From Brevibacillus sp. DP1.3A (lineage in GTDB: Bacteria; Bacillota; Bacilli; Brevibacillales; Brevibacillaceae), in NCBI RefSeq assembly GCF_013284245.2, contig NZ_CP085876.1:582501-646500 (forward strand): 64,000 nt of DNA. The letters run 5' to 3'. Numbering within the stretch: position 1 is the stretch's first letter; each line of letters starts with the position of its first letter. The notes under the pieces are model-generated. The model was given only the letters and a program-made list of their open reading frames with translations, was not told the origin of the DNA and did no database searches. This document shows, piece after piece, positions 1-64,000 of this stretch. The translations under genes were made by a program, and so were the position numbers.

Positions 1-1
1 A

Positions 2-847
2 GCCCTATTACGGGCTTCTTCCTTTTTGCGGGAAAAAGGGACAAAAGATCCTTTGTTCGAAGCGGAGCTCATGATTCGTCATTGTCTCGACTGGGATCGG
101 ACGCGCTTTTTAATGGCAATGCCGGATTCAATCGATCCAAAAACATTGGTGAAGCTGGACGGACTGTGCGTGCGCCGGGCGAATAACGAGCCATTGCAAT
201 ACATGTTTGGCGAACAGGAGTTTTACGGGCGTCCTTTTACGGTGCGACCAGGTGTGTTGATCCCGAGACCGGAAACGGAAATACTGGTGGAGCGAGTGAT
301 GGCAGCTACTGCAAATCTCTGGCCTGAGCGGGAAGAACTAGCGGTGGTGGATATCGGAACAGGGAGCGGAGCCATCTGCATTACGCTCGCGTTAGAAAAA
401 CCGCAATGGCGCGTGACTACGGTGGACCTGTCTCCTGAGGCAACGGCAATCGCTAGGGAAAATGCAAGTCGTCTTGGTGCAGATGTCCGCTTTCTACAAG
501 GGGATTTGGTGCAACCGCTTTTGGAAGCAGGCGAAAAGGTAGACATTCTCGTGTCCAATCCACCATATATCCCGAGTCGCGATGTCGAGGAGCTGGACGA
601 TGAAGTGCGCGTACATGAACCTCGCTTGGCTTTGGATGGCGGCGAAGATGGTCTGGATTGCTATCATCGACTGTGTGAGGCGCTGCCGAATCTATTGAAA
701 GAAAGAGCGGTCGTAGCGTTTGAGGTAGGCATTTATCAGGCTGGAGATGTAGCAGAATTGATGAAAGCATCTGGTGTCATGGATGAGGTGGAGATTGTTC
801 CAGATTTGGCGGGGATCGAGCGAGTTGTTATCGGAGTGAGACGATAG
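2..847 (+). CDS. prmC: Release factor glutamine methyltransferase PrmC (5' end outside window)
   Basis: SAM-dependent N5-methyltransferase that modifies the GGQ glutamine of peptide chain release factors RF1 and RF2. The frame is open from the first bases of the window, and the residues before the first possible TTG start (position 26) already resemble the PrmC N-terminal helical domain, so the gene starts upstream; about 281 residues are visible. The SAM-binding loop VVDIGTGSGAICITLA (codons near 347-395) and the catalytic NPPY motif (near 556-567) are both present, which separates this family from general methyltransferases. prmC normally follows prfA, which should lie just left of the window. 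A terminator hairpin overlaps the stop codon, and spoIIR follows. Confidence 0.95.
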   Translation, partial: ALLRASSFLREKGTKDPLFEAELMIRHCLDWDRTRFLMAMPDSIDPKTLVKLDGLCVRRANNEPLQYMFGEQEFYGRPFTVRPGVLIPRPETEILVERVMAATANLWPEREELAVVDIGTGSGAICITLALEKPQWRVTTVDLSPEATAIARENASRLGADVRFLQGDLVQPLLEAGEKVDILVSNPPYIPSRDVEELDDEVRVHEPRLALDGGEDGLDCYHRLCEALPNLLKERAVVAFEVGIYQAGDVAELMKASGVMDEVEIVPDLAGIERVVIGVRR

Positions 848-870
848 CGCTGACTCGTCTCGCCTTTTTT
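836..870 (+). terminator. Rho-independent terminator of prmC
   Basis: A stem GAGACGA (838-844) pairs with TCGTCTC (855-861), with a partly paired extension, and is followed by a run of six T at 865-870. The left arm overlaps the end of prmC, so the stop codon lies within the hairpin. Confidence 0.7.
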
Positions 871-958
871 ATATAGGGAATGAATGTTTGAAATCGTGTG
901 AATCCGTCCATACTGATTGCTAAAGAGAGAAGATCAGTATAGAGGGAGACGGATAACG

Positions 959-1741
959 ATGAAACGGATGTTGTTAATGGCATTTAGCCTGTTTATGCTT
1001 ATGATGAGCTGGGAGGGGCAGCTTACTTCGGCCAATGTGTTGGATAATGGGCCGATCCCTCAAGAATCCGTTCGCTTGCGCATTATTGCGAACAGCGATT
1101 CTGTCCAAGATCAATGGTTAAAGCGCGAAGTCAGAGATGCGATTATCGCTCAAATGAATACGTGGGCGGACGATATCAAGACTTTGGAGGAAGCAGAGCA
1201 AGTCATTCAATCACAATTGCCCGTCCTTCAACAGGTCGTAGACAAGACGATCAAGGAACGCGGATTTTCGTACAAAGCTGTAGTGGATTTTGGCGAAGTC
1301 CCTTTTCCGACGAAGCTGTATGGCTCCTATGTGTATCCTGCGGGTAATTACCGAGCAGTCCGTGTACAAATTGGAGAGGCAAAAGGTCAAAACTGGTGGT
1401 GTGTCCTGTTCCCGCCGCTCTGCTTTATTGACATGTCCAATGGCGACGCTGTAAAAGCCGAGCCAACTCCAGAGCCTGAAGAATCTGAACAAACGACAGC
1501 AGCTGTATCCGAGGAAGAGGAAGACTTCGATCGATTTGAAAGAAAGCAAGTAGCGGTCGTACCCCTAGAAGAGAACGAAGTAGGGCTACATTCCGAATCA
1601 AATAAGGTGGACGCTGAGCAAACAGAAGTAGAGGTAGACGAGTCCGTAGAGGTAGAAAAAGTAGAAGAAGTAACTGCCTCTGCTCCTGAAGTAGAAGTGA
1701 GATTTTACTTATGGGAAAAAATCGAGAGCTGGCTCTCTTAA
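959..1741 (+). CDS. spoIIR: Stage II sporulation protein R
   Basis: Forespore-made secreted signal protein that triggers SpoIIGA-dependent processing of pro-sigma-E in the mother cell. The 260-residue product begins with a hydrophobic signal segment (MKRMLLMAFSLFMLMMSW) and contains the conserved core with RLRIIANSDSVQDQ near residues 39-52 and the WWCVLFPPLCF block near 145-155. The ATG at 959 is chosen over the upstream in-frame TTG/GTG options because AGGGAGAC lies 10 bases before it. After the core comes an unusual strongly acidic tail of about 90 residues rich in Glu and Val, not part of the SpoIIR core as I know it. Gene order prmC-spoIIR is the Bacillus arrangement. A sigma-F promoter is expected but I did not find a convincing match. 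Confidence 0.93.
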   Translation: MKRMLLMAFSLFMLMMSWEGQLTSANVLDNGPIPQESVRLRIIANSDSVQDQWLKREVRDAIIAQMNTWADDIKTLEEAEQVIQSQLPVLQQVVDKTIKERGFSYKAVVDFGEVPFPTKLYGSYVYPAGNYRAVRVQIGEAKGQNWWCVLFPPLCFIDMSNGDAVKAEPTPEPEESEQTTAAVSEEEEDFDRFERKQVAVVPLEENEVGLHSESNKVDAEQTEVEVDESVEVEKVEEVTASAPEVEVRFYLWEKIESWLS

Positions 1742-1752
1742 GCTGGACATAA

Positions 1753-1787
1753 AAAACGACACCCGCCATACGTGCAGGTGTCGTTTT
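1753..1787. terminator. Bidirectional terminator between spoIIR and the DUF3298-type gene
   Basis: A perfect 11-bp stem AAAACGACACC / GGTGTCGTTTT (1753-1763 with 1777-1787) has A-rich and T-rich flanks on both sides. It suits termination of the two convergent genes. Confidence 0.85.
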
Positions 1788-1799
1788 GAATTGCTACGA

Positions 1800-2606
1800 T
1801 TACTTTTTGAACAAAGCCTCACGAACCTCAGGCTTCAACAGACCTTGGTAACGATGAGCAGGGATCGAGAATTCTGGCATTCCTGCTGCATAAGCGGCAA
1901 TTTCGTATTGACCAAAATGAATGACCAGGTTGCCGTCATTAAAGGAGAAGCCTTGATCCTCTCTGATGCCTTCGAATGCATCGTAAGGGTTAAAGCCATC
2001 CGCCTCGGTCTTTGCTTTGATTTGTTGCGAAATGATTTGATTGAGAATGGTACGGTAGTCATAGCCAGGCTGGAACAGGTCAGCCAGCTTCAGCTCTTTT
2101 GCCTTGGCCTGATTATCGATGGTGTAATACGTAACATCCGTCATGCCATGTGCTCCGCCCGTATAAATGTATGTTTGTACGGAGAAAGAAACGAGTTTCC
2201 CAGCATTGTGTACCTCATAGGAGATGTCGAGTGCGTGAGGGCGTGGCTCCCATCCGTGTTTTTTCGCTTCTGCCGCATCTTCTTTGCCGGCTTTTTGTCC
2301 TTCCGCCAAGCCTGTTTGCGCTTCTTTCAGCAGAGTAGCGTTTAGTTTTGCTTCAAAAGCTTTATCCTTCATCCCGCTAATCACTGGGATGGATACTTTA
2401 CCTTGAAATTCTTTCGTATCGACCGTAATGGTTTTTGGTGTGAACACGACACTGTTAGCTTGTGGCTTTGGCGCTTGTACAGCAGGCTTTGTGGAGGCTG
2501 CAGGTGAAGCAGGTGAAGCAGGTGCTGCAAATACTGGAGCAGCGACGGCTGTTACCAATACAGCTGTGCCAAGCAGGCTGGAAGCTAAGGATTTAAAAGA
2601 TGACAT
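1800..2606 (-). CDS. Secreted DUF3298/DUF4163-type protein (RsiV-like fold)
   Basis: Predicted exported protein of 268 residues. It starts with a signal peptide ending VAAPVFA, followed by a short Ala/Pro-rich linker and a globular domain. The HDISYEV-like strand, the SVQTYIYTGGAHGMTDVTYY segment and the LADLFQPGYDYRTILNQII block are typical of the DUF4163-DUF3298 pair found in RsiV and related lysozyme-binding or stand-alone secreted proteins. No anti-sigma transmembrane domain is present, so I do not assign RsiV function. The ATG at 2606 is preferred to the GTG at 2615 because GAAAGGA (2618-2624) lies 11 bases from the ATG but only 2 from the GTG. It replaces ywlB-type neighbours upstream of ywlC and is divergently transcribed from it. 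Confidence 0.8.
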   Translation of the reverse strand: MSSFKSLASSLLGTAVLVTAVAAPVFAAPASPASPAASTKPAVQAPKPQANSVVFTPKTITVDTKEFQGKVSIPVISGMKDKAFEAKLNATLLKEAQTGLAEGQKAGKEDAAEAKKHGWEPRPHALDISYEVHNAGKLVSFSVQTYIYTGGAHGMTDVTYYTIDNQAKAKELKLADLFQPGYDYRTILNQIISQQIKAKTEADGFNPYDAFEGIREDQGFSFNDGNLVIHFGQYEIAAYAAGMPEFSIPAHRYQGLLKPEVREALFKK

Positions 2607-2712
2607 ATCATTCACGGTCCTTTCGATAAAGGGAAAGTTATTGTTTTGTTTTCGTGTTCATTCTACTACAAGGCAAAGACGGATGAAGTTAAAAAAAGGT
2701 AACAATCTTCTC

Positions 2713-2919
2713 TTTTCCACGCTGTTCAGAAAAGTTATTCACAAGTTACCCACAGCCTGTTGAAAACTTTTTAGTGCACATCTATACTTAAGGCACTCCT
2801 TACAAAGAAACGAGCTAGAGAAAGGATTTTTTAACGATGGAAATGAATTTTGTGACAAAAGTCTGGTCTGTGGATAACGATGTGGAAAATCAGCATAGTT
2901 GTGCACAGATTGTGGATGC
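2713..2919. promoter_or_regulatory. Cluster of DnaA-box-like 9-mers around the ywlC start
   Basis: The consensus TTATCCACA or its complement occurs exactly once (TGTGGATAA, 2869-2877). It occurs with one mismatch at 2735-2743 (TTATTCACA), 2746-2754 (TTACCCACA) and 2881-2889 (TGTGGAAAA), and with two mismatches at 2713-2721, 2758-2766, 2899-2907 and 2911-2919. A further one-mismatch copy, TTGTCCACA, is at 3083-3091. Boxes before the gene face one way and those in the gene mostly face the other. From memory, the ywlC upstream region of B. subtilis is one of the few DnaA-binding clusters outside oriC, which supports a real DnaA site here. Confidence 0.6.
2760..2788 (+). promoter_or_regulatory. 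Sigma-A promoter of ywlC
   Basis: TTGAAA at 2760-2765 and TATACT at 2783-2788 are separated by exactly 17 bp. The predicted start of transcription near 2795 gives a leader of about 40 bases. It sits inside the DnaA-box-like cluster, so DnaA could influence this promoter. Confidence 0.7.
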
Positions 2920-3916
2920 GGCCCGTTTTCTTCGAGAAGGGGAAGTTGTCGCGTTTCCCACAGAGACGGTTTACGGCTTGGGAGCGAATGCATTATCAGA
3001 TGAAGCAGTGGAAAAAATATTTACAGCAAAAGGCAGACCCAGCGATAATCCGCTGATTGTACATATTGGAGCGTGGGACCAGTTGTCCACAGTAGCAAGT
3101 GAGGTTCCGGAGAAAGGGAAAAAGCTGATGGAGGCGTTTTGGCCTGGACCCTTGACGGTGATTTTGCCAAAAACGGATCAGGTAGCTTCGCTGGTAACGG
3201 CAGGATTGGATTCAGTCGGGGTTCGCATGCCTGATCATCCGATTGCCTTGGCTTTGATCAAGGAAGCGGGGGTACCGATTGCAGCTCCGAGCGCCAATCG
3301 TTCTGGACGTCCGAGTCCAACGACCGCGGCGCATGTATTGGCTGACTTGGATGGACGCGTAGCAGGAGTAGTCGATGGTGGGGCAACAGGTGTTGGGGTA
3401 GAGTCTACTGTTATTGATGTGACGCAGGACCCGCCCATGATTCTACGCCCAGGCGGCATCACACGGGAGCAAATGGAACCAGTGATTGGCTACGTGGAGC
3501 TCGATCCATCTTTTCAAGTGGGAGCAGCCGAGGCACCGCGCTCTCCAGGGATGAAATATACGCATTACGCTCCTGAAGGAGAAATGTGGTTAGTATCAGG
3601 AGAGAGTGAAAAAGTTCGGGCGAAAATGGAAGACATGCTGCAACAGGCGAAGCAGCACAGTCAAAAAACGGGTGTGCTGGCAACGGAAGAAACAGCTCCG
3701 TTTTGGCAAAGCCACGCGGCGGCAGATGTTGTTCTTGTAGTCGGATCACAAGCAGATCTGGAAGTGGTTGCCCAACAGCTTTATGCTGTGCTGCGAGAAT
3801 TCGACGATCAAGCAGTACAGTATATTGTCGGTGAGACTTTCCCGCGAAACGGGTTGGGTATGGCCGTGATGAATCGCTTGGAAAAGGCTGCTGGAGGCCG
3901 AGTCTTGTCCGTGTAA
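2837..3916 (+). CDS. ywlC: L-threonylcarbamoyladenylate synthase (Sua5/YwlC)
   Basis: Makes threonylcarbamoyl-AMP from threonine, bicarbonate and ATP, the first step of t6A37 modification of ANN-decoding tRNAs. The 359-residue length is that of the two-domain Sua5 type. The YrdC domain (about residues 25-215) includes VVAFPTETVYGLGANA, KGRPSDNPLIVHI and the PSANRSGRPSPT loop. The C-terminal Sua5 domain follows the linker with SPGMKYTHYAPEG. The ATG at 2837 is preceded by GAGAAAGGA, and the N-terminus matches B. subtilis YwlC in extent. The N-terminal codons contain an exact DnaA box. mntP and ywlE follow closely and probably belong to the same transcript. Confidence 0.95.
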   Translation: MEMNFVTKVWSVDNDVENQHSCAQIVDAARFLREGEVVAFPTETVYGLGANALSDEAVEKIFTAKGRPSDNPLIVHIGAWDQLSTVASEVPEKGKKLMEAFWPGPLTVILPKTDQVASLVTAGLDSVGVRMPDHPIALALIKEAGVPIAAPSANRSGRPSPTTAAHVLADLDGRVAGVVDGGATGVGVESTVIDVTQDPPMILRPGGITREQMEPVIGYVELDPSFQVGAAEAPRSPGMKYTHYAPEGEMWLVSGESEKVRAKMEDMLQQAKQHSQKTGVLATEETAPFWQSHAAADVVLVVGSQADLEVVAQQLYAVLREFDDQAVQYIVGETFPRNGLGMAVMNRLEKAAGGRVLSV

Positions 3917-3972
3917 ACCTGTCCTAAACTCCCCCTTGTCCGCATAAGGTGAAGAGACGGGAGGGGAGCTGC

Positions 3973-4533
3973 TTGGACCAGGTGTTATTCCAATGGGGGC
4001 AATTTTTGACGTTGCTCATTATTGCTTTCGCCTTAAGTATGGATGCCTTTTCGTTGGGAATTGGCGTAGGAATGGTCGGGATTCGGTTACGAGAGATTAT
4101 CAAAGTAAGTATCACCATCGGACTGTTTCATATTATGATGCCGATCATCGGGATTGTCGTTGGAGCGTACTTGTCCGATTTGGTTGGAGATATAGCCGTA
4201 TTTATTGGCGGCGGTGTCCTGATGATCATCGGCTTGCATATGCTATGGAATGGCTTCGTTCAAGGGGATCAAAAAAGTGTATTGAAGACAAAAGGTTTCG
4301 GACTGATGCTCTTTGCTTTAAGTGTCAGCCTGGATGCTTTCACCGTCGGTTTCTCGTTCGGCTTGATCGAGGTCAATAGAATTTTGGCCATCTCCCTTTT
4401 TGGAATAATGGGTGCCACCATGTCCTACTTCGGTTTATTGTTAGGCAGGAGTGTGGGAGGGTGGCTTGGGGATTATAGCGAATTAGTAGGTGGACTTATT
4501 TTGTTTGGTTTTGGGTTAAAATTTATGATATAA
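3973..4533 (+). CDS. mntP: Manganese efflux pump MntP (YwlD)
   Basis: Predicted integral membrane Mn(II) exporter of about 186 residues with six transmembrane helices arranged as an internal duplication. The two metal-site repeats read SMDAFSLGIGVG in the first half and SLDAFTVGFSFG in the second, the signature of the MntP/YtaF family. The TTG at 3973 is chosen because GGGAGGGGAG ends five bases upstream; the GTG at 3949 has no ribosome site. It lies between ywlC and ywlE as in B. subtilis. Some MntP genes are controlled by a yybP-ykoY riboswitch, but the 56-base gap after ywlC is too short to hold one. Confidence 0.88.
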   Translation: MDQVLFQWGQFLTLLIIAFALSMDAFSLGIGVGMVGIRLREIIKVSITIGLFHIMMPIIGIVVGAYLSDLVGDIAVFIGGGVLMIIGLHMLWNGFVQGDQKSVLKTKGFGLMLFALSVSLDAFTVGFSFGLIEVNRILAISLFGIMGATMSYFGLLLGRSVGGWLGDYSELVGGLILFGFGLKFMI

Positions 4534-4565
4534 CCGACTAATTAATAGGAGAGGAGGAACGATAC

Positions 4566-5036
4566 GTGAAACGGATACTTTTCGTCTGTACAGGAAATAC
4601 GTGCCGAAGCCCAATGGCAGAAGCGATGTTCCGTTCGAAGACAGACGGGCAGGGACTTGAGATACGCTCAGCTGGCGTGGCGGCATTTGCCGGTCAGGAT
4701 GCCTCCTTGCACGCCAAACAAGTATTAGAAGAACGAGGAATTGCCCACGACCATAAATCCAGCAAGGTAGACGAAGGGTTGATTGAATGGTCTGATGTCA
4801 TTTTGACGATGACGCACGGTCACAAGCGCGCGATCTTGACGTATTTCCCCTCAGCGGCTGAAAAGGTGCATACCCTGCAGGAGTTCGTAGGGGTAGAAGG
4901 TTTTAGTGATATTGCTGATCCGTATGGGGGATCACTGATGGATTATCGCAGGTGTGCCGAAGAAATCGAAGAGTCACTGGAGAGGCTCTCCATGATGCTC
5001 AAGGACCCAGGTCTTCGTAAATCAGCGGATGAATAG
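4566..5036 (+). CDS. ywlE: Protein-arginine phosphatase YwlE (low-molecular-weight phosphatase family)
   Basis: Dephosphorylates phosphoarginine in proteins and counteracts the McsB arginine kinase in protein quality control and stress. The 156-residue product begins almost directly with the P-loop CTGNTCRS (Cys8 nucleophile, Arg14), and the general acid Asp is in DIADPYGGS near residue 116. A Thr in the GNT position of the loop is the known specificity mark for arginine phosphatases over tyrosine phosphatases, so I prefer this to a generic LMW-PTP call. It starts with GTG after AGGAGAGGAGG. It ends the ywlC-mntP-ywlE group. Confidence 0.93.
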   Translation: MKRILFVCTGNTCRSPMAEAMFRSKTDGQGLEIRSAGVAAFAGQDASLHAKQVLEERGIAHDHKSSKVDEGLIEWSDVILTMTHGHKRAILTYFPSAAEKVHTLQEFVGVEGFSDIADPYGGSLMDYRRCAEEIEESLERLSMMLKDPGLRKSADE

Positions 5037-5176
5037 GGTGCTGGTGTATAGCCAGGGCCTTGTTTTTTGTGAGAGTACGAACGATTTTTTAGTGATTTGA
5101 TAAAAATGTTCACTTTTTACTTGTTGTTTTTTGATGTATACTAGACAAAGATTATGAGACAAGCGAGGGATGACAG

Positions 5177-5632
5177 ATGAAAGTAGCACTTGCTGCTGAT
5201 CACGGTGGATACAAGCTAAAAGAGGAGATCAAGACTCTGCTGGCCTCCATGAACATCCAGACGGAAGACTTCGGCTGCACCTGCGAGGAATCGGTTGATT
5301 ATCCCGATTATGCTTTGCCAGTAGCGGAAAAGGTGGCAGCTGGGGAGTTTGATCGAGGCATTCTCGTTTGCGGAACAGGTATCGGTATGTCGATCGCAGC
5401 CAACAAGGTTCCAGGCATCCGTTGTGCACTTGTGCATGATACGTTTTCTGCACGCGCTACCCGTGAGCATAACAACACCAATGTGTTGGCGATGGGTGAG
5501 CGGGTCATTGGACCGGGTCTTGCGCTTGATATCGTGAAAATTTGGTTGGAAACAGAGTTTCAAGGTGGTCGTCACGAGCGCCGTGTGGAAAAGATTTCCC
5601 AAATTGAAGCGAAGCATGCGGGAGTGAAGTAA
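5177..5632 (+). CDS. rpiB: Ribose-5-phosphate isomerase B
   Basis: Interconverts ribose-5-phosphate and ribulose-5-phosphate in the pentose phosphate pathway. The 151-residue product shows the RpiB/LacAB fold signatures: ADHGGYKLKE near the N-terminus, the phosphate- and substrate-binding loop CGTGIGMSIAANK (Cys about residue 66) and the REHNNTNVLAMG segment. The start ATG has GAGGGATGACAG upstream. A TATACT hexamer at 5137-5142 may be its -10 box, but the matching -35 is poor. The stop codon abuts the GTG of the next gene, indicating co-transcription with ywlG and perhaps glyA. Confidence 0.95.
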   Translation: MKVALAADHGGYKLKEEIKTLLASMNIQTEDFGCTCEESVDYPDYALPVAEKVAAGEFDRGILVCGTGIGMSIAANKVPGIRCALVHDTFSARATREHNNTNVLAMGERVIGPGLALDIVKIWLETEFQGGRHERRVEKISQIEAKHAGVK

Positions 5633-6202
5633 GTGGATTTATCCGCTATCGAAAAACAAATCAGTGACATTGTCGAAGAAGTAGCCGATATGGCAGAGCT
5701 GAAAGCTGGACAACTCATGGTGATTGGGTGTAGTACCAGCGAGGTGCTCGGGGAGCATATCGGTAAAGCTGGCAGCCAAGATGTAGCGAAAGCTCTGTAT
5801 CGTGGGATTCAATCTGTTGTAGAGAAGCGCGGCCTTGCTGTTGCCTTTCAATGTTGTGAACATTTGAACAGGGCTCTGGTCGTCGAGCATGATGTTGCAT
5901 TACGATACGGACTGGAAGAAGTCTCGGTTGTTCCCGTTCCGACTGCTGGTGGCTCTATGGCTGCGCATGCATTTACTCAGTTCACGGATGCAGTCGTTGT
6001 GGAGCATATTCGCGCGCAAGCAGGCATTGATATCGGCCATACGCTAATCGGCATGCATCTGAAGCATGTGGCAGTACCGGTGCGTCCGACACAGCGTCTC
6101 GTTGGACAAGCCCATGTTACGGCAGCGCGTACGCGCGCCAAGCTGATTGGCGGACCGCGTGCCGTGTATGAGAAGACACCACCGAATGAAAGCTGCACGT
6201 AA
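5633..6202 (+). CDS. ywlG: UPF0340 (DUF436) family protein YwlG
   Basis: Conserved Firmicutes protein of unknown biochemical function, 189 residues. Family marks are the GQLMVIGCSTSEVLGEHIGK segment near residues 26-45, the FQCCEHLNRALVVE motif with paired cysteines near 80, and PVPTAGGSMA. It starts with GTG immediately after the rpiB stop, so its translation is probably coupled to rpiB, and its ribosome site GGAGTGAAG lies inside the end of rpiB. It stands between rpiB and glyA exactly as in B. subtilis. Confidence 0.9.
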   Translation: MDLSAIEKQISDIVEEVADMAELKAGQLMVIGCSTSEVLGEHIGKAGSQDVAKALYRGIQSVVEKRGLAVAFQCCEHLNRALVVEHDVALRYGLEEVSVVPVPTAGGSMAAHAFTQFTDAVVVEHIRAQAGIDIGHTLIGMHLKHVAVPVRPTQRLVGQAHVTAARTRAKLIGGPRAVYEKTPPNESCT

Positions 6203-6260
6203 AAAGAATGTGGGACAAGCCCACTTTATGATCACGAACTTTTAAGGAGGAGAAACTATT

Positions 6261-7511
6261 ATGCTAGATTTTTTGCGTAATCAAGACCCACAGGTGATGG
6301 AAGCCATTCAACTGGAGCTCGGAAGACAACGCGACAAGATTGAGCTGATTGCTTCTGAAAACTTCGTAAGCCGCGCAGTTATGGAAGCAATGGGAACCGT
6401 TTTGACGAACAAATACGCAGAAGGATATCCAGGCCGCCGCTATTACGGTGGTTGCGAGTATGTGGATATCGTGGAAAACATCGCGCGCGACCGCGTAAAA
6501 GAAATTTTTGGCGCAGAGCATGCAAACGTACAACCACACTCCGGTGCTCAGGCGAACATGGCTGTATACTTCACAATTCTTCAGCCAGGCGACACTGTAC
6601 TGGGAATGAATCTGTCCCACGGTGGTCACTTGACGCATGGTAGTGCAGTAAACTTCTCCGGTACTCTGTACAATTTCGTTGATTATGGTGTAGACGAAGA
6701 TACTCACCTGATTAACTATGAAGTTGTTCGTGCAAAAGCATTGGAGCACAAGCCAAAACTGATCGTTTGTGGTGCGAGTGCGTATCCGCGTACGATTGAT
6801 TTTGCTAAGTTCCGTGAGATCGCGGATGAAGTGGGCGCGTACTTCATGGTGGACATGGCGCACATCGCTGGTCTGGTTGCGGCAGGTCTGCATCCAAACC
6901 CAGTACCACACGCGCATTTCGTTACTTCTACGACGCACAAGACTCTGCGTGGACCACGTGGTGGTTTGATTTTGTGCAAGGAAGAGTTCGCGAAAGGCAT
7001 CGACAAATCCGTGTTCCCAGGCGTTCAAGGTGGTCCGTTGATGCACGTGATCGCAGCAAAAGCGGTTGCTTTCGGCGAAAACCTGCAACCAGAGTTCAAG
7101 GATTACGCAGCTCGCATCATCAAGAATGCGCGTGCATTTGCGGAAAGCTTGACTGCTGAAGGTCTGACGCTTGTTTCCGGCGGAACGGATAACCACCTCG
7201 TATTGATTGATGTGAGCAAAATCGGCCTGACAGGTAAAGTGGCTGAGCATCTGTTGGACGAAGTAAGCATTACCACGAACAAAAATACCATTCCTTACGA
7301 TACACAAAGTCCGTTTGTTACAAGCGGTGTGCGCATGGGTACGCCAGCAGTAACAAGCCGCGGTTTTGATGAGGAAGCGATGAAGGAAGTAGCGGCGATT
7401 ATCGCTCTGACATTGAAAAATCCAGAGGATGCTGCGAAGCACGAAGAAGCACGTCAACGTGTGGCAGCTTTGTGCCAACGTTTCCCTATGTACGAAGGCT
7501 TGAATATCTAA
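6261..7511 (+). CDS. glyA: Serine hydroxymethyltransferase
   Basis: PLP enzyme converting serine and tetrahydrofolate to glycine and 5,10-methylene-tetrahydrofolate, the main one-carbon source. It has 416 residues, the normal bacterial length. Visible signatures include [34 protein letters not shown] and the PLP-lysine motif [15 protein letters not shown] strong AAGGAGGAG lies 9 bases before the ATG. Codon use avoids TTA, CTA and TCA, leaving a 404-codon open frame on the opposite strand that is only a shadow. A terminator follows the stop codon. Confidence 0.98.
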
Positions 7512-7525
7512 TCAAGGCAACGAGA

Positions 7526-7568
7526 AGCAGACCCAGTGGAAATTTTCCTATACGGGTCTGCTTTTTTT
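7526..7568 (+). terminator. Terminator of glyA
   Basis: GCAGACCC (7527-7534) pairs with GGGTCTGC (7554-7561), with one more A-T pair outside, followed by seven T. Confidence 0.85.
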
Positions 7569-7626
7569 CCACTTCCCGGCAGTTGATAGGGATCGAGGAC
7601 GCGAAAAAGTACGAAGATTAGGCAAA

Positions 7627-7655
7627 TTGACGGAGCCACTCTCACCAGCTATTAT
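7627..7655 (+). promoter_or_regulatory. Sigma-A promoter of upp
   Basis: TTGACG (7627-7632) and TATTAT (7650-7655) are spaced by 17 bp, giving a leader of about 30 bases to the upp ATG. Confidence 0.75.
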
Positions 7656-7692
7656 AGAAAGGATGTATTGATAGGGAAACGGAGGAAATGAC

Positions 7693-8322
7693 ATGAGCCG
7701 TGTATATGTGTTTGACCATCCGCTGATTCAGCATAAAGTTACGTATATTCGTGACAAGAATACAGGGACCAAGGAATTTCGCGAACTGGTAGATGAAGTG
7801 ACTACTCTGATGGGCTATGAAATTACCCGTGATATGCCTTTGGAGCAGACCACCATCGAAACACCAGTGGCTACCTGTCAGTCGAATGTAATTGCTGGTA
7901 AAAAAGTAGGGTTGGTACCGATTCTGCGTGCTGGTCTTGGTATGGTTGATGGCCTGATGAGGCTGATTCCTGCTGCCAAAGTAGGACACGTAGGTCTTTA
8001 CCGTGATCCGGAAACCCTGCAGCCTGTTGAGTATTATGTGAAGCTGCCATCCGATGTTGCTGAGCGTGAGTTGATCGTAACTGACCCAATGCTGGCGACT
8101 GGTGGTTCTGCTGTTGCCGCTCTTACTGCTTTGAAAAAACGTGGAGCAAAAAACTTGAAACTGATGTGCCTCATCGCTGCTCCAGAAGGTATTAAGCTGG
8201 TTCAGGACGAGCATCCTGATGTAGATATTTACGTAGCGGCTGTTGATGAATATTTAAACGACCATGGATACATCGTGCCAGGCTTGGGCGATGCGGGTGA
8301 CCGCTTGTACGGCACGAAGTAG
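7693..8322 (+). CDS. upp: Uracil phosphoribosyltransferase
   Basis: Pyrimidine salvage enzyme converting uracil and PRPP to UMP. The 209-residue length and the motifs are those of the bacterial Upp family: [14 protein letters not shown] near residue 75, the PRPP-binding loop [13 protein letters not shown] near 127-139, and the C-terminal uracil-binding segment [12 protein letters not shown]. The start has a GGAGG-type site in GAAACGGAGGAAATGAC. The epimerase gene follows after 18 bases, as upp and the 2-epimerase gene do in several Bacilli, so both are probably transcribed from the promoter at 7627. Confidence 0.97.
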
Positions 8323-8340
8323 TCGGAGAGGGAAAAACGG

Positions 8341-9489
8341 ATGAAAACTGTAAAAGTAATGACGGTATTCGGCACTCGTCCAGAAGCGATCAAAATGGCG
8401 CCACTTGTCCATGAATTGAACAAGTACAGCGGGCAGATCGAATCGGTCGTTTGCGTGACGGCCCAGCATCGTCAAATGCTCGATCAGGTTTTGGACATTT
8501 TTGATATTCAACCAGACATTGATTTGAACATCATGAAGGATCGCCAAACGCTGGTGGGTGTGACCACTCGCGCATTGGAGAGTCTGGATGAAACGATGAA
8601 GGAAGTAAAACCGGACATTGTCCTCGTACACGGGGATACGACAACCACTTTTGTTGCGAGTCTGGCTGCTTTTTACAATCAGGTAGCGATCGGACATGTG
8701 GAAGCGGGCTTGCGCACATGGGACAAGTACTCGCCGTTCCCGGAAGAGATGAACCGTCAGTTGACAGGTGTAATGGCTGACCTTCACTTCTCTCCGACCA
8801 ATGGATCGGCTGACAATCTTCGTCGCGAAGCAAAGCCGGAAAAGGACATCTACGTGACAGGAAACACAGCGATTGACGCGCTGAAAACAACGGTTCGCGA
8901 GGATTACACGCATCCGGTGCTTGATCGCGTAGCTGGTCAGAAGCTGGTGCTGATGACGGCACACCGCCGCGAAAATTTGGGCGAGCCGATGCGCCGTATT
9001 TTCCGTGCAGTTCGAAGACTGGTGGACGAGCATCCGGAGATTGCTGTTGTGTATCCGGTTCACTTGAATCCTGCTGTACAAGAAGTAGCGCAGGAGATTC
9101 TCGGAAACCACGATCGCATTTCGTTGATCGAACCATTGGATGCCCTTGATTTCCACAACTTCGCTCGTCGTGCCCATCTCATCCTGACCGATTCTGGCGG
9201 GGTGCAGGAGGAAGCGCCGTCTCTTGGCGTACCAGTCCTGGTTCTGCGCGATACGACAGAACGTCCTGAGGGGATTGAAGCAGGCACGTTGAAGCTCGTG
9301 GGAACTGACGAAGAGCAAGTTTATGCAATGGCAAAAGAATTGCTGACCAACCAAGCGGCTTACGATGCAATGGCGCACGCTGTCAACCCGTACGGGGATG
9401 GCGAGGCTTCCCGACGTATCGTAGAAGCAATCCTCTATCATTTTGGTTTGCGAGCTGAACAACCAGAGCCTTTCCAACCAGGTCAGTAA
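8341..9489 (+). CDS. wecB: UDP-N-acetylglucosamine 2-epimerase (non-hydrolysing, MnaA/WecB)
   Basis: Interconverts UDP-GlcNAc and UDP-ManNAc, supplying ManNAc for wall teichoic acid linkage units and secondary cell-wall polysaccharide. The 382-residue product has the GT-B fold signatures FGTRPEAIKMAPLV at the N-terminus, VHGDTTTTF near 94, GHVEAGLRT near 117, and the C-terminal DSGGVQEEAPSLGVPVLVLR with RPEG. The Bacillus name is mnaA (yvyH). Its product would feed TagA, encoded at 51448. The gene directly downstream encodes a surface protein with SLH domains, which typically bind ManNAc-containing polymers. A terminator follows. Confidence 0.95.
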   Translation: MKTVKVMTVFGTRPEAIKMAPLVHELNKYSGQIESVVCVTAQHRQMLDQVLDIFDIQPDIDLNIMKDRQTLVGVTTRALESLDETMKEVKPDIVLVHGDTTTTFVASLAAFYNQVAIGHVEAGLRTWDKYSPFPEEMNRQLTGVMADLHFSPTNGSADNLRREAKPEKDIYVTGNTAIDALKTTVREDYTHPVLDRVAGQKLVLMTAHRRENLGEPMRRIFRAVRRLVDEHPEIAVVYPVHLNPAVQEVAQEILGNHDRISLIEPLDALDFHNFARRAHLILTDSGGVQEEAPSLGVPVLVLRDTTERPEGIEAGTLKLVGTDEEQVYAMAKELLTNQAAYDAMAHAVNPYGDGEASRRIVEAILYHFGLRAEQPEPFQPGQ

Positions 9490-9502
9490 CATACAGCTAG
9501 GA

Positions 9503-9545
9503 AAACCCGCCAGGTACCGTTCGTCAAAACTGGGCGGGTTTCTTG
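9503..9545 (+). terminator. Terminator after the 2-epimerase gene
   Basis: AAACCCGCC (9503-9511) pairs with GGCGGGTTT (9533-9541), followed by a short T-rich tail. Confidence 0.75.
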
Positions 9546-9712
9546 TTGTAGAGGGATATTTTGGTTTTCGATGACTGACGATTTGGTATGTTTTTCTAAT
9601 AGAGAATCGAGAGAATTGGCGAAACTATCCATGACCTTTTGCGTCTAATATTTAGTTGCTTGGCTTAGAGGGTAGAAAGACAGAGTTTGGAATACGGAGA
9701 GGAGTTACCAAC

Positions 9713-12700
9713 ATGAGAGCGCAAAGGATAGTGACGCTGCTCACGGCCACGACTATGGCCTGGGGAGCTTTTGTTCCGTTTGTGCCGTTTGCGACCAATG
9801 TCGCACACGCCAGAGCGGAGACCAGTGCATTGAATATGATGTGGCAAACCCCAATTGGTGAGGGGACCACTTTGCAGAAATATACGAAATCATTTGCCAA
9901 TCAAGTAGTCACGATCATGGTGACCAAGGTTGATCTGAACAATCCTTACGTTGAGGTAAAACCAGTATACGGAACGAAAGGCAAGCTGACAGACAGGCAG
10001 ACGGTTACACAAATGGCGCGTGAAACAGGAGCTGTATCAGCAATCAATGCCGACTTTTTTAACATGTCGAAGCGAGGAGCGCCGTTTGGCATTGTCATGA
10101 AAGACGATGAACTCATTTCTTCCATGGGCTTGGTCTCCTACTGGTACGCCCTAGGCTTGACGGGAGACAAGATGGCCATCGTCGATAAGTTTGGTTTTGG
10201 CGGCAAGGTTACTGCTCCTAATGGTGCTACCTATTCGATTCAGGGAGTTAACAAGGAAGAGTACAACCCAAGTGAAGGACGAAAGAGTCACCAGAACCAA
10301 CTGAACGTCTATACCCCTTCCTTTGGCAAAAACAGCTTGGGGACGATATCGGGCTATAAAGATGTCGTCGAGATTCTGTTTGTTGACAACGTAGCCAAAG
10401 AAGTTCGTGTGAATCAACCTGGCGTATACATACCTTACAACGGCTATGTCCTTTGGGGACATGGAGCAGCAGGAGCATTTCTCAAACAAAACTTCCCAGT
10501 AGGCGCTACTGCGACAGTTGAGTATCAAACGACACCGCAAACCCTCGACTTGAAACATGCGGTGGGTGGCAATGTCATTTTGGTCGATCAAGGGAAAGCA
10601 CTGTCATCCTTTCAAGCGGACAAGTCCATCACGAACAAAACGGCACGCACAGCGGTCGGTGTTTCTCAGGACGGAAAGACTTTGTACATGGTCACGATCG
10701 ATGCGAGCCAAGGCGTTTATTTGGACGAGCTGGCAAAGATCATGGCGGAGCTCGGCTCTTATCGAGCTGTAAACTTTGACGGTGGTGGCTCTACGACCAT
10801 GGCAGCTCGCATGCTGGGTGAGACACACGCGAATCTGGCGAATAAGCCGAGCGGCGGTGCTGAGCGTCGTGTGCCTACTGGACTGGCTGTATACAACACG
10901 GCACCTGCTGGAGAATTGAGAGGCTTCCAAATCGATGTACCGTCAGATGTGCTTATCGGACAAACCATCACGCTCAGCGCATCCAAAGGATATGACGTTC
11001 ATTACCAGCCGTATGCGATCAATGCAGGCGATGTGAGTTGGGATGGTAGTCAGTCCGAAGCGGGAACCGTAAATGGCAAGCAATTCACACCAGCTCGATC
11101 CGGCAAGATCACATTGACTGCGCGATTGGGCAATGTGACGCAAAATAAAGATATTCAAGTGATTTCCGGCAACGATGTGCAGCAAATCATCGTTTCGCCG
11201 AATCCGATCACGATTGCACCGGGACAATCCCTTAATCTCGATGTCAAAATCAAAACGAAAAAGGGCTCTACCGTACAAGCGACTCCACTTAGCGTAAAAG
11301 CGAGTGTCGATTCTTCTGTAGCGACGATTAACGACAATCTGCAACTGGTAGCAGGCAATGAGCCGGGCAACGGAAACCTGACCATTACATATGATGGCGT
11401 GTCGACAACCGTACCATTTGCTGTCGGACAATTTGAGCAGCCATGGCTCACCTTCGATAATCAGGTTGGCATGTACCATGCGGCAAATCCATCCAGCATC
11501 AGTTCCGCTGGTTCGTTCGCGCTCGTTTCCGATCAGACATTCCGCACGAAGAAGGCAGCGAAGCTGGTGTACAACTTCTCTGGAGCGCCAGCGAACAACA
11601 TGCGGATTTCGTACGGCGTTCTGGGGGCAAAACCTGTGACCATCCCTGGCAAACCGCTCGGATTGGGCTTGTGGGTCAATGGTGACAACAGCGGACATTG
11701 GCTCCGTGCAGAAGTAGTCGATGCAAACGGCAAGCCGGTCTACGTCGATCTGGCAAAAGAGATCAATTGGACAGGCTGGAAACAGGTTAAAGGATACTTC
11801 CCGAGCAATGTTGCGTATCCGTTGCAGCTGAAGAGTGTGTATGTCGTTGACCAAGCCAATGATGGCATTACACACGATAAAGGAACACTGTACATCGACG
11901 AATTCTCGCTCCTCTTGGGCAACCAAACAGGTCAACCGAGCGATGTAGCCGTTGTCCCTGAACTGCCAGGCAGCATGTCCCTCGGGGCGGAGCTCGATCT
12001 CCATTATTCCCTTGCAAATACTGCACCTTACCTGGATAGTGCGCTGATTGATGTGGAGTCGATCGTGACCCAGCCGATGCCAGGATATGTGCCTGCTGAT
12101 TATTCGTTTACGATTAAGCCGGGCGAACTAAAAGCAGGACAAGAGGACGCGATTTCTACTTCGTCGATTCAGTTGACCTTGGCACCGAAGCAATGGCTCG
12201 CTGGAAAAGGCGTTGGACTCCTGTACGTAAACGAAGTGAACAATACTTTGGATCCGCTGCTGGGAACGATGAATGCTCAAGGTCAATGGGTATATGAAGT
12301 CAATAGCTACGGCAAGTACATTCCGTACTACCTGGACAATGCAGGCACGAGCAACGCTGGATTTACAGATATCACAAAGCATCCGGCCAAGGCAGAAATC
12401 ACCTATATGGCGGAAAAGGGTTACGTGAAGGGGTTAACGGAGACGACGTTCGGCCCAGAGGTTTCCTTAACCAGAGCACAGTTCGTCACCTTGCTCGCGC
12501 GCACTTTTGAATGGGAGCTTCCATCCTCACCAAAGCTGAAATTCAAGGATAAGGTGCCTTCCTATGCGCAAGGTGCCGTACAGGTTGCCGTTTCCAAAGG
12601 CCTGGTGAAGGGGTATAACGATAATACTTTCCGTCCGGATCAGCCGGTGACTCGCGCAGAGGCCGCAGTCATTCTCGATCGTCTCGTGAATAAAAAGGGA

Positions 12701-12877
12701 GCGACGAAAAAGGTCTCCGATAAAGGAACCTGGCCATCCTGGGCATCTACATCCATCAACAACATGGTCGGACTCGGTCTGATTGATCCAGTCGGAGGAA
12801 ATTATCAGCCGAATAAACCGACGACGAGAGCAGTGTGTGTCGTTGCACTGTATCGCATCTTGCATCAAGACCAATAA
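9713..12877 (+). CDS. Exported phosphodiester glycosidase (NAGPA) domain protein with C-terminal SLH anchor
   Basis: Predicted cell-surface enzyme of 1,054 residues. A signal peptide with a cleavage site near AHA or ARA (residues 30-35) is followed by a NAGPA-type domain (about 60-410) with SAINADFFNMS and the FDGGGSTTMAAR motif near 355. A bacterial Ig-like (BIG2-type) segment lies at about 485-570, a jelly-roll, carbohydrate-binding-like region at about 575-745, and three SLH motifs from about 882 to the end (cores TRAQF, TRAEA, TRAVC). NAGPA domains cleave sugar-1-phosphodiester bonds; the actual substrate here is not known, though a phosphate-linked wall polymer is a reasonable inference given the 2-epimerase upstream. 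The ATG at 9713 is chosen because GGAGAGG precedes it and a signal peptide follows directly. Terminator downstream. Confidence 0.88.
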   Translation: MRAQRIVTLLTATTMAWGAFVPFVPFATNVAHARAETSALNMMWQTPIGEGTTLQKYTKSFANQVVTIMVTKVDLNNPYVEVKPVYGTKGKLTDRQTVTQMARETGAVSAINADFFNMSKRGAPFGIVMKDDELISSMGLVSYWYALGLTGDKMAIVDKFGFGGKVTAPNGATYSIQGVNKEEYNPSEGRKSHQNQLNVYTPSFGKNSLGTISGYKDVVEILFVDNVAKEVRVNQPGVYIPYNGYVLWGHGAAGAFLKQNFPVGATATVEYQTTPQTLDLKHAVGGNVILVDQGKALSSFQADKSITNKTARTAVGVSQDGKTLYMVTIDASQGVYLDELAKIMAELGSYRAVNFDGGGSTTMAARMLGETHANLANKPSGGAERRVPTGLAVYNTAPAGELRGFQIDVPSDVLIGQTITLSASKGYDVHYQPYAINAGDVSWDGSQSEAGTVNGKQFTPARSGKITLTARLGNVTQNKDIQVISGNDVQQIIVSPNPITIAPGQSLNLDVKIKTKKGSTVQATPLSVKASVDSSVATINDNLQLVAGNEPGNGNLTITYDGVSTTVPFAVGQFEQPWLTFDNQVGMYHAANPSSISSAGSFALVSDQTFRTKKAAKLVYNFSGAPANNMRISYGVLGAKPVTIPGKPLGLGLWVNGDNSGHWLRAEVVDANGKPVYVDLAKEINWTGWKQVKGYFPSNVAYPLQLKSVYVVDQANDGITHDKGTLYIDEFSLLLGNQTGQPSDVAVVPELPGSMSLGAELDLHYSLANTAPYLDSALIDVESIVTQPMPGYVPADYSFTIKPGELKAGQEDAISTSSIQLTLAPKQWLAGKGVGLLYVNEVNNTLDPLLGTMNAQGQWVYEVNSYGKYIPYYLDNAGTSNAGFTDITKHPAKAEITYMAEKGYVKGLTETTFGPEVSLTRAQFVTLLARTFEWELPSSPKLKFKDKVPSYAQGAVQVAVSKGLVKGYNDNTFRPDQPVTRAEAAVILDRLVNKKGATKKVSDKGTWPSWASTSINNMVGLGLIDPVGGNYQPNKPTTRAVCVVALYRILHQDQ

Positions 12878-12890
12878 GCAGCATGAGGAA

Positions 12891-12933
12891 AGGTCAAGCT
12901 TCTCTGGCAAAGAGGAGCTTGGCCTTTTTCTTT
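12891..12933 (+). terminator. Terminator of the NAGPA-SLH gene
   Basis: GGTCAAGCTTCTCT (12892-12905) pairs with AGAGGAGCTTGGCC (12911-12924) with one wobble, followed by five T and more pyrimidines. Confidence 0.85.
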
Positions 12934-12955
12934 TCCCAAGGCGAAGAAAAAAGCT

Positions 12956-13009
12956 TTGCCAAAATAGGTTAACCAATTTAAAATAACGGTTAACAAATAT
13001 ATGTTAACC
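12956..13009 (+). promoter_or_regulatory. Biotin operon promoter with BirA operator
   Basis: A sigma-A promoter TTGCCA (12956-12961), 17-bp spacer, TAAAAT (12979-12984) is overlapped by GGTTAACC (12967-12974) and GGTTAACAA (12988-12996). The two GTTAAC cores are 15 bp apart, the spacing of the known BirA operator of Bacilli. BirA with biotinyl-AMP would bind across the spacer and start site and repress the operon. A third GTTAAC core lies at 13003-13008, 8 bp further on, and may be an accessory half-site. Confidence 0.85.
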
Positions 13010-13024
13010 AAGGTTGTGATTTGG

Positions 13025-14383
13025 TTGTTAAATAGTTATACAGAGCTCTCTGCCAAAAACAAGCAATACGTTTGGCATCCCTTCACCCAAATGAAAGACT
13101 ACGTCGCACAGGATCCATTGATTATTGCAAGAGGAGAAGGGATCAAGCTGTTCGATGTGAACGGCAAGGCTTACTACGATGGTTTCTCTTCTGTGTGGTT
13201 GAATGTCCATGGCCACAACGTTCCCGAGCTGAATCAGGCGATCACGGAGCAGCTCGATCAGATTGCCCACTCTACCTTGCTTGGCATGGCAAACGTCCCA
13301 TCTATTCTATTAGCGGAAAAGCTGATCCAACTCGCTCCAAAAGGACTGAGCAAAGTCTTTTACTCTGACAACGGGGCAACGGCGGTCGAAATCTCACTGA
13401 AAATGGCGTTCCAATACTGGCAAAATCGCGGGCAGACCGGCAAGCATTCGTTTATCACGATGAACAATGCCTATCACGGGGATACGATTGGAGCCACCAG
13501 TGTGGGAGCCATTCCTCTCTACCATCAGGTCTACAAACCGCTGCTCTTTTCTCCACATGTCATTCCATACCCTTACCCATACCGACAAGGCGGCGAAGAT
13601 GCAGCCGTTCAGGCCACATTGGGCAGTCTGGAGAGTTTGCTTAAGGAAAGAGCTCATGAGATTGCGGCGATGATCGTGGAGCCTGTCGTGCAGGGAGCAA
13701 GCGGCATGATTATCATGCCGGACGGTTGTTTGAAAAAAATCGCGGAGCTGTTGCGCGCCTATGATGTATTGCTGATCGCAGACGAAGTAGCGACAGGATT
13801 TGGACGCACGGGCAAAATGTTTGCTTGTGAGCATGATGGGGTCGTACCAGACATCATGGCGGTTGCAAAAGGGCTCACGGGAGGGTATTTGCCAGTAGCG
13901 GCTACCTTAGTAACCGAGCAGATTTATAATGCTTTTTTCGCCGACTATGAGGAACAGAAAACCTTTTTCCACGGACATTCGTTCACGGGAAATCCACTTG
14001 GCTGTGCAGTTGCTCTTGCCAATCTGCGGCTGATGGAGGAGCGCGGAGTCGTTCAACAAGTAGCAAAAAAAGCAATTGACTTGGAACAATTGTTAAAGCC
14101 ACTTCGCGACCTGCCTCATGTAGGGGAAATCCGGCAAAAAGGCTTGATGGCGGGAATTGAGCTGGTTCGGGATAAAGAGACCAAGGAGCCTTATCACTGG
14201 AATGAACGGATCGGTGTGCGTGTCTGTCAGATAGCGAGAGAAAAAGGGCTTCTGACACGACCGTTGGGCAACGTCATCGTTTTTATTCCACCGCTTGTAT
14301 CTACAACCGAAGAATTAGCTGACATGGTTCGGATTTTGACGGAATCGATTCAGGACGTAACGACAGGTGATACGGAGGAGTGA
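13025..14383 (+). CDS. bioA: Adenosylmethionine-8-amino-7-oxononanoate aminotransferase
   Basis: PLP enzyme that transfers the amino group of SAM (or lysine in some Bacilli) to 8-amino-7-oxononanoate, giving 7,8-diaminononanoate. Recognisable blocks are [26 protein letters not shown], and the PLP region [18 protein letters not shown] with the lysine in [12 protein letters not shown]. The start is uncertain: an ATG at 13001 lies only about 10 bases after the predicted transcription start and inside the operator region, so it is unlikely. The TTG at 13025 has AAGG 10 bases upstream and gives 452 residues, the usual length. First gene of the bio operon; it overlaps no other gene and bioD starts 5 bases after its stop. 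Confidence 0.93.
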
Positions 14384-14388
14384 TAGAT

Positions 14389-15108
14389 ATGGCTGATCGC
14401 CCCTATACCGGATTGTTCATCACAGGAACAGATACAGGGGTAGGCAAAACAGTTGTGACTGCCGGAATCGCATCCGTGTTGCGTGAGACAGGAGTGGACA
14501 TAGGGGTTTGGAAGCCAGTCCAGTCAGGAGCACGAGCACATGATGAGGGCAGTGACGCATGGCAATTGAGGTCGTGGAGCGGAGTTCCTGATGCGTGTGA
14601 GGAGATAGCCCCGCTCTGTTTTGAGGCACCGCTTACCCCTTTTCTGGCTGCGGAAGCAGAGGGGAAAAGCTTGACTATGGAGGACGTAATCGCTTGCGGG
14701 CGACCCCTGATGGAACGTTATCCGGCACTCCTTGTAGAAGGAGCAGGTGGTCTGATTGTTCCATTGACACCAACCGAAACGATGGCGGATCTTGCTGCTC
14801 GACTGAACCTGCCAATGCTCATTGTGGCGCGGGCTGGGCTCGGCACGATTAACCATACGCTCTTGTCCGTTTGGTATGCACGGGAACTCGGGATTGAGGT
14901 TGTAGGTGTCATCCTGAATCAAAACAACTCAGCTGGCGTCACCGATGAGAGTGTCAAAACAAACGCAAGCATGATTGAGAGTTATGGGGGAGTTCCCGTA
15001 TGGGGCGTGCTTCCATGGATAGACCAACCGCTAGAGCGTAAGCAGTTGACACAGTTGATCCAAGAGTGTGTAGACATCGGGCAGTTGTGTCAGTGGAGCC
15101 ATAAATAA
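14389..15108 (+). CDS. bioD: Dethiobiotin synthetase
   Basis: ATP-dependent carboxylase that closes the ureido ring of dethiobiotin. The 239-residue product has the P-loop ITGTDTGVGKTVVTAG at the N-terminus, WKPVQSG near residue 40 and VEGAGGLIVPL near 117. The ATG at 14389 has GGAGGAG 8 bases upstream, inside the end of bioA, pointing to coupled translation. Part of bioADBFHC. Confidence 0.96.
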   Translation: MADRPYTGLFITGTDTGVGKTVVTAGIASVLRETGVDIGVWKPVQSGARAHDEGSDAWQLRSWSGVPDACEEIAPLCFEAPLTPFLAAEAEGKSLTMEDVIACGRPLMERYPALLVEGAGGLIVPLTPTETMADLAARLNLPMLIVARAGLGTINHTLLSVWYARELGIEVVGVILNQNNSAGVTDESVKTNASMIESYGGVPVWGVLPWIDQPLERKQLTQLIQECVDIGQLCQWSHK

Positions 15109-15128
15109 TAAGAAGGGGAGACGAGAAA

Positions 15129-16124
15129 ATGAAGCAAAGCACTTGTCTGGATTGGAAGGGATACTCTCAAAAAGCGATGAACAAAGAAGGGTTTTCACAG
15201 GAAGAGGCAATGAAGGTACTGCAAGCGCCAGATGATGAGCTGCTGCTGGTCATGAACGAAGCTTTTCGCGTCAGAAAGCACTTTTTCGGAAAAAAAGTCA
15301 AACTGAACATGATCATTAACGCCAAGAGCGGCCTTTGCCCCGAGGACTGCGGTTACTGCTCGCAGTCGATTGTTTCGAACGCTCCCGTATCCAAGTATAC
15401 GATGCTGGACAAGGAGACATTGCTCGCAGGTGCGCAAGAAGCCATGAATCGAAAAGCAGGTACATACTGTATTGTCGCCTCAGGTCGTGGTCCCACGGAA
15501 AAAGAGCTGGGCCAGGTCATCGAGGCAGTCAAAGAAATCCGCGAGACGATGCCGCTGAAAATTTGCGCGTGCTTAGGGATATTAAGCGACGAACAAGCAA
15601 CGCGCCTAAAAGATTCAGGTGTTCACCGCTACAACCATAATCTCAACACGAGTCGCAATCATTACGAAGCGATTACTACGACACATACGTACGATCAACG
15701 TGTACAGACAGTCGATACCGCGAAAAGAGCAGGGATGTCGCCATGTGCAGGCGTGATCATCGGCATGGGGGAGAGCGATGAGGAGATCGTTGAAATGGCA
15801 TTTGCCCTGCGCAATCTCGACGCAGATTCCATCCCGATCAATTTTTTAAATGCGATTCCCGGAACCCCGTTGGAGGATAAAGGACGCACTCCGGCAATGA
15901 AGGCTCTTCGTGTTCTCGCCTTGTTCCGATTTATTTGCCCAGATAAAGAAATTCGCGTTGCGGGTGGTCGCGAAGTGAATTTGCGCACCTTGCAGCCGCT
16001 TTCCTTGTATGCAGCCAACTCGTTGTTTGTTGGCGACTATTTGACGACGCCCGGGCAAGAAATCACGACAGATCACCAGATGATTGAAGACCTCGGGTTT
16101 GAAATCGAGCTGTGTGCGCTGTAG
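15129..16124 (+). CDS. bioB: Biotin synthase
   Basis: Radical SAM enzyme that inserts sulfur into dethiobiotin. The 331-residue product shows the radical SAM cluster motif in CPEDCGYCSQS (Cys residues near 63, 67 and 70), and residues typical of the [2Fe-2S] site, including CACLGIL and the RYNHNLNTSRNHY block. The RVAGGRE segment near residue 280 is the family C-terminal mark. The start follows AGAAGGGGAGACG. Central gene of the operon. Confidence 0.98.
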   Translation: MKQSTCLDWKGYSQKAMNKEGFSQEEAMKVLQAPDDELLLVMNEAFRVRKHFFGKKVKLNMIINAKSGLCPEDCGYCSQSIVSNAPVSKYTMLDKETLLAGAQEAMNRKAGTYCIVASGRGPTEKELGQVIEAVKEIRETMPLKICACLGILSDEQATRLKDSGVHRYNHNLNTSRNHYEAITTTHTYDQRVQTVDTAKRAGMSPCAGVIIGMGESDEEIVEMAFALRNLDADSIPINFLNAIPGTPLEDKGRTPAMKALRVLALFRFICPDKEIRVAGGREVNLRTLQPLSLYAANSLFVGDYLTTPGQEITTDHQMIEDLGFEIELCAL

Positions 16125-16139
16125 GACAGTAGGTCAGTT

Positions 16140-17339
16140 ATGAATAAACGCTACACATGGCTGGAAGAAGAATACGATTCGTTGCGGAAACAATCGCTGG
16201 CAAGAGAATGGAGCACCGTAGAGTCAGCTAGTGATCGCGCAGGCACCTGGATTCAAGTCGAAGGGAAACCATTATTAAACCTGTCATCGAACAACTATTT
16301 GGGCTTGGCTCATGATCAACGAATCGTGGAAGCTGGCAAGAAGGCGGCAGAGGAGTGGGGGGCAGGAGGAACTGCCTCTCGTCTCGTCCATGGCAACTAC
16401 GCGTTATATAACGAGCTGGAACAACAATTGGCGGCGTGGAAAGAGAGAGAAGGGGCGCTTGTCTTTGCAAACGGCTATCAGGCAAATACGGGGGTAATTG
16501 CAGCACTTGCCGGAAGAGGCGACGCTGTTTTTAGTGATCGGTTGAATCACGCCAGTATCGTCGATGGGATCGTGCTCAGTCGGGCGGAGCATTTTCGGTA
16601 CAGACATAACGACATGGAGCATCTGGAATTTTTGCTGAAAAAGCACCAGGATGTAAGACGGAAGTGGATCGTCACGGACAGCATATTCTCCATGGACGGT
16701 GATAAGGCTCCCCTACTTGAATTAGTACAACTGCGAGATCGTTACGATGCCATGCTGATGGTTGACGAAGCCCATGCGGGAGGAGTGCGTGGTGAAGAAG
16801 GGCAGGGCTTGTGCCACGAACTGGGCATCGCCGGACAAGTCGATGTTTTGATGGGGACCTTTAGCAAGGCATTTGGTGTTTATGGGGCTTACGTATGTGC
16901 AGATGAGATCATCATTCGTTATTTGATGACAAAAGCGCGCTCGCTAGTGTATTCAACAGCCCTGCCCCCTGCTGTGATTGGCTCGAATCTGGCGGCATTG
17001 TCTTTGGTGCAAACAGAGTCTTGGCGAAGAAGAGCGGTGAAGCAGAATGCGCTCGTGTTTCGCCAATTGCTTCGCTCACGCGGGTTTACCGTAGACGAAG
17101 AAGATACGCCAATCATCCCGCTCACGTTAGGAGAGAATGAATGGACTTTGCAGTTTAGCAAAAGACTTCGGCAGCGCGGGATTGCGGCAGTGGCGATTCG
17201 ACCGCCTACCGTGCCAGCAGGAACCGCGCGTATCCGTTTTACGGTGATGGCTGCCCATACGCGCGAAGAGCTGGAGTGGGCTTGTGAGCAAGTGAGCGAA
17301 ATCAGAGACGAGCTTCACAAAGGAGGAACGGTAACGTGA
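16140..17339 (+). CDS. bioF: 8-amino-7-oxononanoate synthase
   Basis: PLP enzyme that condenses pimeloyl-ACP with alanine. The 399-residue product has LNLSSNNYLGLAHD, the AGGTASRLVHGN segment, and the PLP-lysine region TFSKAFGVYGAYV near residue 245. The alternative of glycine C-acetyltransferase (Kbl), in the same family, is made unlikely by its place in the biotin operon. The ribosome site upstream of the ATG is weak. The stop codon overlaps the GTG of bioH. Confidence 0.95.
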   Translation: MNKRYTWLEEEYDSLRKQSLAREWSTVESASDRAGTWIQVEGKPLLNLSSNNYLGLAHDQRIVEAGKKAAEEWGAGGTASRLVHGNYALYNELEQQLAAWKEREGALVFANGYQANTGVIAALAGRGDAVFSDRLNHASIVDGIVLSRAEHFRYRHNDMEHLEFLLKKHQDVRRKWIVTDSIFSMDGDKAPLLELVQLRDRYDAMLMVDEAHAGGVRGEEGQGLCHELGIAGQVDVLMGTFSKAFGVYGAYVCADEIIIRYLMTKARSLVYSTALPPAVIGSNLAALSLVQTESWRRRAVKQNALVFRQLLRSRGFTVDEEDTPIIPLTLGENEWTLQFSKRLRQRGIAAVAIRPPTVPAGTARIRFTVMAAHTREELEWACEQVSEIRDELHKGGTVT

Positions 17340-18061
17340 GAAAAGTGATGCTGTGGCTAACCGGATGGGGAATGCCGGAATGCAGCTGGGAAGCTGTTCG
17401 CTCACAATTTCCTTCCTATCGGCACATCATTCCTACTTATTCGGACGTCACTGACTCCTTGCAATTTTACGAGAGAGTAGAAGAGGAAATCCGCTCTCTG
17501 TCAACGCAGGAGCTGATTGTAGTGGGGTGGTCTTTGGGAGGGATGCTCGCAATACGCCTCGCTGCCCAGTACCCGGTCTCAGGACTTGTTTTGATCGGCA
17601 CCACAGCACGCTTTACCAGCGAACAGCATGGGTGGCATCCCGTTGTTTTACAAAGGATGAAAAGGCAGCTTTCCGTAGCACGCGAGCGGGTCATGGACGC
17701 ATTTGTTGAACAGATGCTAACACCAGGGGAGCGTCAGCAAATAGGCTTGCACGTGGGGGTGGATAGCCAGATGTGGAGTACGGCAGCGTTGATTGCGGGC
17801 TTGACCTATTTAGAAGAAGAGGATTGCCGCCCGTTCCTGTCGTCCCTGACTTCTCCCACTCTCGTCATTCACGGAACGGAAGATGCTATCTGTTCACTCG
17901 CAGCCGGAGAAGAACTGGCGAGTAGCCTTGCAGGTGCCAATTTCGTGCAAATTCCTGACTGTGGTCATGCCCCGCATGTATTTGTTCCGGAGGTTGTAGG
18001 AGATTCGCTAAAGAGGATGGTGGAGCAGCTTGCAGAAGAGAGCAATCAGCAGCCGATTTAG
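17336..18061 (+). CDS. bioH: Pimeloyl-ACP methyl ester carboxylesterase-type hydrolase BioH
   Basis: Alpha/beta hydrolase expected to remove the methyl ester from pimeloyl-ACP methyl ester, ending the BioC-started fatty-acid detour. The 241-residue product has the nucleophile elbow VGWSLGGM (Ser near 66), an acid residue in HGTEDAI near 183, and the catalytic His in PDCGHAPH near 210. The fold alone would not define the substrate; the call rests on position between bioF and bioC. Starts with GTG overlapping the bioF stop by four bases, behind AAAGGAGGAACG. Confidence 0.88.
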   Translation: MRKVMLWLTGWGMPECSWEAVRSQFPSYRHIIPTYSDVTDSLQFYERVEEEIRSLSTQELIVVGWSLGGMLAIRLAAQYPVSGLVLIGTTARFTSEQHGWHPVVLQRMKRQLSVARERVMDAFVEQMLTPGERQQIGLHVGVDSQMWSTAALIAGLTYLEEEDCRPFLSSLTSPTLVIHGTEDAICSLAAGEELASSLAGANFVQIPDCGHAPHVFVPEVVGDSLKRMVEQLAEESNQQPI

Positions 18062-18848
18062 TGAGAAGGCTGTCTCATATGAAAAATATGCACTCGTACA
18101 AAAGAAGATGGCCGATCATTTGAGTCAAATGGTTACAGAAATAGCGAACGAGAACGAGGTGCGAAACATCCTAGAGATTGGCTGTGGGACAGGGGGATTA
18201 ACCCGCGTCATTCGCAGCCATTTTTCTGATGCCCATTACGAAGCAGTTGAGATTGCGTCAGGTATGCTGGAGCAGGCGAAGAACAATCAGGAGCAGCACG
18301 GCCTGATTTGCTCATTTTTTCAAGCAGATGCCGAAGAATGGGTATGGGAACAACAGGCGAAGTCAAAGGATGTGGTGGTTTCAGGAGCGTGTTTTCAGTG
18401 GTTTGCCAAGCCAGCGCATACGCTAAAAGGATTGGGAAGAATCCTGAAGCCCGGAGCACCCTTGGTTTTTTCGACATTTGGCCCCGATACGTTTTGGGAG
18501 CTGCATGAATCGTTTGCGAATGCTCATGCGATTTTGGGGGAAAAGGGAGTACGCCATGGCTTGGAGTTTCTCTCTGCACGTGATTGGCACGAGCTATTGG
18601 AGCAAGCAGGGTTTACGGATATAGAGGTGATGAGGAAATATGAGCGGCTAACTTACCCGGGTGTACGGGATTTCTTGCATGCCGTGAAAGCAGTGGGCGC
18701 CAGTGCAAGTATGGAGCAAGTGAGCGGTCTGGGACGCAGAAAACTTCTTGCAGAAATGATTCGTTACTATGAGCAGACGTATAAAAGAGAAACGGGCATC
18801 CCTGTCACCTACGAAGTCATTTACGTTCGCGCGGTTTCATCGAGGTAG
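18030..18848 (+). CDS. bioC: Malonyl-ACP O-methyltransferase BioC
   Basis: SAM-dependent methyltransferase that masks the malonyl carboxyl group so that fatty-acid synthase can build the pimeloyl chain. The 272-residue product has the family N-terminus RFSEKAVSYEKYALVQ, the SAM loop ILEIGCGTGGLTRVI near residue 45 and SGACFQWFAKP near 118. The start is taken as TTG at 18030, which overlaps bioH by 32 bases and has GGTGGAG upstream; the SRFSEKA block would be cut by later starts. Last gene of the operon; no clear terminator follows. Confidence 0.92.
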   Translation: MQKRAISSRFSEKAVSYEKYALVQKKMADHLSQMVTEIANENEVRNILEIGCGTGGLTRVIRSHFSDAHYEAVEIASGMLEQAKNNQEQHGLICSFFQADAEEWVWEQQAKSKDVVVSGACFQWFAKPAHTLKGLGRILKPGAPLVFSTFGPDTFWELHESFANAHAILGEKGVRHGLEFLSARDWHELLEQAGFTDIEVMRKYERLTYPGVRDFLHAVKAVGASASMEQVSGLGRRKLLAEMIRYYEQTYKRETGIPVTYEVIYVRAVSSR

Positions 18849-18877
18849 TGTGCTTTCTACGATTTTTGCTATAGAAA

Positions 18878-18892
18878 TGAGAATGGTTATCA
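18878..18892. promoter_or_regulatory. Fur box upstream of the AraC-type regulator
   Basis: TGAGAATGGTTATCA matches the 7-1-7 Fur inverted repeat TGATAATNATTATCA at 12 of 14 defined positions. It lies 55 bases before the ATG at 18948. A TAGAAT at 18895-18900 could be the -10 box just downstream, so bound Fur would block the promoter. Confidence 0.65.
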
Positions 18893-18947
18893 AATAGAAT
18901 AAAAAGAAGAACGATGGGAGGGCTATCAAGGAGTTGAGTGTGGGACA

Positions 18948-20936
18948 ATGAACGTGGATGATCATATTTTTCTATGGAATCAGGCAAGTGTACGATTACA
19001 TGATGTACGGCATATCGTCATGCGAGCCGGAGAGCAGCTGCGATCCTATCAATTGCCGGCTAGTGCCTTTCTATTTTCGGTGAGAGGCAGTGGCCTGATT
19101 CGTCTTGACGGGAATGTGCATGCTATCAAGAATTGCTATATGGCCCATGCTGGCAAAGGTACATACGTGGATATCGAGGAAATAAAGGGTGAGCTGGAAT
19201 ACTATCTGATTTTGTACAAAGCTCATTTGCCGTTGCCTTGTCGGCAGGAACTGCTACGTTTACTGGAGAAAACACAACCGTTTCACATCCAATACGGCTT
19301 TACCCCCATGCATCAGGCAAATGTATTTGTAGCAATATCACGTATGCAGCAAGCGTGGAATCAGAATGGCAACCTGGACAAGCTGCGAGCCAAGGCCCTG
19401 CTATATCAACTCGTATGTGAGCTAATGGCACAGATGCAGTCGCAAGGAATCGGGGTAACGGTACCCAATTTGGTCGTTCAGGCCGTCAGGTATATCGAGG
19501 AGCATTACGCAGAGACTTTCACCCTCGATGATCTTTCCGCGCTCTTAAACTGCAGCTCCCGATCCCTGCAACGCACCTTTAAAGCCCAGCTAGCGGTCGG
19601 CCCTATCGACTATCTGATTCAGGTGCGCATTCAAAAAGCGCAGGAACTGCTGCGTCAAACGAATTTGGGACTAAAAGAGGTAGCGGAATCAGTAGGTTAT
19701 ACAGACAGCTATTATTTCAGTCGTATCTTTAAAAAATATACAGGCTTCTCCCCGACTGCGTATAAGGTAAATCCGCTGACATCGGAAATTCGTCGCCAAA
19801 GTCCATTACTCTTGTCGCGATATTCCATTGCTGGTCAAAAGCTGTGGAAATATAATGATCACATTGAAAATGAAAATCAAAGTCACCTACGAACAAGAGA
19901 TGGGGGAGCCGTACCGATGTATAAGAGTACAAAAGCGATGCTGGCGCTGAATCTGATGCTTAGCCTTACCTTGCTGCTCGGAGCCTGCTCAGCTGGCGGA
20001 ACGAATTCCAGTAATTCGGGGAGTACAACCACTGGCGCTACGAGTCAGGTAGCAACGCAGTCCAATACAACGCAATCTAGTGCGAATCAAGAAGTGAAGA
20101 AAAGCGAGACCCGTACAATCAAGCACATGAAAGGCGAGCTGACGCTTGATTTTAAACCAGTCAGAATCGCTGTGCTGGACACACAATATGCAGATCAAAT
20201 GATTGCCTTGGGCGAACTGCCAGTAGGTAGTGTTATCACAACGGGGGACGGTACGAAGTTTCCAGAGTATCTCATGGACAAGCTAAAAGATGTTCACGTA
20301 CTTGGAACGAAGGACGAGCCCAATTCAGAAGCAGTCGTGGCTATGGAGCCTGACTTGATCATATGCACGGAGTTTCAAGATAAAATCTATGATAATCTAT
20401 CCAAAATCGCCCCAACCATCATGTTTAATCGAAACGAAGACTGGCGTGAAACACTGATTACCTTCGGAAAAATTCTCGAAAAAGAACAAGAAGCTGAGCA
20501 GATCGTAAAGGACTACCAAGAGAAAACGAATAAATTGAAAACAGAGCTCGCAACCAAACTCAAGGGTGAGTCTGTCGCACTTATTCGTCCTCGTGACAAT
20601 GCCATTCGACTGCATACAGTTGAACATCGTACGGCTGCTATCTTGTATTCCGATTTGGGACTGACTCCTCCCAAGCCAGCGATGGATAAATCAGATACAG
20701 CTACGATGATTTCTCTGGAAGTGTTGCCAGAGGTAAATGCCGATCATTTATTTGTCGTAACGGACAAAGCGAATCAAGCATTAACGGACGAGTACAAGAA
20801 CAGTTCCATTTGGAAAGGGCTAAAAGCAGCCAAGGAAAATAAGGTGTACGAGGTTAACACAACCGTGTGGATTGCCTATTACGGCCCGATTGCCATTAAC
20901 AATATCGTCGATGAAATTGCAGAGGCACTTCTATAA
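18948..20936 (+). CDS. AraC-family iron/siderophore regulator, continuous in frame with a siderophore-binding lipoprotein
   Basis: The frame is open for 662 residues. Residues 1-150 look like an AraC sensor (cupin-like) domain, and residues about 180-277 are a complete AraC DNA-binding domain with two helix-turn-helices (LDDLSALLNCSSRSLQRTF and LKEVAESVGYTDSYYFSRIF). A linker of about 48 residues follows, then from Met324 a lipoprotein signal and a periplasmic-binding-type domain (see the entry at 19917). B. subtilis Btr (YbbB) is a known AraC-binding-protein fusion, but it has no internal export signal. Two readings are possible: a true membrane-tethered fusion, or two genes whose separating stop codon was lost. 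I favour mainly separate expression of the second half, because the linker DNA holds a promoter, a Fur-like box and a ribosome site. A Fur box lies upstream of the first start. Confidence 0.8.
   Translation: MNVDDHIFLWNQASVRLHDVRHIVMRAGEQLRSYQLPASAFLFSVRGSGLIRLDGNVHAIKNCYMAHAGKGTYVDIEEIKGELEYYLILYKAHLPLPCRQELLRLLEKTQPFHIQYGFTPMHQANVFVAISRMQQAWNQNGNLDKLRAKALLYQLVCELMAQMQSQGIGVTVPNLVVQAVRYIEEHYAETFTLDDLSALLNCSSRSLQRTFKAQLAVGPIDYLIQVRIQKAQELLRQTNLGLKEVAESVGYTDSYYFSRIFKKYTGFSPTAYKVNPLTSEIRRQSPLLLSRYSIAGQKLWKYNDHIENENQSHLRTRDGGAVPMYKSTKAMLALNLMLSLTLLLGACSAGGTNSSNSGSTTTGATSQVATQSNTTQSSANQEVKKSETRTIKHMKGELTLDFKPVRIAVLDTQYADQMIALGELPVGSVITTGDGTKFPEYLMDKLKDVHVLGTKDEPNSEAVVAMEPDLIICTEFQDKIYDNLSKIAPTIMFNRNEDWRETLITFGKILEKEQEAEQIVKDYQEKTNKLKTELATKLKGESVALIRPRDNAIRLHTVEHRTAAILYSDLGLTPPKPAMDKSDTATMISLEVLPEVNADHLFVVTDKANQALTDEYKNSSIWKGLKAAKENKVYEVNTTVWIAYYGPIAINNIVDEIAEALL
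19828..19856 (+). promoter_or_regulatory. Internal sigma-A promoter within the AraC-lipoprotein reading frame
   Basis: TTGCTG (19828-19833), a 17-bp spacer and a perfect TATAAT (19851-19856) lie in the linker-coding DNA. The predicted start near 19863 would make a transcript beginning about 54 bases before the lipoprotein ATG. Confidence 0.65.
19865..19879. promoter_or_regulatory. Fur-box-like element at the internal promoter
   Basis: TGAAAATGAAAATCA matches the 7-1-7 Fur consensus at 11 of 14 defined positions and shares 11 of 15 bases with the upstream box at 18878. It sits just after the predicted start of the internal promoter, a typical repressor position. Confidence 0.5.
19917..20936 (+). 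CDS. Iron-siderophore ABC transporter substrate-binding lipoprotein (internal start in the AraC frame)
   Basis: Starting at the ATG at 19917 gives 339 residues with a basic N-terminus, a hydrophobic core and the lipobox LLGAC (Cys at residue 24), followed by a Ser/Thr/Asn-rich linker and a helical-backbone binding-protein domain of the FhuD/FeuA/BtuF fold (IAVLDTQYADQMIALG, EAVVAMEPDLIIC, YYGPIAINNIVDEIA). GGGGGAG (19902-19908) stands 8 bases before the ATG. It should deliver ferric siderophore to a permease, but no permease or ATPase gene is adjacent, so it probably works with a transporter encoded elsewhere. It shares its frame with the AraC gene upstream; a terminator follows. Confidence 0.78.
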   Translation: MYKSTKAMLALNLMLSLTLLLGACSAGGTNSSNSGSTTTGATSQVATQSNTTQSSANQEVKKSETRTIKHMKGELTLDFKPVRIAVLDTQYADQMIALGELPVGSVITTGDGTKFPEYLMDKLKDVHVLGTKDEPNSEAVVAMEPDLIICTEFQDKIYDNLSKIAPTIMFNRNEDWRETLITFGKILEKEQEAEQIVKDYQEKTNKLKTELATKLKGESVALIRPRDNAIRLHTVEHRTAAILYSDLGLTPPKPAMDKSDTATMISLEVLPEVNADHLFVVTDKANQALTDEYKNSSIWKGLKAAKENKVYEVNTTVWIAYYGPIAINNIVDEIAEALL

Positions 20937-20944
20937 ATCATTCA

Positions 20945-20984
20945 AACCGTCACTCTCTTCTCCTAAGAGCAGTGACGGTTTTTT
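20945..20984 (+). terminator. Terminator after the lipoprotein gene
   Basis: AACCGTCACT (20945-20954) pairs with AGTGACGGTT (20971-20980), and an inner CTCT/AGAG pairing extends the stem. A run of six T (20979-20984) follows. Confidence 0.88.
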
Positions 20985-21085
20985 CATGAATAGGAAAAGA
21001 AAGCGATTTCCTGGCAGGAATTATCATAAGAAGATGGAATCTTAAGAAGGTTGCCTATCCTGTGTATTCGAGGGGTGTGTGGAAG

Positions 21086-22276
21086 ATGAGTCAAAGAGAA
21101 ATCGTCATTGCGAGTGCTGTGCGCACTGCTATAGGTAGCTTTCAAGGAACGCTTGCAGGTGTCAGCGCGACAAAGCTGGGCGGAATTGTACTGGAAGCAG
21201 CGCTAGAGCGTGCAGGTGTTTCCAAGGATGCGGTCGATGAAGTGATTTTGGGGAATGTACTGTCAGCAGGCTTGGGTCAAAACCCGGCGCGCCAGGCTTC
21301 TATTCACGCGGGCCTTGCTCATGAAGTCCCCTCCCTGACAATCAACAAGGTTTGTGGTTCAGGTCTAAAAGCCGTTCATTTGGCCGTTCAGTCAATCCTT
21401 GCAGGTGAGGCAGAAGTTGTCTTGGCTGGTGGGATGGAAAATATGAGCCAGGCACCATACTTAATGGAAGGTGCGCGTTCAGGCTACCGCATGGGAGATC
21501 AGAAAGTAGTAGACTCCATGATTCGCGACGGGCTGTGGTGTGCTTTCAACGACTACCACATGGGCATTACAGCGGAGAATCTTTGCAGTAAATACGAAAT
21601 CGGACGCGAAGAGCAGGATGAATTTTCTGCGTGGAGCCAGGAAAAAGCTCAACAAGCGCTCGTTAGTGGTCGTTTTCAAGAAGAAATCGTGCCGGTTCCG
21701 ATCCCGCAGCGAAAGGGTGATCCGGTTCTTTTTGCTCTAGACGAATTCCCGCGTGCTGGTGTGACAGCCGAAGCGCTAGGCAAGCTGAAGCCTGCATTTA
21801 AAAAGGATGGAACCGTGACAGCTGGGAATGCATCAGGCATCAACGATGGAGCCGCCGCTCTCTTGATTATGACACGCGAGAAGGCAGAAGAGCTGGGAGT
21901 GAAGCCTCTTGCCCGTATCGTAGCCAATGCGAGTGCAGGTGTTGATCCGAGCATCATGGGGTACGGTCCTGTTCCTGCGACCAAACGCGTACTGGAAAAA
22001 GCGGGTCTGTCGATTTCTGACATCGATTTGATCGAAGCAAACGAAGCTTTTGCCGTCCAATCACTGTCTGTTGGCAAAGCACTGGGCTTTGATCGCGAGA
22101 AGCTGAATGTCAACGGTGGAGCCATCGCTTTGGGACATCCAATCGGTGCGAGTGGCGCGAGAATTTTGGTCACGCTCGTGCATGAATTGCAAAAGCGTGA
22201 AGGGGCAAAATATGGGTTAGCGACTCTTTGCATTGGTGGGGGACAAGGCGTCTCCACAATTGTCGAGAAAATTTAA
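21086..22276 (+). CDS. Acetyl-CoA C-acetyltransferase (thiolase)
   Basis: Condenses two acetyl-CoA to acetoacetyl-CoA, or works in reverse in fatty-acid breakdown. The 396-residue product has the active-site cysteine in [14 protein letters not shown] (Cys near 88), and the C-terminal [18 protein letters not shown] and CIGGGQG motifs with the catalytic His and second Cys. The ATG at 21086 is chosen over the GTG at 21062 because GAGGGGTG precedes it and the product then begins with the usual [16 protein letters not shown]. It appears monocistronic; the neighbouring genes give no pathway hint. Confidence 0.95.
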
Positions 22277-22318
22277 TTTTTAAATTGTGAACGCTTTGTG
22301 TACACAGAAACGCTTGCG

Positions 22319-22348
22319 TTGACAAAGGGAATAAATCTTCGTTAATAT
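22319..22348 (+). promoter_or_regulatory. Sigma-A promoter of the ATP synthase operon
   Basis: A perfect TTGACA (22319-22324) is followed by TAATAT (22343-22348) with an 18-bp spacer, or TTAATA with 17. A 10-bp palindrome TGTGTACACA lies at 22297-22306 just upstream. Confidence 0.75.
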
Positions 22349-22405
22349 GGATGAGGGCATTTGGAAATTGTGTGCCCTCTCCTTATGTGAAAGGAGAAGG
22401 ATAAA

Positions 22406-22615
22406 CTGGCGAAACTTGACAATCCATGGCGAGCACTTGGTTTGGTCAGCGTACTTGGTCTTGACTTTGCCATTTGTGTGGTTGCCGGTTTTATGATCGG
22501 CAGATACGCGGATCGCCTACTAGCGACTGATCCTTGGTTCTTGCTCATTGGCCTGATTACAGGGATTGCGGTTGGTGTATACACTGTCTATCGACTCATT
22601 CGCCCGTATCTTTAG
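22406..22615 (+). CDS. atpZ: AtpZ/AtpI-family small membrane protein, apparent CTG start
   Basis: A 69-codon frame that reads as a small two-helix membrane protein: NPWRALGL at the N-terminus, then LDFAICVVAGFMIGRYADR and FLLIGLITGIAVGVYTVYRL. This is the ATPase_gene1 (AtpZ) family, linked to assembly or Mg2+/Ca2+ handling of the Fo sector. No ATG, GTG or TTG lies at the expected start; a CTG at 22406 stands 9 bases after the strong AAGGAG at 22391-22396 and gives the family N-terminus with Ala-Lys. The next possible start, TTG at codon 13, would remove the conserved NPWRALG. The stop is 13 bases before atpI. Confidence 0.8.
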   Translation: MAKLDNPWRALGLVSVLGLDFAICVVAGFMIGRYADRLLATDPWFLLIGLITGIAVGVYTVYRLIRPYL

Positions 22616-22628
22616 GGGGTGACGAACG

Positions 22629-22997
22629 ATGGAAGCGTTTGCTTTAGCGATGCGAAAGACTTTTCGCTATTCTTTATGGTGTATGGCATTGTTTGTGATA
22701 CTGATGGTTGTGTTGCCTGAATACAAGGTATTCTTGCAGAGTTTGTTGCTTGGAACAGTGGCAGGAATCATTAATACCAGCGTTCTCGCAAGCAAGGTCT
22801 GGGTTGTTGGGCAAATGGCAGATGACCCTAATGTCAGACCAAAAGGAACGGGCACGATGCTTCGGTTCATGATTGCCGGGCTAGCAGCCTATACTACCTT
22901 TATTTTCCCTCATATCTTCACATTATCAGGGGTTCTACTTGGGTTGTTTTTGATCCAAGGGATCAGCTATCTACTCGTATTCCGCAATTCAAAATAG
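22629..22997 (+). CDS. atpI: ATP synthase subunit I
   Basis: Small membrane protein (122 residues, four hydrophobic segments) that aids assembly of the c-ring in F-type ATP synthases. Sequence conservation in this family is low; the call rests on size, helix pattern, the Asn/Ser-containing second helix and its place between atpZ and atpB. GGGGGTGACG precedes the ATG. Confidence 0.88.
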   Translation: MEAFALAMRKTFRYSLWCMALFVILMVVLPEYKVFLQSLLLGTVAGIINTSVLASKVWVVGQMADDPNVRPKGTGTMLRFMIAGLAAYTTFIFPHIFTLSGVLLGLFLIQGISYLLVFRNSK

Positions 22998-23111
22998 ATT
23001 TGTTACCAGCGTTTCCTTTTAAATGAAGTGATTTTACCAGAGAGCGTTCGATAGCAATGTGTAGACAGAGTTTCGGACAACCTCTATCTATCAATGGAAA
23101 GGGGTGAAAAG

Positions 23112-23906
23112 ATGGGTCATCATTATACGTTACGGTTTGATTTAGGCGGCATGGTATTTGACATCGCTACGATTCTCATGATGGTTCTTACCGCACTGCT
23201 TGTGTTTATCTTCCTGTTTGTAATGACACGAAAGCTGGAAACAGGAGTACCTGGTGCTAAGCAAAATGCAGTTGAGTGGATTTTTGACTTTGTCAAAAAC
23301 GTTACTGCAGGATACATGGATCACAAGAAAGTCATGATGATGATGACGCTTGGTATTACGTTGTTTCTCTACATCTTCATTGGGAACCAGCTAGGTGTTA
23401 TCGCCAACGTCACTACAGTGCACAAAGGTGAAATCAGCGAAAGTGTTATGAAGATGCTGACGATTGCTCCTACGCCAGAAGCCGAAGCGAAGAAGCGCGA
23501 AACCGTTGAGCACGAGCTGGCTGATAAAGGAGCTCATGTAATCTGGTGGAAGTCTCCAACTGCTACACCAAGCGTAACATTTGGTTTGGCATTGGTAGTG
23601 TTGCTCTACTCCCACTACCTCGGTATTAAGAAAAGTCCAGGTGGTTGGTTTAAGCACGTATTCCTCAACCCGATCCACATTCTTGAGGAGTTTATCATTA
23701 AACCGTTGACGCTTCCTCTGCGTTTGTTCGGTAACCTCTTTGCAAAAGAGATCATGATTGCCTTCCTGTTGAGTGGGGGAGTTTTGGCCGCGGCACCATT
23801 GTTTATCTGGCTCGGCTACTCCGTCTTCGTAGGTGCAATTCAGGCGTTCATTTTCTTGACTCTTTCTATGGTTTACATTTCACAACTTGTGAATGATGAA
23901 CACTAA
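23112..23906 (+). CDS. atpB: ATP synthase subunit a
   Basis: Fo proton-channel subunit, 264 residues, with five to six membrane helices. The essential arginine is in LPLRLFGNLFAKEIM, and the last helix region AIQAFIFLTLSMVYI is typical. Start chosen at 23112 with AAAGGGGTG upstream, giving MGHHYTLRF. A charged loop between helices (residues about 115-145, KGEISESV to EHELADKG) is hydrophilic and somewhat long, as in other Bacilli. A 96-base gap separates it from atpI. Confidence 0.97.
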   Translation: MGHHYTLRFDLGGMVFDIATILMMVLTALLVFIFLFVMTRKLETGVPGAKQNAVEWIFDFVKNVTAGYMDHKKVMMMMTLGITLFLYIFIGNQLGVIANVTTVHKGEISESVMKMLTIAPTPEAEAKKRETVEHELADKGAHVIWWKSPTATPSVTFGLALVVLLYSHYLGIKKSPGGWFKHVFLNPIHILEEFIIKPLTLPLRLFGNLFAKEIMIAFLLSGGVLAAAPLFIWLGYSVFVGAIQAFIFLTLSMVYISQLVNDEH

Positions 23907-23950
23907 AATCTAGTTATTTGTTAACAACAATTTAGGGAGGTATTTTTAAC

Positions 23951-24181
23951 ATGGAAGTTATGGGTGTAGCTATTGCTATGGGTCTTATTTTCGGTTTGGC
24001 AGCACTTGGTGGTGCTTTTGGTGCAAGTAACGTAATCTCTAAAACAATTGAAGGTGTTGCTCGTCAACCTGAAGCTCGTGGTAACCTGATGGGTATCATG
24101 TTCCTCGGTATGGGTCTCGTAGAGGCGATTCCAATTATCGCTGTAGCTGTAGGCTTCATCTTGATGGGTCGTCTGGGCTAA
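23951..24181 (+). CDS. atpE: ATP synthase subunit c
   Basis: Ring-forming proteolipid of 76 residues: two helices joined by the polar loop [10 protein letters not shown]. The ion-binding Glu lies in the second helix in [11 protein letters not shown]. The motif lacks the Na+-coordinating set and suits proton coupling. AGGGAGG precedes the ATG. A hairpin in the gap after the gene probably sets its higher expression relative to downstream genes. Confidence 0.98.
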
Positions 24182-24204
24182 GCGAACAGTTGAACAGTAT
24201 TAAA

Positions 24205-24234
24205 TAGGCGGAGGGTCACCTTCGCCTATCTTTT
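24205..24234 (+). promoter_or_regulatory. Intercistronic hairpin between atpE and atpF
   Basis: TAGGCGGAGG (24205-24214) pairs with CCTTCGCCTA (24219-24228) through a four-base GTCA loop, with one G-U pair, followed by TCTTTT. It could act as a partial terminator or mRNA stabiliser that raises subunit c output. Confidence 0.6.
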
Positions 24235-24356
24235 AGTAGGGAAAAATCAGGCTTCGGCCACAAGCTTGGCATGGAAGTCTTCTAGTAATAATTCTGGTAA
24301 GTACGTAAAGAACTTATTGCAGAATCTTTCGTTTGTCAGGAAGGAGTGAACTAAAA

Positions 24357-24860
24357 ATGGTTGAGTTTGGAGCCGTATCCCTGGAATGGGGCACATTACT
24401 ACTCCAGGTGATTATTTTCATTTTGCTGTTGATCGTTGTTTCCAAATATGCAACAGGACCGATTGCGAGCGTGTTGGAAAAGCGCCGTGCTCATGTTGAG
24501 AACGAGCTCGCCACTGCGGAACGCAACCACAAGGAATCCGAAAAGCTTTTGGCTGAACAACGCCGTCTTTTGGATGAAGCTCGCGCTGAATCTAAAGCGA
24601 TCATCGACCGTGCTGCAAAGCAAGCGTCTGATGAAGCAAGCAAAATCGTTGCTGAAGCACAAGCAGCTTCTGAGCGCATGAAAGCAGATGCAAGTGCTGA
24701 ACTGGCTCGTGAAGTAGAAAAAGCAAAACTCGAACTGCGTGAGCAAATGACTGGTCTTTCCGTGCTCTTGGCTTCCAAGATCATTGAGAAAGAACTGGAC
24801 GAAGCAGCTCAAAAGTCTACTGTTGACAAATTTCTCGCACAAGTGGGAGATCGCCTATGA
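24357..24860 (+). CDS. atpF: ATP synthase subunit b
   Basis: Peripheral-stalk subunit of 167 residues: one N-terminal membrane helix (LLLQVIIFILLLIVVSKYA) followed by a long charged coiled coil rich in Ala, Glu, Lys and Arg. The ATG at 24357 follows AAGGAG at 24341-24346. Its stop codon overlaps the atpH start in an ATGA arrangement. Confidence 0.97.
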   Translation: MVEFGAVSLEWGTLLLQVIIFILLLIVVSKYATGPIASVLEKRRAHVENELATAERNHKESEKLLAEQRRLLDEARAESKAIIDRAAKQASDEASKIVAEAQAASERMKADASAELAREVEKAKLELREQMTGLSVLLASKIIEKELDEAAQKSTVDKFLAQVGDRL

Positions 24861-25384
24861 GTAGCGCAGTAGGAAAACGTTATGCTCGCGCTCTCTTTGA
24901 AGTAGCGAGTGAGCGTAGCAAGATTGATCAGGTAGAAGCAGACCTGGGTGCGATCGTGGAAGCGGTTGAAGGCAATGAAGATCTGAAAAAGATCATGTTG
25001 CACCCGCACATCGCAGCAGATGCGAAAAGCCAGCTCGCTGACGAATTGTTCAAAAGCCATGTAGGGGAAGAAACCTTTAATTTCCTGAACGTCCTGATTG
25101 AGAACGGACGCGAAGTTGATTTGGTTGATATCTACCGTTCTTTTGTACAATTGGCGAACGAAGCTCGTGGATTCGCAGATGCAATTTTGACAAGTGCAAA
25201 GCCGCTTTCTGTTGAAGAGCAAAATGAGCTGGCTGAGAAGTTCGGTCAAACGCTGAACAAAAAGCTGCGTATGACAGCAGTTGTAGATCCAGCGATTCTC
25301 GGCGGCATTATTATCAAAATTGGCGACCGTCTGTACGATGGCAGTCTGAAAACGAAGTTGGAAACCTTTGCGCAAAAGGCGTAA
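24857..25384 (+). CDS. atpH: ATP synthase subunit delta
   Basis: Peripheral-stalk (OSCP-type) subunit of 175 residues linking subunit b to the top of F1. The N-terminal six-helix domain begins with GKRYARALFEVA, and the C-terminal signature VDPAILGGIIIKIGDRLYDGS is clear. It starts inside the end of atpF (ATGA overlap). Confidence 0.97.
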   Translation: MSSAVGKRYARALFEVASERSKIDQVEADLGAIVEAVEGNEDLKKIMLHPHIAADAKSQLADELFKSHVGEETFNFLNVLIENGREVDLVDIYRSFVQLANEARGFADAILTSAKPLSVEEQNELAEKFGQTLNKKLRMTAVVDPAILGGIIIKIGDRLYDGSLKTKLETFAQKA

Positions 25385-25427
25385 AGTTCGATGGCTTTTA
25401 CGAAGTTGGATGAATGGGGTGAATTAA

Positions 25428-26939
<1,512 letters not shown>

Positions 26940-27013
26940 TCGTTAACCTGATAGACATCAGATGCATGCCGGGCCATTTGCCCGTGCATGCGTCCTCAAG
27001 GTGGTGAAAACGA

Positions 27014-27877
27014 GTGGCTAAAGGAATACGTGAGATTCGACGCAGTATCAAAAGTAAAAAAGATATGCGCCAAATCACGAAAGCGATGAAAATGGTGGCG
27101 GCTGCAAAGCTTCGCCGTAATCAGGATAAAGCTGAGGCGGCACGCCCGTATGCTGACAAGATCCAAGAAGTGATCGCAAGCATCGCGAGTGGGAACTCTG
27201 CTTCCAAACATCCAATGTTGCAAAATCGTCCGGTGAAAAAGACTGGTTATATTGTCATCACTTCCGACCGTGGACTTGCTGGGGGTTACAATGCCAACAT
27301 TCTCCGTAAAGTGGTAACTACCATTAACGAGAAGCACAAGTCCAAGGATGAGTACGGTATTTTTGTGATTGGCCGCAAAGGTCGTGACTTCTTCAGCAAA
27401 CGGAACTACCCGCTTTTGGAGGAAGTTACAGGTCTGCCAGCTAGCCCAGCCTTTGCTGATATCAAGAAAATTGCCGGTGCAGCAGTCCAAATGTTCGAGA
27501 ATGAGCAGATTGACGAACTGTACCTGTGCTACAACAAGTTCCAAAGTGCAATTTCGCAAATACCTACCGTAAAACAATTGCTGCCATTGGAAGCTCCCGA
27601 GAGCAACAATGCGCGCGAATTGAATTACGAGTATGAGCCGTCCTCGGAAGAAGTATTGGCGGATCTGTTGCCGAAATATGCGGAAACACTGGTTTACAGT
27701 GCACTCCTCGAAGCAAAAGCTTCTGAAGAAGGTTCCCGTATGACGGCAATGGGCAGCGCGACAGACAATGCTACGGATATGATCAACCGTTTAACGTTGA
27801 GCTACAACCGTGCTCGTCAGGCAGCCATTACACAAGAGATTTCCGAGATCGTTGCAGGTGCAAACGCACAGGCTTAG
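27014..27877 (+). CDS. atpG: ATP synthase subunit gamma
   Basis: Rotor shaft subunit of 287 residues with the two terminal coiled-coil helices: N-terminal [20 protein letters not shown] and C-terminal [19 protein letters not shown]. The central [12 protein letters not shown] is typical. It starts with GTG preceded by AAGGTGGTG. Confidence 0.98.
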
Positions 27878-29335
<1,458 letters not shown>

Positions 29336-29362
29336 GACACCCTGGAAAGGGGAGACGAGTAA

Positions 29363-29761
29363 GTGAGTAAGATGACAGTTGAAGTCGTAACTCCTGAACG
29401 GGTTGTCTACAGCGGTCAGGCTGAAATGGTGATTGCTCGCGGCTTGCAAGGGGAAATCGGTATTATGCCGAACCACGTGCCGTTGGTAACCCCGCTGAAA
29501 ACAGCGCCAGTTCGGATTAAGACAGAAGGCGATAAAGAAGTAAAGATGGCTGTAAGCGGCGGCTTCATGGAAGTTCGCGGCGATAAAGTGACCATCCTTG
29601 CTGAAACGGCTGAATTGCCGGGAGACATCGATGTTGAACGCGCGAAGGCAGCGAAAGAGCGTGCTGAAAAGCGTTTGGCTGAGAAATATGCCGAGCTCGA
29701 CGTCAAGCGTGCAGAACGCGCGCTACAACGTGCGATGGCACGTCTCGACGTAGCGAAGTAA
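29363..29761 (+). CDS. atpC: ATP synthase subunit epsilon
   Basis: Rotor and regulatory subunit of 132 residues: N-terminal beta-sandwich (GEIGIMPNHVPLVT) and two C-terminal helices rich in Ala, Arg and Lys (residues about 90-130) that can inhibit ATP hydrolysis. Starts with GTG after AAAGGGGAGACG. Last gene of the operon. Confidence 0.97.
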   Translation: MSKMTVEVVTPERVVYSGQAEMVIARGLQGEIGIMPNHVPLVTPLKTAPVRIKTEGDKEVKMAVSGGFMEVRGDKVTILAETAELPGDIDVERAKAAKERAEKRLAEKYAELDVKRAERALQRAMARLDVAK

Positions 29762-29775
29762 AGCGTAAGCTTGAT

Positions 29776-29808
29776 ATCCCCGCGCCCATGTGGCTGCGGG
29801 GATTTTTC
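29776..29808 (+). terminator. Terminator of the atp operon
   Basis: ATCCCCGC (29776-29783) pairs with GCGGGGAT (29796-29803), followed by a short T-run. Confidence 0.85.
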
Positions 29809-29982
29809 GGTTATAAGGCGATGAATGATGAGCCATGGAAATCGGGCATGATATTTCCAGTTGGTAATTGCCTAATGTTTCTGTGTATAATAGACCTAAT
29901 GCCCTGCCGACGAGCTACGTTAGCATGAAAAACAGCGGGAAAAAGCGGCATTGGCTATTGGGATTAAAGGAGAGTGTAATTG

Positions 29983-30723
29983 ATGCAAACCGTTCGCGAT
30001 ATCCGCCACAATCAAGATGGCGTAGTGATTCCTAGCAGCTTTGCGGCTAATGGCTGGACAAGCGTGCTATCTCATGAAATGAATGTTCTCTTCCAGGCAA
30101 TGTGCTATGTAGTAACGAAGCATGAGTCAAAAGAAGAAATGAGAAAAGCTCTGGACGAGTTCGATGCATTGAAAGGCACATTCACCGAGCCTGTGCAAGA
30201 AGGCTTTAAGTCTGAAGAGGATTTTAAAGGCTACGTAAACCTCTTGAACAGATTCAAAGCGTTCATGAGCCGTTCTGATTATGCATATCCGACATCTCTT
30301 GACGAGGCGATTGAGCTTTTCGTGAAGTGGGGTCTGGTAATCGATAATGGAGATGCTTGGGATGTACCGGTTTATCCATTCCCAGATGCATCTGAGTTGT
30401 TCAAGCTGAGTGAAGCAGAATCTCTTGCATTGGCTCATATTAAACTGGAAGCATTGGTTCATCCGATGTTTAGCCGCCTCGTAATGAAGCTGCATGAGCA
30501 AGAAGAAAATGCGTTCAGCATGTCCAAAGCAGAAATGAAGCAATTGCTGAACACCAATGACCAGATGCTGGCAGAAGTTCTGATCAAGCTGACTCCATAT
30601 ATGGAAGATGCGATTGAAAATATGCTGGAGATCCCAGAAGACGAGAAGATGAACTTCACGATTGTATGGGAGCGCATTTACGAGGATTTCCTCGGACAGC
30701 AATTTTCAAAGAACGTTCAATAA
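29983..30723 (+). CDS. Conserved-looking cytoplasmic protein of unknown function
   Basis: I do not recognise this 246-residue protein. It is acidic and mainly helical, with no signal peptide or membrane helix and no obvious catalytic motif. Leu- and Glu-rich amphipathic stretches suggest an alpha-helical fold, possibly a substrate- or protein-binding factor. The central block FVKWGLVIDNGDAWDVPVYP resembles a winged-helix-like turn, but this is only an impression. The ATG at 29983 is preceded by AAAGGAG. A TATAAT at 29886-29891 with TTGGTA 19 bp upstream may be its promoter. It is monocistronic, between the terminators of the atp operon and its own, just before the complex I operon. Confidence 0.75.
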   Translation: MQTVRDIRHNQDGVVIPSSFAANGWTSVLSHEMNVLFQAMCYVVTKHESKEEMRKALDEFDALKGTFTEPVQEGFKSEEDFKGYVNLLNRFKAFMSRSDYAYPTSLDEAIELFVKWGLVIDNGDAWDVPVYPFPDASELFKLSEAESLALAHIKLEALVHPMFSRLVMKLHEQEENAFSMSKAEMKQLLNTNDQMLAEVLIKLTPYMEDAIENMLEIPEDEKMNFTIVWERIYEDFLGQQFSKNVQ

Positions 30724-30780
30724 TTAAGAGAATATGAGAGCCAGACAGGCATATTCGTTTGGTCATCATACTATGCTGGA

Positions 30781-30810
30781 AAAACTCAGGGAGAAATCCC
30801 TGAGTTTTTT
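30781..30810. terminator. Terminator after the unknown gene
   Basis: A perfect 12-bp stem AAAACTCAGGGA / TCCCTGAGTTTT with a GAAA tetraloop (30793-30796), then a T-run. It can also work in the opposite direction. Confidence 0.92.
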
Positions 30811-30842
30811 CCCTTTATATGGCACAAAAGGAAGGCTTTCGT

Positions 30843-30871
30843 TAGACACCCTATTGGCAATTTGCTATAAT
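30843..30871 (+). promoter_or_regulatory. Sigma-A promoter of the complex I (nuo) operon
   Basis: TAGACA (30843-30848), a 17-bp spacer and a perfect TATAAT (30866-30871) with an extended -10 TG at 30863-30864. The leader to the nuoA GTG is about 150 bases. The rest of the 303-base gap between genes (30724-31026) holds only the terminator and this promoter; I see no riboswitch. Confidence 0.8.
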
Positions 30872-31026
30872 GATAAAGGTATTTTTTTCTAGCAGTATCA
30901 ATTAGCGACAGCGTTCATACCTACACCTTTGATGCTGTGAGCAGTACCCTTTTGAGGGAGTCTCAACTTCTTCTGGAGGACAGCGCAAGACGATTCATAC
31001 CTTTCTCAAGAGCGGAGGGAACGTGG

Positions 31027-31398
31027 GTGAGTGACATCTATACCAACAATTATGTGATTGTCGCGATCTTTTTGATTCTTGGCGTGCTGTTGCCCGTGGC
31101 TACAGTCAGTTTCGTTGGTCCATTACTTCGTCCAAAGAAACCGACACGGGAGAAGCAAACTACTTATGAAAGCGGTAACATTCCTGTTGGTGACAGCTGG
31201 GTGCGTTTCAACGTGAAGTATTACATCTTTGCCCTCATGTTTGTCATCTTTGATGTAGAAACACTCTTTCTGTATCCGTGGGCCGTCGCTTACAAAGAAC
31301 TGGGGCTCTTTGCCTTAGTCGAGATGGTCATCTTTATATCCTTGCTCATCGTAGGATTGATTTACGCGTGGAGAAAGAAGGTGCTGGAATGGAACTAG
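31027..31398 (+). CDS. nuoA: NADH-quinone oxidoreductase subunit A
   Basis: Small membrane subunit of complex I, 123 residues with three transmembrane helices. The family signature is [20 protein letters not shown] followed by [18 protein letters not shown], including the conserved Asp and Glu. The GTG at 31027 is chosen because GGAGGGA (31014-31020) lies just before it and the length then fits NuoA; an open frame extends 30 codons further upstream without a ribosome site. Confidence 0.95.
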
Positions 31399-31907
31399 AT
31401 CTGACAAGCATTGCGCCTGAATTGCAAGAGGAATTGAATCGCAACGTCATGTTCACGACATTGGAAACAGTGAAGGGATGGGTTCGTAGCAACTCGTTGT
31501 GGCCATTAACCTTCGGCTTGGCCTGTTGCGCGATCGAGATGATGGGAACGGGTGGAGCGCGTTATGACCTCGACCGGTTTGGCGTTATTTTTCGAGCATC
31601 CCCAAGACAATCTGATGTCATGATCGTAGCCGGAACCGTCACGAAAAAGATGGCGCCACTGCTGCGCAGGCTGTATGATCAAATGCCTGAACCGAAGTGG
31701 GTGATTGCCATGGGCTCCTGTGCGACAGCGGGAGGTCCGTACGTGCGCTCGTACAGCGTGGTAAAAGGTGTAGACCAGATTGTGCCTGTCGACGTATATA
31801 TTCCAGGTTGTCCGCCTAACCCTGCCGCTTTGATCTACGGAATCAATAAGCTCCAAGAAAAAATCCGTTACGAAGCGAAGACTGGGAAGCAGGTGACCAA
31901 TCTATGA
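31389..31907 (+). CDS. nuoB: NADH-quinone oxidoreductase subunit B
   Basis: Carries the N2 [4Fe-4S] cluster that hands electrons to quinone. The ligands are visible: the tandem cysteines in [11 protein letters not shown] near residue 45, GSCATAGG near 109 and PGCPPNPAA near 139. The 172-residue product starts at 31389, overlapping nuoA by 10 bases, behind GAAGGTG. Confidence 0.97.
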
Positions 31908-33292
31908 GCGACGAGAAACGCAAGCCGACGCCGGAGGAAAAGGCAGCGGCAGCAGCTGAAGCCCGTGCCAAGGCCGAAGCATTGCGAAAATTAAGAGAAC
32001 AGGAAGCGCAGGGTTCCCAAGAGACGAGCCCAGTGGAGGCATCTCAAGAGCCACAAGAGGAAGTCTCTGCTCCGGAAGCAAAACCTGTGTCCGAAATGAC
32101 ACCTGAGGAAAAAGCCGCAGCCAAGAAAGCAGCAGCGGCAGAAGCGGCGAAGGAACAGGCAGAAGCTGCTTCTCCATCAGCAAAGCCTGTGTCCGAAATG
32201 ACACCTGAGGAAAAAGCCGCAGCCAAGAAAGCAGCAGCGGCTGAAGCGATTGCCAAGGCAAAAGCGGCGAAGGAACAGGCAGAAGCTTCTCCACCACCAG
32301 CAAAACCTGTGTCCGAAATGACGCCGGAAGAAAAAGCCGCAGCCAAAAAAGCAGCTGCCGCAGAAGCACTAGCTAAGGCAGAAGCACTAGCTAAGGCAGA
32401 AGCAGCGAAGGAACAAGCAGAAGCTGCTTCACCACCAGCAAAGCCTGTGTCCGAAATGACGCCGGAAGAAAAAGCTGCAGCCAAGAAAGCGGCTGCCGCA
32501 GAAGCACTAGCCAAGGCAAGAGCAGCGAAGGAAGCAAAAGAAGCCGCGGAAAATGGAGCCGATACAGCTGATTCAGATGCGGATGCCAAGGCGAAGGCCG
32601 CAGCTGCCGCAAAAGCAAAGGCTGCCGCAGCAGCAGCTGCAAAGGCAAAAGCCGCACGTGAAGCAGGCGGCGATGAATCCGGTGATGACGACGCCAAGGC
32701 AAAGGCCGCAGCTGCCGCAAAAGCCAAAGCCGCCGCCGCAGCAGCAGCGAAGGCAAAAGCAGCGCAAGCGACTGGGGATGAGACCCCGGCAGAGGAAACG
32801 CCGAAAGCACCTTCTAAAAACCAGCCCTATCTTGATAAATACGTGTCACGAATTTCCGAAGCATTTGGGCAGGAAGTCATCGAGGCTTCGTATATTAACG
32901 AGCTGGGAAAGGAAGTTCCAACTCTCACCATTCAAAACGAACGTTGGCATCAAGTTGCTCAATTTTTAAGAGATGATGAGCAATTAAGCTTTGAGTACCT
33001 GTCCGATCTTCATGGTGTCGATTACGAGGATCGCCTGGAGGTATACTACCACTTTTATTCTTACAAAAATCGCCAAAGCTTGGCAGTAAAGGTCAAAACG
33101 AGCAGAGAAGAGTCACAAGTTGCTTCTGTAATGGACCTCTGGCATGGCGCAAATTGGAATGAAAGAGAGACTTTTGACCTTTTGGGTATTCATTTCCCGG
33201 GACATAAGGATTTACGTCGAATTCTGTTGCCGGATGATTGGATAGGATATCCGCTGCGCAAAGATTATGTGCAATACGACGAGGAGGTTTAG
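31904..33292 (+). CDS. nuoC: NADH-quinone oxidoreductase subunit C with a long Ala/Lys repeat extension
   Basis: The C-terminal part (about residues 305-462) is the 30-kDa NuoC domain, including [36 protein letters not shown] and the closing [15 protein letters not shown]. The first 300 residues are an unusual low-complexity region of Ala, Lys and Glu. Four copies of a 22-residue unit beginning [11 protein letters not shown] (starts at residues 60, 94, 134 and 180) are followed by two copies of an Ala/Lys-only block. It should form long charged helices. The usual NuoC is about 160-200 residues, so the extension is the larger part of the protein; its role is unknown. ATG overlaps the nuoB stop (ATGA). 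Confidence 0.93.
32081..32506 (+). repeat. Four 66-bp direct repeats in the 5' half of nuoC
   Basis: Near-identical units at 32081-32146, 32183-32248, 32303-32368 and 32441-32506 encode [20 protein letters not shown] plus Glu-Ala. Start-to-start distances are 102, 120 and 138 bp, each 18 bp longer than the last, because the linkers gain 6-codon Ala-Lys modules. One linker contains an 18-bp tandem duplication, near 32359-32402. Confidence 0.9.
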
Positions 33293-33295
33293 CAG

Positions 33296-34444
33296 ATGAA
33301 CCATAACATCCTCACGACTCATGTAGATACCTCTTCTGAAACAGGACTTCGTACGGAAGAGATGTTATTAAACGTAGGTCCACAGCATCCGAGTACACAC
33401 GGAGTATTTCGCTTGGTAGTAAAAATCGATGGGGAAACCATTAAAGAAGCGATTCCGGTGATGGGTTATCTGCATCGAGGTACAGAGAAGTTGGCTGAAA
33501 ACTTGACCTATACACAAATTATTCCTTATACAGACCGTATGGACTACGTGTCCGCCATGACCAACAACTACGTTCTCTGTCACGCAGTAGAAACGATGAT
33601 GGGGTTGGAGATTCCAGAACGAGCTCAGTTTCTACGATTGATCGCGATGGAACTGAACCGGGTGGCGAGCCATTTGGTTTGGTGGGGAACGTTTCTTTTG
33701 GACATTGGTGCGATGGGGCCCTTCCTGTATGCATTCCGTGATCGGGAGACGATCCTGGATTTGTTTAATGAGCTATGCGGGGCGCGGATGACCTTTAACT
33801 ACATGCGTGTAGGCGGAGTGAAATGGGATGCACCTCCAGGCTGGACAGACAAAGCCAAAGAATTTGTCCAATATATGAAGAAGGAATTGAATAACTACCA
33901 TCAGCTGGTGACGGGTAACGAGATTTTTATTAACCGTCTCAATGGAATCGGCAAGTTCGATACAAAAACGGCATTGGATTACTCGCTATCAGGTGTCATG
34001 CTCCGCTCGACAGGTGTCAAGTGGGACCTGCGCAAAGACGAACCGTATTGCATTTACGATCGTTTTGAATTTGATGTACCGACAGCCACTGAGGGAGATT
34101 GCATGGCGCGCTATCATCTGCGCATGGCTGAAATTGAACAATCTCTACGAATTCTTGAGCAGGCATTGGAGCAATTTCCGAGTGAGGGCGAAGTCATGGG
34201 CAAAGTACCACGTGTGATTCGCCCGCCTGCTGGGGAGACATATGTGCGCATCGAGTCACCGCGAGGAGAAATTGGTTGTTACATTGCCAGTCAAGGTAAG
34301 GATAAACCGTGGAGATTGAAGTTCAGACGGCCTTCGTTTACCAATCTGCAAATTCTGCCTAAGCTGTTGCAGGGGGAAAACCTCTCGAACATGGTTGCCA
34401 TCCTGGGCAGTATCGACATCGTGCTCGGGGAGGTTGACTGTTGA
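33296..34444 (+). CDS. nuoD: NADH-quinone oxidoreductase subunit D
   Basis: 49-kDa quinone-site subunit, 382 residues. Signatures: NVGPQHPSTHGVFRLVVKID near residue 27, with the quinone-binding His, and the LHRGTEKLAE and PYTDRMDYV segments. It lies in the peripheral arm next to NuoB. GACGAGGAGG in the end of nuoC serves as its ribosome site, 3 bases separate the genes. Confidence 0.98.
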   Translation: MNHNILTTHVDTSSETGLRTEEMLLNVGPQHPSTHGVFRLVVKIDGETIKEAIPVMGYLHRGTEKLAENLTYTQIIPYTDRMDYVSAMTNNYVLCHAVETMMGLEIPERAQFLRLIAMELNRVASHLVWWGTFLLDIGAMGPFLYAFRDRETILDLFNELCGARMTFNYMRVGGVKWDAPPGWTDKAKEFVQYMKKELNNYHQLVTGNEIFINRLNGIGKFDTKTALDYSLSGVMLRSTGVKWDLRKDEPYCIYDRFEFDVPTATEGDCMARYHLRMAEIEQSLRILEQALEQFPSEGEVMGKVPRVIRPPAGETYVRIESPRGEIGCYIASQGKDKPWRLKFRRPSFTNLQILPKLLQGENLSNMVAILGSIDIVLGEVDC

Positions 34445-35451
34445 TGAATACTCTCTTGCAGCAAGCACCCTCATGGGGGACCACGATCTGGTTTATCGTA
34501 GCGGCAGTTTTACTGCTTGCAGTCGTGTTGGGATTCGTTACGTACGCCATTTACTTTGAGCGTAAAGTGATAGGGTGGATGCAGCTGCGCATCGGGCCGA
34601 ATCGAGTAGGACCATTGGGACTTCTCCAGACGGTTGCAGATGTTGCCAAGCTGCTATTAAAGGAAGATATTCGTCCGCAACACGCTGACAAAGCGTTGTT
34701 CACTTTAGCACCAATATTGGCCTATGCCCCTGCTTTTGCCGTATTGGCGGTCATGCCTTTTACGGACAGCATTCGGTTCGCTGATCTGGGAATAGGGCTG
34801 TTGTACTATATCGCCTTGTCTGGGATCACCGTATTAGGCGTGATCACGGCTGGCTGGGCCTCGAATAACAAGTATTCGCTGATCGGGGGTCTCCGCTCCG
34901 CTGCGCAGATGATCAGCTATGAAGTACCGCTGGTCATGTCCGTGGTGGGTATCGTTCTATTGACGGGCAGCATGAATCTCAAAGATATTGTCGAGGCGCA
35001 GCGGGATGTCTGGAATATTGTTCCGCAGTTTATCGGATTTGTTGTATTTATCATTGCTGCCCAGGCTGAGCTGAATCGTACGCCATTTGACTTGCCAGAA
35101 GCAGAGTCGGAGCTCGTTGGTGGTTACCACGTCGAGTACTCCGGTTTCCGTTTTGCGATGTTCATGCTGGCGGAGTATGTGTACATGTTCGGGATGGGTG
35201 CCTTGATCACGATTCTCTTTTTTGGTGGATGGTTGCCGATTCATCCATCGTTGGACTTCATTCCGGGAATCGTCTGGTTTATCCTTAAATTTTCAGTTTA
35301 CGTCTTCCTCCAGTTTTGGATTCGCGCCACGATGCCGCGCTTACGTGTCGATCAACTGATGTCGTTTGCCTGGAAAGTGCTGTTGCCCGTGGCATTGTTC
35401 AACATCCTGCTCACAGCCGTAGTGGTATCTTACCAACATGGCATGTTCTAG
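34444..35451 (+). CDS. nuoH: NADH-quinone oxidoreductase subunit H
   Basis: Membrane subunit at the junction with the peripheral arm and part of the quinone chamber; 335 residues and about eight helices. Signatures are YFERKVIGWMQLRIGPNRVG near residue 36 and AQAELNRTPFDLPEAESELV near 205. TTG at 34441 and ATG at 34444 are both possible behind GGGGAGGT; ATG is preferred. A 135-base gap follows before nuoI, unlike the other tightly packed genes; it holds a short repeat of GCTTCGCC and nothing else that I can name. Confidence 0.97.
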   Translation: MNTLLQQAPSWGTTIWFIVAAVLLLAVVLGFVTYAIYFERKVIGWMQLRIGPNRVGPLGLLQTVADVAKLLLKEDIRPQHADKALFTLAPILAYAPAFAVLAVMPFTDSIRFADLGIGLLYYIALSGITVLGVITAGWASNNKYSLIGGLRSAAQMISYEVPLVMSVVGIVLLTGSMNLKDIVEAQRDVWNIVPQFIGFVVFIIAAQAELNRTPFDLPEAESELVGGYHVEYSGFRFAMFMLAEYVYMFGMGALITILFFGGWLPIHPSLDFIPGIVWFILKFSVYVFLQFWIRATMPRLRVDQLMSFAWKVLLPVALFNILLTAVVVSYQHGMF

Positions 35452-35586
35452 TAGCGACTTGATCGAAAACGACTACGTCCTACTGTTTTCATAGCGCAGG
35501 CTTCGCCATAGGCTTGCTTCGCCAAAAGCTAGCTTTCGTCAAAAACGTGGTGCAGCCAAGTTCTCAAATCCTGAGGGGTGACACAC

Positions 35587-36000
35587 ATGCTAGGACTGGC
35601 CAAAGGCCTGGGGTATACATTTAAAAAGCTCACGGAGAAAAAGGTAACCCACTTCTATCCGGATGTGCCCTTTCCAATGCCGCCTCGCTTTCGCGGTATT
35701 CAGCACTTTTCTCCTGAAAAATGCATCGTCTGTAACCAATGCGCACGCATTTGTCCGACAGAGTGTATTCAACTGACAGGGAAGCCCCATCCTGATCCGG
35801 AGAAAAAGGGAAAGATTATCGATACGTACGATATCAATTTTGAGCTGTGCATTTTATGCGATCTGTGTACAGAGGTTTGTCCCACTGAAGCGATTGTGAT
35901 GACAAACAACTTCGAACTGGCTGCCTATAGCCGGGACGAATTGTACAAGAACTTGAAGTGGCTCGACGACAACAATACGAACGTCAGGGAGGAGAATTAG
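35587..36000 (+). CDS. nuoI: NADH-quinone oxidoreductase subunit I
   Basis: Ferredoxin-like subunit with two [4Fe-4S] clusters that pass electrons to NuoB. The two motifs are CIVCNQCARICPTECI and CILCDLCTEVCPTEAI. The 137-residue product starts at the ATG at 35587 with GAGGGGTGA upstream; the in-frame GTG at 35578 lies inside that site. Confidence 0.97.
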   Translation: MLGLAKGLGYTFKKLTEKKVTHFYPDVPFPMPPRFRGIQHFSPEKCIVCNQCARICPTECIQLTGKPHPDPEKKGKIIDTYDINFELCILCDLCTEVCPTEAIVMTNNFELAAYSRDELYKNLKWLDDNNTNVREEN

Positions 36001-36001
36001 T

Positions 36002-36511
36002 ATGACAGGCGAATTCGTTGCCTTTTTTATCCTGTCTCTCCTGACGATCGGTGGCGCGGTGTTTATGATCAGCTTTACGCGCGTCGTCCACATGGTCATC
36101 TCATTGGGCGTTACGTTTATCAGCATTGCAGGTCTGTTTGTTTTGCTGGGAGCGGAGTTCGTCGGGGTCGCACAAATTCTGGTTTATTCAGGGGCTATCT
36201 CCATTCTGATGCTCTTTGGAATCATGCTGACCAAGCATGATGCGAACGATGAGGGAACGGGCCGGACATGGAAAAACCGTTTTATCCTGCTTTTCGTAAT
36301 CGTTCTGTTCGGATTATTGTTCTGGGGTGTGCAAAATACACCGTGGCCTGCGCCACCGCCACCTGCAGAGGCTCCTGTAGATAATGCAAAAGAAATTGGT
36401 ATCGAAGTATTCACCAAATTCGTCATACCATTTGAGCTGTTGTCTGTTCTGTTGTTGGTCGCGTTGGTTGGGGCGATCATCATGGCGAAAAAGGAGGGGG
36501 ATAACGAATGA
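36002..36511 (+). CDS. nuoJ: NADH-quinone oxidoreductase subunit J
   Basis: Membrane subunit, 169 residues, five helices. The conserved [19 protein letters not shown] segment of helix 3 is clear. The ribosome site CAGGGAGGAG lies in the end of nuoI; one base separates the genes. Confidence 0.96.
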
Positions 36512-36819
36512 CAGTAAGTATTTCCTCCTACTTAATGGTTGCTTTGATTCTCTTTTGTGTAGGCTTGTACGGCGCATTGACGAAGCGAAATGCAGTCGTC
36601 GTCTTGTTATCAATCGAGCTGATGCTAAATGCTGTAAATATTAACCTGGTCGCCTTTTCCAAATTCGGACTGTATCCATCTGTGACAGGACAAATCTTTA
36701 CCTTGTTCACGATGACGGTTGCAGCTGCCGAGGTTGCCGTAGGGTTAGCGATCCTGATTGCGCTGTATCGCAACAAGGAGACCGTGAATGTAGATGAAAT
36801 GGACCAAATGAAACGATAA
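36508..36819 (+). CDS. nuoK: NADH-quinone oxidoreductase subunit K
   Basis: Small MrpC-like membrane subunit, 103 residues with three helices. The membrane glutamates are in [19 protein letters not shown] and [18 protein letters not shown]. It overlaps nuoJ by four bases (ATGA), behind AAAAAGGAGGGGG. Confidence 0.97.
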
Positions 36820-36846
36820 GAGGGAAACCTGAAAAGGAGGACAAAG

Positions 36847-38760
36847 ATGGATACTCTAATGCACTATGCCTGGCTGATCCCTCTGTTTCCGCTTCTTGCT
36901 TTCATCGTGATCGTCTCATTTGGTCGCCAATTGAAAGAAGGAGCGGCCATAGTGGGCATTACCCTGACGGCTGTTTCTTTTGGAATCGCAGTGCTCATCT
37001 TCTGGGAGAGATTCCAGGGTGGGGGAACCGATTACAATTATGTGATAGATTGGCTGCATATCGGCGATATCGTGATCAACATGGGATTCGAAGTGAATCC
37101 GCTGAATGCCATGATGCTCGTCATTGTGACATTGGTCAGTCTGTTGGTCCAAATCTATTCCAAAGGCTATATGCATGGGGATGAACGCTTTCCAGTGTTT
37201 TATCAATACCTAGCGCTGTTCACGTTCTCCATGCTGGGATTAGTCATCTCGCCAAATTTGTTGCAAGTATATATTTTCTGGGAGCTGGTCGGGGTATGCT
37301 CCTTCCTGCTCGTTGGCTACTACTACTTCAAGACAGAGGCAAAAGCGGCTGCCAAAAAGGCTTTTATCGTTACACGCATCGGGGATCTTGGTCTGTTCAT
37401 CGGGATATGTCTGTTGTTCTGGTGGACCGGAAGTTTCGAGTACGGAGCGATTTTTGAGAGTATCGCACTCGGACGACTAGAACCATGGATGATTACGCTC
37501 GCGGCGATCCTCATTTTCATTGGGGCCATGGGGAAATCAGGTCAATTTCCGCTTCATACGTGGTTGCCTGATGCCATGGAAGGTCCAACACCTGTGTCTG
37601 CATTAATTCACGCGGCAACGATGGTCGCGGCTGGTGTTTATTTGGTCGCTGCTACCTATCCGCTGTTTATCGCATCCGATACGGCTTTGACAGTTGTGGC
37701 GTATGTAGGAGGATTCACCGCCATATTTGCAGCTTCGATCGGCCTGACTCAACGGGATATCAAGCGTGTCTTGGCTTATTCCACAGTCAGTCAGCTCGGG
37801 TACATGATGATGGCATTGGGGGTAGCTGGTGCTGCTGGTTATGTAGCAGGTTCCTTCCATTTGATGACGCACGCGTTTTTCAAAGCATTGCTCTTCCTTG
37901 GAGCGGGTAGTGTCATCCATGCCGTACATACGCAGAATGTATTCGAAATGGGTGGCTTGTGGAAAAAGATGCCGATCACCGCTTTGACTTTCTTGATCGG
38001 TTGCTTGGCGATTGCGGGGATCTTTCCGTTCGCTGGTTTCTGGTCGAAAGAAGCAATCCTGGGAGCTGTTTACGGAGCGCATCGCTACGATTTACTGTTC
38101 ATCGCGCTCTTAGCAGCATTCTTTACCGCATTCTATATGTTCCGTCTGTTCTTCCTGACATTCGCAGGGAAGGCACGTGGCAAGCACGAAGCGCACGAAT
38201 CTCCAGGAGTCATGACAGGTCCACTCTTGGTCTTGGCATTGCTTGCGGTTGTCGCAGGCTTTGTGAATACACCGTACGCGCCATTACTCTCTGATTGGTT
38301 GTTGTCAACCAACACAGGGACGGCAATCACGAGCATTTTTGGGGAAGGCAATGAGCATGCACCATCTTGGTTGCAGATTGTGGCTCTGTTGATCTCGATT
38401 CTCGGAGTCGTGCTGGCTTACCTGATGTACGGCAAGAAATCAATCTCCTCGGACACGATTCCAAAAGCAATGCCGTGGCTCTATCAGCTCTCATACAAGA
38501 AGTACTACATCGATGAGCTGTATCACAACGTCATTGTTCGTCCATTAGGCTGGCTTGGATTTGTCCTAGATGTATTTGATAAGTATATTGTGGATGGTTT
38601 GGTTGGATTGACAGCAAAAATCACCCAAGGAATCGGATCTTTGCACGCAAGAGTACAAAGTGGGCAGATTCAGTCCTATGGAGCAATGGTCATATTCGGT
38701 CTGTTACTCTTGATCATTGCCATCAGTTTGACGGCCAAGGGAGGTGGACTCTTTGGGTAA
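36847..38760 (+). CDS. nuoL: NADH-quinone oxidoreductase subunit L
   Basis: Antiporter-like proton-pumping subunit, 637 residues and about 16 helices, including the long lateral helix expected near the C-terminus. Signatures: FWELVGVCSFLLVGYYY with the key Glu, GKSGQFPLHTWLPDAMEGPTPV-type loop near residues 222-243 with the conserved Lys, and LIHAATMVAAGVYL. AAAAGGAGGACAAAG precedes the ATG. Confidence 0.98.
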   Translation: MDTLMHYAWLIPLFPLLAFIVIVSFGRQLKEGAAIVGITLTAVSFGIAVLIFWERFQGGGTDYNYVIDWLHIGDIVINMGFEVNPLNAMMLVIVTLVSLLVQIYSKGYMHGDERFPVFYQYLALFTFSMLGLVISPNLLQVYIFWELVGVCSFLLVGYYYFKTEAKAAAKKAFIVTRIGDLGLFIGICLLFWWTGSFEYGAIFESIALGRLEPWMITLAAILIFIGAMGKSGQFPLHTWLPDAMEGPTPVSALIHAATMVAAGVYLVAATYPLFIASDTALTVVAYVGGFTAIFAASIGLTQRDIKRVLAYSTVSQLGYMMMALGVAGAAGYVAGSFHLMTHAFFKALLFLGAGSVIHAVHTQNVFEMGGLWKKMPITALTFLIGCLAIAGIFPFAGFWSKEAILGAVYGAHRYDLLFIALLAAFFTAFYMFRLFFLTFAGKARGKHEAHESPGVMTGPLLVLALLAVVAGFVNTPYAPLLSDWLLSTNTGTAITSIFGEGNEHAPSWLQIVALLISILGVVLAYLMYGKKSISSDTIPKAMPWLYQLSYKKYYIDELYHNVIVRPLGWLGFVLDVFDKYIVDGLVGLTAKITQGIGSLHARVQSGQIQSYGAMVIFGLLLLIIAISLTAKGGGLFG

Positions 38761-40285
38761 TATCCTTTTGTCATCACTGGTGTTCTCTCCGCTGCTGGCG
38801 ATTCTCGTCATGGCTTTTATCCCCAGTCGACATGCAGGTGTGATCAAGCAGGTCGGGATTTTTGGAACGTTGCCGGCACTTATCTTGGCAGGTTGGATGT
38901 TCGGCATGTTTGATTACGAGACAGCCAATCTTCAGTTCGTAGAAAAGCACAATTGGATTTCGATTCCGATTGGAATGGCTCAGGCAGGCACCGTCTTTGC
39001 TTTTGAGATCAACTATGAACTCGGTGTAGATGGTATTTCGATGCCATTGATTTTGCTGACGGCGATTATCGGTACCCTCGCAGCAATTGCTTCGTGGCAG
39101 ATCAAGAAGAGGCAGAAGGAGTATTTTATCCTGTTTCACCTGTTGTTGATCGGTATGTTGGGAGTCTTTGCTGCAGACAATCTGTTTCTGTTCTTCATTT
39201 TCTTCGAGCTGACACTCGTACCGATGTACTTCCTTGTCGGGATTTGGGGATATGGGGAGCGCGAACAAGCGGCGAACAAATTCCTTTTGTATAACGGAAT
39301 CGGTTCAGGGATTATGCTGCTGGCTTTCATCGTAATCTTTGTCATCATGCGGACGCTCAATATGGATGAAATCACGGCGATCCTGACGACACCAGGGCAT
39401 CCGATAACCGAAATCCTTACGCCGGAAATGCGTTTTGGCATCTTCCTAGCGCTATTTATCGCTTTTGCGATCAAGTTGCCAGTCTTTCCGTTCCACACGT
39501 GGATGCTACGCGTACACGTACAGGCTCCACCTTCTATCGTCATGATTCACTCCGGTATTTTGTTGAAGATGGGGGCGTACGGTCTTTTGCGGATGGGAAT
39601 CGGCTTCTTCCCAGAGCAGGCCTATGATTTCTCTATGTGGATGGCAGTTTTGGGGATTATCAACATTTTGTATGGAGCTGTACTGGCTTTCGTACAAAAG
39701 GATTTAAAAATGGTGCTGGCTTACTCTAGTATCAGCCATATGGGTATCGTCTTGCTTGGTTTCGCTTCGATGAACACGATTGGGTTTCAGGGAGCGATGT
39801 TCCAAGTGGTATCCCACGGCTTTATCTCAGCACTGCTCTTCTTCTTGATCGGTGTCATTTGGGATCGGACACAGACATCGATGCTCGACGATTTGGGCGG
39901 TTTAGCCAAGTCCATGCCGTTTCTTAGCGGCGTGTTGTTGGCAGGCGGGATGGCTTCACTCGGACTTCCGGGCATGTCCGGATTCATTAGTGAGTTCTTT
40001 GCCTTCCTGGGTCTGTTTGGTCGTTTGCCAGTAATGGCAGCAGTGGGAGCGATCGGGATTGTCCTCACCGCGGTGTATTTACTCAGAGCGATCTTGAAAA
40101 CGACTTTTGGCCCTACTCCAGGTAGATGTACAGGACTTGCTGATGCACAGCCGATGGAAGTCATACCGATGGTAGTCCTATTGGGATGTATTATTCTCAT
40201 CGGGGTTTATCCGGCAGTTCTGGGGAATCCGATGCAGCAGGCGCTGAAAACGATCGTACCTATCGTAACGGGAATAGGAGGGTAA
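38753..40285 (+). CDS. nuoM: NADH-quinone oxidoreductase subunit M
   Basis: Second antiporter-like proton-pumping subunit, 510 residues. The conserved Glu is in FFIFFELTLVPMYFLVGIWG, and KLPVFPFHTWMLRVHVQAP carries the pump Lys and His. The TTG at 38753 is chosen because AAGGGAGGTGG (38737-38747) lies just upstream; the GTG at 38744 is part of that site. Overlaps nuoL by eight bases. Confidence 0.96.
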   Translation: MGNILLSSLVFSPLLAILVMAFIPSRHAGVIKQVGIFGTLPALILAGWMFGMFDYETANLQFVEKHNWISIPIGMAQAGTVFAFEINYELGVDGISMPLILLTAIIGTLAAIASWQIKKRQKEYFILFHLLLIGMLGVFAADNLFLFFIFFELTLVPMYFLVGIWGYGEREQAANKFLLYNGIGSGIMLLAFIVIFVIMRTLNMDEITAILTTPGHPITEILTPEMRFGIFLALFIAFAIKLPVFPFHTWMLRVHVQAPPSIVMIHSGILLKMGAYGLLRMGIGFFPEQAYDFSMWMAVLGIINILYGAVLAFVQKDLKMVLAYSSISHMGIVLLGFASMNTIGFQGAMFQVVSHGFISALLFFLIGVIWDRTQTSMLDDLGGLAKSMPFLSGVLLAGGMASLGLPGMSGFISEFFAFLGLFGRLPVMAAVGAIGIVLTAVYLLRAILKTTFGPTPGRCTGLADAQPMEVIPMVVLLGCIILIGVYPAVLGNPMQQALKTIVPIVTGIGG

Positions 40286-40288
40286 TCC

Positions 40289-41821
40289 ATGGAAGTTAAA
40301 GATATTTTCTCATATGACTGGAGCTACCTTCTGCCCGAGTTTATCATTCTTGGCTTTGCTACCTTTTTATCACTGTTGGATCTTTTTGCGGGTAAACGCC
40401 TTGGCAAGCAGGTCATCGGTTGGCTATCCTTCCTGGCAACGGTCATAGCGGCGATCTTTGTGATCATCAATATGAATGCTCTCGATAAGCCATATAGCTA
40501 CATGATCGACATGATCCGAATCGATGATTACGGCAATGCGTTCAAGTTGATTTTCCTGGCAGGGACAGCTTTTGCCATTCTCATCTCGCTGTCCTATCTG
40601 AAATCAGGGGAAATCCAGCACAGAGGCGAGTATTACTATTTGCTGCTGACCGGGCTTCTCGGGGCTATGGTCATGGCTTCGTCTGCTGACTTGATTACCT
40701 TGTTTGTGGGACTGGAGCTATTGTCTCTCTCGTCCTATGTACTGGTCGGATTGCGAAAAAAATCGCAGCTTTCCAACGAGTCGGCGTTCAAATACGTCGT
40801 TTCGGGAAGTATTGCCACTGCTGTGCTCCTGTTTGGGATGTCGTACGTGTACGGACTCACGGGAACCACACATATTTATGAAATCTCATTCCGATTGGCA
40901 GAAGCGGGAATGGCGGGCTATCAGTTCCTCGTCTATACGGCGTTTGCGTTTCTCGCAGTAGGTCTTGCATTCAAAATATCTGCAGCGCCTAACCATATGT
41001 GGGCGCCAGATGTGTATCAGGGTGCTCCTACCCCAGTCACTGCTTTCCTGGCAGTTGTGTCAAAAGCAGCAGGGTTCGCGCTGATCTTTCGAGTGATGAT
41101 GATCTCGTTTTTCAACGTTTCCGATGGAACGGGATCAGGACGGTTCTTTTTCGAAGAGGGAAGCCTCTATCTGGGGTTGATGGCTGCGGCCTCGATGATT
41201 ATCGGGAATACGATGGCGCTCAGGCAGACAAACGTCAAACGTATGATGGCTTACTCAGGTATTGCGCAAGCGGGCTATTTGCTCGTGCCGTTTGTACCGC
41301 CGACCTCTCTCTTTTTCAGCGAAGTGATCTTTTATCTGTTCGGTTACTTGATCGTCAGCTTTGGTGCTTTCGCTGTGATTATGGTTGTATCTCGTGAGCA
41401 AGAGACAGAGGATTTGAAAGGATTCGCCGGATTGTATCATCGCTCACCAGTGATGGCGATTGCGATGAGCATCTTCCTCTTGTCCTTGGCAGGTATCCCG
41501 ATTACGGTTGGTTTCTTCGGGAAGTTCTATCTGTTCATGGGTACATTAGTGGTAGAAAACTACTGGCTGGCGGCGATTATGATCATCACCAGCGTCATTT
41601 CCTACTACTACTACTTTGGGATTATTCGTCAGATGTACATGCGTCCTGGGACAACTGAAGCACCGATGGTTGTGCCAAAAGGCATTTGGATGTTTATTCT
41701 CATCATGGCAATCGCTACTGTCTTCTTCGGTGCTTTCCCGGGTCTGGTCACCGACTATATCCAGATTCATTTCAATCCGTCCTTTGATTTTGGGAACATG
41801 CTCTCTCCCAGCTCTCAGTGA
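40289..41821 (+). CDS. nuoN: NADH-quinone oxidoreductase subunit N
   Basis: Third antiporter-like subunit, 510 residues, about 14 helices. Signatures include LFVGLELLSLSSYVLVGL, FKISAAPNHMWAPDVYQGAP and MAYSGIAQAGYLL. ATAGGAGGGTAATCC precedes the ATG. Last gene of the operon: no nuoE, nuoF or nuoG follows, so the enzyme lacks the NADH-oxidising module and its electron donor is not evident from the sequence. Confidence 0.97.
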   Translation: MEVKDIFSYDWSYLLPEFIILGFATFLSLLDLFAGKRLGKQVIGWLSFLATVIAAIFVIINMNALDKPYSYMIDMIRIDDYGNAFKLIFLAGTAFAILISLSYLKSGEIQHRGEYYYLLLTGLLGAMVMASSADLITLFVGLELLSLSSYVLVGLRKKSQLSNESAFKYVVSGSIATAVLLFGMSYVYGLTGTTHIYEISFRLAEAGMAGYQFLVYTAFAFLAVGLAFKISAAPNHMWAPDVYQGAPTPVTAFLAVVSKAAGFALIFRVMMISFFNVSDGTGSGRFFFEEGSLYLGLMAAASMIIGNTMALRQTNVKRMMAYSGIAQAGYLLVPFVPPTSLFFSEVIFYLFGYLIVSFGAFAVIMVVSREQETEDLKGFAGLYHRSPVMAIAMSIFLLSLAGIPITVGFFGKFYLFMGTLVVENYWLAAIMIITSVISYYYYFGIIRQMYMRPGTTEAPMVVPKGIWMFILIMAIATVFFGAFPGLVTDYIQIHFNPSFDFGNMLSPSSQ

Positions 41822-41854
41822 TACTCGTAACTGAATAGCACTTCAGGTACAATA

Positions 41855-41888
41855 GAAGGGATGGCTCGTGATCGGGCCGTCCCTTTTT
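41855..41888 (+). terminator. Terminator of the nuo operon
   Basis: AAGGGATGGCTC pairs with GGGCCGTCCCTT through an imperfect stem with G-U pairs, followed by five T. A TACAAT hexamer in front of it (41848-41853) might instead be a promoter for ywzB. Confidence 0.65.
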
Positions 41889-41925
41889 CTATGATTCTTG
41901 GAAGGGTAATGAGGAGGTAGCGAAC

Positions 41926-42156
41926 ATGCCACAAGAAGTATATGGCTTGTTGAGTATCATTTTATCGATTGCGTTTATTGGGCTCGCTTGGTGGGCGTTG
42001 CAATCCTTTCGCTTTGATAAGATTTTGAAAAAACCAAATGGTGCTCAGGCGAAGCTGTTGCAAATTTTTCTTTCCATTGTGATTGGATATGAAGTGTCCC
42101 GCTTTTTCCTTGATTACTTGGGCTGGTCCCTGACATTCGGGAATTTGTTCAACTAA
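41926..42156 (+). CDS. ywzB: DUF1146 family membrane protein YwzB
   Basis: Small conserved Firmicutes protein of unknown function, 76 residues with two hydrophobic helices separated by the basic turn RFDKILKKPNGAQAK. Family members usually sit next to the atp or murA region, as in B. subtilis where ywzB precedes ywmB. AATGAGGAGGTAGCG precedes the ATG. Confidence 0.9.
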   Translation: MPQEVYGLLSIILSIAFIGLAWWALQSFRFDKILKKPNGAQAKLLQIFLSIVIGYEVSRFFLDYLGWSLTFGNLFN

Positions 42157-42253
42157 ATACCCAAAGACGACGATTCGCTGGTATATCCACCCAGCTACAT
42201 GTACAAAATGAGAAGTACAAAGAGATACATGTAAGCATAGGGAGAGGATATCA

Positions 42254-42997
42254 ATGGGGAAATGGTCTGGTTGGTGCGTGCTGGCTCTATTGCTCGTGAT
42301 GGGGGCCGTGTATTGGATGCCTGCACAAGCAAAGGAAGAAAAGCCGGTTGTGACAGAAATGATGAAAGTACTAGAAGAAACGGGCGCAACGGGTGTATCG
42401 GTTCAGGTACGTATGCGTACGGCAATGGGAGAAGGCCTGCGTCCTGAACAAGTAAAAGAGTTGGCGACAAAATGGGCACAACAACTTGAGATTCCGTTTT
42501 CCCCAAGCGAACAATCGCGCAAACACAACATACTCGCATATAGGACTACATACACACAAAACGGCGTGGAACTGAGCTACGAGGTGACAGGAGTTCCTAA
42601 AAACGGAGCATTTTCTGTATATCTAGTACTTCAGTTATCTGGAAACCGTGATAACCTACTATATATTGGACAAGTACAGGAAACCTTCACGAATGCCCTG
42701 CAAAGCGCCGACTTTATTCCGCAAATTAGCACTTGTATTCGCGGATTGTACAATGTTAAGATGGGTGTTGACCAACAGGAGGGTAAAATATTGTCGATTT
42801 TTGGTACTCTCCAGGCGACAGAATTAGAACGTTTGCAAGATGATACGGTTGTCAGCATTTCAGGGTATACCCCTATGTGGGAACCATTCATCGCGTTAAA
42901 CGGTCAAAAGATGAATCTACAGGTGGCTACGCATCGTGACAGCCATTCTGGAACATGGATTACGGTAGGTACACCAATCATCACTGTGGAATATTAG
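42254..42997 (+). CDS. ywmB: YwmB-family secreted protein
   Basis: Exported protein of 247 residues with a signal peptide ending YWMPAQA. The structure of B. subtilis YwmB is similar to a TATA-box-binding-protein fold, but its function is unknown. Family features here are the two related halves (residues about 40-130 and 135-235) and the LSGNRDNLLYIGQV segment. It comes directly before murA, as in Bacilli. GGGAGAGGATATC precedes the ATG. Two TACATGTA palindromes lie upstream, at 42196 and 42226. Confidence 0.9.
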   Translation: MGKWSGWCVLALLLVMGAVYWMPAQAKEEKPVVTEMMKVLEETGATGVSVQVRMRTAMGEGLRPEQVKELATKWAQQLEIPFSPSEQSRKHNILAYRTTYTQNGVELSYEVTGVPKNGAFSVYLVLQLSGNRDNLLYIGQVQETFTNALQSADFIPQISTCIRGLYNVKMGVDQQEGKILSIFGTLQATELERLQDDTVVSISGYTPMWEPFIALNGQKMNLQVATHRDSHSGTWITVGTPIITVEY

Positions 42998-43015
42998 CAC
43001 GCGGAGGGGTACACA

Positions 43016-44341
43016 TTGGATAAAATTATTGTCCGTGGTGGTAAGGCATTGGCTGGAAATGTAAAAGTATCTGGCGCCAAAAATGCCGTACTCCCTATTA
43101 TTGCAGCATCTATCTTGGCAGAAGAAGGGACTTGCGTCATCTCAGATGTACCAGGCCTCGACGATGTCCGGACGATATGCGACCTCTTGAAATCGATGGG
43201 AATCTCCCTTACATATGATCATGAAGTGCTGACGATCGATGCTTCCAAGCTTACGAGTGTAGAAGCGTCCTATGAACTGGTCCGCAAAATGCGCGCATCT
43301 TTCCTCGTGATGGGGCCGCTTTTAGCCAGAAAAGGACAAGCTCGTGTCGCTCTTCCGGGTGGATGTGCCATTGGTACACGCCCGATCGACCAGCACCTAA
43401 AAGGGTTTGAGGCTATGGGAGCCAAAATCGAAATCGGACAAGGGTTTATTGAAGCGACGGTAGAAGGACGATTGAAGGGTGCGAAAATCTACCTGGATAT
43501 TGCTAGCGTCGGTGCAACAGAAAATATTATGATGGCCGCTGCTTTGGCAGAGGGAACCACATTGATCGAAAATGCAGCAGAAGAGCCGGAGATCGTTGAT
43601 TTGGCGAACTTCCTGAATCGGATGGGAGCAAAAATCCGCGGAGCGGGTACAGGATCTATCCGCATCGAAGGTGTGGAAAAGATGAAGGGCTGCACACATT
43701 GTGTCATTCCTGACCGCATTGAAGCAGGAACTTTCATGGTTGCTGCAGCGATTACTGGCGGGGATGTCTTTGTGGAAGGTGCGATTTGTGATCATCTCAA
43801 ATCCGTGACTGCCAAGCTTCGTGAAATGGGCGTGGACATTGAGGAGCAAGAAAACGGTATTCGTGTACGCCGTACAGGCCCAATGAAAGCAGTTGACCTC
43901 AAAACGCTGCCATACCCTGGATTCCCGACGGATATGCAGTCGCAAATGATGGCGCTTTTGCTTGTTTCAGAAGGAACGAGCATTGTGACCGAAACGGTAT
44001 TTGAGAACCGCTTCATGCACGTGGAAGAGTTCCGCCGCATGAATGCGAACATCAAGATCGAAGGCCGCAGTGCCATCGTCGAAGGCGGTTCCAAGCTGAC
44101 AGGCAGCAAGGTAGCAGCAACTGACTTGCGTGCAGGTGCAGCACTTGTACTGGCTGGGCTTGTATCTGAGGGAGAGACTGAGGTTTCTGCCCTGCACCAT
44201 ATTGACCGTGGCTACGTGAACTTTACGGAAAAGCTGCTGGCTTTGGGAGCAGATGTAGAACGCGTGGTTCCAGAAGAAAAGGCTCGTGAAAAATCAGTTT
44301 CCGAAACCATCAAAGTAAGCTTCTCTCCTAATTTTGCTTGA
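43016..44341 (+). CDS. murA: UDP-N-acetylglucosamine 1-carboxyvinyltransferase MurA
   Basis: Transfers enolpyruvate from PEP to UDP-GlcNAc, the first committed step of peptidoglycan synthesis and the fosfomycin target. The 441-residue product starts [20 protein letters not shown] and carries the active-site Cys in [19 protein letters not shown] near residue 117. The start is TTG, with GGAGGGG 9 bases upstream and no better ATG nearby. The tail after about residue 417 is a short charged extension. Position before spoIID fits MurA1 (MurAA) of Bacillus. Confidence 0.97.
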
Positions 44342-44370
44342 TAAATACGTCAACCATATGGCAAAACGAA

Positions 44371-44402
44371 AGATTCTCTGCGTATGCAGGGGGTCTTTTT
44401 TT
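44371..44402 (+). terminator. Terminator of murA
   Basis: AGATTCTCTGC (44371-44381) pairs with GCAGGGGGTCT (44386-44396), with three G-U pairs and a GTAT loop, followed by seven T. Confidence 0.8.
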
Positions 44403-44513
44403 CGTTCTCTCGACTCTCTCACTCTCTCGTTCTACCGCTCTGTTGCAGAACATAGACTTTAGTAGGTTATTCAGACTTTTTGTGTCTAGTACGTAACGGG
44501 GAGGATCTCTTGC

Positions 44514-45530
44514 ATGAAACGCTATCTACTCATGTGGTTTATCGCTTTGCCGATCTTGCTCGTCCTGATGCCTGCTGCTCTGGTCTTTTGGTTTTCACCA
44601 GAAATGGGCCCTGTCAGCCAGCCAACTGTGGCCGTCTCGGAGCCTGCCATACCGGCAATGAAGGAATCGGCTTCCTCTCTGCCAGTAAAGGTGTACCGTA
44701 CAGAAAAAAAGGCCGTGGAAACATTGCCGCTAGAAGCGTATATTACCGGAGTCGTAGCGGCGGAAATGCCAGCTGAGTTCGAGCTGGAGGCATTAAAAGC
44801 ACAGGCGTTGGCGGCCAGGACCTATATCGTGCGTCGAGTAAAAGAGGGCAAGTTTGATGATGTGCCATCAGGCGGTCAGGTTTTGGATACGGTACAGCAT
44901 CAAGTCTATATGGATGAAAAGCAGCGGCGTGAACGTTGGGGAGACCAATACGAATGGAAAAACAAACGCATCCAGCAAGCAGTTATGGCAACAGCAGGGG
45001 TTATCCTGACCTACCAGAACGAGCCCATTGACGCGACGTTTTTTTCTACCAGTAATGGTTTTACTGAGAACTCGGATGAATATTGGGAAAAGTCAATTCC
45101 TTATTTGAAGAGCGTTGCGAGTCCTTGGGATATTCAATCTCCTCGCTATGAGGAAACGGTCGTCATGTCCACGGTGGAGCTAGAAAAGAATTTGGGCGTC
45201 AAGCTCACGCAGGAGGCTTCTACCAATGGTTCCTGGTATCGGATCGAATCGCGTACAACCGGAAATCGAGTAGGAGCCATCAGCATTGGCGGCAAGGAAT
45301 TTACAGGACGAGAGTTTCGTGAAAAGCTCAATTTGAATTCTTCTTCCTTTACGTTGGACTTGCGCGGCAATCAGGTTTTCATTACGACCAAAGGGTACGG
45401 TCATGGTGTCGGCATGAGCCAGTGGGGAGCAAATGGAATGGCCAAAAACGGCAAAAGCGCAGAGCAAATCGTCAAGCACTTCTATCAAGGAATTAGTCTG
45501 CAAGAGTATACAAGAGTGATCCCAGCGTAA
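44514..45530 (+). CDS. spoIID: Stage II sporulation protein D
   Basis: Mother-cell lytic transglycosylase that, with SpoIIP and SpoIIM, drives engulfment of the forespore by cutting peptidoglycan glycan strands. The 338-residue product has an N-terminal membrane anchor (residues about 6-28) and the SpoIID/LytB domain: PLEAYITGVVAAEMPAEFELEALKAQ with the catalytic Glu, and the C-terminal GYGHGVGMSQWGANGMA. GGGGAGG precedes the ATG. A sigma-E promoter is expected but I could not place one with confidence. Confidence 0.97.
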   Translation: MKRYLLMWFIALPILLVLMPAALVFWFSPEMGPVSQPTVAVSEPAIPAMKESASSLPVKVYRTEKKAVETLPLEAYITGVVAAEMPAEFELEALKAQALAARTYIVRRVKEGKFDDVPSGGQVLDTVQHQVYMDEKQRRERWGDQYEWKNKRIQQAVMATAGVILTYQNEPIDATFFSTSNGFTENSDEYWEKSIPYLKSVASPWDIQSPRYEETVVMSTVELEKNLGVKLTQEASTNGSWYRIESRTTGNRVGAISIGGKEFTGREFREKLNLNSSSFTLDLRGNQVFITTKGYGHGVGMSQWGANGMAKNGKSAEQIVKHFYQGISLQEYTRVIPA

Positions 45531-45617
45531 AAGAAAAGCAAATTTTTACTTTTCCCTACTCTCTCAGGTTTATACGCCAAAATTCTGGCGATACTGAGGG
45601 ATGAGGTGATGAATAAA

Positions 45618-46352
45618 ATGGAAGATCAAAAAAATCAAAATCAACCGATTCCATTCAAGAAGGCAAGTTCTTGGAAAAAAGTTTTGGGCAAGAAATGGGC
45701 GTTTCCTGCAATCTACATCGGCACCGCAGCAATCATTCTCGCTTTTGTGATGTGGTATCAGGGCAATGTCATGGACACGGTATCCAAAATGACGAATGGC
45801 GGAGATGGCGTGGCAGTGACAACTCCTGCAGCTCCTGAGACGACTACACCGCAAAACGAAGAAGCGGTACCTGCTACAAGTGGCGTACAACCACTCGCTT
45901 GGCCAGTAGGAAAAGGCGTGCAGTACAATGTGGGCATGAATTACTACGATGAGAAAGCTTCCAAGGAGAATCAGCAAAAAGCATTGGTGAGCTTCGACAA
46001 CACCTTCTACCCGCACACAGGTATTGACCTCGTATCCACCGATGGAAAGAGCTTTGATGTCATCGCAGCTCTTGCGGGTAAAGTAGTAAAAGTGGTGAAC
46101 GATCCACTTGTCGGCAACGAGATTGAGATTGAGCACGCAGACAAAATGATTACGGTATATCAAAGTCTGGAAAGCGTAACAGTCAAACCAGGCGATGAAG
46201 TGACACAAGGTCAAGTAATCGGGTCTGCTGGGCGCAACACCTTTGAAAAAGACGCTGGCGCACATCTTCACTTTGAAGTTCGCATCGATAACAAGCCTGT
46301 CAATCCAGAGCAATACTTGATTCAGGCTGATACGGAAGTAAAAAATCAATAA
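45618..46352 (+). CDS. spoIIQ: SpoIIQ, forespore M23/LytM-domain protein
   Basis: Forespore membrane protein that pairs with SpoIIIAH across the intermembrane space to form the zipper and feeding channel. The 244-residue product has one transmembrane helix (residues about 28-50), an acidic Pro/Thr-rich linker and a LytM/M23 domain from about residue 100. Both metal-binding motifs look complete: HTGIDL (HxxxD) and HLHFEV (HxH). The B. subtilis protein is said to lack one of these residues and to be inactive, so this copy may be an active endopeptidase. Start at 45618 is chosen by the GAGGTGA seven bases upstream. Order spoIID-spoIIQ-spoIIID matches Bacillus. Confidence 0.92.
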   Translation: MEDQKNQNQPIPFKKASSWKKVLGKKWAFPAIYIGTAAIILAFVMWYQGNVMDTVSKMTNGGDGVAVTTPAAPETTTPQNEEAVPATSGVQPLAWPVGKGVQYNVGMNYYDEKASKENQQKALVSFDNTFYPHTGIDLVSTDGKSFDVIAALAGKVVKVVNDPLVGNEIEIEHADKMITVYQSLESVTVKPGDEVTQGQVIGSAGRNTFEKDAGAHLHFEVRIDNKPVNPEQYLIQADTEVKNQ

Positions 46353-46367
46353 CCAATGAATTTAGAA

Positions 46368-46405
46368 AAACACCTGCAAAATACAACAATTGCGGGTGTT
46401 TTTTT
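46368..46405 (+). terminator. Terminator of spoIIQ
   Basis: AAACACCTGCAA (46368-46379) pairs with TTGCGGGTGTTT (46390-46401), one G-U pair, followed by T-run. Confidence 0.88.
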
Positions 46406-46532
46406 GCGTGTGGTACAAACTGTTGAAAAAAGATGCGGCCGTGCTGGCTTGTCAGGCTTGGAAACGTAGAATATGTGTCCCTACGCACCCATATATTGTA
46501 TCAGACAATGTAGATACAAGGAGGCGAGTAAT

Positions 46533-46817
46533 GTGCACGACTACATCAAAGAGCGGACCATCAAAATCGGCCGATATATTGTAGAGACAAGAAATACGGT
46601 TCGGATGATCGCTAAAGAGTTCGGTGTTTCGAAAAGTACTGTGCACAAGGACTTGACAGAGCGGCTGCCTGAGATAAATCCAGAGTTGGCGAACCAGGTT
46701 AAGGAAATTTTGGAATATCACAAAGCCATCAGACATCTTCGGGGAGGCGAAGCGACCAAAATCAAGTACAAACGTCGTAGTAAAAAAGTACGAGTAGAAC
46801 AGGAGGAGAGTGTGTAA
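46533..46817 (+). CDS. spoIIID: Sporulation transcription factor SpoIIID
   Basis: Mother-cell DNA-binding protein that modifies the sigma-E programme, 94 residues. It begins MHDYIKERTIKIG and carries the helix-turn-helix IAKEFGVSKSTVHKDLTERL, nearly identical to B. subtilis SpoIIID. The start is the GTG at 46533, 8 bases after AAGGAGGCG; an ATG two bases earlier is out of frame. mbl follows, as in Bacillus. Confidence 0.97.
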   Translation: MHDYIKERTIKIGRYIVETRNTVRMIAKEFGVSKSTVHKDLTERLPEINPELANQVKEILEYHKAIRHLRGGEATKIKYKRRSKKVRVEQEESV

Positions 46818-46898
46818 GAAAGAATTTCCTTGTCCTCTCACGTAGAAGAGCCTATGATATTAGGTAGAAATGTAACTGGTAATCAGGGAGGACCTTTC

Positions 46899-47915
46899 AT
46901 GTTTGGCAAAGATATCGGAATCGACTTGGGCACGGCCAATGTCTTGGTTTTTGTAAAAGGCAAGGGAATTGTCCTAGACGAACCATCTGTCGTGGCAATA
47001 GATAGTAAAACCAGAAAAGTTTTGGCCGTGGGAAATGAAGCCTATCGCATGGTAGGCCGCACCCCAGGAAATATCGTAGCGATCCGACCTTTGCGAGAAG
47101 GGGTTATCGCGGATTTTGAAATCACTGAGGCCATGCTAAAGCACTTCTTGAACAAAATTGGTGGAAAGAGCATGTTTGCCCGTCCGCGCATTTTGATTTG
47201 CTGCCCGACCAACATCACGTCTGTTGAGCAAAAAGCAATTCGTGAAGCAGCTGAGCGCAGCGGTGGAGCAAGAGAAGTATTTATCGAAGAAGAACCGAAA
47301 GTTGCCGCAGTTGGGGCAGGTATGGACATTTTTCAGCCGTCCGGTAATATGGTAGTGGATATCGGTGGGGGAACGACCGATGTAGCGGTATTGTCGATGG
47401 GCGATATTGTCACGTCTTCCTCCATTAAAATAGCAGGCGATACATTCGATGTGGCTATTATGCGTTACATAAAAAATAAATACAAATTGCTGATTGGAGA
47501 GCGTACGGCTGAAGATATCAAGGTTCAGATTGGAACCGTATCCGGCGGACGCCAGGACGAAATGGACATTCGTGGTCGAGACATGGTAAGCGGCTTGCCG
47601 CAAACGATTACCATTCGCTCCACTGAAGTCCAGGAAGCCCTGGCTGAGTCGGTGAGTGCGATTGTACAAGCCTCAAAATCTGTTTTAGAACGAACACCTC
47701 CGGAGCTTTCTGCCGATATAATTGATAAGGGTGTTTTCCTGACCGGTGGCGGCGCATTATTGCACGGTATTGACGAGATTCTGGCAGAGGAGCTGAAGGT
47801 TCCTGTGCTGGTAGCGGAAGAGCCAATGATGTGCGTTGCAAAAGGAACAGGAATGATGCTGGACTATTTGGACAAGATGCCGGCTCACTCGAATAAGCGA
47901 TTATTCAGGGGGTAA
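46899..47915 (+). CDS. mbl: Cell-shape protein Mbl (MreB-like actin)
   Basis: Bacterial actin that guides lateral wall synthesis, 338 residues. The nucleotide-binding motifs are present: phosphate 1 DIGIDLGTANVLVFVKGKG, phosphate 2 VVDIGGGTTDVAVLS, and adenosine TGGGALLHGID. The ATG at 46899 has GGGAGGACC upstream and gives the family N-terminus MFGKDIGIDLG; the longer frame from 46830 lacks a ribosome site. Neighbour spoIIID upstream and flhO downstream favour Mbl over MreB itself. Confidence 0.96.
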   Translation: MFGKDIGIDLGTANVLVFVKGKGIVLDEPSVVAIDSKTRKVLAVGNEAYRMVGRTPGNIVAIRPLREGVIADFEITEAMLKHFLNKIGGKSMFARPRILICCPTNITSVEQKAIREAAERSGGAREVFIEEEPKVAAVGAGMDIFQPSGNMVVDIGGGTTDVAVLSMGDIVTSSSIKIAGDTFDVAIMRYIKNKYKLLIGERTAEDIKVQIGTVSGGRQDEMDIRGRDMVSGLPQTITIRSTEVQEALAESVSAIVQASKSVLERTPPELSADIIDKGVFLTGGGALLHGIDEILAEELKVPVLVAEEPMMCVAKGTGMMLDYLDKMPAHSNKRLFRG

Positions 47916-47922
47916 GATTTAA

Positions 47923-48918
47923 GTGATCAGAGGCTTGTATACGTCTGCATCTGGCATGCTAGCATTGCAGAACAGGCAAGAATCGCTGGCGAACAATTTA
48001 GCAAATATCAATACACCCGGGTTCAAACAGGACGTGGGTGTCATGCGTGCATTTCCAGAGCAATTGCTCTCCCGCATGAATGATCATGAAGGACTGGATG
48101 TTCCAGGCGTCCCTACTATGCCTGGACAGCCTGCCATTATCGGGCGTTTGCACACAGGGGTATACATGTCGGAGGCGCTGCCGAATTTTGCGCAGGGGGA
48201 TATTGAAGAGACACGCAATCCGTATGATATTGCGTTGATGGACAATATTCAGCCAGATCAGAATGGCAATGAGCGGCGGTTGTTTTACAGTGTGGCGCGG
48301 ATTGAACAAGCAAATTTGGCTCAGCCAGCACAGCAAGAGGATATCCGCTATACAAGAAATGGTAACTGGAGTGTGAATTCAGATGGTTACCTGGTGACAG
48401 CGGAAGGGTATTATGTGCTGGATAGTTCTAATCAGGCAATTCGTATCAATGATCCCGCACTTAGTACCAATGGTACCAATGTCGGTCAAAACCTGAAAAT
48501 TACCGAGCGTGGCGAATTGATGCAAGTTACCATTGATCCAATTACAAAAGCAGAACAGTATACGGCGCTTCCTACTCATGCTAGATTGGGACTCGCGGTG
48601 GTAACCGATCCGCTAAAGCTAGTACGCGAAGGAACGAATGTTTTCCGATTTGAAGGCGACATAGCGGTGGAAGGGATTGATTTGGCAGAAGCCAACGATC
48701 AGGCTGCTAGAGCAGCAGGTATATACACTACCCCTATGGTCGAAGGACGCTTCGGTACACAACAGGGCTGGCGTGAACGCTCGAATGTAGACCCAGCTCA
48801 AACCATGACGAGTATGATGAGTGTGCTTCGCGCCTATGAAGCGAACCAACGGGTGATTACCACGATTGACGGTACGCTGGACAAGGCTGCTAATGAAATT
48901 GGTCGGGTTAATGGATAA
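47923..48918 (+). CDS. flhO: Flagellar rod/hook-basal-body protein FlhO
   Basis: Axial protein of the distal flagellar rod in Bacilli, related to FlgF/FlgG. The 331-residue product has the rod-protein N-terminus IRGLYTSASGMLALQ with SLANNLANINTPGFKQD, and the C-terminal helix VLRAYEANQRVITTIDGTLD. It has no secretion signal, as expected for flagellar type III export. GTG start, 7 bases after mbl stop; GGGGGTAAG upstream. Followed by flhP. Confidence 0.95.
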   Translation: MIRGLYTSASGMLALQNRQESLANNLANINTPGFKQDVGVMRAFPEQLLSRMNDHEGLDVPGVPTMPGQPAIIGRLHTGVYMSEALPNFAQGDIEETRNPYDIALMDNIQPDQNGNERRLFYSVARIEQANLAQPAQQEDIRYTRNGNWSVNSDGYLVTAEGYYVLDSSNQAIRINDPALSTNGTNVGQNLKITERGELMQVTIDPITKAEQYTALPTHARLGLAVVTDPLKLVREGTNVFRFEGDIAVEGIDLAEANDQAARAAGIYTTPMVEGRFGTQQGWRERSNVDPAQTMTSMMSVLRAYEANQRVITTIDGTLDKAANEIGRVNG

Positions 48919-48933
48919 TAGGAGGTAGGAAGG

Positions 48934-49770
48934 ATGCAGTCGCTTAATATTTCCACATCAGCTATGCGCGGTATTCAGCAAGCGTTGGACAATACAGCCA
49001 ACAACCTGTCGAACATTGATACGATTGGGTACAAGCGCAGGGTCGCATCGTTTTCCGAGCTTCTCACAGACTCAATGAATGAGCAGCCGGCAGCGGACAA
49101 CCAAAATCGTAATACACCAGCGGGGATAAGAATCGGTAGTGGAGCGCATCTTGCCATGACCAAGCTGGATCTCGGTCAAGGCAGTCTCAAGCAGACAGAT
49201 GTGCCAACAGATGTTTTGATTGAAGGAGATGGCTATTTTTTGGTCACTCGTAAAATCAAAGATTCGAATAACATCACTGTGGATGAAGAAAGTCGCTTTA
49301 CGCGTAATGGTTCCTTTAAGGTCAGTTATGATAATGATGAGCAAGGATACGTATTGCACACCAGTTCAGGTCATATATTGACAGATGAGGACGGTAAGAA
49401 TATCGTATTGCAAGAGCCAGTAAAAAACATTGAGATTTCTCCAGACGGTACTATGAATGCTGATGGTTTGCTGGTCCCGGTAAAAATTGGTGTATGGAAT
49501 GTAGATAACCCTGATCAGCTAAAACAAGTCGGTGAGAATCTGTTTGATGCCGAATTGGTTTTCATGGCAGGAGGACCAAAAATTAAATACACCAGTTCTT
49601 ATGATAATGGTGTAACATTGCGCCAAGGTGCTCTCGAATCATCGAACGTCAGCATGACAGAAGAAATGTCCCAACTGGTGAACATTCAACGTGCGTATCA
49701 ATTGAACTCACGCGCAATCGGCATCAGTGATCAAATGATGGGCATTGCTAACCAACTCAGAAGCAGATAA
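48934..49770 (+). CDS. flhP: Flagellar rod/hook-basal-body protein FlhP
   Basis: Partner of FlhO in the distal rod, 278 residues. Shows the FlgG-type motifs at both ends: NTANNLSNIDTIGYKRR and QLVNIQRAYQLNSRAIGISDQM. The ATG is preceded by ATAGGAGGTAGG. The bulk of the flagellar genes is not in this window. Confidence 0.95.
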   Translation: MQSLNISTSAMRGIQQALDNTANNLSNIDTIGYKRRVASFSELLTDSMNEQPAADNQNRNTPAGIRIGSGAHLAMTKLDLGQGSLKQTDVPTDVLIEGDGYFLVTRKIKDSNNITVDEESRFTRNGSFKVSYDNDEQGYVLHTSSGHILTDEDGKNIVLQEPVKNIEISPDGTMNADGLLVPVKIGVWNVDNPDQLKQVGENLFDAELVFMAGGPKIKYTSSYDNGVTLRQGALESSNVSMTEEMSQLVNIQRAYQLNSRAIGISDQMMGIANQLRSR

Positions 49771-49804
49771 CCCATATAATTTCAACATGACGGAGGAGAG
49801 GAGC

Positions 49805-50059
49805 ATGGAACAAGGGAAGAGCAAACGTTTCCCGCGTCAGACCGAAGAAGTTAAGTCAAAAGGAAAAGAGCGGGAACGGAGCGGCAAGAATTGGCGGCTG
49901 AGAGTTGCCAAGATGGTGCTGGTCCCACTCCTGCTGTTTTTCTCACTGGTCATTGGTCTGATGATCGGATACGGTGGAGTTGGCAAGAAGCCAATGTCTG
50001 ATGTATTCGATCTAGGAACCTACAAGCATATGTGGGATTTAATGTTTGAAGATACGTAA
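49805..50059 (+). CDS. EpuA-type small membrane protein (annotated in databases as an RNA polymerase beta-subunit-like protein)
   Basis: An 84-residue protein with a strongly basic cytosolic N-terminal half (Lys, Arg, Glu), one membrane helix (MVLVPLLLFFSLVIGLMIGY) and a short external tail ending near YKHMWDLMFEDT. This pattern is the EpuA family (PF11772 as I recall), whose database label as RNA polymerase subunit is misleading; its true role is unknown. Start at 49805 behind GGAGGAGAGGAG. It is close behind flhP and followed by a terminator. Confidence 0.8.
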   Translation: MEQGKSKRFPRQTEEVKSKGKERERSGKNWRLRVAKMVLVPLLLFFSLVIGLMIGYGGVGKKPMSDVFDLGTYKHMWDLMFEDT

Positions 50060-50074
50060 AAAGCTAGCTGGACA

Positions 50075-50108
50075 AGCCCGAACCTATGGTTGGGGCTCCT
50101 TTTTTTTC
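50075..50108 (+). terminator. Terminator of the mbl-flhO-flhP group
   Basis: AGCCCGAACC (50075-50084) pairs with GGTTGGGGCT (50088-50097) with one mismatch and a three-base loop, followed by CC and nine T. Confidence 0.85.
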
Positions 50109-50195
50109 GAGGACTTGTTGTGGTGTTTGTCCACAGAGTATAATAGGTCGAGTGGTTGAAAAAGGAAGTGACGATTTGAATACGGAGGGATGTCC

Positions 50196-50711
50196 GTGAA
50201 TCTTCCTAATTTGCTTACGATCTTTCGCATCGTGCTCATCCCTTTGTACCTGTATGTCTTTTTTTCGGAGTTTCCGTATCATGTTGAAATCGCTTTAGGC
50301 ATTTTGATTTTGGCGGGAGTGACCGATATTGCGGACGGGTACATCGCGCGGAAGCATAAGCTTGTGACCACCATCGGAATGATGTTAGATCCTCTGGCAG
50401 ATAAATTAATGATGCTGGCGGTCATCGCCTCATTATTTTTGACAGATCGAATCAGTATATGGGCTGCCCTGTTTTTCTTTGTGCGCGATCTGGCAATGAT
50501 AGTAGCAGGAGCTGTTTACCACTTCCGCGGAAAAAAAACCGTCCCGGCAAACGCCTACGGCAAGCTGACAACCGTTCTTTTGTATGTGGTCATTCCGCTG
50601 GTGATGTATCGCTATGAGTACAGTGAAGCGATACTTTGGTCAGTTATAGCGTTCTCCTTTATTGTGAGCGCGATTTATCTGGCAAAGGCTCGACTATTGA
50701 ACCGCGTGTAA
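50196..50711 (+). CDS. CDP-alcohol phosphatidyltransferase (PgsA-like)
   Basis: Integral membrane enzyme, 171 residues, six helices, likely CDP-diacylglycerol-glycerol-3-phosphate 3-phosphatidyltransferase. The complete CDP-alcohol motif is visible in DIADGYIARKHKLVTTIG followed by MMLDPLADK (pattern DGxxAR-x8-GxxxDxxxD). The GTG at 50196 is preferred to the ATG at 50190 because GGAGGG (50184-50189) would overlap the latter; the product then begins NLPNLLTIFRIVLIP as PgsA does. A cardiolipin-type or other head-group specificity cannot be excluded. Confidence 0.9.
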   Translation: MNLPNLLTIFRIVLIPLYLYVFFSEFPYHVEIALGILILAGVTDIADGYIARKHKLVTTIGMMLDPLADKLMMLAVIASLFLTDRISIWAALFFFVRDLAMIVAGAVYHFRGKKTVPANAYGKLTTVLLYVVIPLVMYRYEYSEAILWSVIAFSFIVSAIYLAKARLLNRV

Positions 50712-50721
50712 GGGTGAAAAA

Positions 50722-50760
50722 GAGCACTTCCCACTCTTTGGGGAGGAAGTGCCCCTTTTA
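50722..50760 (+). terminator. Terminator after the PgsA-like gene
   Basis: GCACTTCC (50724-50731) pairs with GGAAGTGC (50745-50752), followed by CCCTTTTA. Confidence 0.65.
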
Positions 50761-50875
50761 TCTTAACCCCGCTTGTCCGTTCAACTGGGGCGGGAGTTAT
50801 GTATATTGTTTCGTTGGTCAAAGGGTATTCATGCATAGACAAGTCTAGTTAAGTATGGAAATGGAGCGATACATA

Positions 50876-51334
50876 ATGGAAATCAAAGCGCCTTTGGATA
50901 TTATGCAAATTCAGGAAATCATCCCGCATCGTTACCCGTTTTTGCTAATTGACAAAATCGAAGAGCTGGAGTTAGGAAAAAAAGCGGTTGGAATTAAAAA
51001 TGTTACGGTAAATGAACCGTTTTTCCAAGGCCATTTTCCTGGTTATCCAGTCATGCCTGGTGTCCTTATTGTGGAAGCATTGGCACAGGTTGGGGCAGTA
51101 GCGATGCTTAGCATGGAGGAACATCAAGGAAAAATCGGACTGTTCGCAGGTATTGATGAATTCCGTTTCAAGGATCAGGTGAAGCCGGGAGACACGCTGG
51201 TACTAGAGGTTGAGCTTACTCGTGTACGTGGAACCGTCGGCAAAGGGCATGGCAGAGCACTGGTAAATGGGAAAGTAGTAGCAGAGGGTGGATTGATGTT
51301 TGCCCTGACGGCAGGAAATAAGGCACATTCATGA
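50876..51334 (+). CDS. fabZ: 3-hydroxyacyl-ACP dehydratase FabZ
   Basis: Dehydrates beta-hydroxyacyl-ACP in fatty-acid elongation. The 152-residue product has [13 protein letters not shown] near the N-terminus and the catalytic His in [20 protein letters not shown], with the Glu in the following helix. The ATG at 50876 is preferred to 50855 and 50861 because GGAG (50863-50866) lies nine bases before it. Presence after mbl-flhO-flhP matches ywpB of B. subtilis. A terminator stem begins at its last codons. Confidence 0.95.
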
Positions 51335-51358
51335 TCATCTTGAATGTGCCTTTCTTTT
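51321..51358 (+). terminator. Terminator of fabZ
   Basis: AGGCACATTCA (51321-51331) pairs with TGAATGTGCCT (51341-51351) followed by a T-rich tail. The left arm is the end of the fabZ coding region. Confidence 0.85.
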
Positions 51359-51447
51359 CGGGTAGAATGGCTAATGGGCAACTCCATGCATGAATAAGGT
51401 AGTTTAATTAAATATTCATTTAATAACAAGCACTTGAAGGTGAAGAA

Positions 51448-52185
51448 ATGACCAAACAGGTCGCAACCATATTAGATGTGCCATTTACGACTCGCGGCTT
51501 CCGTGAGACTGTCGATCATATAACAGAGCGCATACAAAGCGGTCAAAAGACCCATGTAGTGACTGCTAATCCTGAAATCGTCATGGTAGCGAGAGAGAAT
51601 CGCGCTTTCCGCTCTATTGTAGAACAAGCCTATGTCGTTCCAGATGGAATTGGAATCGTGTACGCTGCTAAATGGACGAATCAACCGATTTATGAGCGCG
51701 TTACCGGTGTGGAGCTTCTGGAAGCGCTCATGGCGAAAGCCGATCAACATCAGTGGGGCGTGTATTTACTCGGCGCCAAGCCAGATGTCATTCATTTGGC
51801 AAAAGAGAAACTGAGTGATCGTTATCCGAACGCCCGAATCGTCGGATGTCGGGATGGCTATTTTCGCCCAGAGGAAGAAACTCAACTTGTACAAGAAATT
51901 GCCGAAGCGAAACCGCAGCTTCTGTTCGTCGCGCTGGGTGCGCCCAGACAAGACGAGTGGATGGCGAAGTATCGCGATCAATTAAATGCCTCCCTGATGA
52001 TGGGGGTAGGCGGAAGCTTTGACGTCATTTCCGGGAAAGTGAAGCGCGCTCCCGAGATTTGGCAAAAACTGCATTTGGAATGGTTTTATCGACTTGCTTC
52101 TGAGCCTTCCCGCTGGAAGCGTCAACTGGCTATTCCTCGGTTTGTTCTAACCGTACTGAAAGAAAAATGGAGTAGCCGTTCCTAG
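51448..52185 (+). CDS. tagA: WecG/TagA-family glycosyltransferase (ManNAc transferase)
   Basis: Expected to add N-acetylmannosamine from UDP-ManNAc to GlcNAc-PP-undecaprenol, giving the conserved linkage unit of wall teichoic acid or secondary wall polymers. The 245-residue product has the GT26 marks THVVTANPEIVMVARE, VVPDGIGIVYAAKW with the catalytic Asp, YLLGAKPDV and ALGAPRQDEWM. The tagO gene is next, and the UDP-ManNAc-making epimerase is at 8341. Members of this family also act in other exopolysaccharides, so the final polymer is uncertain. Confidence 0.93.
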   Translation: MTKQVATILDVPFTTRGFRETVDHITERIQSGQKTHVVTANPEIVMVARENRAFRSIVEQAYVVPDGIGIVYAAKWTNQPIYERVTGVELLEALMAKADQHQWGVYLLGAKPDVIHLAKEKLSDRYPNARIVGCRDGYFRPEEETQLVQEIAEAKPQLLFVALGAPRQDEWMAKYRDQLNASLMMGVGGSFDVISGKVKRAPEIWQKLHLEWFYRLASEPSRWKRQLAIPRFVLTVLKEKWSSRS

Positions 52186-52212
52186 ATGCATCCGTAGAGA
52201 GGAGAACAGTCG

Positions 52213-53313
52213 ATGTCTACACTAATCCTCGGATTTCTGACTTCGCTGATCATATCGTTTATTGCAACACCGTATGTTAAAAACCTGGCTGTAAAAGTAG
52301 GCGCAGTGGATGCCCCGAATCAGCGCAAGGTACACACGCGAATCATGCCACGTATGGGTGGCTTGGCTATTTATATCGGTTATCTAGTTGCGTTCTTCCT
52401 ATTTGTCCCGTATACAAACATATCGGAAATGCTGGGAATTTTCATCGGAAGCACGATCGTTATGGTCGTCGGCATGCTCGATGACAAATACCAGCTCTCG
52501 CCAAAATGGAAGCTGCTCGGACAGCTAGTCGCAACAGCGATTGTCGTCATTCCTTTTGGCTTGAAGATCGGCGTCGTGAATCTGCCGTATAGCGGAAGCA
52601 TTGATTTCAGCAGTGGCTGGCTCTTCTGGCTGGCGATTCCGATTACAATGTTTTGGATTGTCGGGGTAACGAATGCGGTGAACCTGATTGACGGTCTCGA
52701 TGGGCTGTCGGCAGGTGTGTCTGCGATTGCTGCAGGGACAATGGGTGTCATGGCCTTGTTGATGGACGATTACAAGGTAGCGACTTACTGTTTCGTGCTC
52801 CTCGGAGCGATCCTGGGCTTTCTCTACTTTAACTTTCATCCGGCTCGTCTGTTCATGGGCGACACCGGTTCGCTTTTCTTGGGCTTCAACCTGGCTGCCC
52901 TGTCGATCATGGGCTTTAAAGAAGCGTTGTTCGTTTCTTTTATCATTCCAATCGTCGTGCTGGGTGTACCGCTCTGGGATACGTTCTTCGCCATCGTGCG
53001 CAGGATCGTAAACAAAAAGCCGATTTCGAGCCCAGACAAAGGGCATTTGCATCACTGTTTGCTGAACATGGGTCTGTCGCACCGCTCGACTGTACTCACG
53101 ATTTACTCGATCAGCATTTTCTTCGGGACGATGGCGATCCTGCTGACGAAGACGACGAAGTGGACTACGATTATTGTCATGGTCGCACTGTTAATCGTTA
53201 TTCATCTCGGAACGGAGATCGTTGGACTCGTTAGCCGACGTCACCGTCCACTGATCAATGCATATCGACGGATTAAAATTAAACAGACCGATCAACAGCG
53301 TCGGACGAATTAG
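52213..53313 (+). CDS. tagO: Undecaprenyl-phosphate GlcNAc-1-phosphate transferase TagO
   Basis: Polytopic membrane enzyme (366 residues, about 11 helices) that starts wall-polymer synthesis by moving GlcNAc-1-P to undecaprenyl phosphate. Signatures: PNQRKVHTRIMPRMGGLAIY, GMLDDKYQLSPKWKL with the Asp pair, NAVNLIDGLDGLSAG, FMGDTGSLFLGF and the cytosolic HLHHCLLNMGLSHR. AGAGGAGAACAGTCG precedes the ATG. Forms a pair with tagA. Confidence 0.96.
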   Translation: MSTLILGFLTSLIISFIATPYVKNLAVKVGAVDAPNQRKVHTRIMPRMGGLAIYIGYLVAFFLFVPYTNISEMLGIFIGSTIVMVVGMLDDKYQLSPKWKLLGQLVATAIVVIPFGLKIGVVNLPYSGSIDFSSGWLFWLAIPITMFWIVGVTNAVNLIDGLDGLSAGVSAIAAGTMGVMALLMDDYKVATYCFVLLGAILGFLYFNFHPARLFMGDTGSLFLGFNLAALSIMGFKEALFVSFIIPIVVLGVPLWDTFFAIVRRIVNKKPISSPDKGHLHHCLLNMGLSHRSTVLTIYSISIFFGTMAILLTKTTKWTTIIVMVALLIVIHLGTEIVGLVSRRHRPLINAYRRIKIKQTDQQRRTN

Positions 53314-53324
53314 AAATAAGCAGA

Positions 53325-53358
53325 GCCCTAGCATCCTTTTGGTGCTAGGGTTTTTTTT
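53325..53358 (+). terminator. Terminator of tagO
   Basis: CCCTAGCA (53325-53332) pairs with TGCTAGGG (53343-53350), followed by eight T. Confidence 0.88.
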
Positions 53359-53427
53359 CGCCAATATTTAGGGGGAAACACTTAAGTGAAAAAGGGAATT
53401 GTCCGATAAAGATAGGGAGAATTACAT

Positions 53428-53450
53428 TGTCCCATTAATAGTGTGGGACA
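53428..53450. promoter_or_regulatory. Inverted repeat upstream of the giant SLH protein gene
   Basis: TGTCCCA (53428-53434) and TGGGACA (53444-53450) form a perfect 7-bp inverted repeat with a 9-bp spacer, 38 bases before the ATG. It could be an operator or a leader hairpin; I know no regulator for it. Confidence 0.45.
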
Positions 53451-53487
53451 CATAAGAGGTTTCAAAAATAAACGGAGAGGTGAAAAT

Positions 53488-56400
53488 ATGAACAAGTCCT
53501 ATCAACAATTCCGTCGTTGGCTGGTAATGTGCCTGACGATGATGCTGATTGTTACAGGTGTTATGCCAGCGGTACCAGCTTTTGCGGCGCTGGGTTCCAA
53601 TTGGAATACTGCGTCAGGTATCAAGACACCACCATCTAGCTATGTCATCAGCGGGGGTGGCACAAGTTATAGCGACCCGATTAAGACAAAATCCAAATTG
53701 GTATACCAAGTCGAGCTTTTCTATAAGGATGCCACTAAAAATGGCCAAGGCTTTGATGTTTTAATTGATAATGTTCCACTTCCGAACAATCAACTATTTG
53801 TAAACGAAAAAATTACACTGCCTGATTTTCAACTGAATAGCAGTGGAGCAGTAACAAAAGTTACAGTGAGGCCAAAAGTAACGGTGGATCCAACGAACGA
53901 TACAGCAGAGATTTACTTCCAGTACACACCAACCCCTGCTGCTCCAGGAACAGGTCCGCTAATTTTTGATAACGCCGGAGCGGGTAAGCATCAAAGTGAC
54001 CCTATCAAGGTAACAAATAGAACAGTAACGAATTTGAAATACAAATATAATGTCTCATCCGCAGTGGATAAATCACAAGCTGTCGAAGTTCAGGTAAACG
54101 GAGTAACCGTTCGAACTGTAACCGGTCCCGGAAGTACCTTGCCAGATATCGATTTATCTCCTGGTCTGAATGCAGTTCAGTTGTTTGCACCGAATACAGG
54201 AGAACGTGCCATTGTATATTACGAGTACAACTCACAGAACAGCCCGATCTCCATTACCAACTTCTCTGGAGGAACGACAGCCTATACTCCAGTGATTTAT
54301 GGGGACTCTACTATTACCTTGATCGGTACGTATGGAAGTGGAGTAACGGGAAGCAGCTTGCGACTGAAGCTGATTACGAACAACGGCAGCTCCATTCAAG
54401 ACTTAGCCAACACTGCACCAGCGATTAATGGTAGCACTTTTACATTTAATAACATCAGCTTGAAGCCCGGTCTGAATCAGATCGCTTTTTACGAAAAGGT
54501 AGGAAATGTAACCAAAGAACACTACCAGTTCTATGTTCAATACAACAACACACCGCTTGTTAGTGATTTGAAAGTAAATGATACACCATTGAACGATCCG
54601 AATGTCAACACGAGTCCGACTTATATCACGGTTCCATCGGTCAACCGTCTGAATTTGAATCTGGACGGGAAAGCGCTAAATGCAGATTCCGTTGAAGTGA
54701 AAAACCTGCGTACAGGTGATGTAGTTAAAACACAGGTGAACCGTACAGGTTCATTTGGATTGAGTGTACCATCCCAGCTTGGCGAAAATACTTTGGAAAT
54801 CAGAGTCTTTAACCAAAACAAAGAGGTAGGTACCTTTGTCCGTAAGCTGTTGGTCACCACTACATCCTCTGGAAGCTCTGATCAATTTTATAAAGTAATG
54901 TTGGGGGCAGTACCACTTTTGCCTAACCAGCAAGCGACGATATCAGGTCCTGCTTCTTCTTCTGCCATGGAGTTGAATGGCGCTGCACTGTTGAAATTTG
55001 TAGACATTGCTGGTGAACAACAGTTCCAGGAATTTAAAATTACCATCTCCGAGGGTGCGACGAAAAAAGAATACAAGAATGCAGACGGGGTAACCTTTAC
55101 TCCGATTGGCAACCCGCAAAGCGGATTTACGGAATATGCGGTAAAAATGTCGGTGCCAGCGGGTAGCTTCGTGGACGGTAAAACGTACAAGGTATCTTTG
55201 AGCTATCAATACCTGACAAAGGCATCGGATAATACAGTAACTTCTCCATCAGGCTTTATTAATGTCGCGAATTACGAATACGAATTCAAATACTTGGATA
55301 GCTCTAAGCCGAGCATTTCACAAGTGATTAATTTGGCAAATGCACAAGTATTGTCTCCAACGGCTGCGAATATCATCGTTACTTCACCGTTGGAATTGAA
55401 GGCAGTTACGAAAAATATACCAAATCCAACTACTGCAACGATCACGTATAACGGGCAAGCGTTAACTTCAGGAACAGACTATGTAATTACGGCTGGGACA
55501 GATGATTTTACGCTTACTTTGAAAAAGCTGCCCCAGGGTCAAGGGAAACTGGTGATTGGGTATACTGGTGCAGCGGGTTCATTATCTGCTGCTTACACTC
55601 TGGATATTCGTATTACCCCATTTGCTCAAATCACCTATGTAGATGCAACTGGACAGGTACGCAGCTTTGAAGATGGATATCAAGTAAAGAGTGAAAATGA
55701 CATCCGAAATCTCGACGGGAAAGTGTACAACTATGTATTGAAGGGTGGCACCACAAGCAACATTGAGGCAACCTTAAATGGTACAAAAATCAATATTAAA
55801 GATAGTGATATTGACACAAACAAGGGTACGTTCCTTATTGAGAAGGGTGAGCTGAAATACAAAAAAGGCAACAACGTCCTGAAAATCACCTTGAAAGACG
55901 ATCCACAAACAGTTTTCACCTATAATGTTTCCTACAACTCATCCAAGACGCCATCGGTAGAGGATGTGAAGCTGGAGATCATCTCCAATGGTGATACGGA
56001 AGAGCTGACCAAGAAAGCTGGAGATGCATCTTATAAAACCGGCGCCAACTTCTTGACCAACTTGAGCTTTACAGTAAATGATGCAACACATGTCTACATT
56101 GAAAAGAACGGGAAGCGTATCAATGATTTCCGCTACAAGAGTGGAGATTGGGAACAAGATACGACGAACCAGGAGTACGTAAAAGCACGCCTCGAAGCAG
56201 CGTTGAATAACGATTTGGAAGACTTGTTCGATGAGCACAACATTGATTCACAGTCACGTTCCCGATTTGAAGGGAAGATGACTACGAAGAAATATGGCGA
56301 CCTTGTTGAAGAAGTGCAAGATGCTGTGACTGATGCCAAAGAACAGGAACAGAAACTGGCCCTTTTCCCACTGACACTGAAAAAGGGTGGAACAACGGTC

Positions 56401-58002
56401 TACACCATCGTAGCTGAAGATGACAATGGTACTGTCATTCGCTATGACATCAACATCGATCAGAAGTATTCCAGCTGGGAAGTTCTTTCCCCAGTAAAAG
56501 CAAAAGAAAACGATCCATATGTTATCGTAAATAGCAACAGTGCTGTTGTGAAAGTGTTTGCGGAAAATGCGGACAAAGTATTGTTCGGCAAAACAGAGGC
56601 AAAAGTAACCAATACAAGCAACCCTGACTTCTATTACGATGACGATCAAGGGAAAACAATCCCTGAGACTTACTATGTATTTACATCTACAGTTCCACTT
56701 AAAAAAGGTCTAAACATAATTAAATTCTCGGTCGTGGTAGGCGATAGCACCTATAAAGACGAAATCAAGATCTACAATGCGAGTTCGACTGTAAATGGTG
56801 CAGAATATCGTGATGTATTAGGAAAGAAAACTGCTTTTAGTGTGTTTGATAAGCAATTTGAGCTGAAGTTTCCGAAAGGTACAGTATTGCTGTCACCAGA
56901 TGATAGCCGTGCTGGTCAAGAAGTGAAGAATCCAAACGGAGATATTTTTGTCGATGTACCTCTATACTTCGGTATGGCAGACCGGACAACAGGACAAATA
57001 TCCATCGATGAGGATAATCTGGAAGAGCGACTGGTACTGGAAGCAAACTTCAACTATGCAAGTCCCCTGTACTATGTGGATGCAGGTGATACAGAAGCTC
57101 CCGGTGGTCGTGATCCATACTTCGATGAAGGCGATGCAGAAGACTTCAAGAGCCGTTGGCAAGACAATCTGGTTCCTAGCCTTCGCGGTACAATTACCAT
57201 TAAATACGATCCATCCATCGTAAACGCAGCGAATAACATCCTGACGGTTTTCTACCACAATGGGGATGAGTGGAAAAATATTGGTGGCGTAGTAAGTACA
57301 AGCAAAAAGACTGTTACGGTGCCGTTTGCTGGTTTTGGTTATTACATGGTCATGAAAACGAGAGAAACATACGATGATGTCATTCGACATGATTTCGCTC
57401 GTGATGCAATTGAAACGCTGTACGCCAAAGGAATCATGCCAGCATACAGCGGAAGCAGCTTTGGGGCTAACCGTGACATGACTCGCGGCGAATTTGCAAC
57501 GATGCTGGTCAAATCGATGGATCTGCCAATTAACGCTGGACCATATCGGGATAGCAACGAGCGTGATCCGTTAGAACCAACCTTTACTGATGTTCGTCCG
57601 AATCGCGATTCGTGGGATTATCAGTACAAATACATCGAGACAGCTGCTCGTGCAGGGATTATCCGTGGAAAACAACCAGGCTACTTCCGTCCAGATGAAA
57701 ATCTTACTCGCGAAGAAGCTGCAATCATGATCTCACGTGCACTTAATCTCAAATTGGGTACACTCGATGCTTCTAAGGTGGCTTTGAACAAAATGTTCTC
57801 AGATGCCAAAGACGTTAGCTACTATGCAGCTCCATCCGTACTTGCTGTCAGCAAAGCGAAGCTGATGAACGGCGAAATAGATAATCCAGGTGAGAAAAAG
57901 TCAACCTACAGCTTCAAACCAACAAACAACCTGACTCGTGCTGAGATGGCTGTCATCACCATTCGTGTCATGGTCCAACTCAAAAAACTGCCTAAGCAGT
58001 AA
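53488..58002 (+). CDS. Giant exported surface protein with C-terminal SLH domains
   Basis: Predicted cell-wall-bound protein of 1,504 residues. The signal peptide ends near VPAFA (residue 33). Residues about 35-950 are a Thr/Ser/Asn/Gly-rich, beta-rich succession of Ig-like or adhesin-like modules that I cannot assign to a named family; repeated phrases such as LNLDGKALNAD and ITYNGQALTSG suggest duplicated sandwich folds. A charged helical insert lies near residues 850-960. From about residue 1300 come three SLH motifs, with cores TRGEFAT, TREEAAIMIS and TRAEMAVITI. The SLH domains should bind pyruvylated secondary wall polysaccharide. The ATG at 53488 follows GGAGAGGTG. Whether it is an S-layer component, adhesin or enzyme is not evident. 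Terminator follows. Confidence 0.88.
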   Translation: MNKSYQQFRRWLVMCLTMMLIVTGVMPAVPAFAALGSNWNTASGIKTPPSSYVISGGGTSYSDPIKTKSKLVYQVELFYKDATKNGQGFDVLIDNVPLPNNQLFVNEKITLPDFQLNSSGAVTKVTVRPKVTVDPTNDTAEIYFQYTPTPAAPGTGPLIFDNAGAGKHQSDPIKVTNRTVTNLKYKYNVSSAVDKSQAVEVQVNGVTVRTVTGPGSTLPDIDLSPGLNAVQLFAPNTGERAIVYYEYNSQNSPISITNFSGGTTAYTPVIYGDSTITLIGTYGSGVTGSSLRLKLITNNGSSIQDLANTAPAINGSTFTFNNISLKPGLNQIAFYEKVGNVTKEHYQFYVQYNNTPLVSDLKVNDTPLNDPNVNTSPTYITVPSVNRLNLNLDGKALNADSVEVKNLRTGDVVKTQVNRTGSFGLSVPSQLGENTLEIRVFNQNKEVGTFVRKLLVTTTSSGSSDQFYKVMLGAVPLLPNQQATISGPASSSAMELNGAALLKFVDIAGEQQFQEFKITISEGATKKEYKNADGVTFTPIGNPQSGFTEYAVKMSVPAGSFVDGKTYKVSLSYQYLTKASDNTVTSPSGFINVANYEYEFKYLDSSKPSISQVINLANAQVLSPTAANIIVTSPLELKAVTKNIPNPTTATITYNGQALTSGTDYVITAGTDDFTLTLKKLPQGQGKLVIGYTGAAGSLSAAYTLDIRITPFAQITYVDATGQVRSFEDGYQVKSENDIRNLDGKVYNYVLKGGTTSNIEATLNGTKINIKDSDIDTNKGTFLIEKGELKYKKGNNVLKITLKDDPQTVFTYNVSYNSSKTPSVEDVKLEIISNGDTEELTKKAGDASYKTGANFLTNLSFTVNDATHVYIEKNGKRINDFRYKSGDWEQDTTNQEYVKARLEAALNNDLEDLFDEHNIDSQSRSRFEGKMTTKKYGDLVEEVQDAVTDAKEQEQKLALFPLTLKKGGTTVYTIVAEDDNGTVIRYDINIDQKYSSWEVLSPVKAKENDPYVIVNSNSAVVKVFAENADKVLFGKTEAKVTNTSNPDFYYDDDQGKTIPETYYVFTSTVPLKKGLNIIKFSVVVGDSTYKDEIKIYNASSTVNGAEYRDVLGKKTAFSVFDKQFELKFPKGTVLLSPDDSRAGQEVKNPNGDIFVDVPLYFGMADRTTGQISIDEDNLEERLVLEANFNYASPLYYVDAGDTEAPGGRDPYFDEGDAEDFKSRWQDNLVPSLRGTITIKYDPSIVNAANNILTVFYHNGDEWKNIGGVVSTSKKTVTVPFAGFGYYMVMKTRETYDDVIRHDFARDAIETLYAKGIMPAYSGSSFGANRDMTRGEFATMLVKSMDLPINAGPYRDSNERDPLEPTFTDVRPNRDSWDYQYKYIETAARAGIIRGKQPGYFRPDENLTREEAAIMISRALNLKLGTLDASKVALNKMFSDAKDVSYYAAPSVLAVSKAKLMNGEIDNPGEKKSTYSFKPTNNLTRAEMAVITIRVMVQLKKLPKQ

Positions 58003-58034
58003 GTCGAGATAGTTCGCCATATATAATAGAAGAA

Positions 58035-58069
58035 AAGCTGAAGAGGTCATCGCCTCTTCAGCTTTTTTT
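58035..58069. terminator. Bidirectional terminator between the SLH gene and yvyE
   Basis: A perfect 12-bp stem AAGCTGAAGAGG / CCTCTTCAGCTT (58035-58046 with 58053-58064), with A-rich and T-rich flanks, lies between two convergent genes. Confidence 0.92.
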
Positions 58070-58078
58070 ATGGAGAAA

Positions 58079-58738
58079 TTACTCTTCTTCCGCATCTCCA
58101 ACCGCGTCTACAGGAACCTCTACATATTCCTTCTCCCCCAGCACGATCTGAGCTTGTCCATTCGTTAAATCAACCATCCGAGCGACAAACTCATCCTGTT
58201 CTCCCTCGGGGATCAGCACATGCGCGGTCACCTTGTCTGTAAAATCCGTACCACTCACGCGATGTTCACCTAGACGCAGTTCGTTTTCCACCTTGCCCCA
58301 CCACGTATAGTCCACGCTGACAGAGATCGTCTGATGCAGCGTGTGCACCACGATCTTTGCAGCCTTCAATGCAGTGACCGTTCCAGCTGTATAAGCCCGG
58401 ACGAGTCCACCAGCCCCAAGCTTGATTCCGCCGAAATAGCGAGTGACGACCACGACCGTATCCTTCACGCCGTTTTTCTTGATGCATTCCAGGATCGGCT
58501 TGCCTGCCGTACCGCTAGGCTCCCCGTCATCACTCGAGCGCTGAATCTGATCGTTTTCACCGATGACAAAGGCAGAACAGTTATGGGTAGCGTCCCAGTG
58601 CTTCTTTTTGATCATCGCGATAAACGCTGTCGCTTCTTCCTCAGTGGTAACCCGCTGGGCATATCCGATAAAACGGGAGCGCTCAATGACGATATAGTCC
58701 TCACCGTAGCCAGCGATGGTTTTGTATTGGGTAAGCAT
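58079..58738 (-). CDS. yvyE: YigZ/IMPACT-family protein YvyE
   Basis: Conserved protein of 219 residues with the UPF0029 N-terminal domain (SRFIGYAQRV, DATHNCSAFVIG, RSSDDGEPSGTAGKPIL and VVTRYFGGIKLGAGGLVRAY) and a DUF1949-type C-terminal domain. The family is related to IMPACT, a translation-associated protein in eukaryotes; the bacterial role is not settled, though a link to ribosomes or ribonuclease activity has been proposed. GAGGTGAT lies before the ATG at 58738. It is the only gene on the minus strand in the right half of the window. Confidence 0.94.
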   Translation of the reverse strand: MLTQYKTIAGYGEDYIVIERSRFIGYAQRVTTEEEATAFIAMIKKKHWDATHNCSAFVIGENDQIQRSSDDGEPSGTAGKPILECIKKNGVKDTVVVVTRYFGGIKLGAGGLVRAYTAGTVTALKAAKIVVHTLHQTISVSVDYTWWGKVENELRLGEHRVSGTDFTDKVTAHVLIPEGEQDEFVARMVDLTNGQAQIVLGEKEYVEVPVDAVGDAEEE

Positions 58739-58801
58739 CGTACAATCACCTCAAGAAAAGGATAGCATGCCAAAGAAATGTTGGCGAACACTGAAATGTT
58801 T

Positions 58802-58936
58802 TTGACACATAATCGTAGTACTCTATGTGGTGCTTTTGGAATAAAAAAGGAAAGGGAGGAGTTCCTTATGATTCCCTTATGAAAATGCTGGTATGGCATA
58901 ATTTTGCGTGTGAGAAGGATAACTCTGTGATATAGT
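58802..58936 (+). promoter_or_regulatory. Candidate promoters for the TolC-like gene
   Basis: TTGACA (58802-58807) with TATGTG 16 bp downstream is one weak candidate. TATAGT at 58931-58936 with an extended TG at 58928-58929 is a second, nearer one. Both face the TolC-like gene. The 272-base gap also contains the inverted repeat at 58949 and very short frames described under findings. Confidence 0.4.
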
Positions 58937-58948
58937 GATCTTGGGACA

Positions 58949-58969
58949 AACCACATATTTAATGTGGTT
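58949..58969. promoter_or_regulatory. Inverted repeat upstream of the TolC-like gene
   Basis: AACCACAT and ATGTGGTT form a perfect 8-bp inverted repeat around ATTTA. It lies just after the candidate -10 box at 58931 and 42 bases before the GTG start, a position suited to an operator; it could also fold in the mRNA leader. Confidence 0.5.
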
Positions 58970-59010
58970 AATAATTTTATGCTCAATATAAAATGAAGGA
59001 GTGGAATTCA

Positions 59011-60219
59011 GTGAATTTTCCATATTCGAAAAAGAAATGGATGTCTATCAGTTTGGCGGCATTATTAACAACAGCCCTTGGCGCAGGAACCTTGACGGCA
59101 TCTGCGAATACAGGCTCCGATCAAGCAAAGGCACCTACGACTGTACAAGCATCTAACGATAAAGTAGCAGCTGAGGCAGGCAAAGATACTACTACAACGC
59201 CTGATACTGCCGCAGCAGAAGAGTTGACGTTGGATAAAGCGATTGAAGAAGCTTTGAAAACAAACGTCTCATTACAAAATGCTCGTTTGGATGCGAAAAA
59301 TGCAGATATCAACAACTCGATTACCTATAGAAGCACGGCGCAAATGACAGCAGACATGCTGGAATCGTTGGATGCAGCGCAAGCAAAGTATGTGAGAAGC
59401 GCCCAAAGTGAAATGACCAAAAAGCTGAATGCCCTCGCTGTTAAGACTACAGAAGGAAAAATCAAGCTGGGCGCACAAGATGCCTATTACAAGCTGATTT
59501 TTGCTCAGGATGACCTGAACTTGAAAAAACAAAGCTTGGCTCGTGCAGAAGCACAATTGAAAGTAGCTAAGGCTGCATTTGATGTGGGAACCAACGCGAA
59601 GACAGACGTTCTTGAAGCAGAAATGGGCGTAGCAGGTGCAAAAGCTCAATTGACGACTGCGGAAAACAACTTGGAAATTGCCGTGATGGATCTGAACGAT
59701 TTCCTTGGCGTTGATCTGCAAAAAGAATGGAAAGTCGTCTCTGCCAATAAGAAAATGGCTCCAATCTCGATCACCGTGAAAGATGCAGAGAAGCAGGCCC
59801 TCTCTAAACGTTTGGAGATTACCAAAGCAGAAGAAGAGCTCAAGCTAGCTGAGTTGAATGTGAAGCTGATCGCCGAGTATACTGCGGCGTCAACTCTCTC
59901 TGGTCAACAAGCTCGCAACAACGTCGAGAAATCGCAGCTTGCCATTGATGAGGCAAAACGTACCGTTTCGAAAGATGTTGCACAGGCATACCTCAACCTA
60001 AACGCAGCTCGCGAGGCGATTGACTTCCAAAAAGCAGCAAAAGATTCTGCAGCTGAGAGCTATCGCTTGAAAAATTTGCGTTTTGAAAATGGACTCGCGA
60101 CGACTTTGGAAGTAATCCAATCGGAAGAAGCATTGTCTACTCGTGAGAACGAGTACCAAAAAGCTATCCTGACTTACAACTTGGCTGTCGTAAACTTTGA
60201 GAATGCATTAGGAAATTAA
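59011..60219 (+). CDS. TolC-family (outer-membrane-efflux-like) exported coiled-coil protein
   Basis: Exported protein of 402 residues with a signal peptide ending TASA (residue about 32), a Thr/Ala-rich linker and a long alpha-helical domain from about residue 70. The domain shows the two-repeat plan of the TolC/OEP family: LTLDKAIEEALKTNVSLQNA opens the first, KQALSKRLEITKAEEEL the second, and ESYRLKNLRFENGLATTLEV precedes the end. TolC is known as an outer-membrane channel in Gram-negatives; family members also occur in S-layered Firmicutes, where the role is unknown. It has no SLH motif. The GTG at 59011 is chosen: AAGGAG (58996-59001) lies 9 bases upstream, and the ATG at 58993 overlaps that site. 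Its neighbours are S-layer genes. Confidence 0.85.
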   Translation: MNFPYSKKKWMSISLAALLTTALGAGTLTASANTGSDQAKAPTTVQASNDKVAAEAGKDTTTTPDTAAAEELTLDKAIEEALKTNVSLQNARLDAKNADINNSITYRSTAQMTADMLESLDAAQAKYVRSAQSEMTKKLNALAVKTTEGKIKLGAQDAYYKLIFAQDDLNLKKQSLARAEAQLKVAKAAFDVGTNAKTDVLEAEMGVAGAKAQLTTAENNLEIAVMDLNDFLGVDLQKEWKVVSANKKMAPISITVKDAEKQALSKRLEITKAEEELKLAELNVKLIAEYTAASTLSGQQARNNVEKSQLAIDEAKRTVSKDVAQAYLNLNAAREAIDFQKAAKDSAAESYRLKNLRFENGLATTLEVIQSEEALSTRENEYQKAILTYNLAVVNFENALGN

Positions 60220-60274
60220 CCTAATGTAAGCAAGATTTATGTGCTTTTGAACCAAATTGGAAAAAGGTTCAGTC

Positions 60275-60303
60275 GTGACAGCCCGCCATATGTCCCCTAT
60301 AAT
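60275..60303 (+). promoter_or_regulatory. S-layer operon promoter, distal
   Basis: GTGACA (60275-60280), 17-bp spacer, perfect TATAAT (60298-60303), about 270 bases before the first translation start. It is one of several promoters in this 450-base leader, consistent with the multiple promoters described for B. brevis cell-wall protein genes. Confidence 0.75.
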
Positions 60304-60458
60304 ACGGATTGTGGCGGATGTCACTTCGTACATAATGAACAAGTGAATAACGAACCACGAAAAAAACTTCAATTTTTTTTCGAAGGCGCCGCAACTTTTG
60401 ATTCGCTCAGGCGTTTAATAGGATGTCACACGAAAAACGGGGAATTGTGTAAAAAAGA

Positions 60459-60487
60459 TTCACGAATTCTAGCAGTTGTGTTACACT
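60459..60487 (+). promoter_or_regulatory. S-layer operon promoter, middle
   Basis: TTCACG (60459-60464), 17-bp spacer, TACACT (60482-60487). Confidence 0.5.
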
Positions 60488-60495
60488 AGTGATTG

Positions 60496-60523
60496 TTGCA
60501 TTTTACACAATACTGAATATACT
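60496..60523 (+). promoter_or_regulatory. S-layer operon promoter, proximal
   Basis: TTGCAT (60496-60501), 16-bp spacer, TATACT (60518-60523), about 30 bases before the perfect Shine-Dalgarno at 60560. Between the distal and middle promoters the leader is AT-rich with a T-tract near 60372-60380; I see no gene there. Confidence 0.55.
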
Positions 60524-60559
60524 AGAGATTTTTAACACAAAAAGCGAGGCTTTCCTGCG

Positions 60560-60670
60560 AAAGGAGGTGACACGCGCTTGCAGGATTCGGGCTTTAAAAA
60601 GAAAGATAGATTAACAACAAATATTCCCCAAGAACAATTTGTTTATACTAGAGGAGGAGAACACAAGGTT
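60560..60670 (+). promoter_or_regulatory. Upstream tandem translation start of the MWP gene
   Basis: AAAGGAGGTGA (60560-60570), fully complementary to the 16S rRNA tail, precedes an in-frame TTG at 60578. Translation from there adds 31 residues before the main Met. A second site, GAGGAGGAG (60652-60660), serves the ATG at 60671. Two tandem starts are known for the B. brevis cell-wall protein gene. A small CTTTC/GAAAG stem (60550-60563) overlaps the edge of the first site. Confidence 0.75.
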
Positions 60671-63600
60671 ATGAAAAAGGTCGTTAACAGTGTATTGGCT
60701 AGTGCACTCGCACTTACTGTTGCTCCAATGGCTTTCGCAGCAGAAGAAGCAGCAACTACAGCTCCTAAAATGGATGCTGATATGGAAAAAACCGTAAAAC
60801 GTCTGGAAGCTCTTGGCCTGGTAGCAGGTTATGGCAATGGCGAATACGGTGTAGACAAAACTATCACTCGTGCAGAGTTCGCTACTCTGGTTGTTCGCGC
60901 TCGCGGACTGGAGCAAGGTGCTAAATTGGCACAATTCAGCAACTCTTACACAGATGTAAAATCTACTGATTGGTTTGCTGGTTTCGTAAACGTAGCTTCC
61001 GGCGAAGAAATCGTAAAAGGTTTCCCGGACAAATCTTTCAAACCACAAAACCAAGTTACTTATGCTGAAGCAGTAACTATGATCGTTCGTGCACTGGGTT
61101 ATGAGCCATCCGTTAAGGGTGTATGGCCTAACAGCATGATCTCCAAAGCTTCCGAGCTGAACATTGCTAGAAGCATCACTACTCCTAACAATGCAGCAAC
61201 TCGTGGCGACATCTTCAAAATGCTCGACAACGCTCTTCGCGTAGACCTGATGCAACAAGTTGAGTTCGGTACTGACATCCGTCATGAAATCACGAAAGAA
61301 ACTCTTCTGACTAAATACCTGAAAGTTACTGTTCGTGACATGGAGTGGGCTCAAGAATCTGGCAACGACAGCGATGACTTGCCATTGGTAACTAACGTAC
61401 CAGCTATCGGCTTGGGCAAAATCAAAGCTAACGAAGTTACTTTGAACGGTAAAGACGCTGGTATCGGCAACACTACTTACAAAGTAGCTGACGGTATCAA
61501 CGCTAACGATTTCGCTGGTCAACACGTACAAGTGTGGATCAAAGACGACCGTGAAGACGTAATCGTTTGGATGGAAGGTTCCACAGACGAAGAAGTTATC
61601 ATGGATCGCGTGAGCGAATTCACTCTGAAAGGTAAAACTTTCGAAGATGCAAAAGATCTGAGCAACTCTGATCTGGCTGATCTGAAATTGGAGTTGGATG
61701 CTAGCGGCAAAACATACCGCTTCAACAAAAACTCCCAAGTAACTTACAACTTCACTCGTTTCAACGATGCAGTTGATGGTTTGAAAGAAATCATCAAAGA
61801 CAACTCTGCAACTCCTGGTTACACTTTCGGAGCGAAAGTTGTTCTGGACAACAATAACGAGATTGCTTACATTCACGTTATTGACGACCAAACAATCAAT
61901 AAAGAAGAAGAAGGCGTTAAATACGGTTCCGAAGTTATCTCCAAAATCGATGCTGATAAGAAGAAAATCACGAACCGTGATAACGACAAGTTCAATGAAC
62001 TGGAAGACAAAGAAGAAGGTAAAGACTTCTTGGTATTCCTCAACGGTAAACCAGCTAAATTCAGCGATTTGAAAGAAGGCATGGTTTACAGCGTATACTA
62101 CGCTGATGGCGACGAAGACAAACTGCTGGTATTCGCTACTGACACAGTAGTAGAAGGTAAAGTAGACAAAGTTGTTAGCCGTAACAACAACGACTACCGC
62201 CTGACTATCGGCGACAAAACATACCGCATTTACGAAGGTGCTACTTTCTCCGATGACGGTAACAAAGATGTTCAAGACATCGACAAAGACCACTGGGATC
62301 TGGTTGACAGCTTGGACGACGAAACAGTAAAACTGTACCTGGATGCTTCTGGTCGTGTTCGTCACATCGAAACTAAGGATGCTATCGACGATCGCAAACA
62401 AAAAGCAATCATCACTCGTGCAGCTACTTTCAACACAAGCAAAGACACTTGGGATTTCACTGTGTTGACTCAAAAAGGTAAAAAAGTAACTGTTTCCCTC
62501 GAAGCTAAAAACATCTATGACTTCGATGGCAAAAACTACTCCAGAGATGGCAAGTCCGAGTGGGATCTGGAAAACATCCTGGTACCTAGCAAAGACAAAG
62601 ACACTCTGCTCGTAGAAGTAACTCTTGATGCAGATGGCAAACCAGCTAAAGTTGAATTCGTGAAACCTGTTAAGGTTGAGCAAGAATCCGGCAAAGCTTG
62701 GGATGACCTCGCAGATGAAGACGACGATATGGTTGGCGACTACGAAGTTACTGACAAAACAGCTGTCTTCAACATGACTGGTGAGTTGGAAACAAACGGC
62801 AAACGTGCAGAACTGAAAAACGCTAAAACAGCGAAGTTCAAAGACGTTGCTGACGAAAACGACCTGTCCGTAATCTACACTGTAAACGATAAAGACGAAG
62901 TAGAAGCAATCTTCGTTGTTGATGGTGATGGTTTGGGTGGCGACGCTATCTACGGTCAAGTGATCGACTTCGGTCGTTCCGGCGGTAAAGACACCATCAA
63001 AGTATGGGTTAAAGATGGCGACAAAGTTGTTGAGAAAGAATACAAACTCGATGGCGATCAAGACGATCTGAAAGATGACGACATCCGTCGTAACGACTTC
63101 ATCGCATTCACAGTTGATTCCAACGACGAAGTTATCGTTGACGATGTAGTTGAAGTAGTTAACAAAAACGCAAAAGGCATGCTCGCAGAAGTAACTGACG
63201 AAAAAGGCCTGAGTGATGCAAACATCGACAAATTGGTTGTTGGTTTGGTTGATGATGTAAACAAAGACACCATCACTTACAAAGATGCTGATGGCAACAA
63301 GAAGAAAGCTAGCATCAAATCTGCTACAGTTTACTTCGATCTGTTCGATGACCTGGGCGGCACAGATAGCGTAAACGAAGGCGACTACGTTGTAATGATC
63401 GACAGCGCTGATATCTCCGGTACTAAATACGACTACGTTCTGATCGTTTCCGACGAGAAGACAGTTCGTAAAGACGACCTGGAAGACGAAGCAGAAGCAT
63501 TCTTGAAGCAAGAACCAACTGAGACTCCAAACCCAGATAAATGGGATGCTATTCCATCTACAGTAGAAGGTAAATTCGTATCTGCTGGTACAATGAAAAT

Positions 63601-63829
63601 TTACCGTGCTTCTGTAAACCTGAACAAAGACATCAAGGCTGATGACGTTGATGACATCATTTTCTCCATCAACGGCAAAGAAGTAACGCCTGACGTTCTG
63701 GACTTCAAAGATGGCAAAATCTCCATCCAGTACCAAACAGAAGACAAAGTAACTTCTAGCGAACTGAAAGTTACTAACAAAAACGGTAAAGATTCCGACA
63801 AAGCAAAAGTAAACTTCGTAGAAGCGTAA
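60671..63829 (+). CDS. Middle wall S-layer protein (MWP/HWP type)
   Basis: Major S-layer protein, 1,052 residues from this ATG or 1,083 from the upstream TTG. The signal peptide ends TVAPMAFA (residue 23). Three SLH motifs follow at about residues 30-200: LGLVAGYGNGEYGVDKTITR, the block with YTDVKSTDWFAG and VKGFPDKSFKP, and a divergent third with TTPNNAATRGDIF. They bind the wall polysaccharide. The rest is an acidic, Asp/Lys/Val-rich beta-type array that should form the lattice. Codon use is extreme: TTA, CTA and TCA are essentially absent over some 1,040 codons. The signal peptide matches the well-known secretion signal of B. brevis 47. The OWP gene follows in the same operon. Confidence 0.96.
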   Translation: MKKVVNSVLASALALTVAPMAFAAEEAATTAPKMDADMEKTVKRLEALGLVAGYGNGEYGVDKTITRAEFATLVVRARGLEQGAKLAQFSNSYTDVKSTDWFAGFVNVASGEEIVKGFPDKSFKPQNQVTYAEAVTMIVRALGYEPSVKGVWPNSMISKASELNIARSITTPNNAATRGDIFKMLDNALRVDLMQQVEFGTDIRHEITKETLLTKYLKVTVRDMEWAQESGNDSDDLPLVTNVPAIGLGKIKANEVTLNGKDAGIGNTTYKVADGINANDFAGQHVQVWIKDDREDVIVWMEGSTDEEVIMDRVSEFTLKGKTFEDAKDLSNSDLADLKLELDASGKTYRFNKNSQVTYNFTRFNDAVDGLKEIIKDNSATPGYTFGAKVVLDNNNEIAYIHVIDDQTINKEEEGVKYGSEVISKIDADKKKITNRDNDKFNELEDKEEGKDFLVFLNGKPAKFSDLKEGMVYSVYYADGDEDKLLVFATDTVVEGKVDKVVSRNNNDYRLTIGDKTYRIYEGATFSDDGNKDVQDIDKDHWDLVDSLDDETVKLYLDASGRVRHIETKDAIDDRKQKAIITRAATFNTSKDTWDFTVLTQKGKKVTVSLEAKNIYDFDGKNYSRDGKSEWDLENILVPSKDKDTLLVEVTLDADGKPAKVEFVKPVKVEQESGKAWDDLADEDDDMVGDYEVTDKTAVFNMTGELETNGKRAELKNAKTAKFKDVADENDLSVIYTVNDKDEVEAIFVVDGDGLGGDAIYGQVIDFGRSGGKDTIKVWVKDGDKVVEKEYKLDGDQDDLKDDDIRRNDFIAFTVDSNDEVIVDDVVEVVNKNAKGMLAEVTDEKGLSDANIDKLVVGLVDDVNKDTITYKDADGNKKKASIKSATVYFDLFDDLGGTDSVNEGDYVVMIDSADISGTKYDYVLIVSDEKTVRKDDLEDEAEAFLKQEPTETPNPDKWDAIPSTVEGKFVSAGTMKIYRASVNLNKDIKADDVDDIIFSINGKEVTPDVLDFKDGKISIQYQTEDKVTSSELKVTNKNGKDSDKAKVNFVEA

Positions 63830-63872
63830 GAATTACTTTAGCTAGTCTGAAGCAGGATTTGGGTTACCAAAG

Positions 63873-63900
63873 AGTTAGAGGGGAAATGTCCCCTCTAACT
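63873..63900 (+). promoter_or_regulatory. Perfect hairpin between MWP and OWP genes, no T-tract
   Basis: AGTTAGAGGGGA (63873-63884) pairs fully with TCCCCTCTAACT (63889-63900) around AATG. No T-run follows, so it is unlikely to be a standard terminator; it may protect the MWP message or adjust OWP output. Confidence 0.7.
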
Positions 63901-63952
63901 CATATTACCCGACTATAGAGAACTTCCTATCAAACATACGGAGGGGTAGTAC

Positions 63953-64000
63953 GTGAATAAAAAAGTGGTACTTTCTGTTCTTTCAACTACACTTGTAGCT
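63953..64000 (+). CDS. Outer wall S-layer protein, first 16 codons (OWP, runs off the window)
   Basis: A GTG at 63953 preceded by GGAGGGG (63940-63946) opens a frame reading MNKKVVLSVLSTTLVA, a typical signal peptide start that resembles the B. brevis OWP leader. Position directly after the MWP gene fits the known MWP-OWP operon. Only the signal peptide start is in the window. Confidence 0.8.
   Translation, partial: MNKKVVLSVLSTTLVA

Follow-up and report, generated by a model that had tools for sequence, protein, structure and literature searches.

The window, that is, the whole stretch of 64,000 nucleotides of Brevibacillus sp. DP1.3A analysed here, contains a 662-codon frame in which an AraC-type regulator and a siderophore-binding lipoprotein are joined by a linker (Table 1). 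The first part is assigned to the AraC/XylS family by its two-helix-turn-helix domain HTH_18 (Pfam, 5e-20). The second part has both sequence marks of a siderophore-binding lipoprotein, a lipoprotein signal and a Peripla_BP_2 domain, the closest solved relatives of the latter being YfiY, SirA and FeuA. The order of the parts, with a DNA-binding domain, a hydrophobic segment and a sensor domain, would fit that of the transmembrane one-component regulators. The genes upstream of the frame are read as biotin genes, a thiolase gene and an ATP synthase I gene lie downstream, and no transporter or ABC permease gene was present among the inspected neighbours. The whole frame is followed by a strong intrinsic terminator, absent from one scan that permits short loops only, and the terminator scan of the window listed no plus-strand terminator-like site between the AraC part and the lipoprotein part. 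The original prediction had placed the frame, the promoter, the Fur-like box, GGGGGAG, the internal ATG and the lipobox, and every one of these positions was confirmed; the direct repeat, the Fur box ahead of the full-length start and the terminator were absent from it.

Table 1. Features of the fused gene and its linker (positions in the window).
Feature	Position	Strand	Details
Fur box ahead of full-length start	18878..18892	+	TGAGAATGGTTATCA, 12/14; stronger than linker box
Full-length frame	18948..20936	+	662 aa, ATG 18948 to stop; AraC regulator, linker, signal/lipobox, siderophore-binding domain
HTH_18 domain (AraC-type)	19533..19766	+	residues 196-273; Pfam 5e-20
Putative AraC operator	19792..19832	+	19-nt unit twice (19792-19810, 19814-19832), 22-bp spacing
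Internal promoter-like site	19828..19856	+	TTGCTG (19828-19833)-N17-TATAAT (19851-19856); family conservation
Fur-like box, in frame	19865..19879	+	TGAAAATGAAAATCA, 11/14; among weakest in family (9/77 score 11)
Shine-Dalgarno-like site	19902..19908	+	GGGGGAG, then 8 nt, then ATG 19917
Nested lipoprotein frame	19917..20936	+	339 aa; internal ATG = codon 324; layout shared with relatives
Signal peptide/transmembrane segment and lipobox	19917..19988	+	LLGAC ending at Cys347
Peripla_BP_2 siderophore-binding domain	20166..20852	+	residues 407-635; Pfam; YfiY 3tny top among solved chains
Intrinsic terminator past whole frame	20944..20984	+	-22.4 kcal/mol, z -6.7

The single elements of the window linker, judged alone, are no better than chance. 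The internal −35 hexamer has 3/6 consensus matches, and the site is unlisted by the promoter scanner, which requires 4/6. In 2000 synonymous shuffles of the window frame, the Fur score of the linker was matched by 32% and its promoter score by 47%, and the direct-repeat pattern was present in 7%. As the Fur and promoter scores were near chance, the relatives of the gene were examined, and the case made here is that of the comparison with them. Ahead of the full-length frame, a Fur box scoring at least 12/14 was found between −250 and +150 nt around the frame opening in 63 of the 77 family members described below.

The original prediction had left room for a recent loss of the stop codon between two genes, for which a comparison of the linker in other Brevibacillus was proposed. 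This comparison revealed no stop between the two parts, the frame being open across linker and lipobox in all seven genomes found to carry a 93–100% identical copy. Within the genus sample (26 genomes), five others hold a 95–96% copy with an intact frame, and 14 have no match at 1e-60. The 93% copy of genome G013 (L139, 7965-9974) is open through linker and lipobox and breaks later, inside the binding domain; other genomes hold intact copies. The source genome itself has two further full-length copies of 34–36% identity and identical layout, as well as unfused AraC-lipoprotein neighbours. At the level of the class, 43/398 genomes matched at 1e-70, and the listed matches spanning nearly the whole query were all without an internal stop; in the phylum sample 5/398 genomes matched, every one belonging to the window's own class, the counts per genome being lower bounds in both searches because the three best candidates per genome were scored. 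A scan of genome contigs gave three loci (Brevibacillus formosus, fortis and porteri), and no match was found among plasmid records.

Altogether, 83 distinct frames with both domains were collected, and a lipobox lies between the domains in 77 of them, an intact lipobox being part of the definition of these members; the six without it come from L017, L018, L033, L037, L097 and, as a second frame of 506 codons, L026. The full-length fusions reach down to 31% identity with the query and occur in several families of the class, and the 77 were reduced to 44 representatives less than 80% identical. In an audit that did not demand an open frame, 114 distinct HTH ends were followed, in loci gathered by similarity to the window protein and so not a blind sample. 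Eighty of them reach a lipobox in frame (one, L031, breaks soon after it), and the succession of HTH end, stop and nearby lipobox was found only in two, L114 and L115, which are unfused comparators of another AraC group. The remaining 32 comprise lone regulators and fusions of the soluble or signal-less kind. The joined frame appears to be old, common to many genes and no accident. A recent stop-codon loss or a sequencing error in strain DP1.3A is refuted by the seven genomes and the 77 fusions open through the linker; nothing in its favour came to light, and its probability is practically negligible.

The same linker was then considered as protein and as control DNA. In 77/77 members the highest-scoring Fur-like box within the linker has at least 11/14 matches, and it is perfect in 30; in all 77 it lies in one codon phase, encoding D-N-H-Y-Q or similar, and its distance to the internal start takes eight values, every one in frame. 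At 13 stand-alone lipoprotein loci of the window clade the phases of the Fur box are 6/6/1, which is the picture expected without a frame constraint. When each of the 44 representatives was compared with 200 synonymous shuffles, perfect Fur boxes were found in 22 (shuffle mean 3.6, maximum 8), a promoter score of at least 8 in 32 (mean 7.0, maximum 15) and the direct repeat TCY-N19-TCYATTG in 20 (mean 0.73, maximum 4). The Shine-Dalgarno sequence, present in 41/44, was weakly above the shuffles (mean 34.4, maximum 40) and is the weakest element.

In ten ortholog groups, synonymously variable codons with an invariant amino acid numbered 26/275 in the linker block and 1831/4800 elsewhere (totals that omit the group 'A wide', which overlaps group A), which makes synonymous change four-fold lower there than in the rest of the gene. 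Amino-acid variability was similar in both (68/358 and 1015/5975, respectively). Low synonymous change together with similar amino-acid variability indicates that in the linker block the DNA is conserved more strongly than the peptide. Additionally, an internal start with a Shine-Dalgarno sequence was identified in 72/77 members (67 ATG and 5 GTG), 18–25 residues ahead of the cysteine; all 72 have Lys or Arg among the first eight residues, and the median peak hydropathy of their signal segment is 2.37 over 15 residues. In the other five, the Shine-Dalgarno sequence is missing by the rule used. The internal features expected of a gene with two products, namely a promoter, a ribosome site and a start that are conserved, were all found, the ribosome site giving the weakest signal. 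Four signal-less relatives (L136, L137, L138 and L141) keep the operator and the TTG-N17-TATAGT hexamers within the frame, and in them the Fur half-sites have moved apart, and neither the internal start nor the signal is left; because of these four, the constraint on the linker DNA may partly serve something else. The locus of one of them, L137, has at 7073-8870 (reverse-strand numbering) an open frame of 598 codons; its second half encodes a lipoprotein binding domain, and its front, about 300 open codons, has no match to the AraC query.

The second unit of the direct repeat, our putative AraC operator, overlaps the −35 hexamer of the internal promoter-like site. The half-site GTCGCNAAANTCCAT at the 22-bp repeat reaches 25/26 in six window orthologs. 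The repeat scores 20 in L036 (L140), 21–23 in the four signal-less relatives and 20–22 in 11/11 loci with a split arrangement, in which the lipoprotein has a gene of its own near a soluble fusion of AraC and binding domain; in these split loci the repeat precedes the Fur box of the lipoprotein gene, outside the likely coding part. L141 has a second site, with a score of 20, near its companion lipoprotein gene, and three further loci of the clade with a stand-alone lipoprotein gene (L100-L102) yielded no operator at the threshold used. Shuffled loci gave 39 sites scoring at least 17 in five times the sequence. Searched genome-wide, a looser pattern of the repeat had a single match in the source genome, that of the linker, and none in the reverse-read control, and a still looser one had one match each in 10/12 other genomes, five inside the frame (in the genus) and five before a stand-alone lipoprotein gene (in family f4, which may be Paenibacillus-like); since the patterns were built from these loci, matching there was expected, and the absence elsewhere in the genomes was not. 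G020 and G064 had no match to the genome-wide pattern and have a weaker site in their loci. By these comparisons the repeat appears tied to the lipoprotein promoter, whether in coding DNA or outside it, and the single matches suggest that the main target of the regulator may be its own inner promoter.

Other patterns were tried as well. The general pattern GTCCAT-N14..18-GTCCAT was at chance genome-wide, with 12 matches and 12 in the reverse-read control, and at a spacing of N16-17 three of its four matches are found between a regulator and the corresponding lipoprotein part. The idea that stand-alone lipoprotein genes are fossils of a nested linker was rejected, as their Fur phase varies and TTG-N17-TAnnnT is missing in 11/13 stand-alone loci, as is the repeat TCY-N19-TCYAT in 13/13. 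What nested and stand-alone loci have in common is the operator and the Fur box, and their promoter sequences differ.

The surroundings of soluble and nested fusions were compared in five genomes, the classes being set by frame length (500–629 aa for soluble size and 630 or more for nested size) and not by reading of the linker. A same-strand stand-alone binding-protein gene was found within 1 kb of 29/37 soluble-size and 2/23 nested-size fusions (Fisher p 1e-7), and within 2.5 kb of 30/37 and 4/23, respectively; the count in the source genome used the 37 of 66 matches that cover the binding domain and omitted a fusion-sized frame at 5968342, of which the AraC part alone matched the query. The window gene has no such lipoprotein gene within 2.5 kb. 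The order stand-alone lipoprotein gene, gap of about 0.8 kb and soluble fusion recurs in L126-L135 and L098. In six genomes (L072, L078, L080, L084, L087 and L088), two nested-size full-length matches stand head to tail, a few hundred bases apart. One paralog, in L002, is directly followed by a putative esterase gene (PF00756; 3444-4220), which recalls the siderophore esterase next to Btr-type loci.

Phylogenetic trees were built for each domain. In the AraC tree, the nested family forms one group (99/98), apart from the Btr-like fusions and the unfused AraC genes of the source genome, when three very long sequences (L116_858m, L116_3020m and L131_601m) are omitted; with them, the nested label needs five changes. 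The nested label is scattered over the binding-domain tree, where it needs ten changes, nine of them forced by well-supported branches, for which a single origin of the whole fusion was not supported. Since the AraC domains group together and the binding domains do not, the downstream binding-domain cassette seems to have been exchanged. Within the window clade, the binding-domain tree places the stand-alone lipoproteins as sister to the soluble regulator fusions (100/96), and the window gene adjoins this pair with weak support (86/51); in the AraC tree the soluble fusions share a clade with the window gene and L036 (97/94). As signal-less soluble fusions sit among nested genes in these trees, which do not include true Btr, a change from nested to soluble is suggested, and it looks like one nested gene was duplicated and its two tasks divided, a direction that depends on few nodes. 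The original prediction had regarded the locus as intermediate between two separate genes and a fusion of the Btr type. As stated, this was not supported: the nested AraC domains group apart from both the Btr-like and the unfused AraC genes of the source genome, and the trees of the window clade, built without true Btr, suggest a change from nested to soluble.

The claim that the locus can make two products was supported by the comparison, in which the internal signals appear to be under selection at the DNA level and the full frame is kept open. We consider it probable that this one gene gives both a membrane-anchored AraC regulator and a transport lipoprotein, the latter by means of the internal operator, promoter and start. 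From the order of the elements we infer the following course of events. Transcription from an upstream promoter under Fur control and translation of the whole frame would yield an AraC-type regulator, most likely with its AraC domain inside the cell and its siderophore-binding domain outside. This anchoring of the full-length product is the least sure step of the mechanism. In the signal-bearing members examined, the AraC domain is encoded only within the fusion, and the working regulator would consequently carry the hydrophobic segment. The AraC domain would bind the 22-bp-spaced repeat within its own coding sequence, over the −35, and, once the presumed ligand, a ferric siderophore, is sensed, it would activate the internal promoter, whose −35 is poor. 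When iron is plentiful, Fur would shut the internal promoter and repress the upstream one too. The internal transcript, translated from the internal ATG, would give an ordinary siderophore-binding lipoprotein that serves an ABC importer whose genes lie elsewhere, so that both products would share one ligand-binding domain.

Other explanations were weighed against this mechanism. If only the full-length fusion mattered, the control elements inside the frame (promoter, Fur box and start) would be leftovers of an old two-gene state, as could be thought from the near-chance scores of the single window elements and from five relatives that lost signal and start and kept the fusion; in four of these a relic linker persists, and in one there is none. 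Leftovers would decay, yet synonymous change is four-fold lower in the linker block of ten ortholog groups than elsewhere, the number of perfect Fur boxes is six times that obtained by synonymous shuffling, and each matching genome has the operator once, at a specific position; we regard this explanation as highly improbable. It is also very unlikely that two products are made and the full-length protein is inert, the AraC gene merely being without a stop and the lipoprotein being the sole purpose. A signal segment should indeed make a fusion to a cytoplasmic regulator awkward, and unfused AraC-lipoprotein neighbours do exist in the source genome. However, the HTH is well conserved and in these loci encoded only as a fusion, and the AraC frame of the linker is open in 44/44 representatives though in 28 of the 44 both alternative frames contain stops and, when the bases of the linker are shuffled, the frame stays open in 6% of trials. 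The representatives were themselves picked as open frames, a demand of which the audit of HTH ends is free.

In a variant of the two-product mechanism, the lipoprotein machinery would process the full-length protein at the internal lipobox, so that the two routes give one and the same mature lipoprotein, and a membrane-bound AraC stub would remain as the regulator. All 77 signal-bearing members have an intact lipobox, as their definition demands, and we know of no example of lipobox processing after a cytoplasmic domain of 320 residues; this variant seems possible but rather doubtful.

Two products from one gene, with the regulator anchored in the membrane, remains our preferred reading, and a wider one can be drawn from it. 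Genes of this kind may be widespread autogenous nested genes of the Bacilli, in which a transmembrane AraC sensor carries, within its own frame, its sole strong genomic operator together with the promoter, Fur box and start of the lipoprotein, the AraC-linker part having one origin and the binding domain having been exchanged repeatedly; for this wider reading we see the chances as evenly balanced. With such exchange, new siderophore specificities would arrive with sensing and uptake already coupled. Some tens of codons would be doubly read, serving both as a tether in the protein and as a complete bacterial control region; this double reading would have been kept in dozens of diverged genes, whose regulatory DNA and protein sequence would have evolved under a shared constraint. 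The arrangement would moreover hint at how certain Bacilli maintain numerous siderophore receptors, each with a switch of its own: there are three nested-type genes in the source genome, and six, six and seven nested-size frames in three other genomes. Labelling the whole frame as one AraC regulator would probably overlook such receptors.

Finally, the arrangement was compared with known systems. In a literature search with poor coverage of subscription journals no description of the nested arrangement was found, which is no proof of its being unpublished; Btr-type fusions, membrane-bound AraC regulators and in-frame short products are each known, and it is their combination that was not met with in the literature so covered. 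Btr (YbbB), the bacillibactin transport regulator, joins, as the window protein does, an AraC domain to a FeuA-like binding domain. In contrast to Btr, the linker of the window gene contains a signal with a lipobox, an operator-like repeat, a promoter, a Fur-like box and a start, and, unlike Btr-type loci, it has no adjacent companion lipoprotein gene. Soluble proteins of the Btr type have no export signal between the two parts, whereas here signal and lipobox occupy residues 324-347. The Btr equivalog model NF049932 gave the window protein 158.6 bits, below the cut-off of 900, and it aligned over nearly the whole length of L119, a 531-aa fusion of the source genome, with a score far below the cut-off. 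A published counterpart of the soluble fusion with its companion gene is found in B. pumilus, for which the gene table of PMC3896406 places ybbB upstream of feuA and gives the esterase gene ybbA as the following entry, all three under Fur.

The lipoproteins YfiY, FeuA, SirA and YfmC resemble the nested product in the Peripla_BP_2 domain, the n-region with Lys or Arg, the hydrophobic core and the lipobox, but the nested lipoprotein is encoded within the frame of another gene. ToxR, TcpP and CadC are transmembrane one-component regulators. TfoS of Vibrio belongs to the AraC family and is membrane-bound (PMC7564644). All four have a DNA-binding domain, a membrane segment and an extracytoplasmic sensor, and would be alike to the window protein if the proposed topology is right; here, however, a transport binding protein would act as the sensor and a lipoprotein signal as the membrane segment, and the gene would give a further product from within. 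Bacterial N-terminal proteoforms are also known to arise from in-frame internal starts (PMC11005335), and they are, like the products proposed here, two differently located proteins of one frame. The difference with respect to these proteoforms is that the short product of the window gene would own a regulated promoter and an operator in the translated linker, and that the two products would have different tasks.
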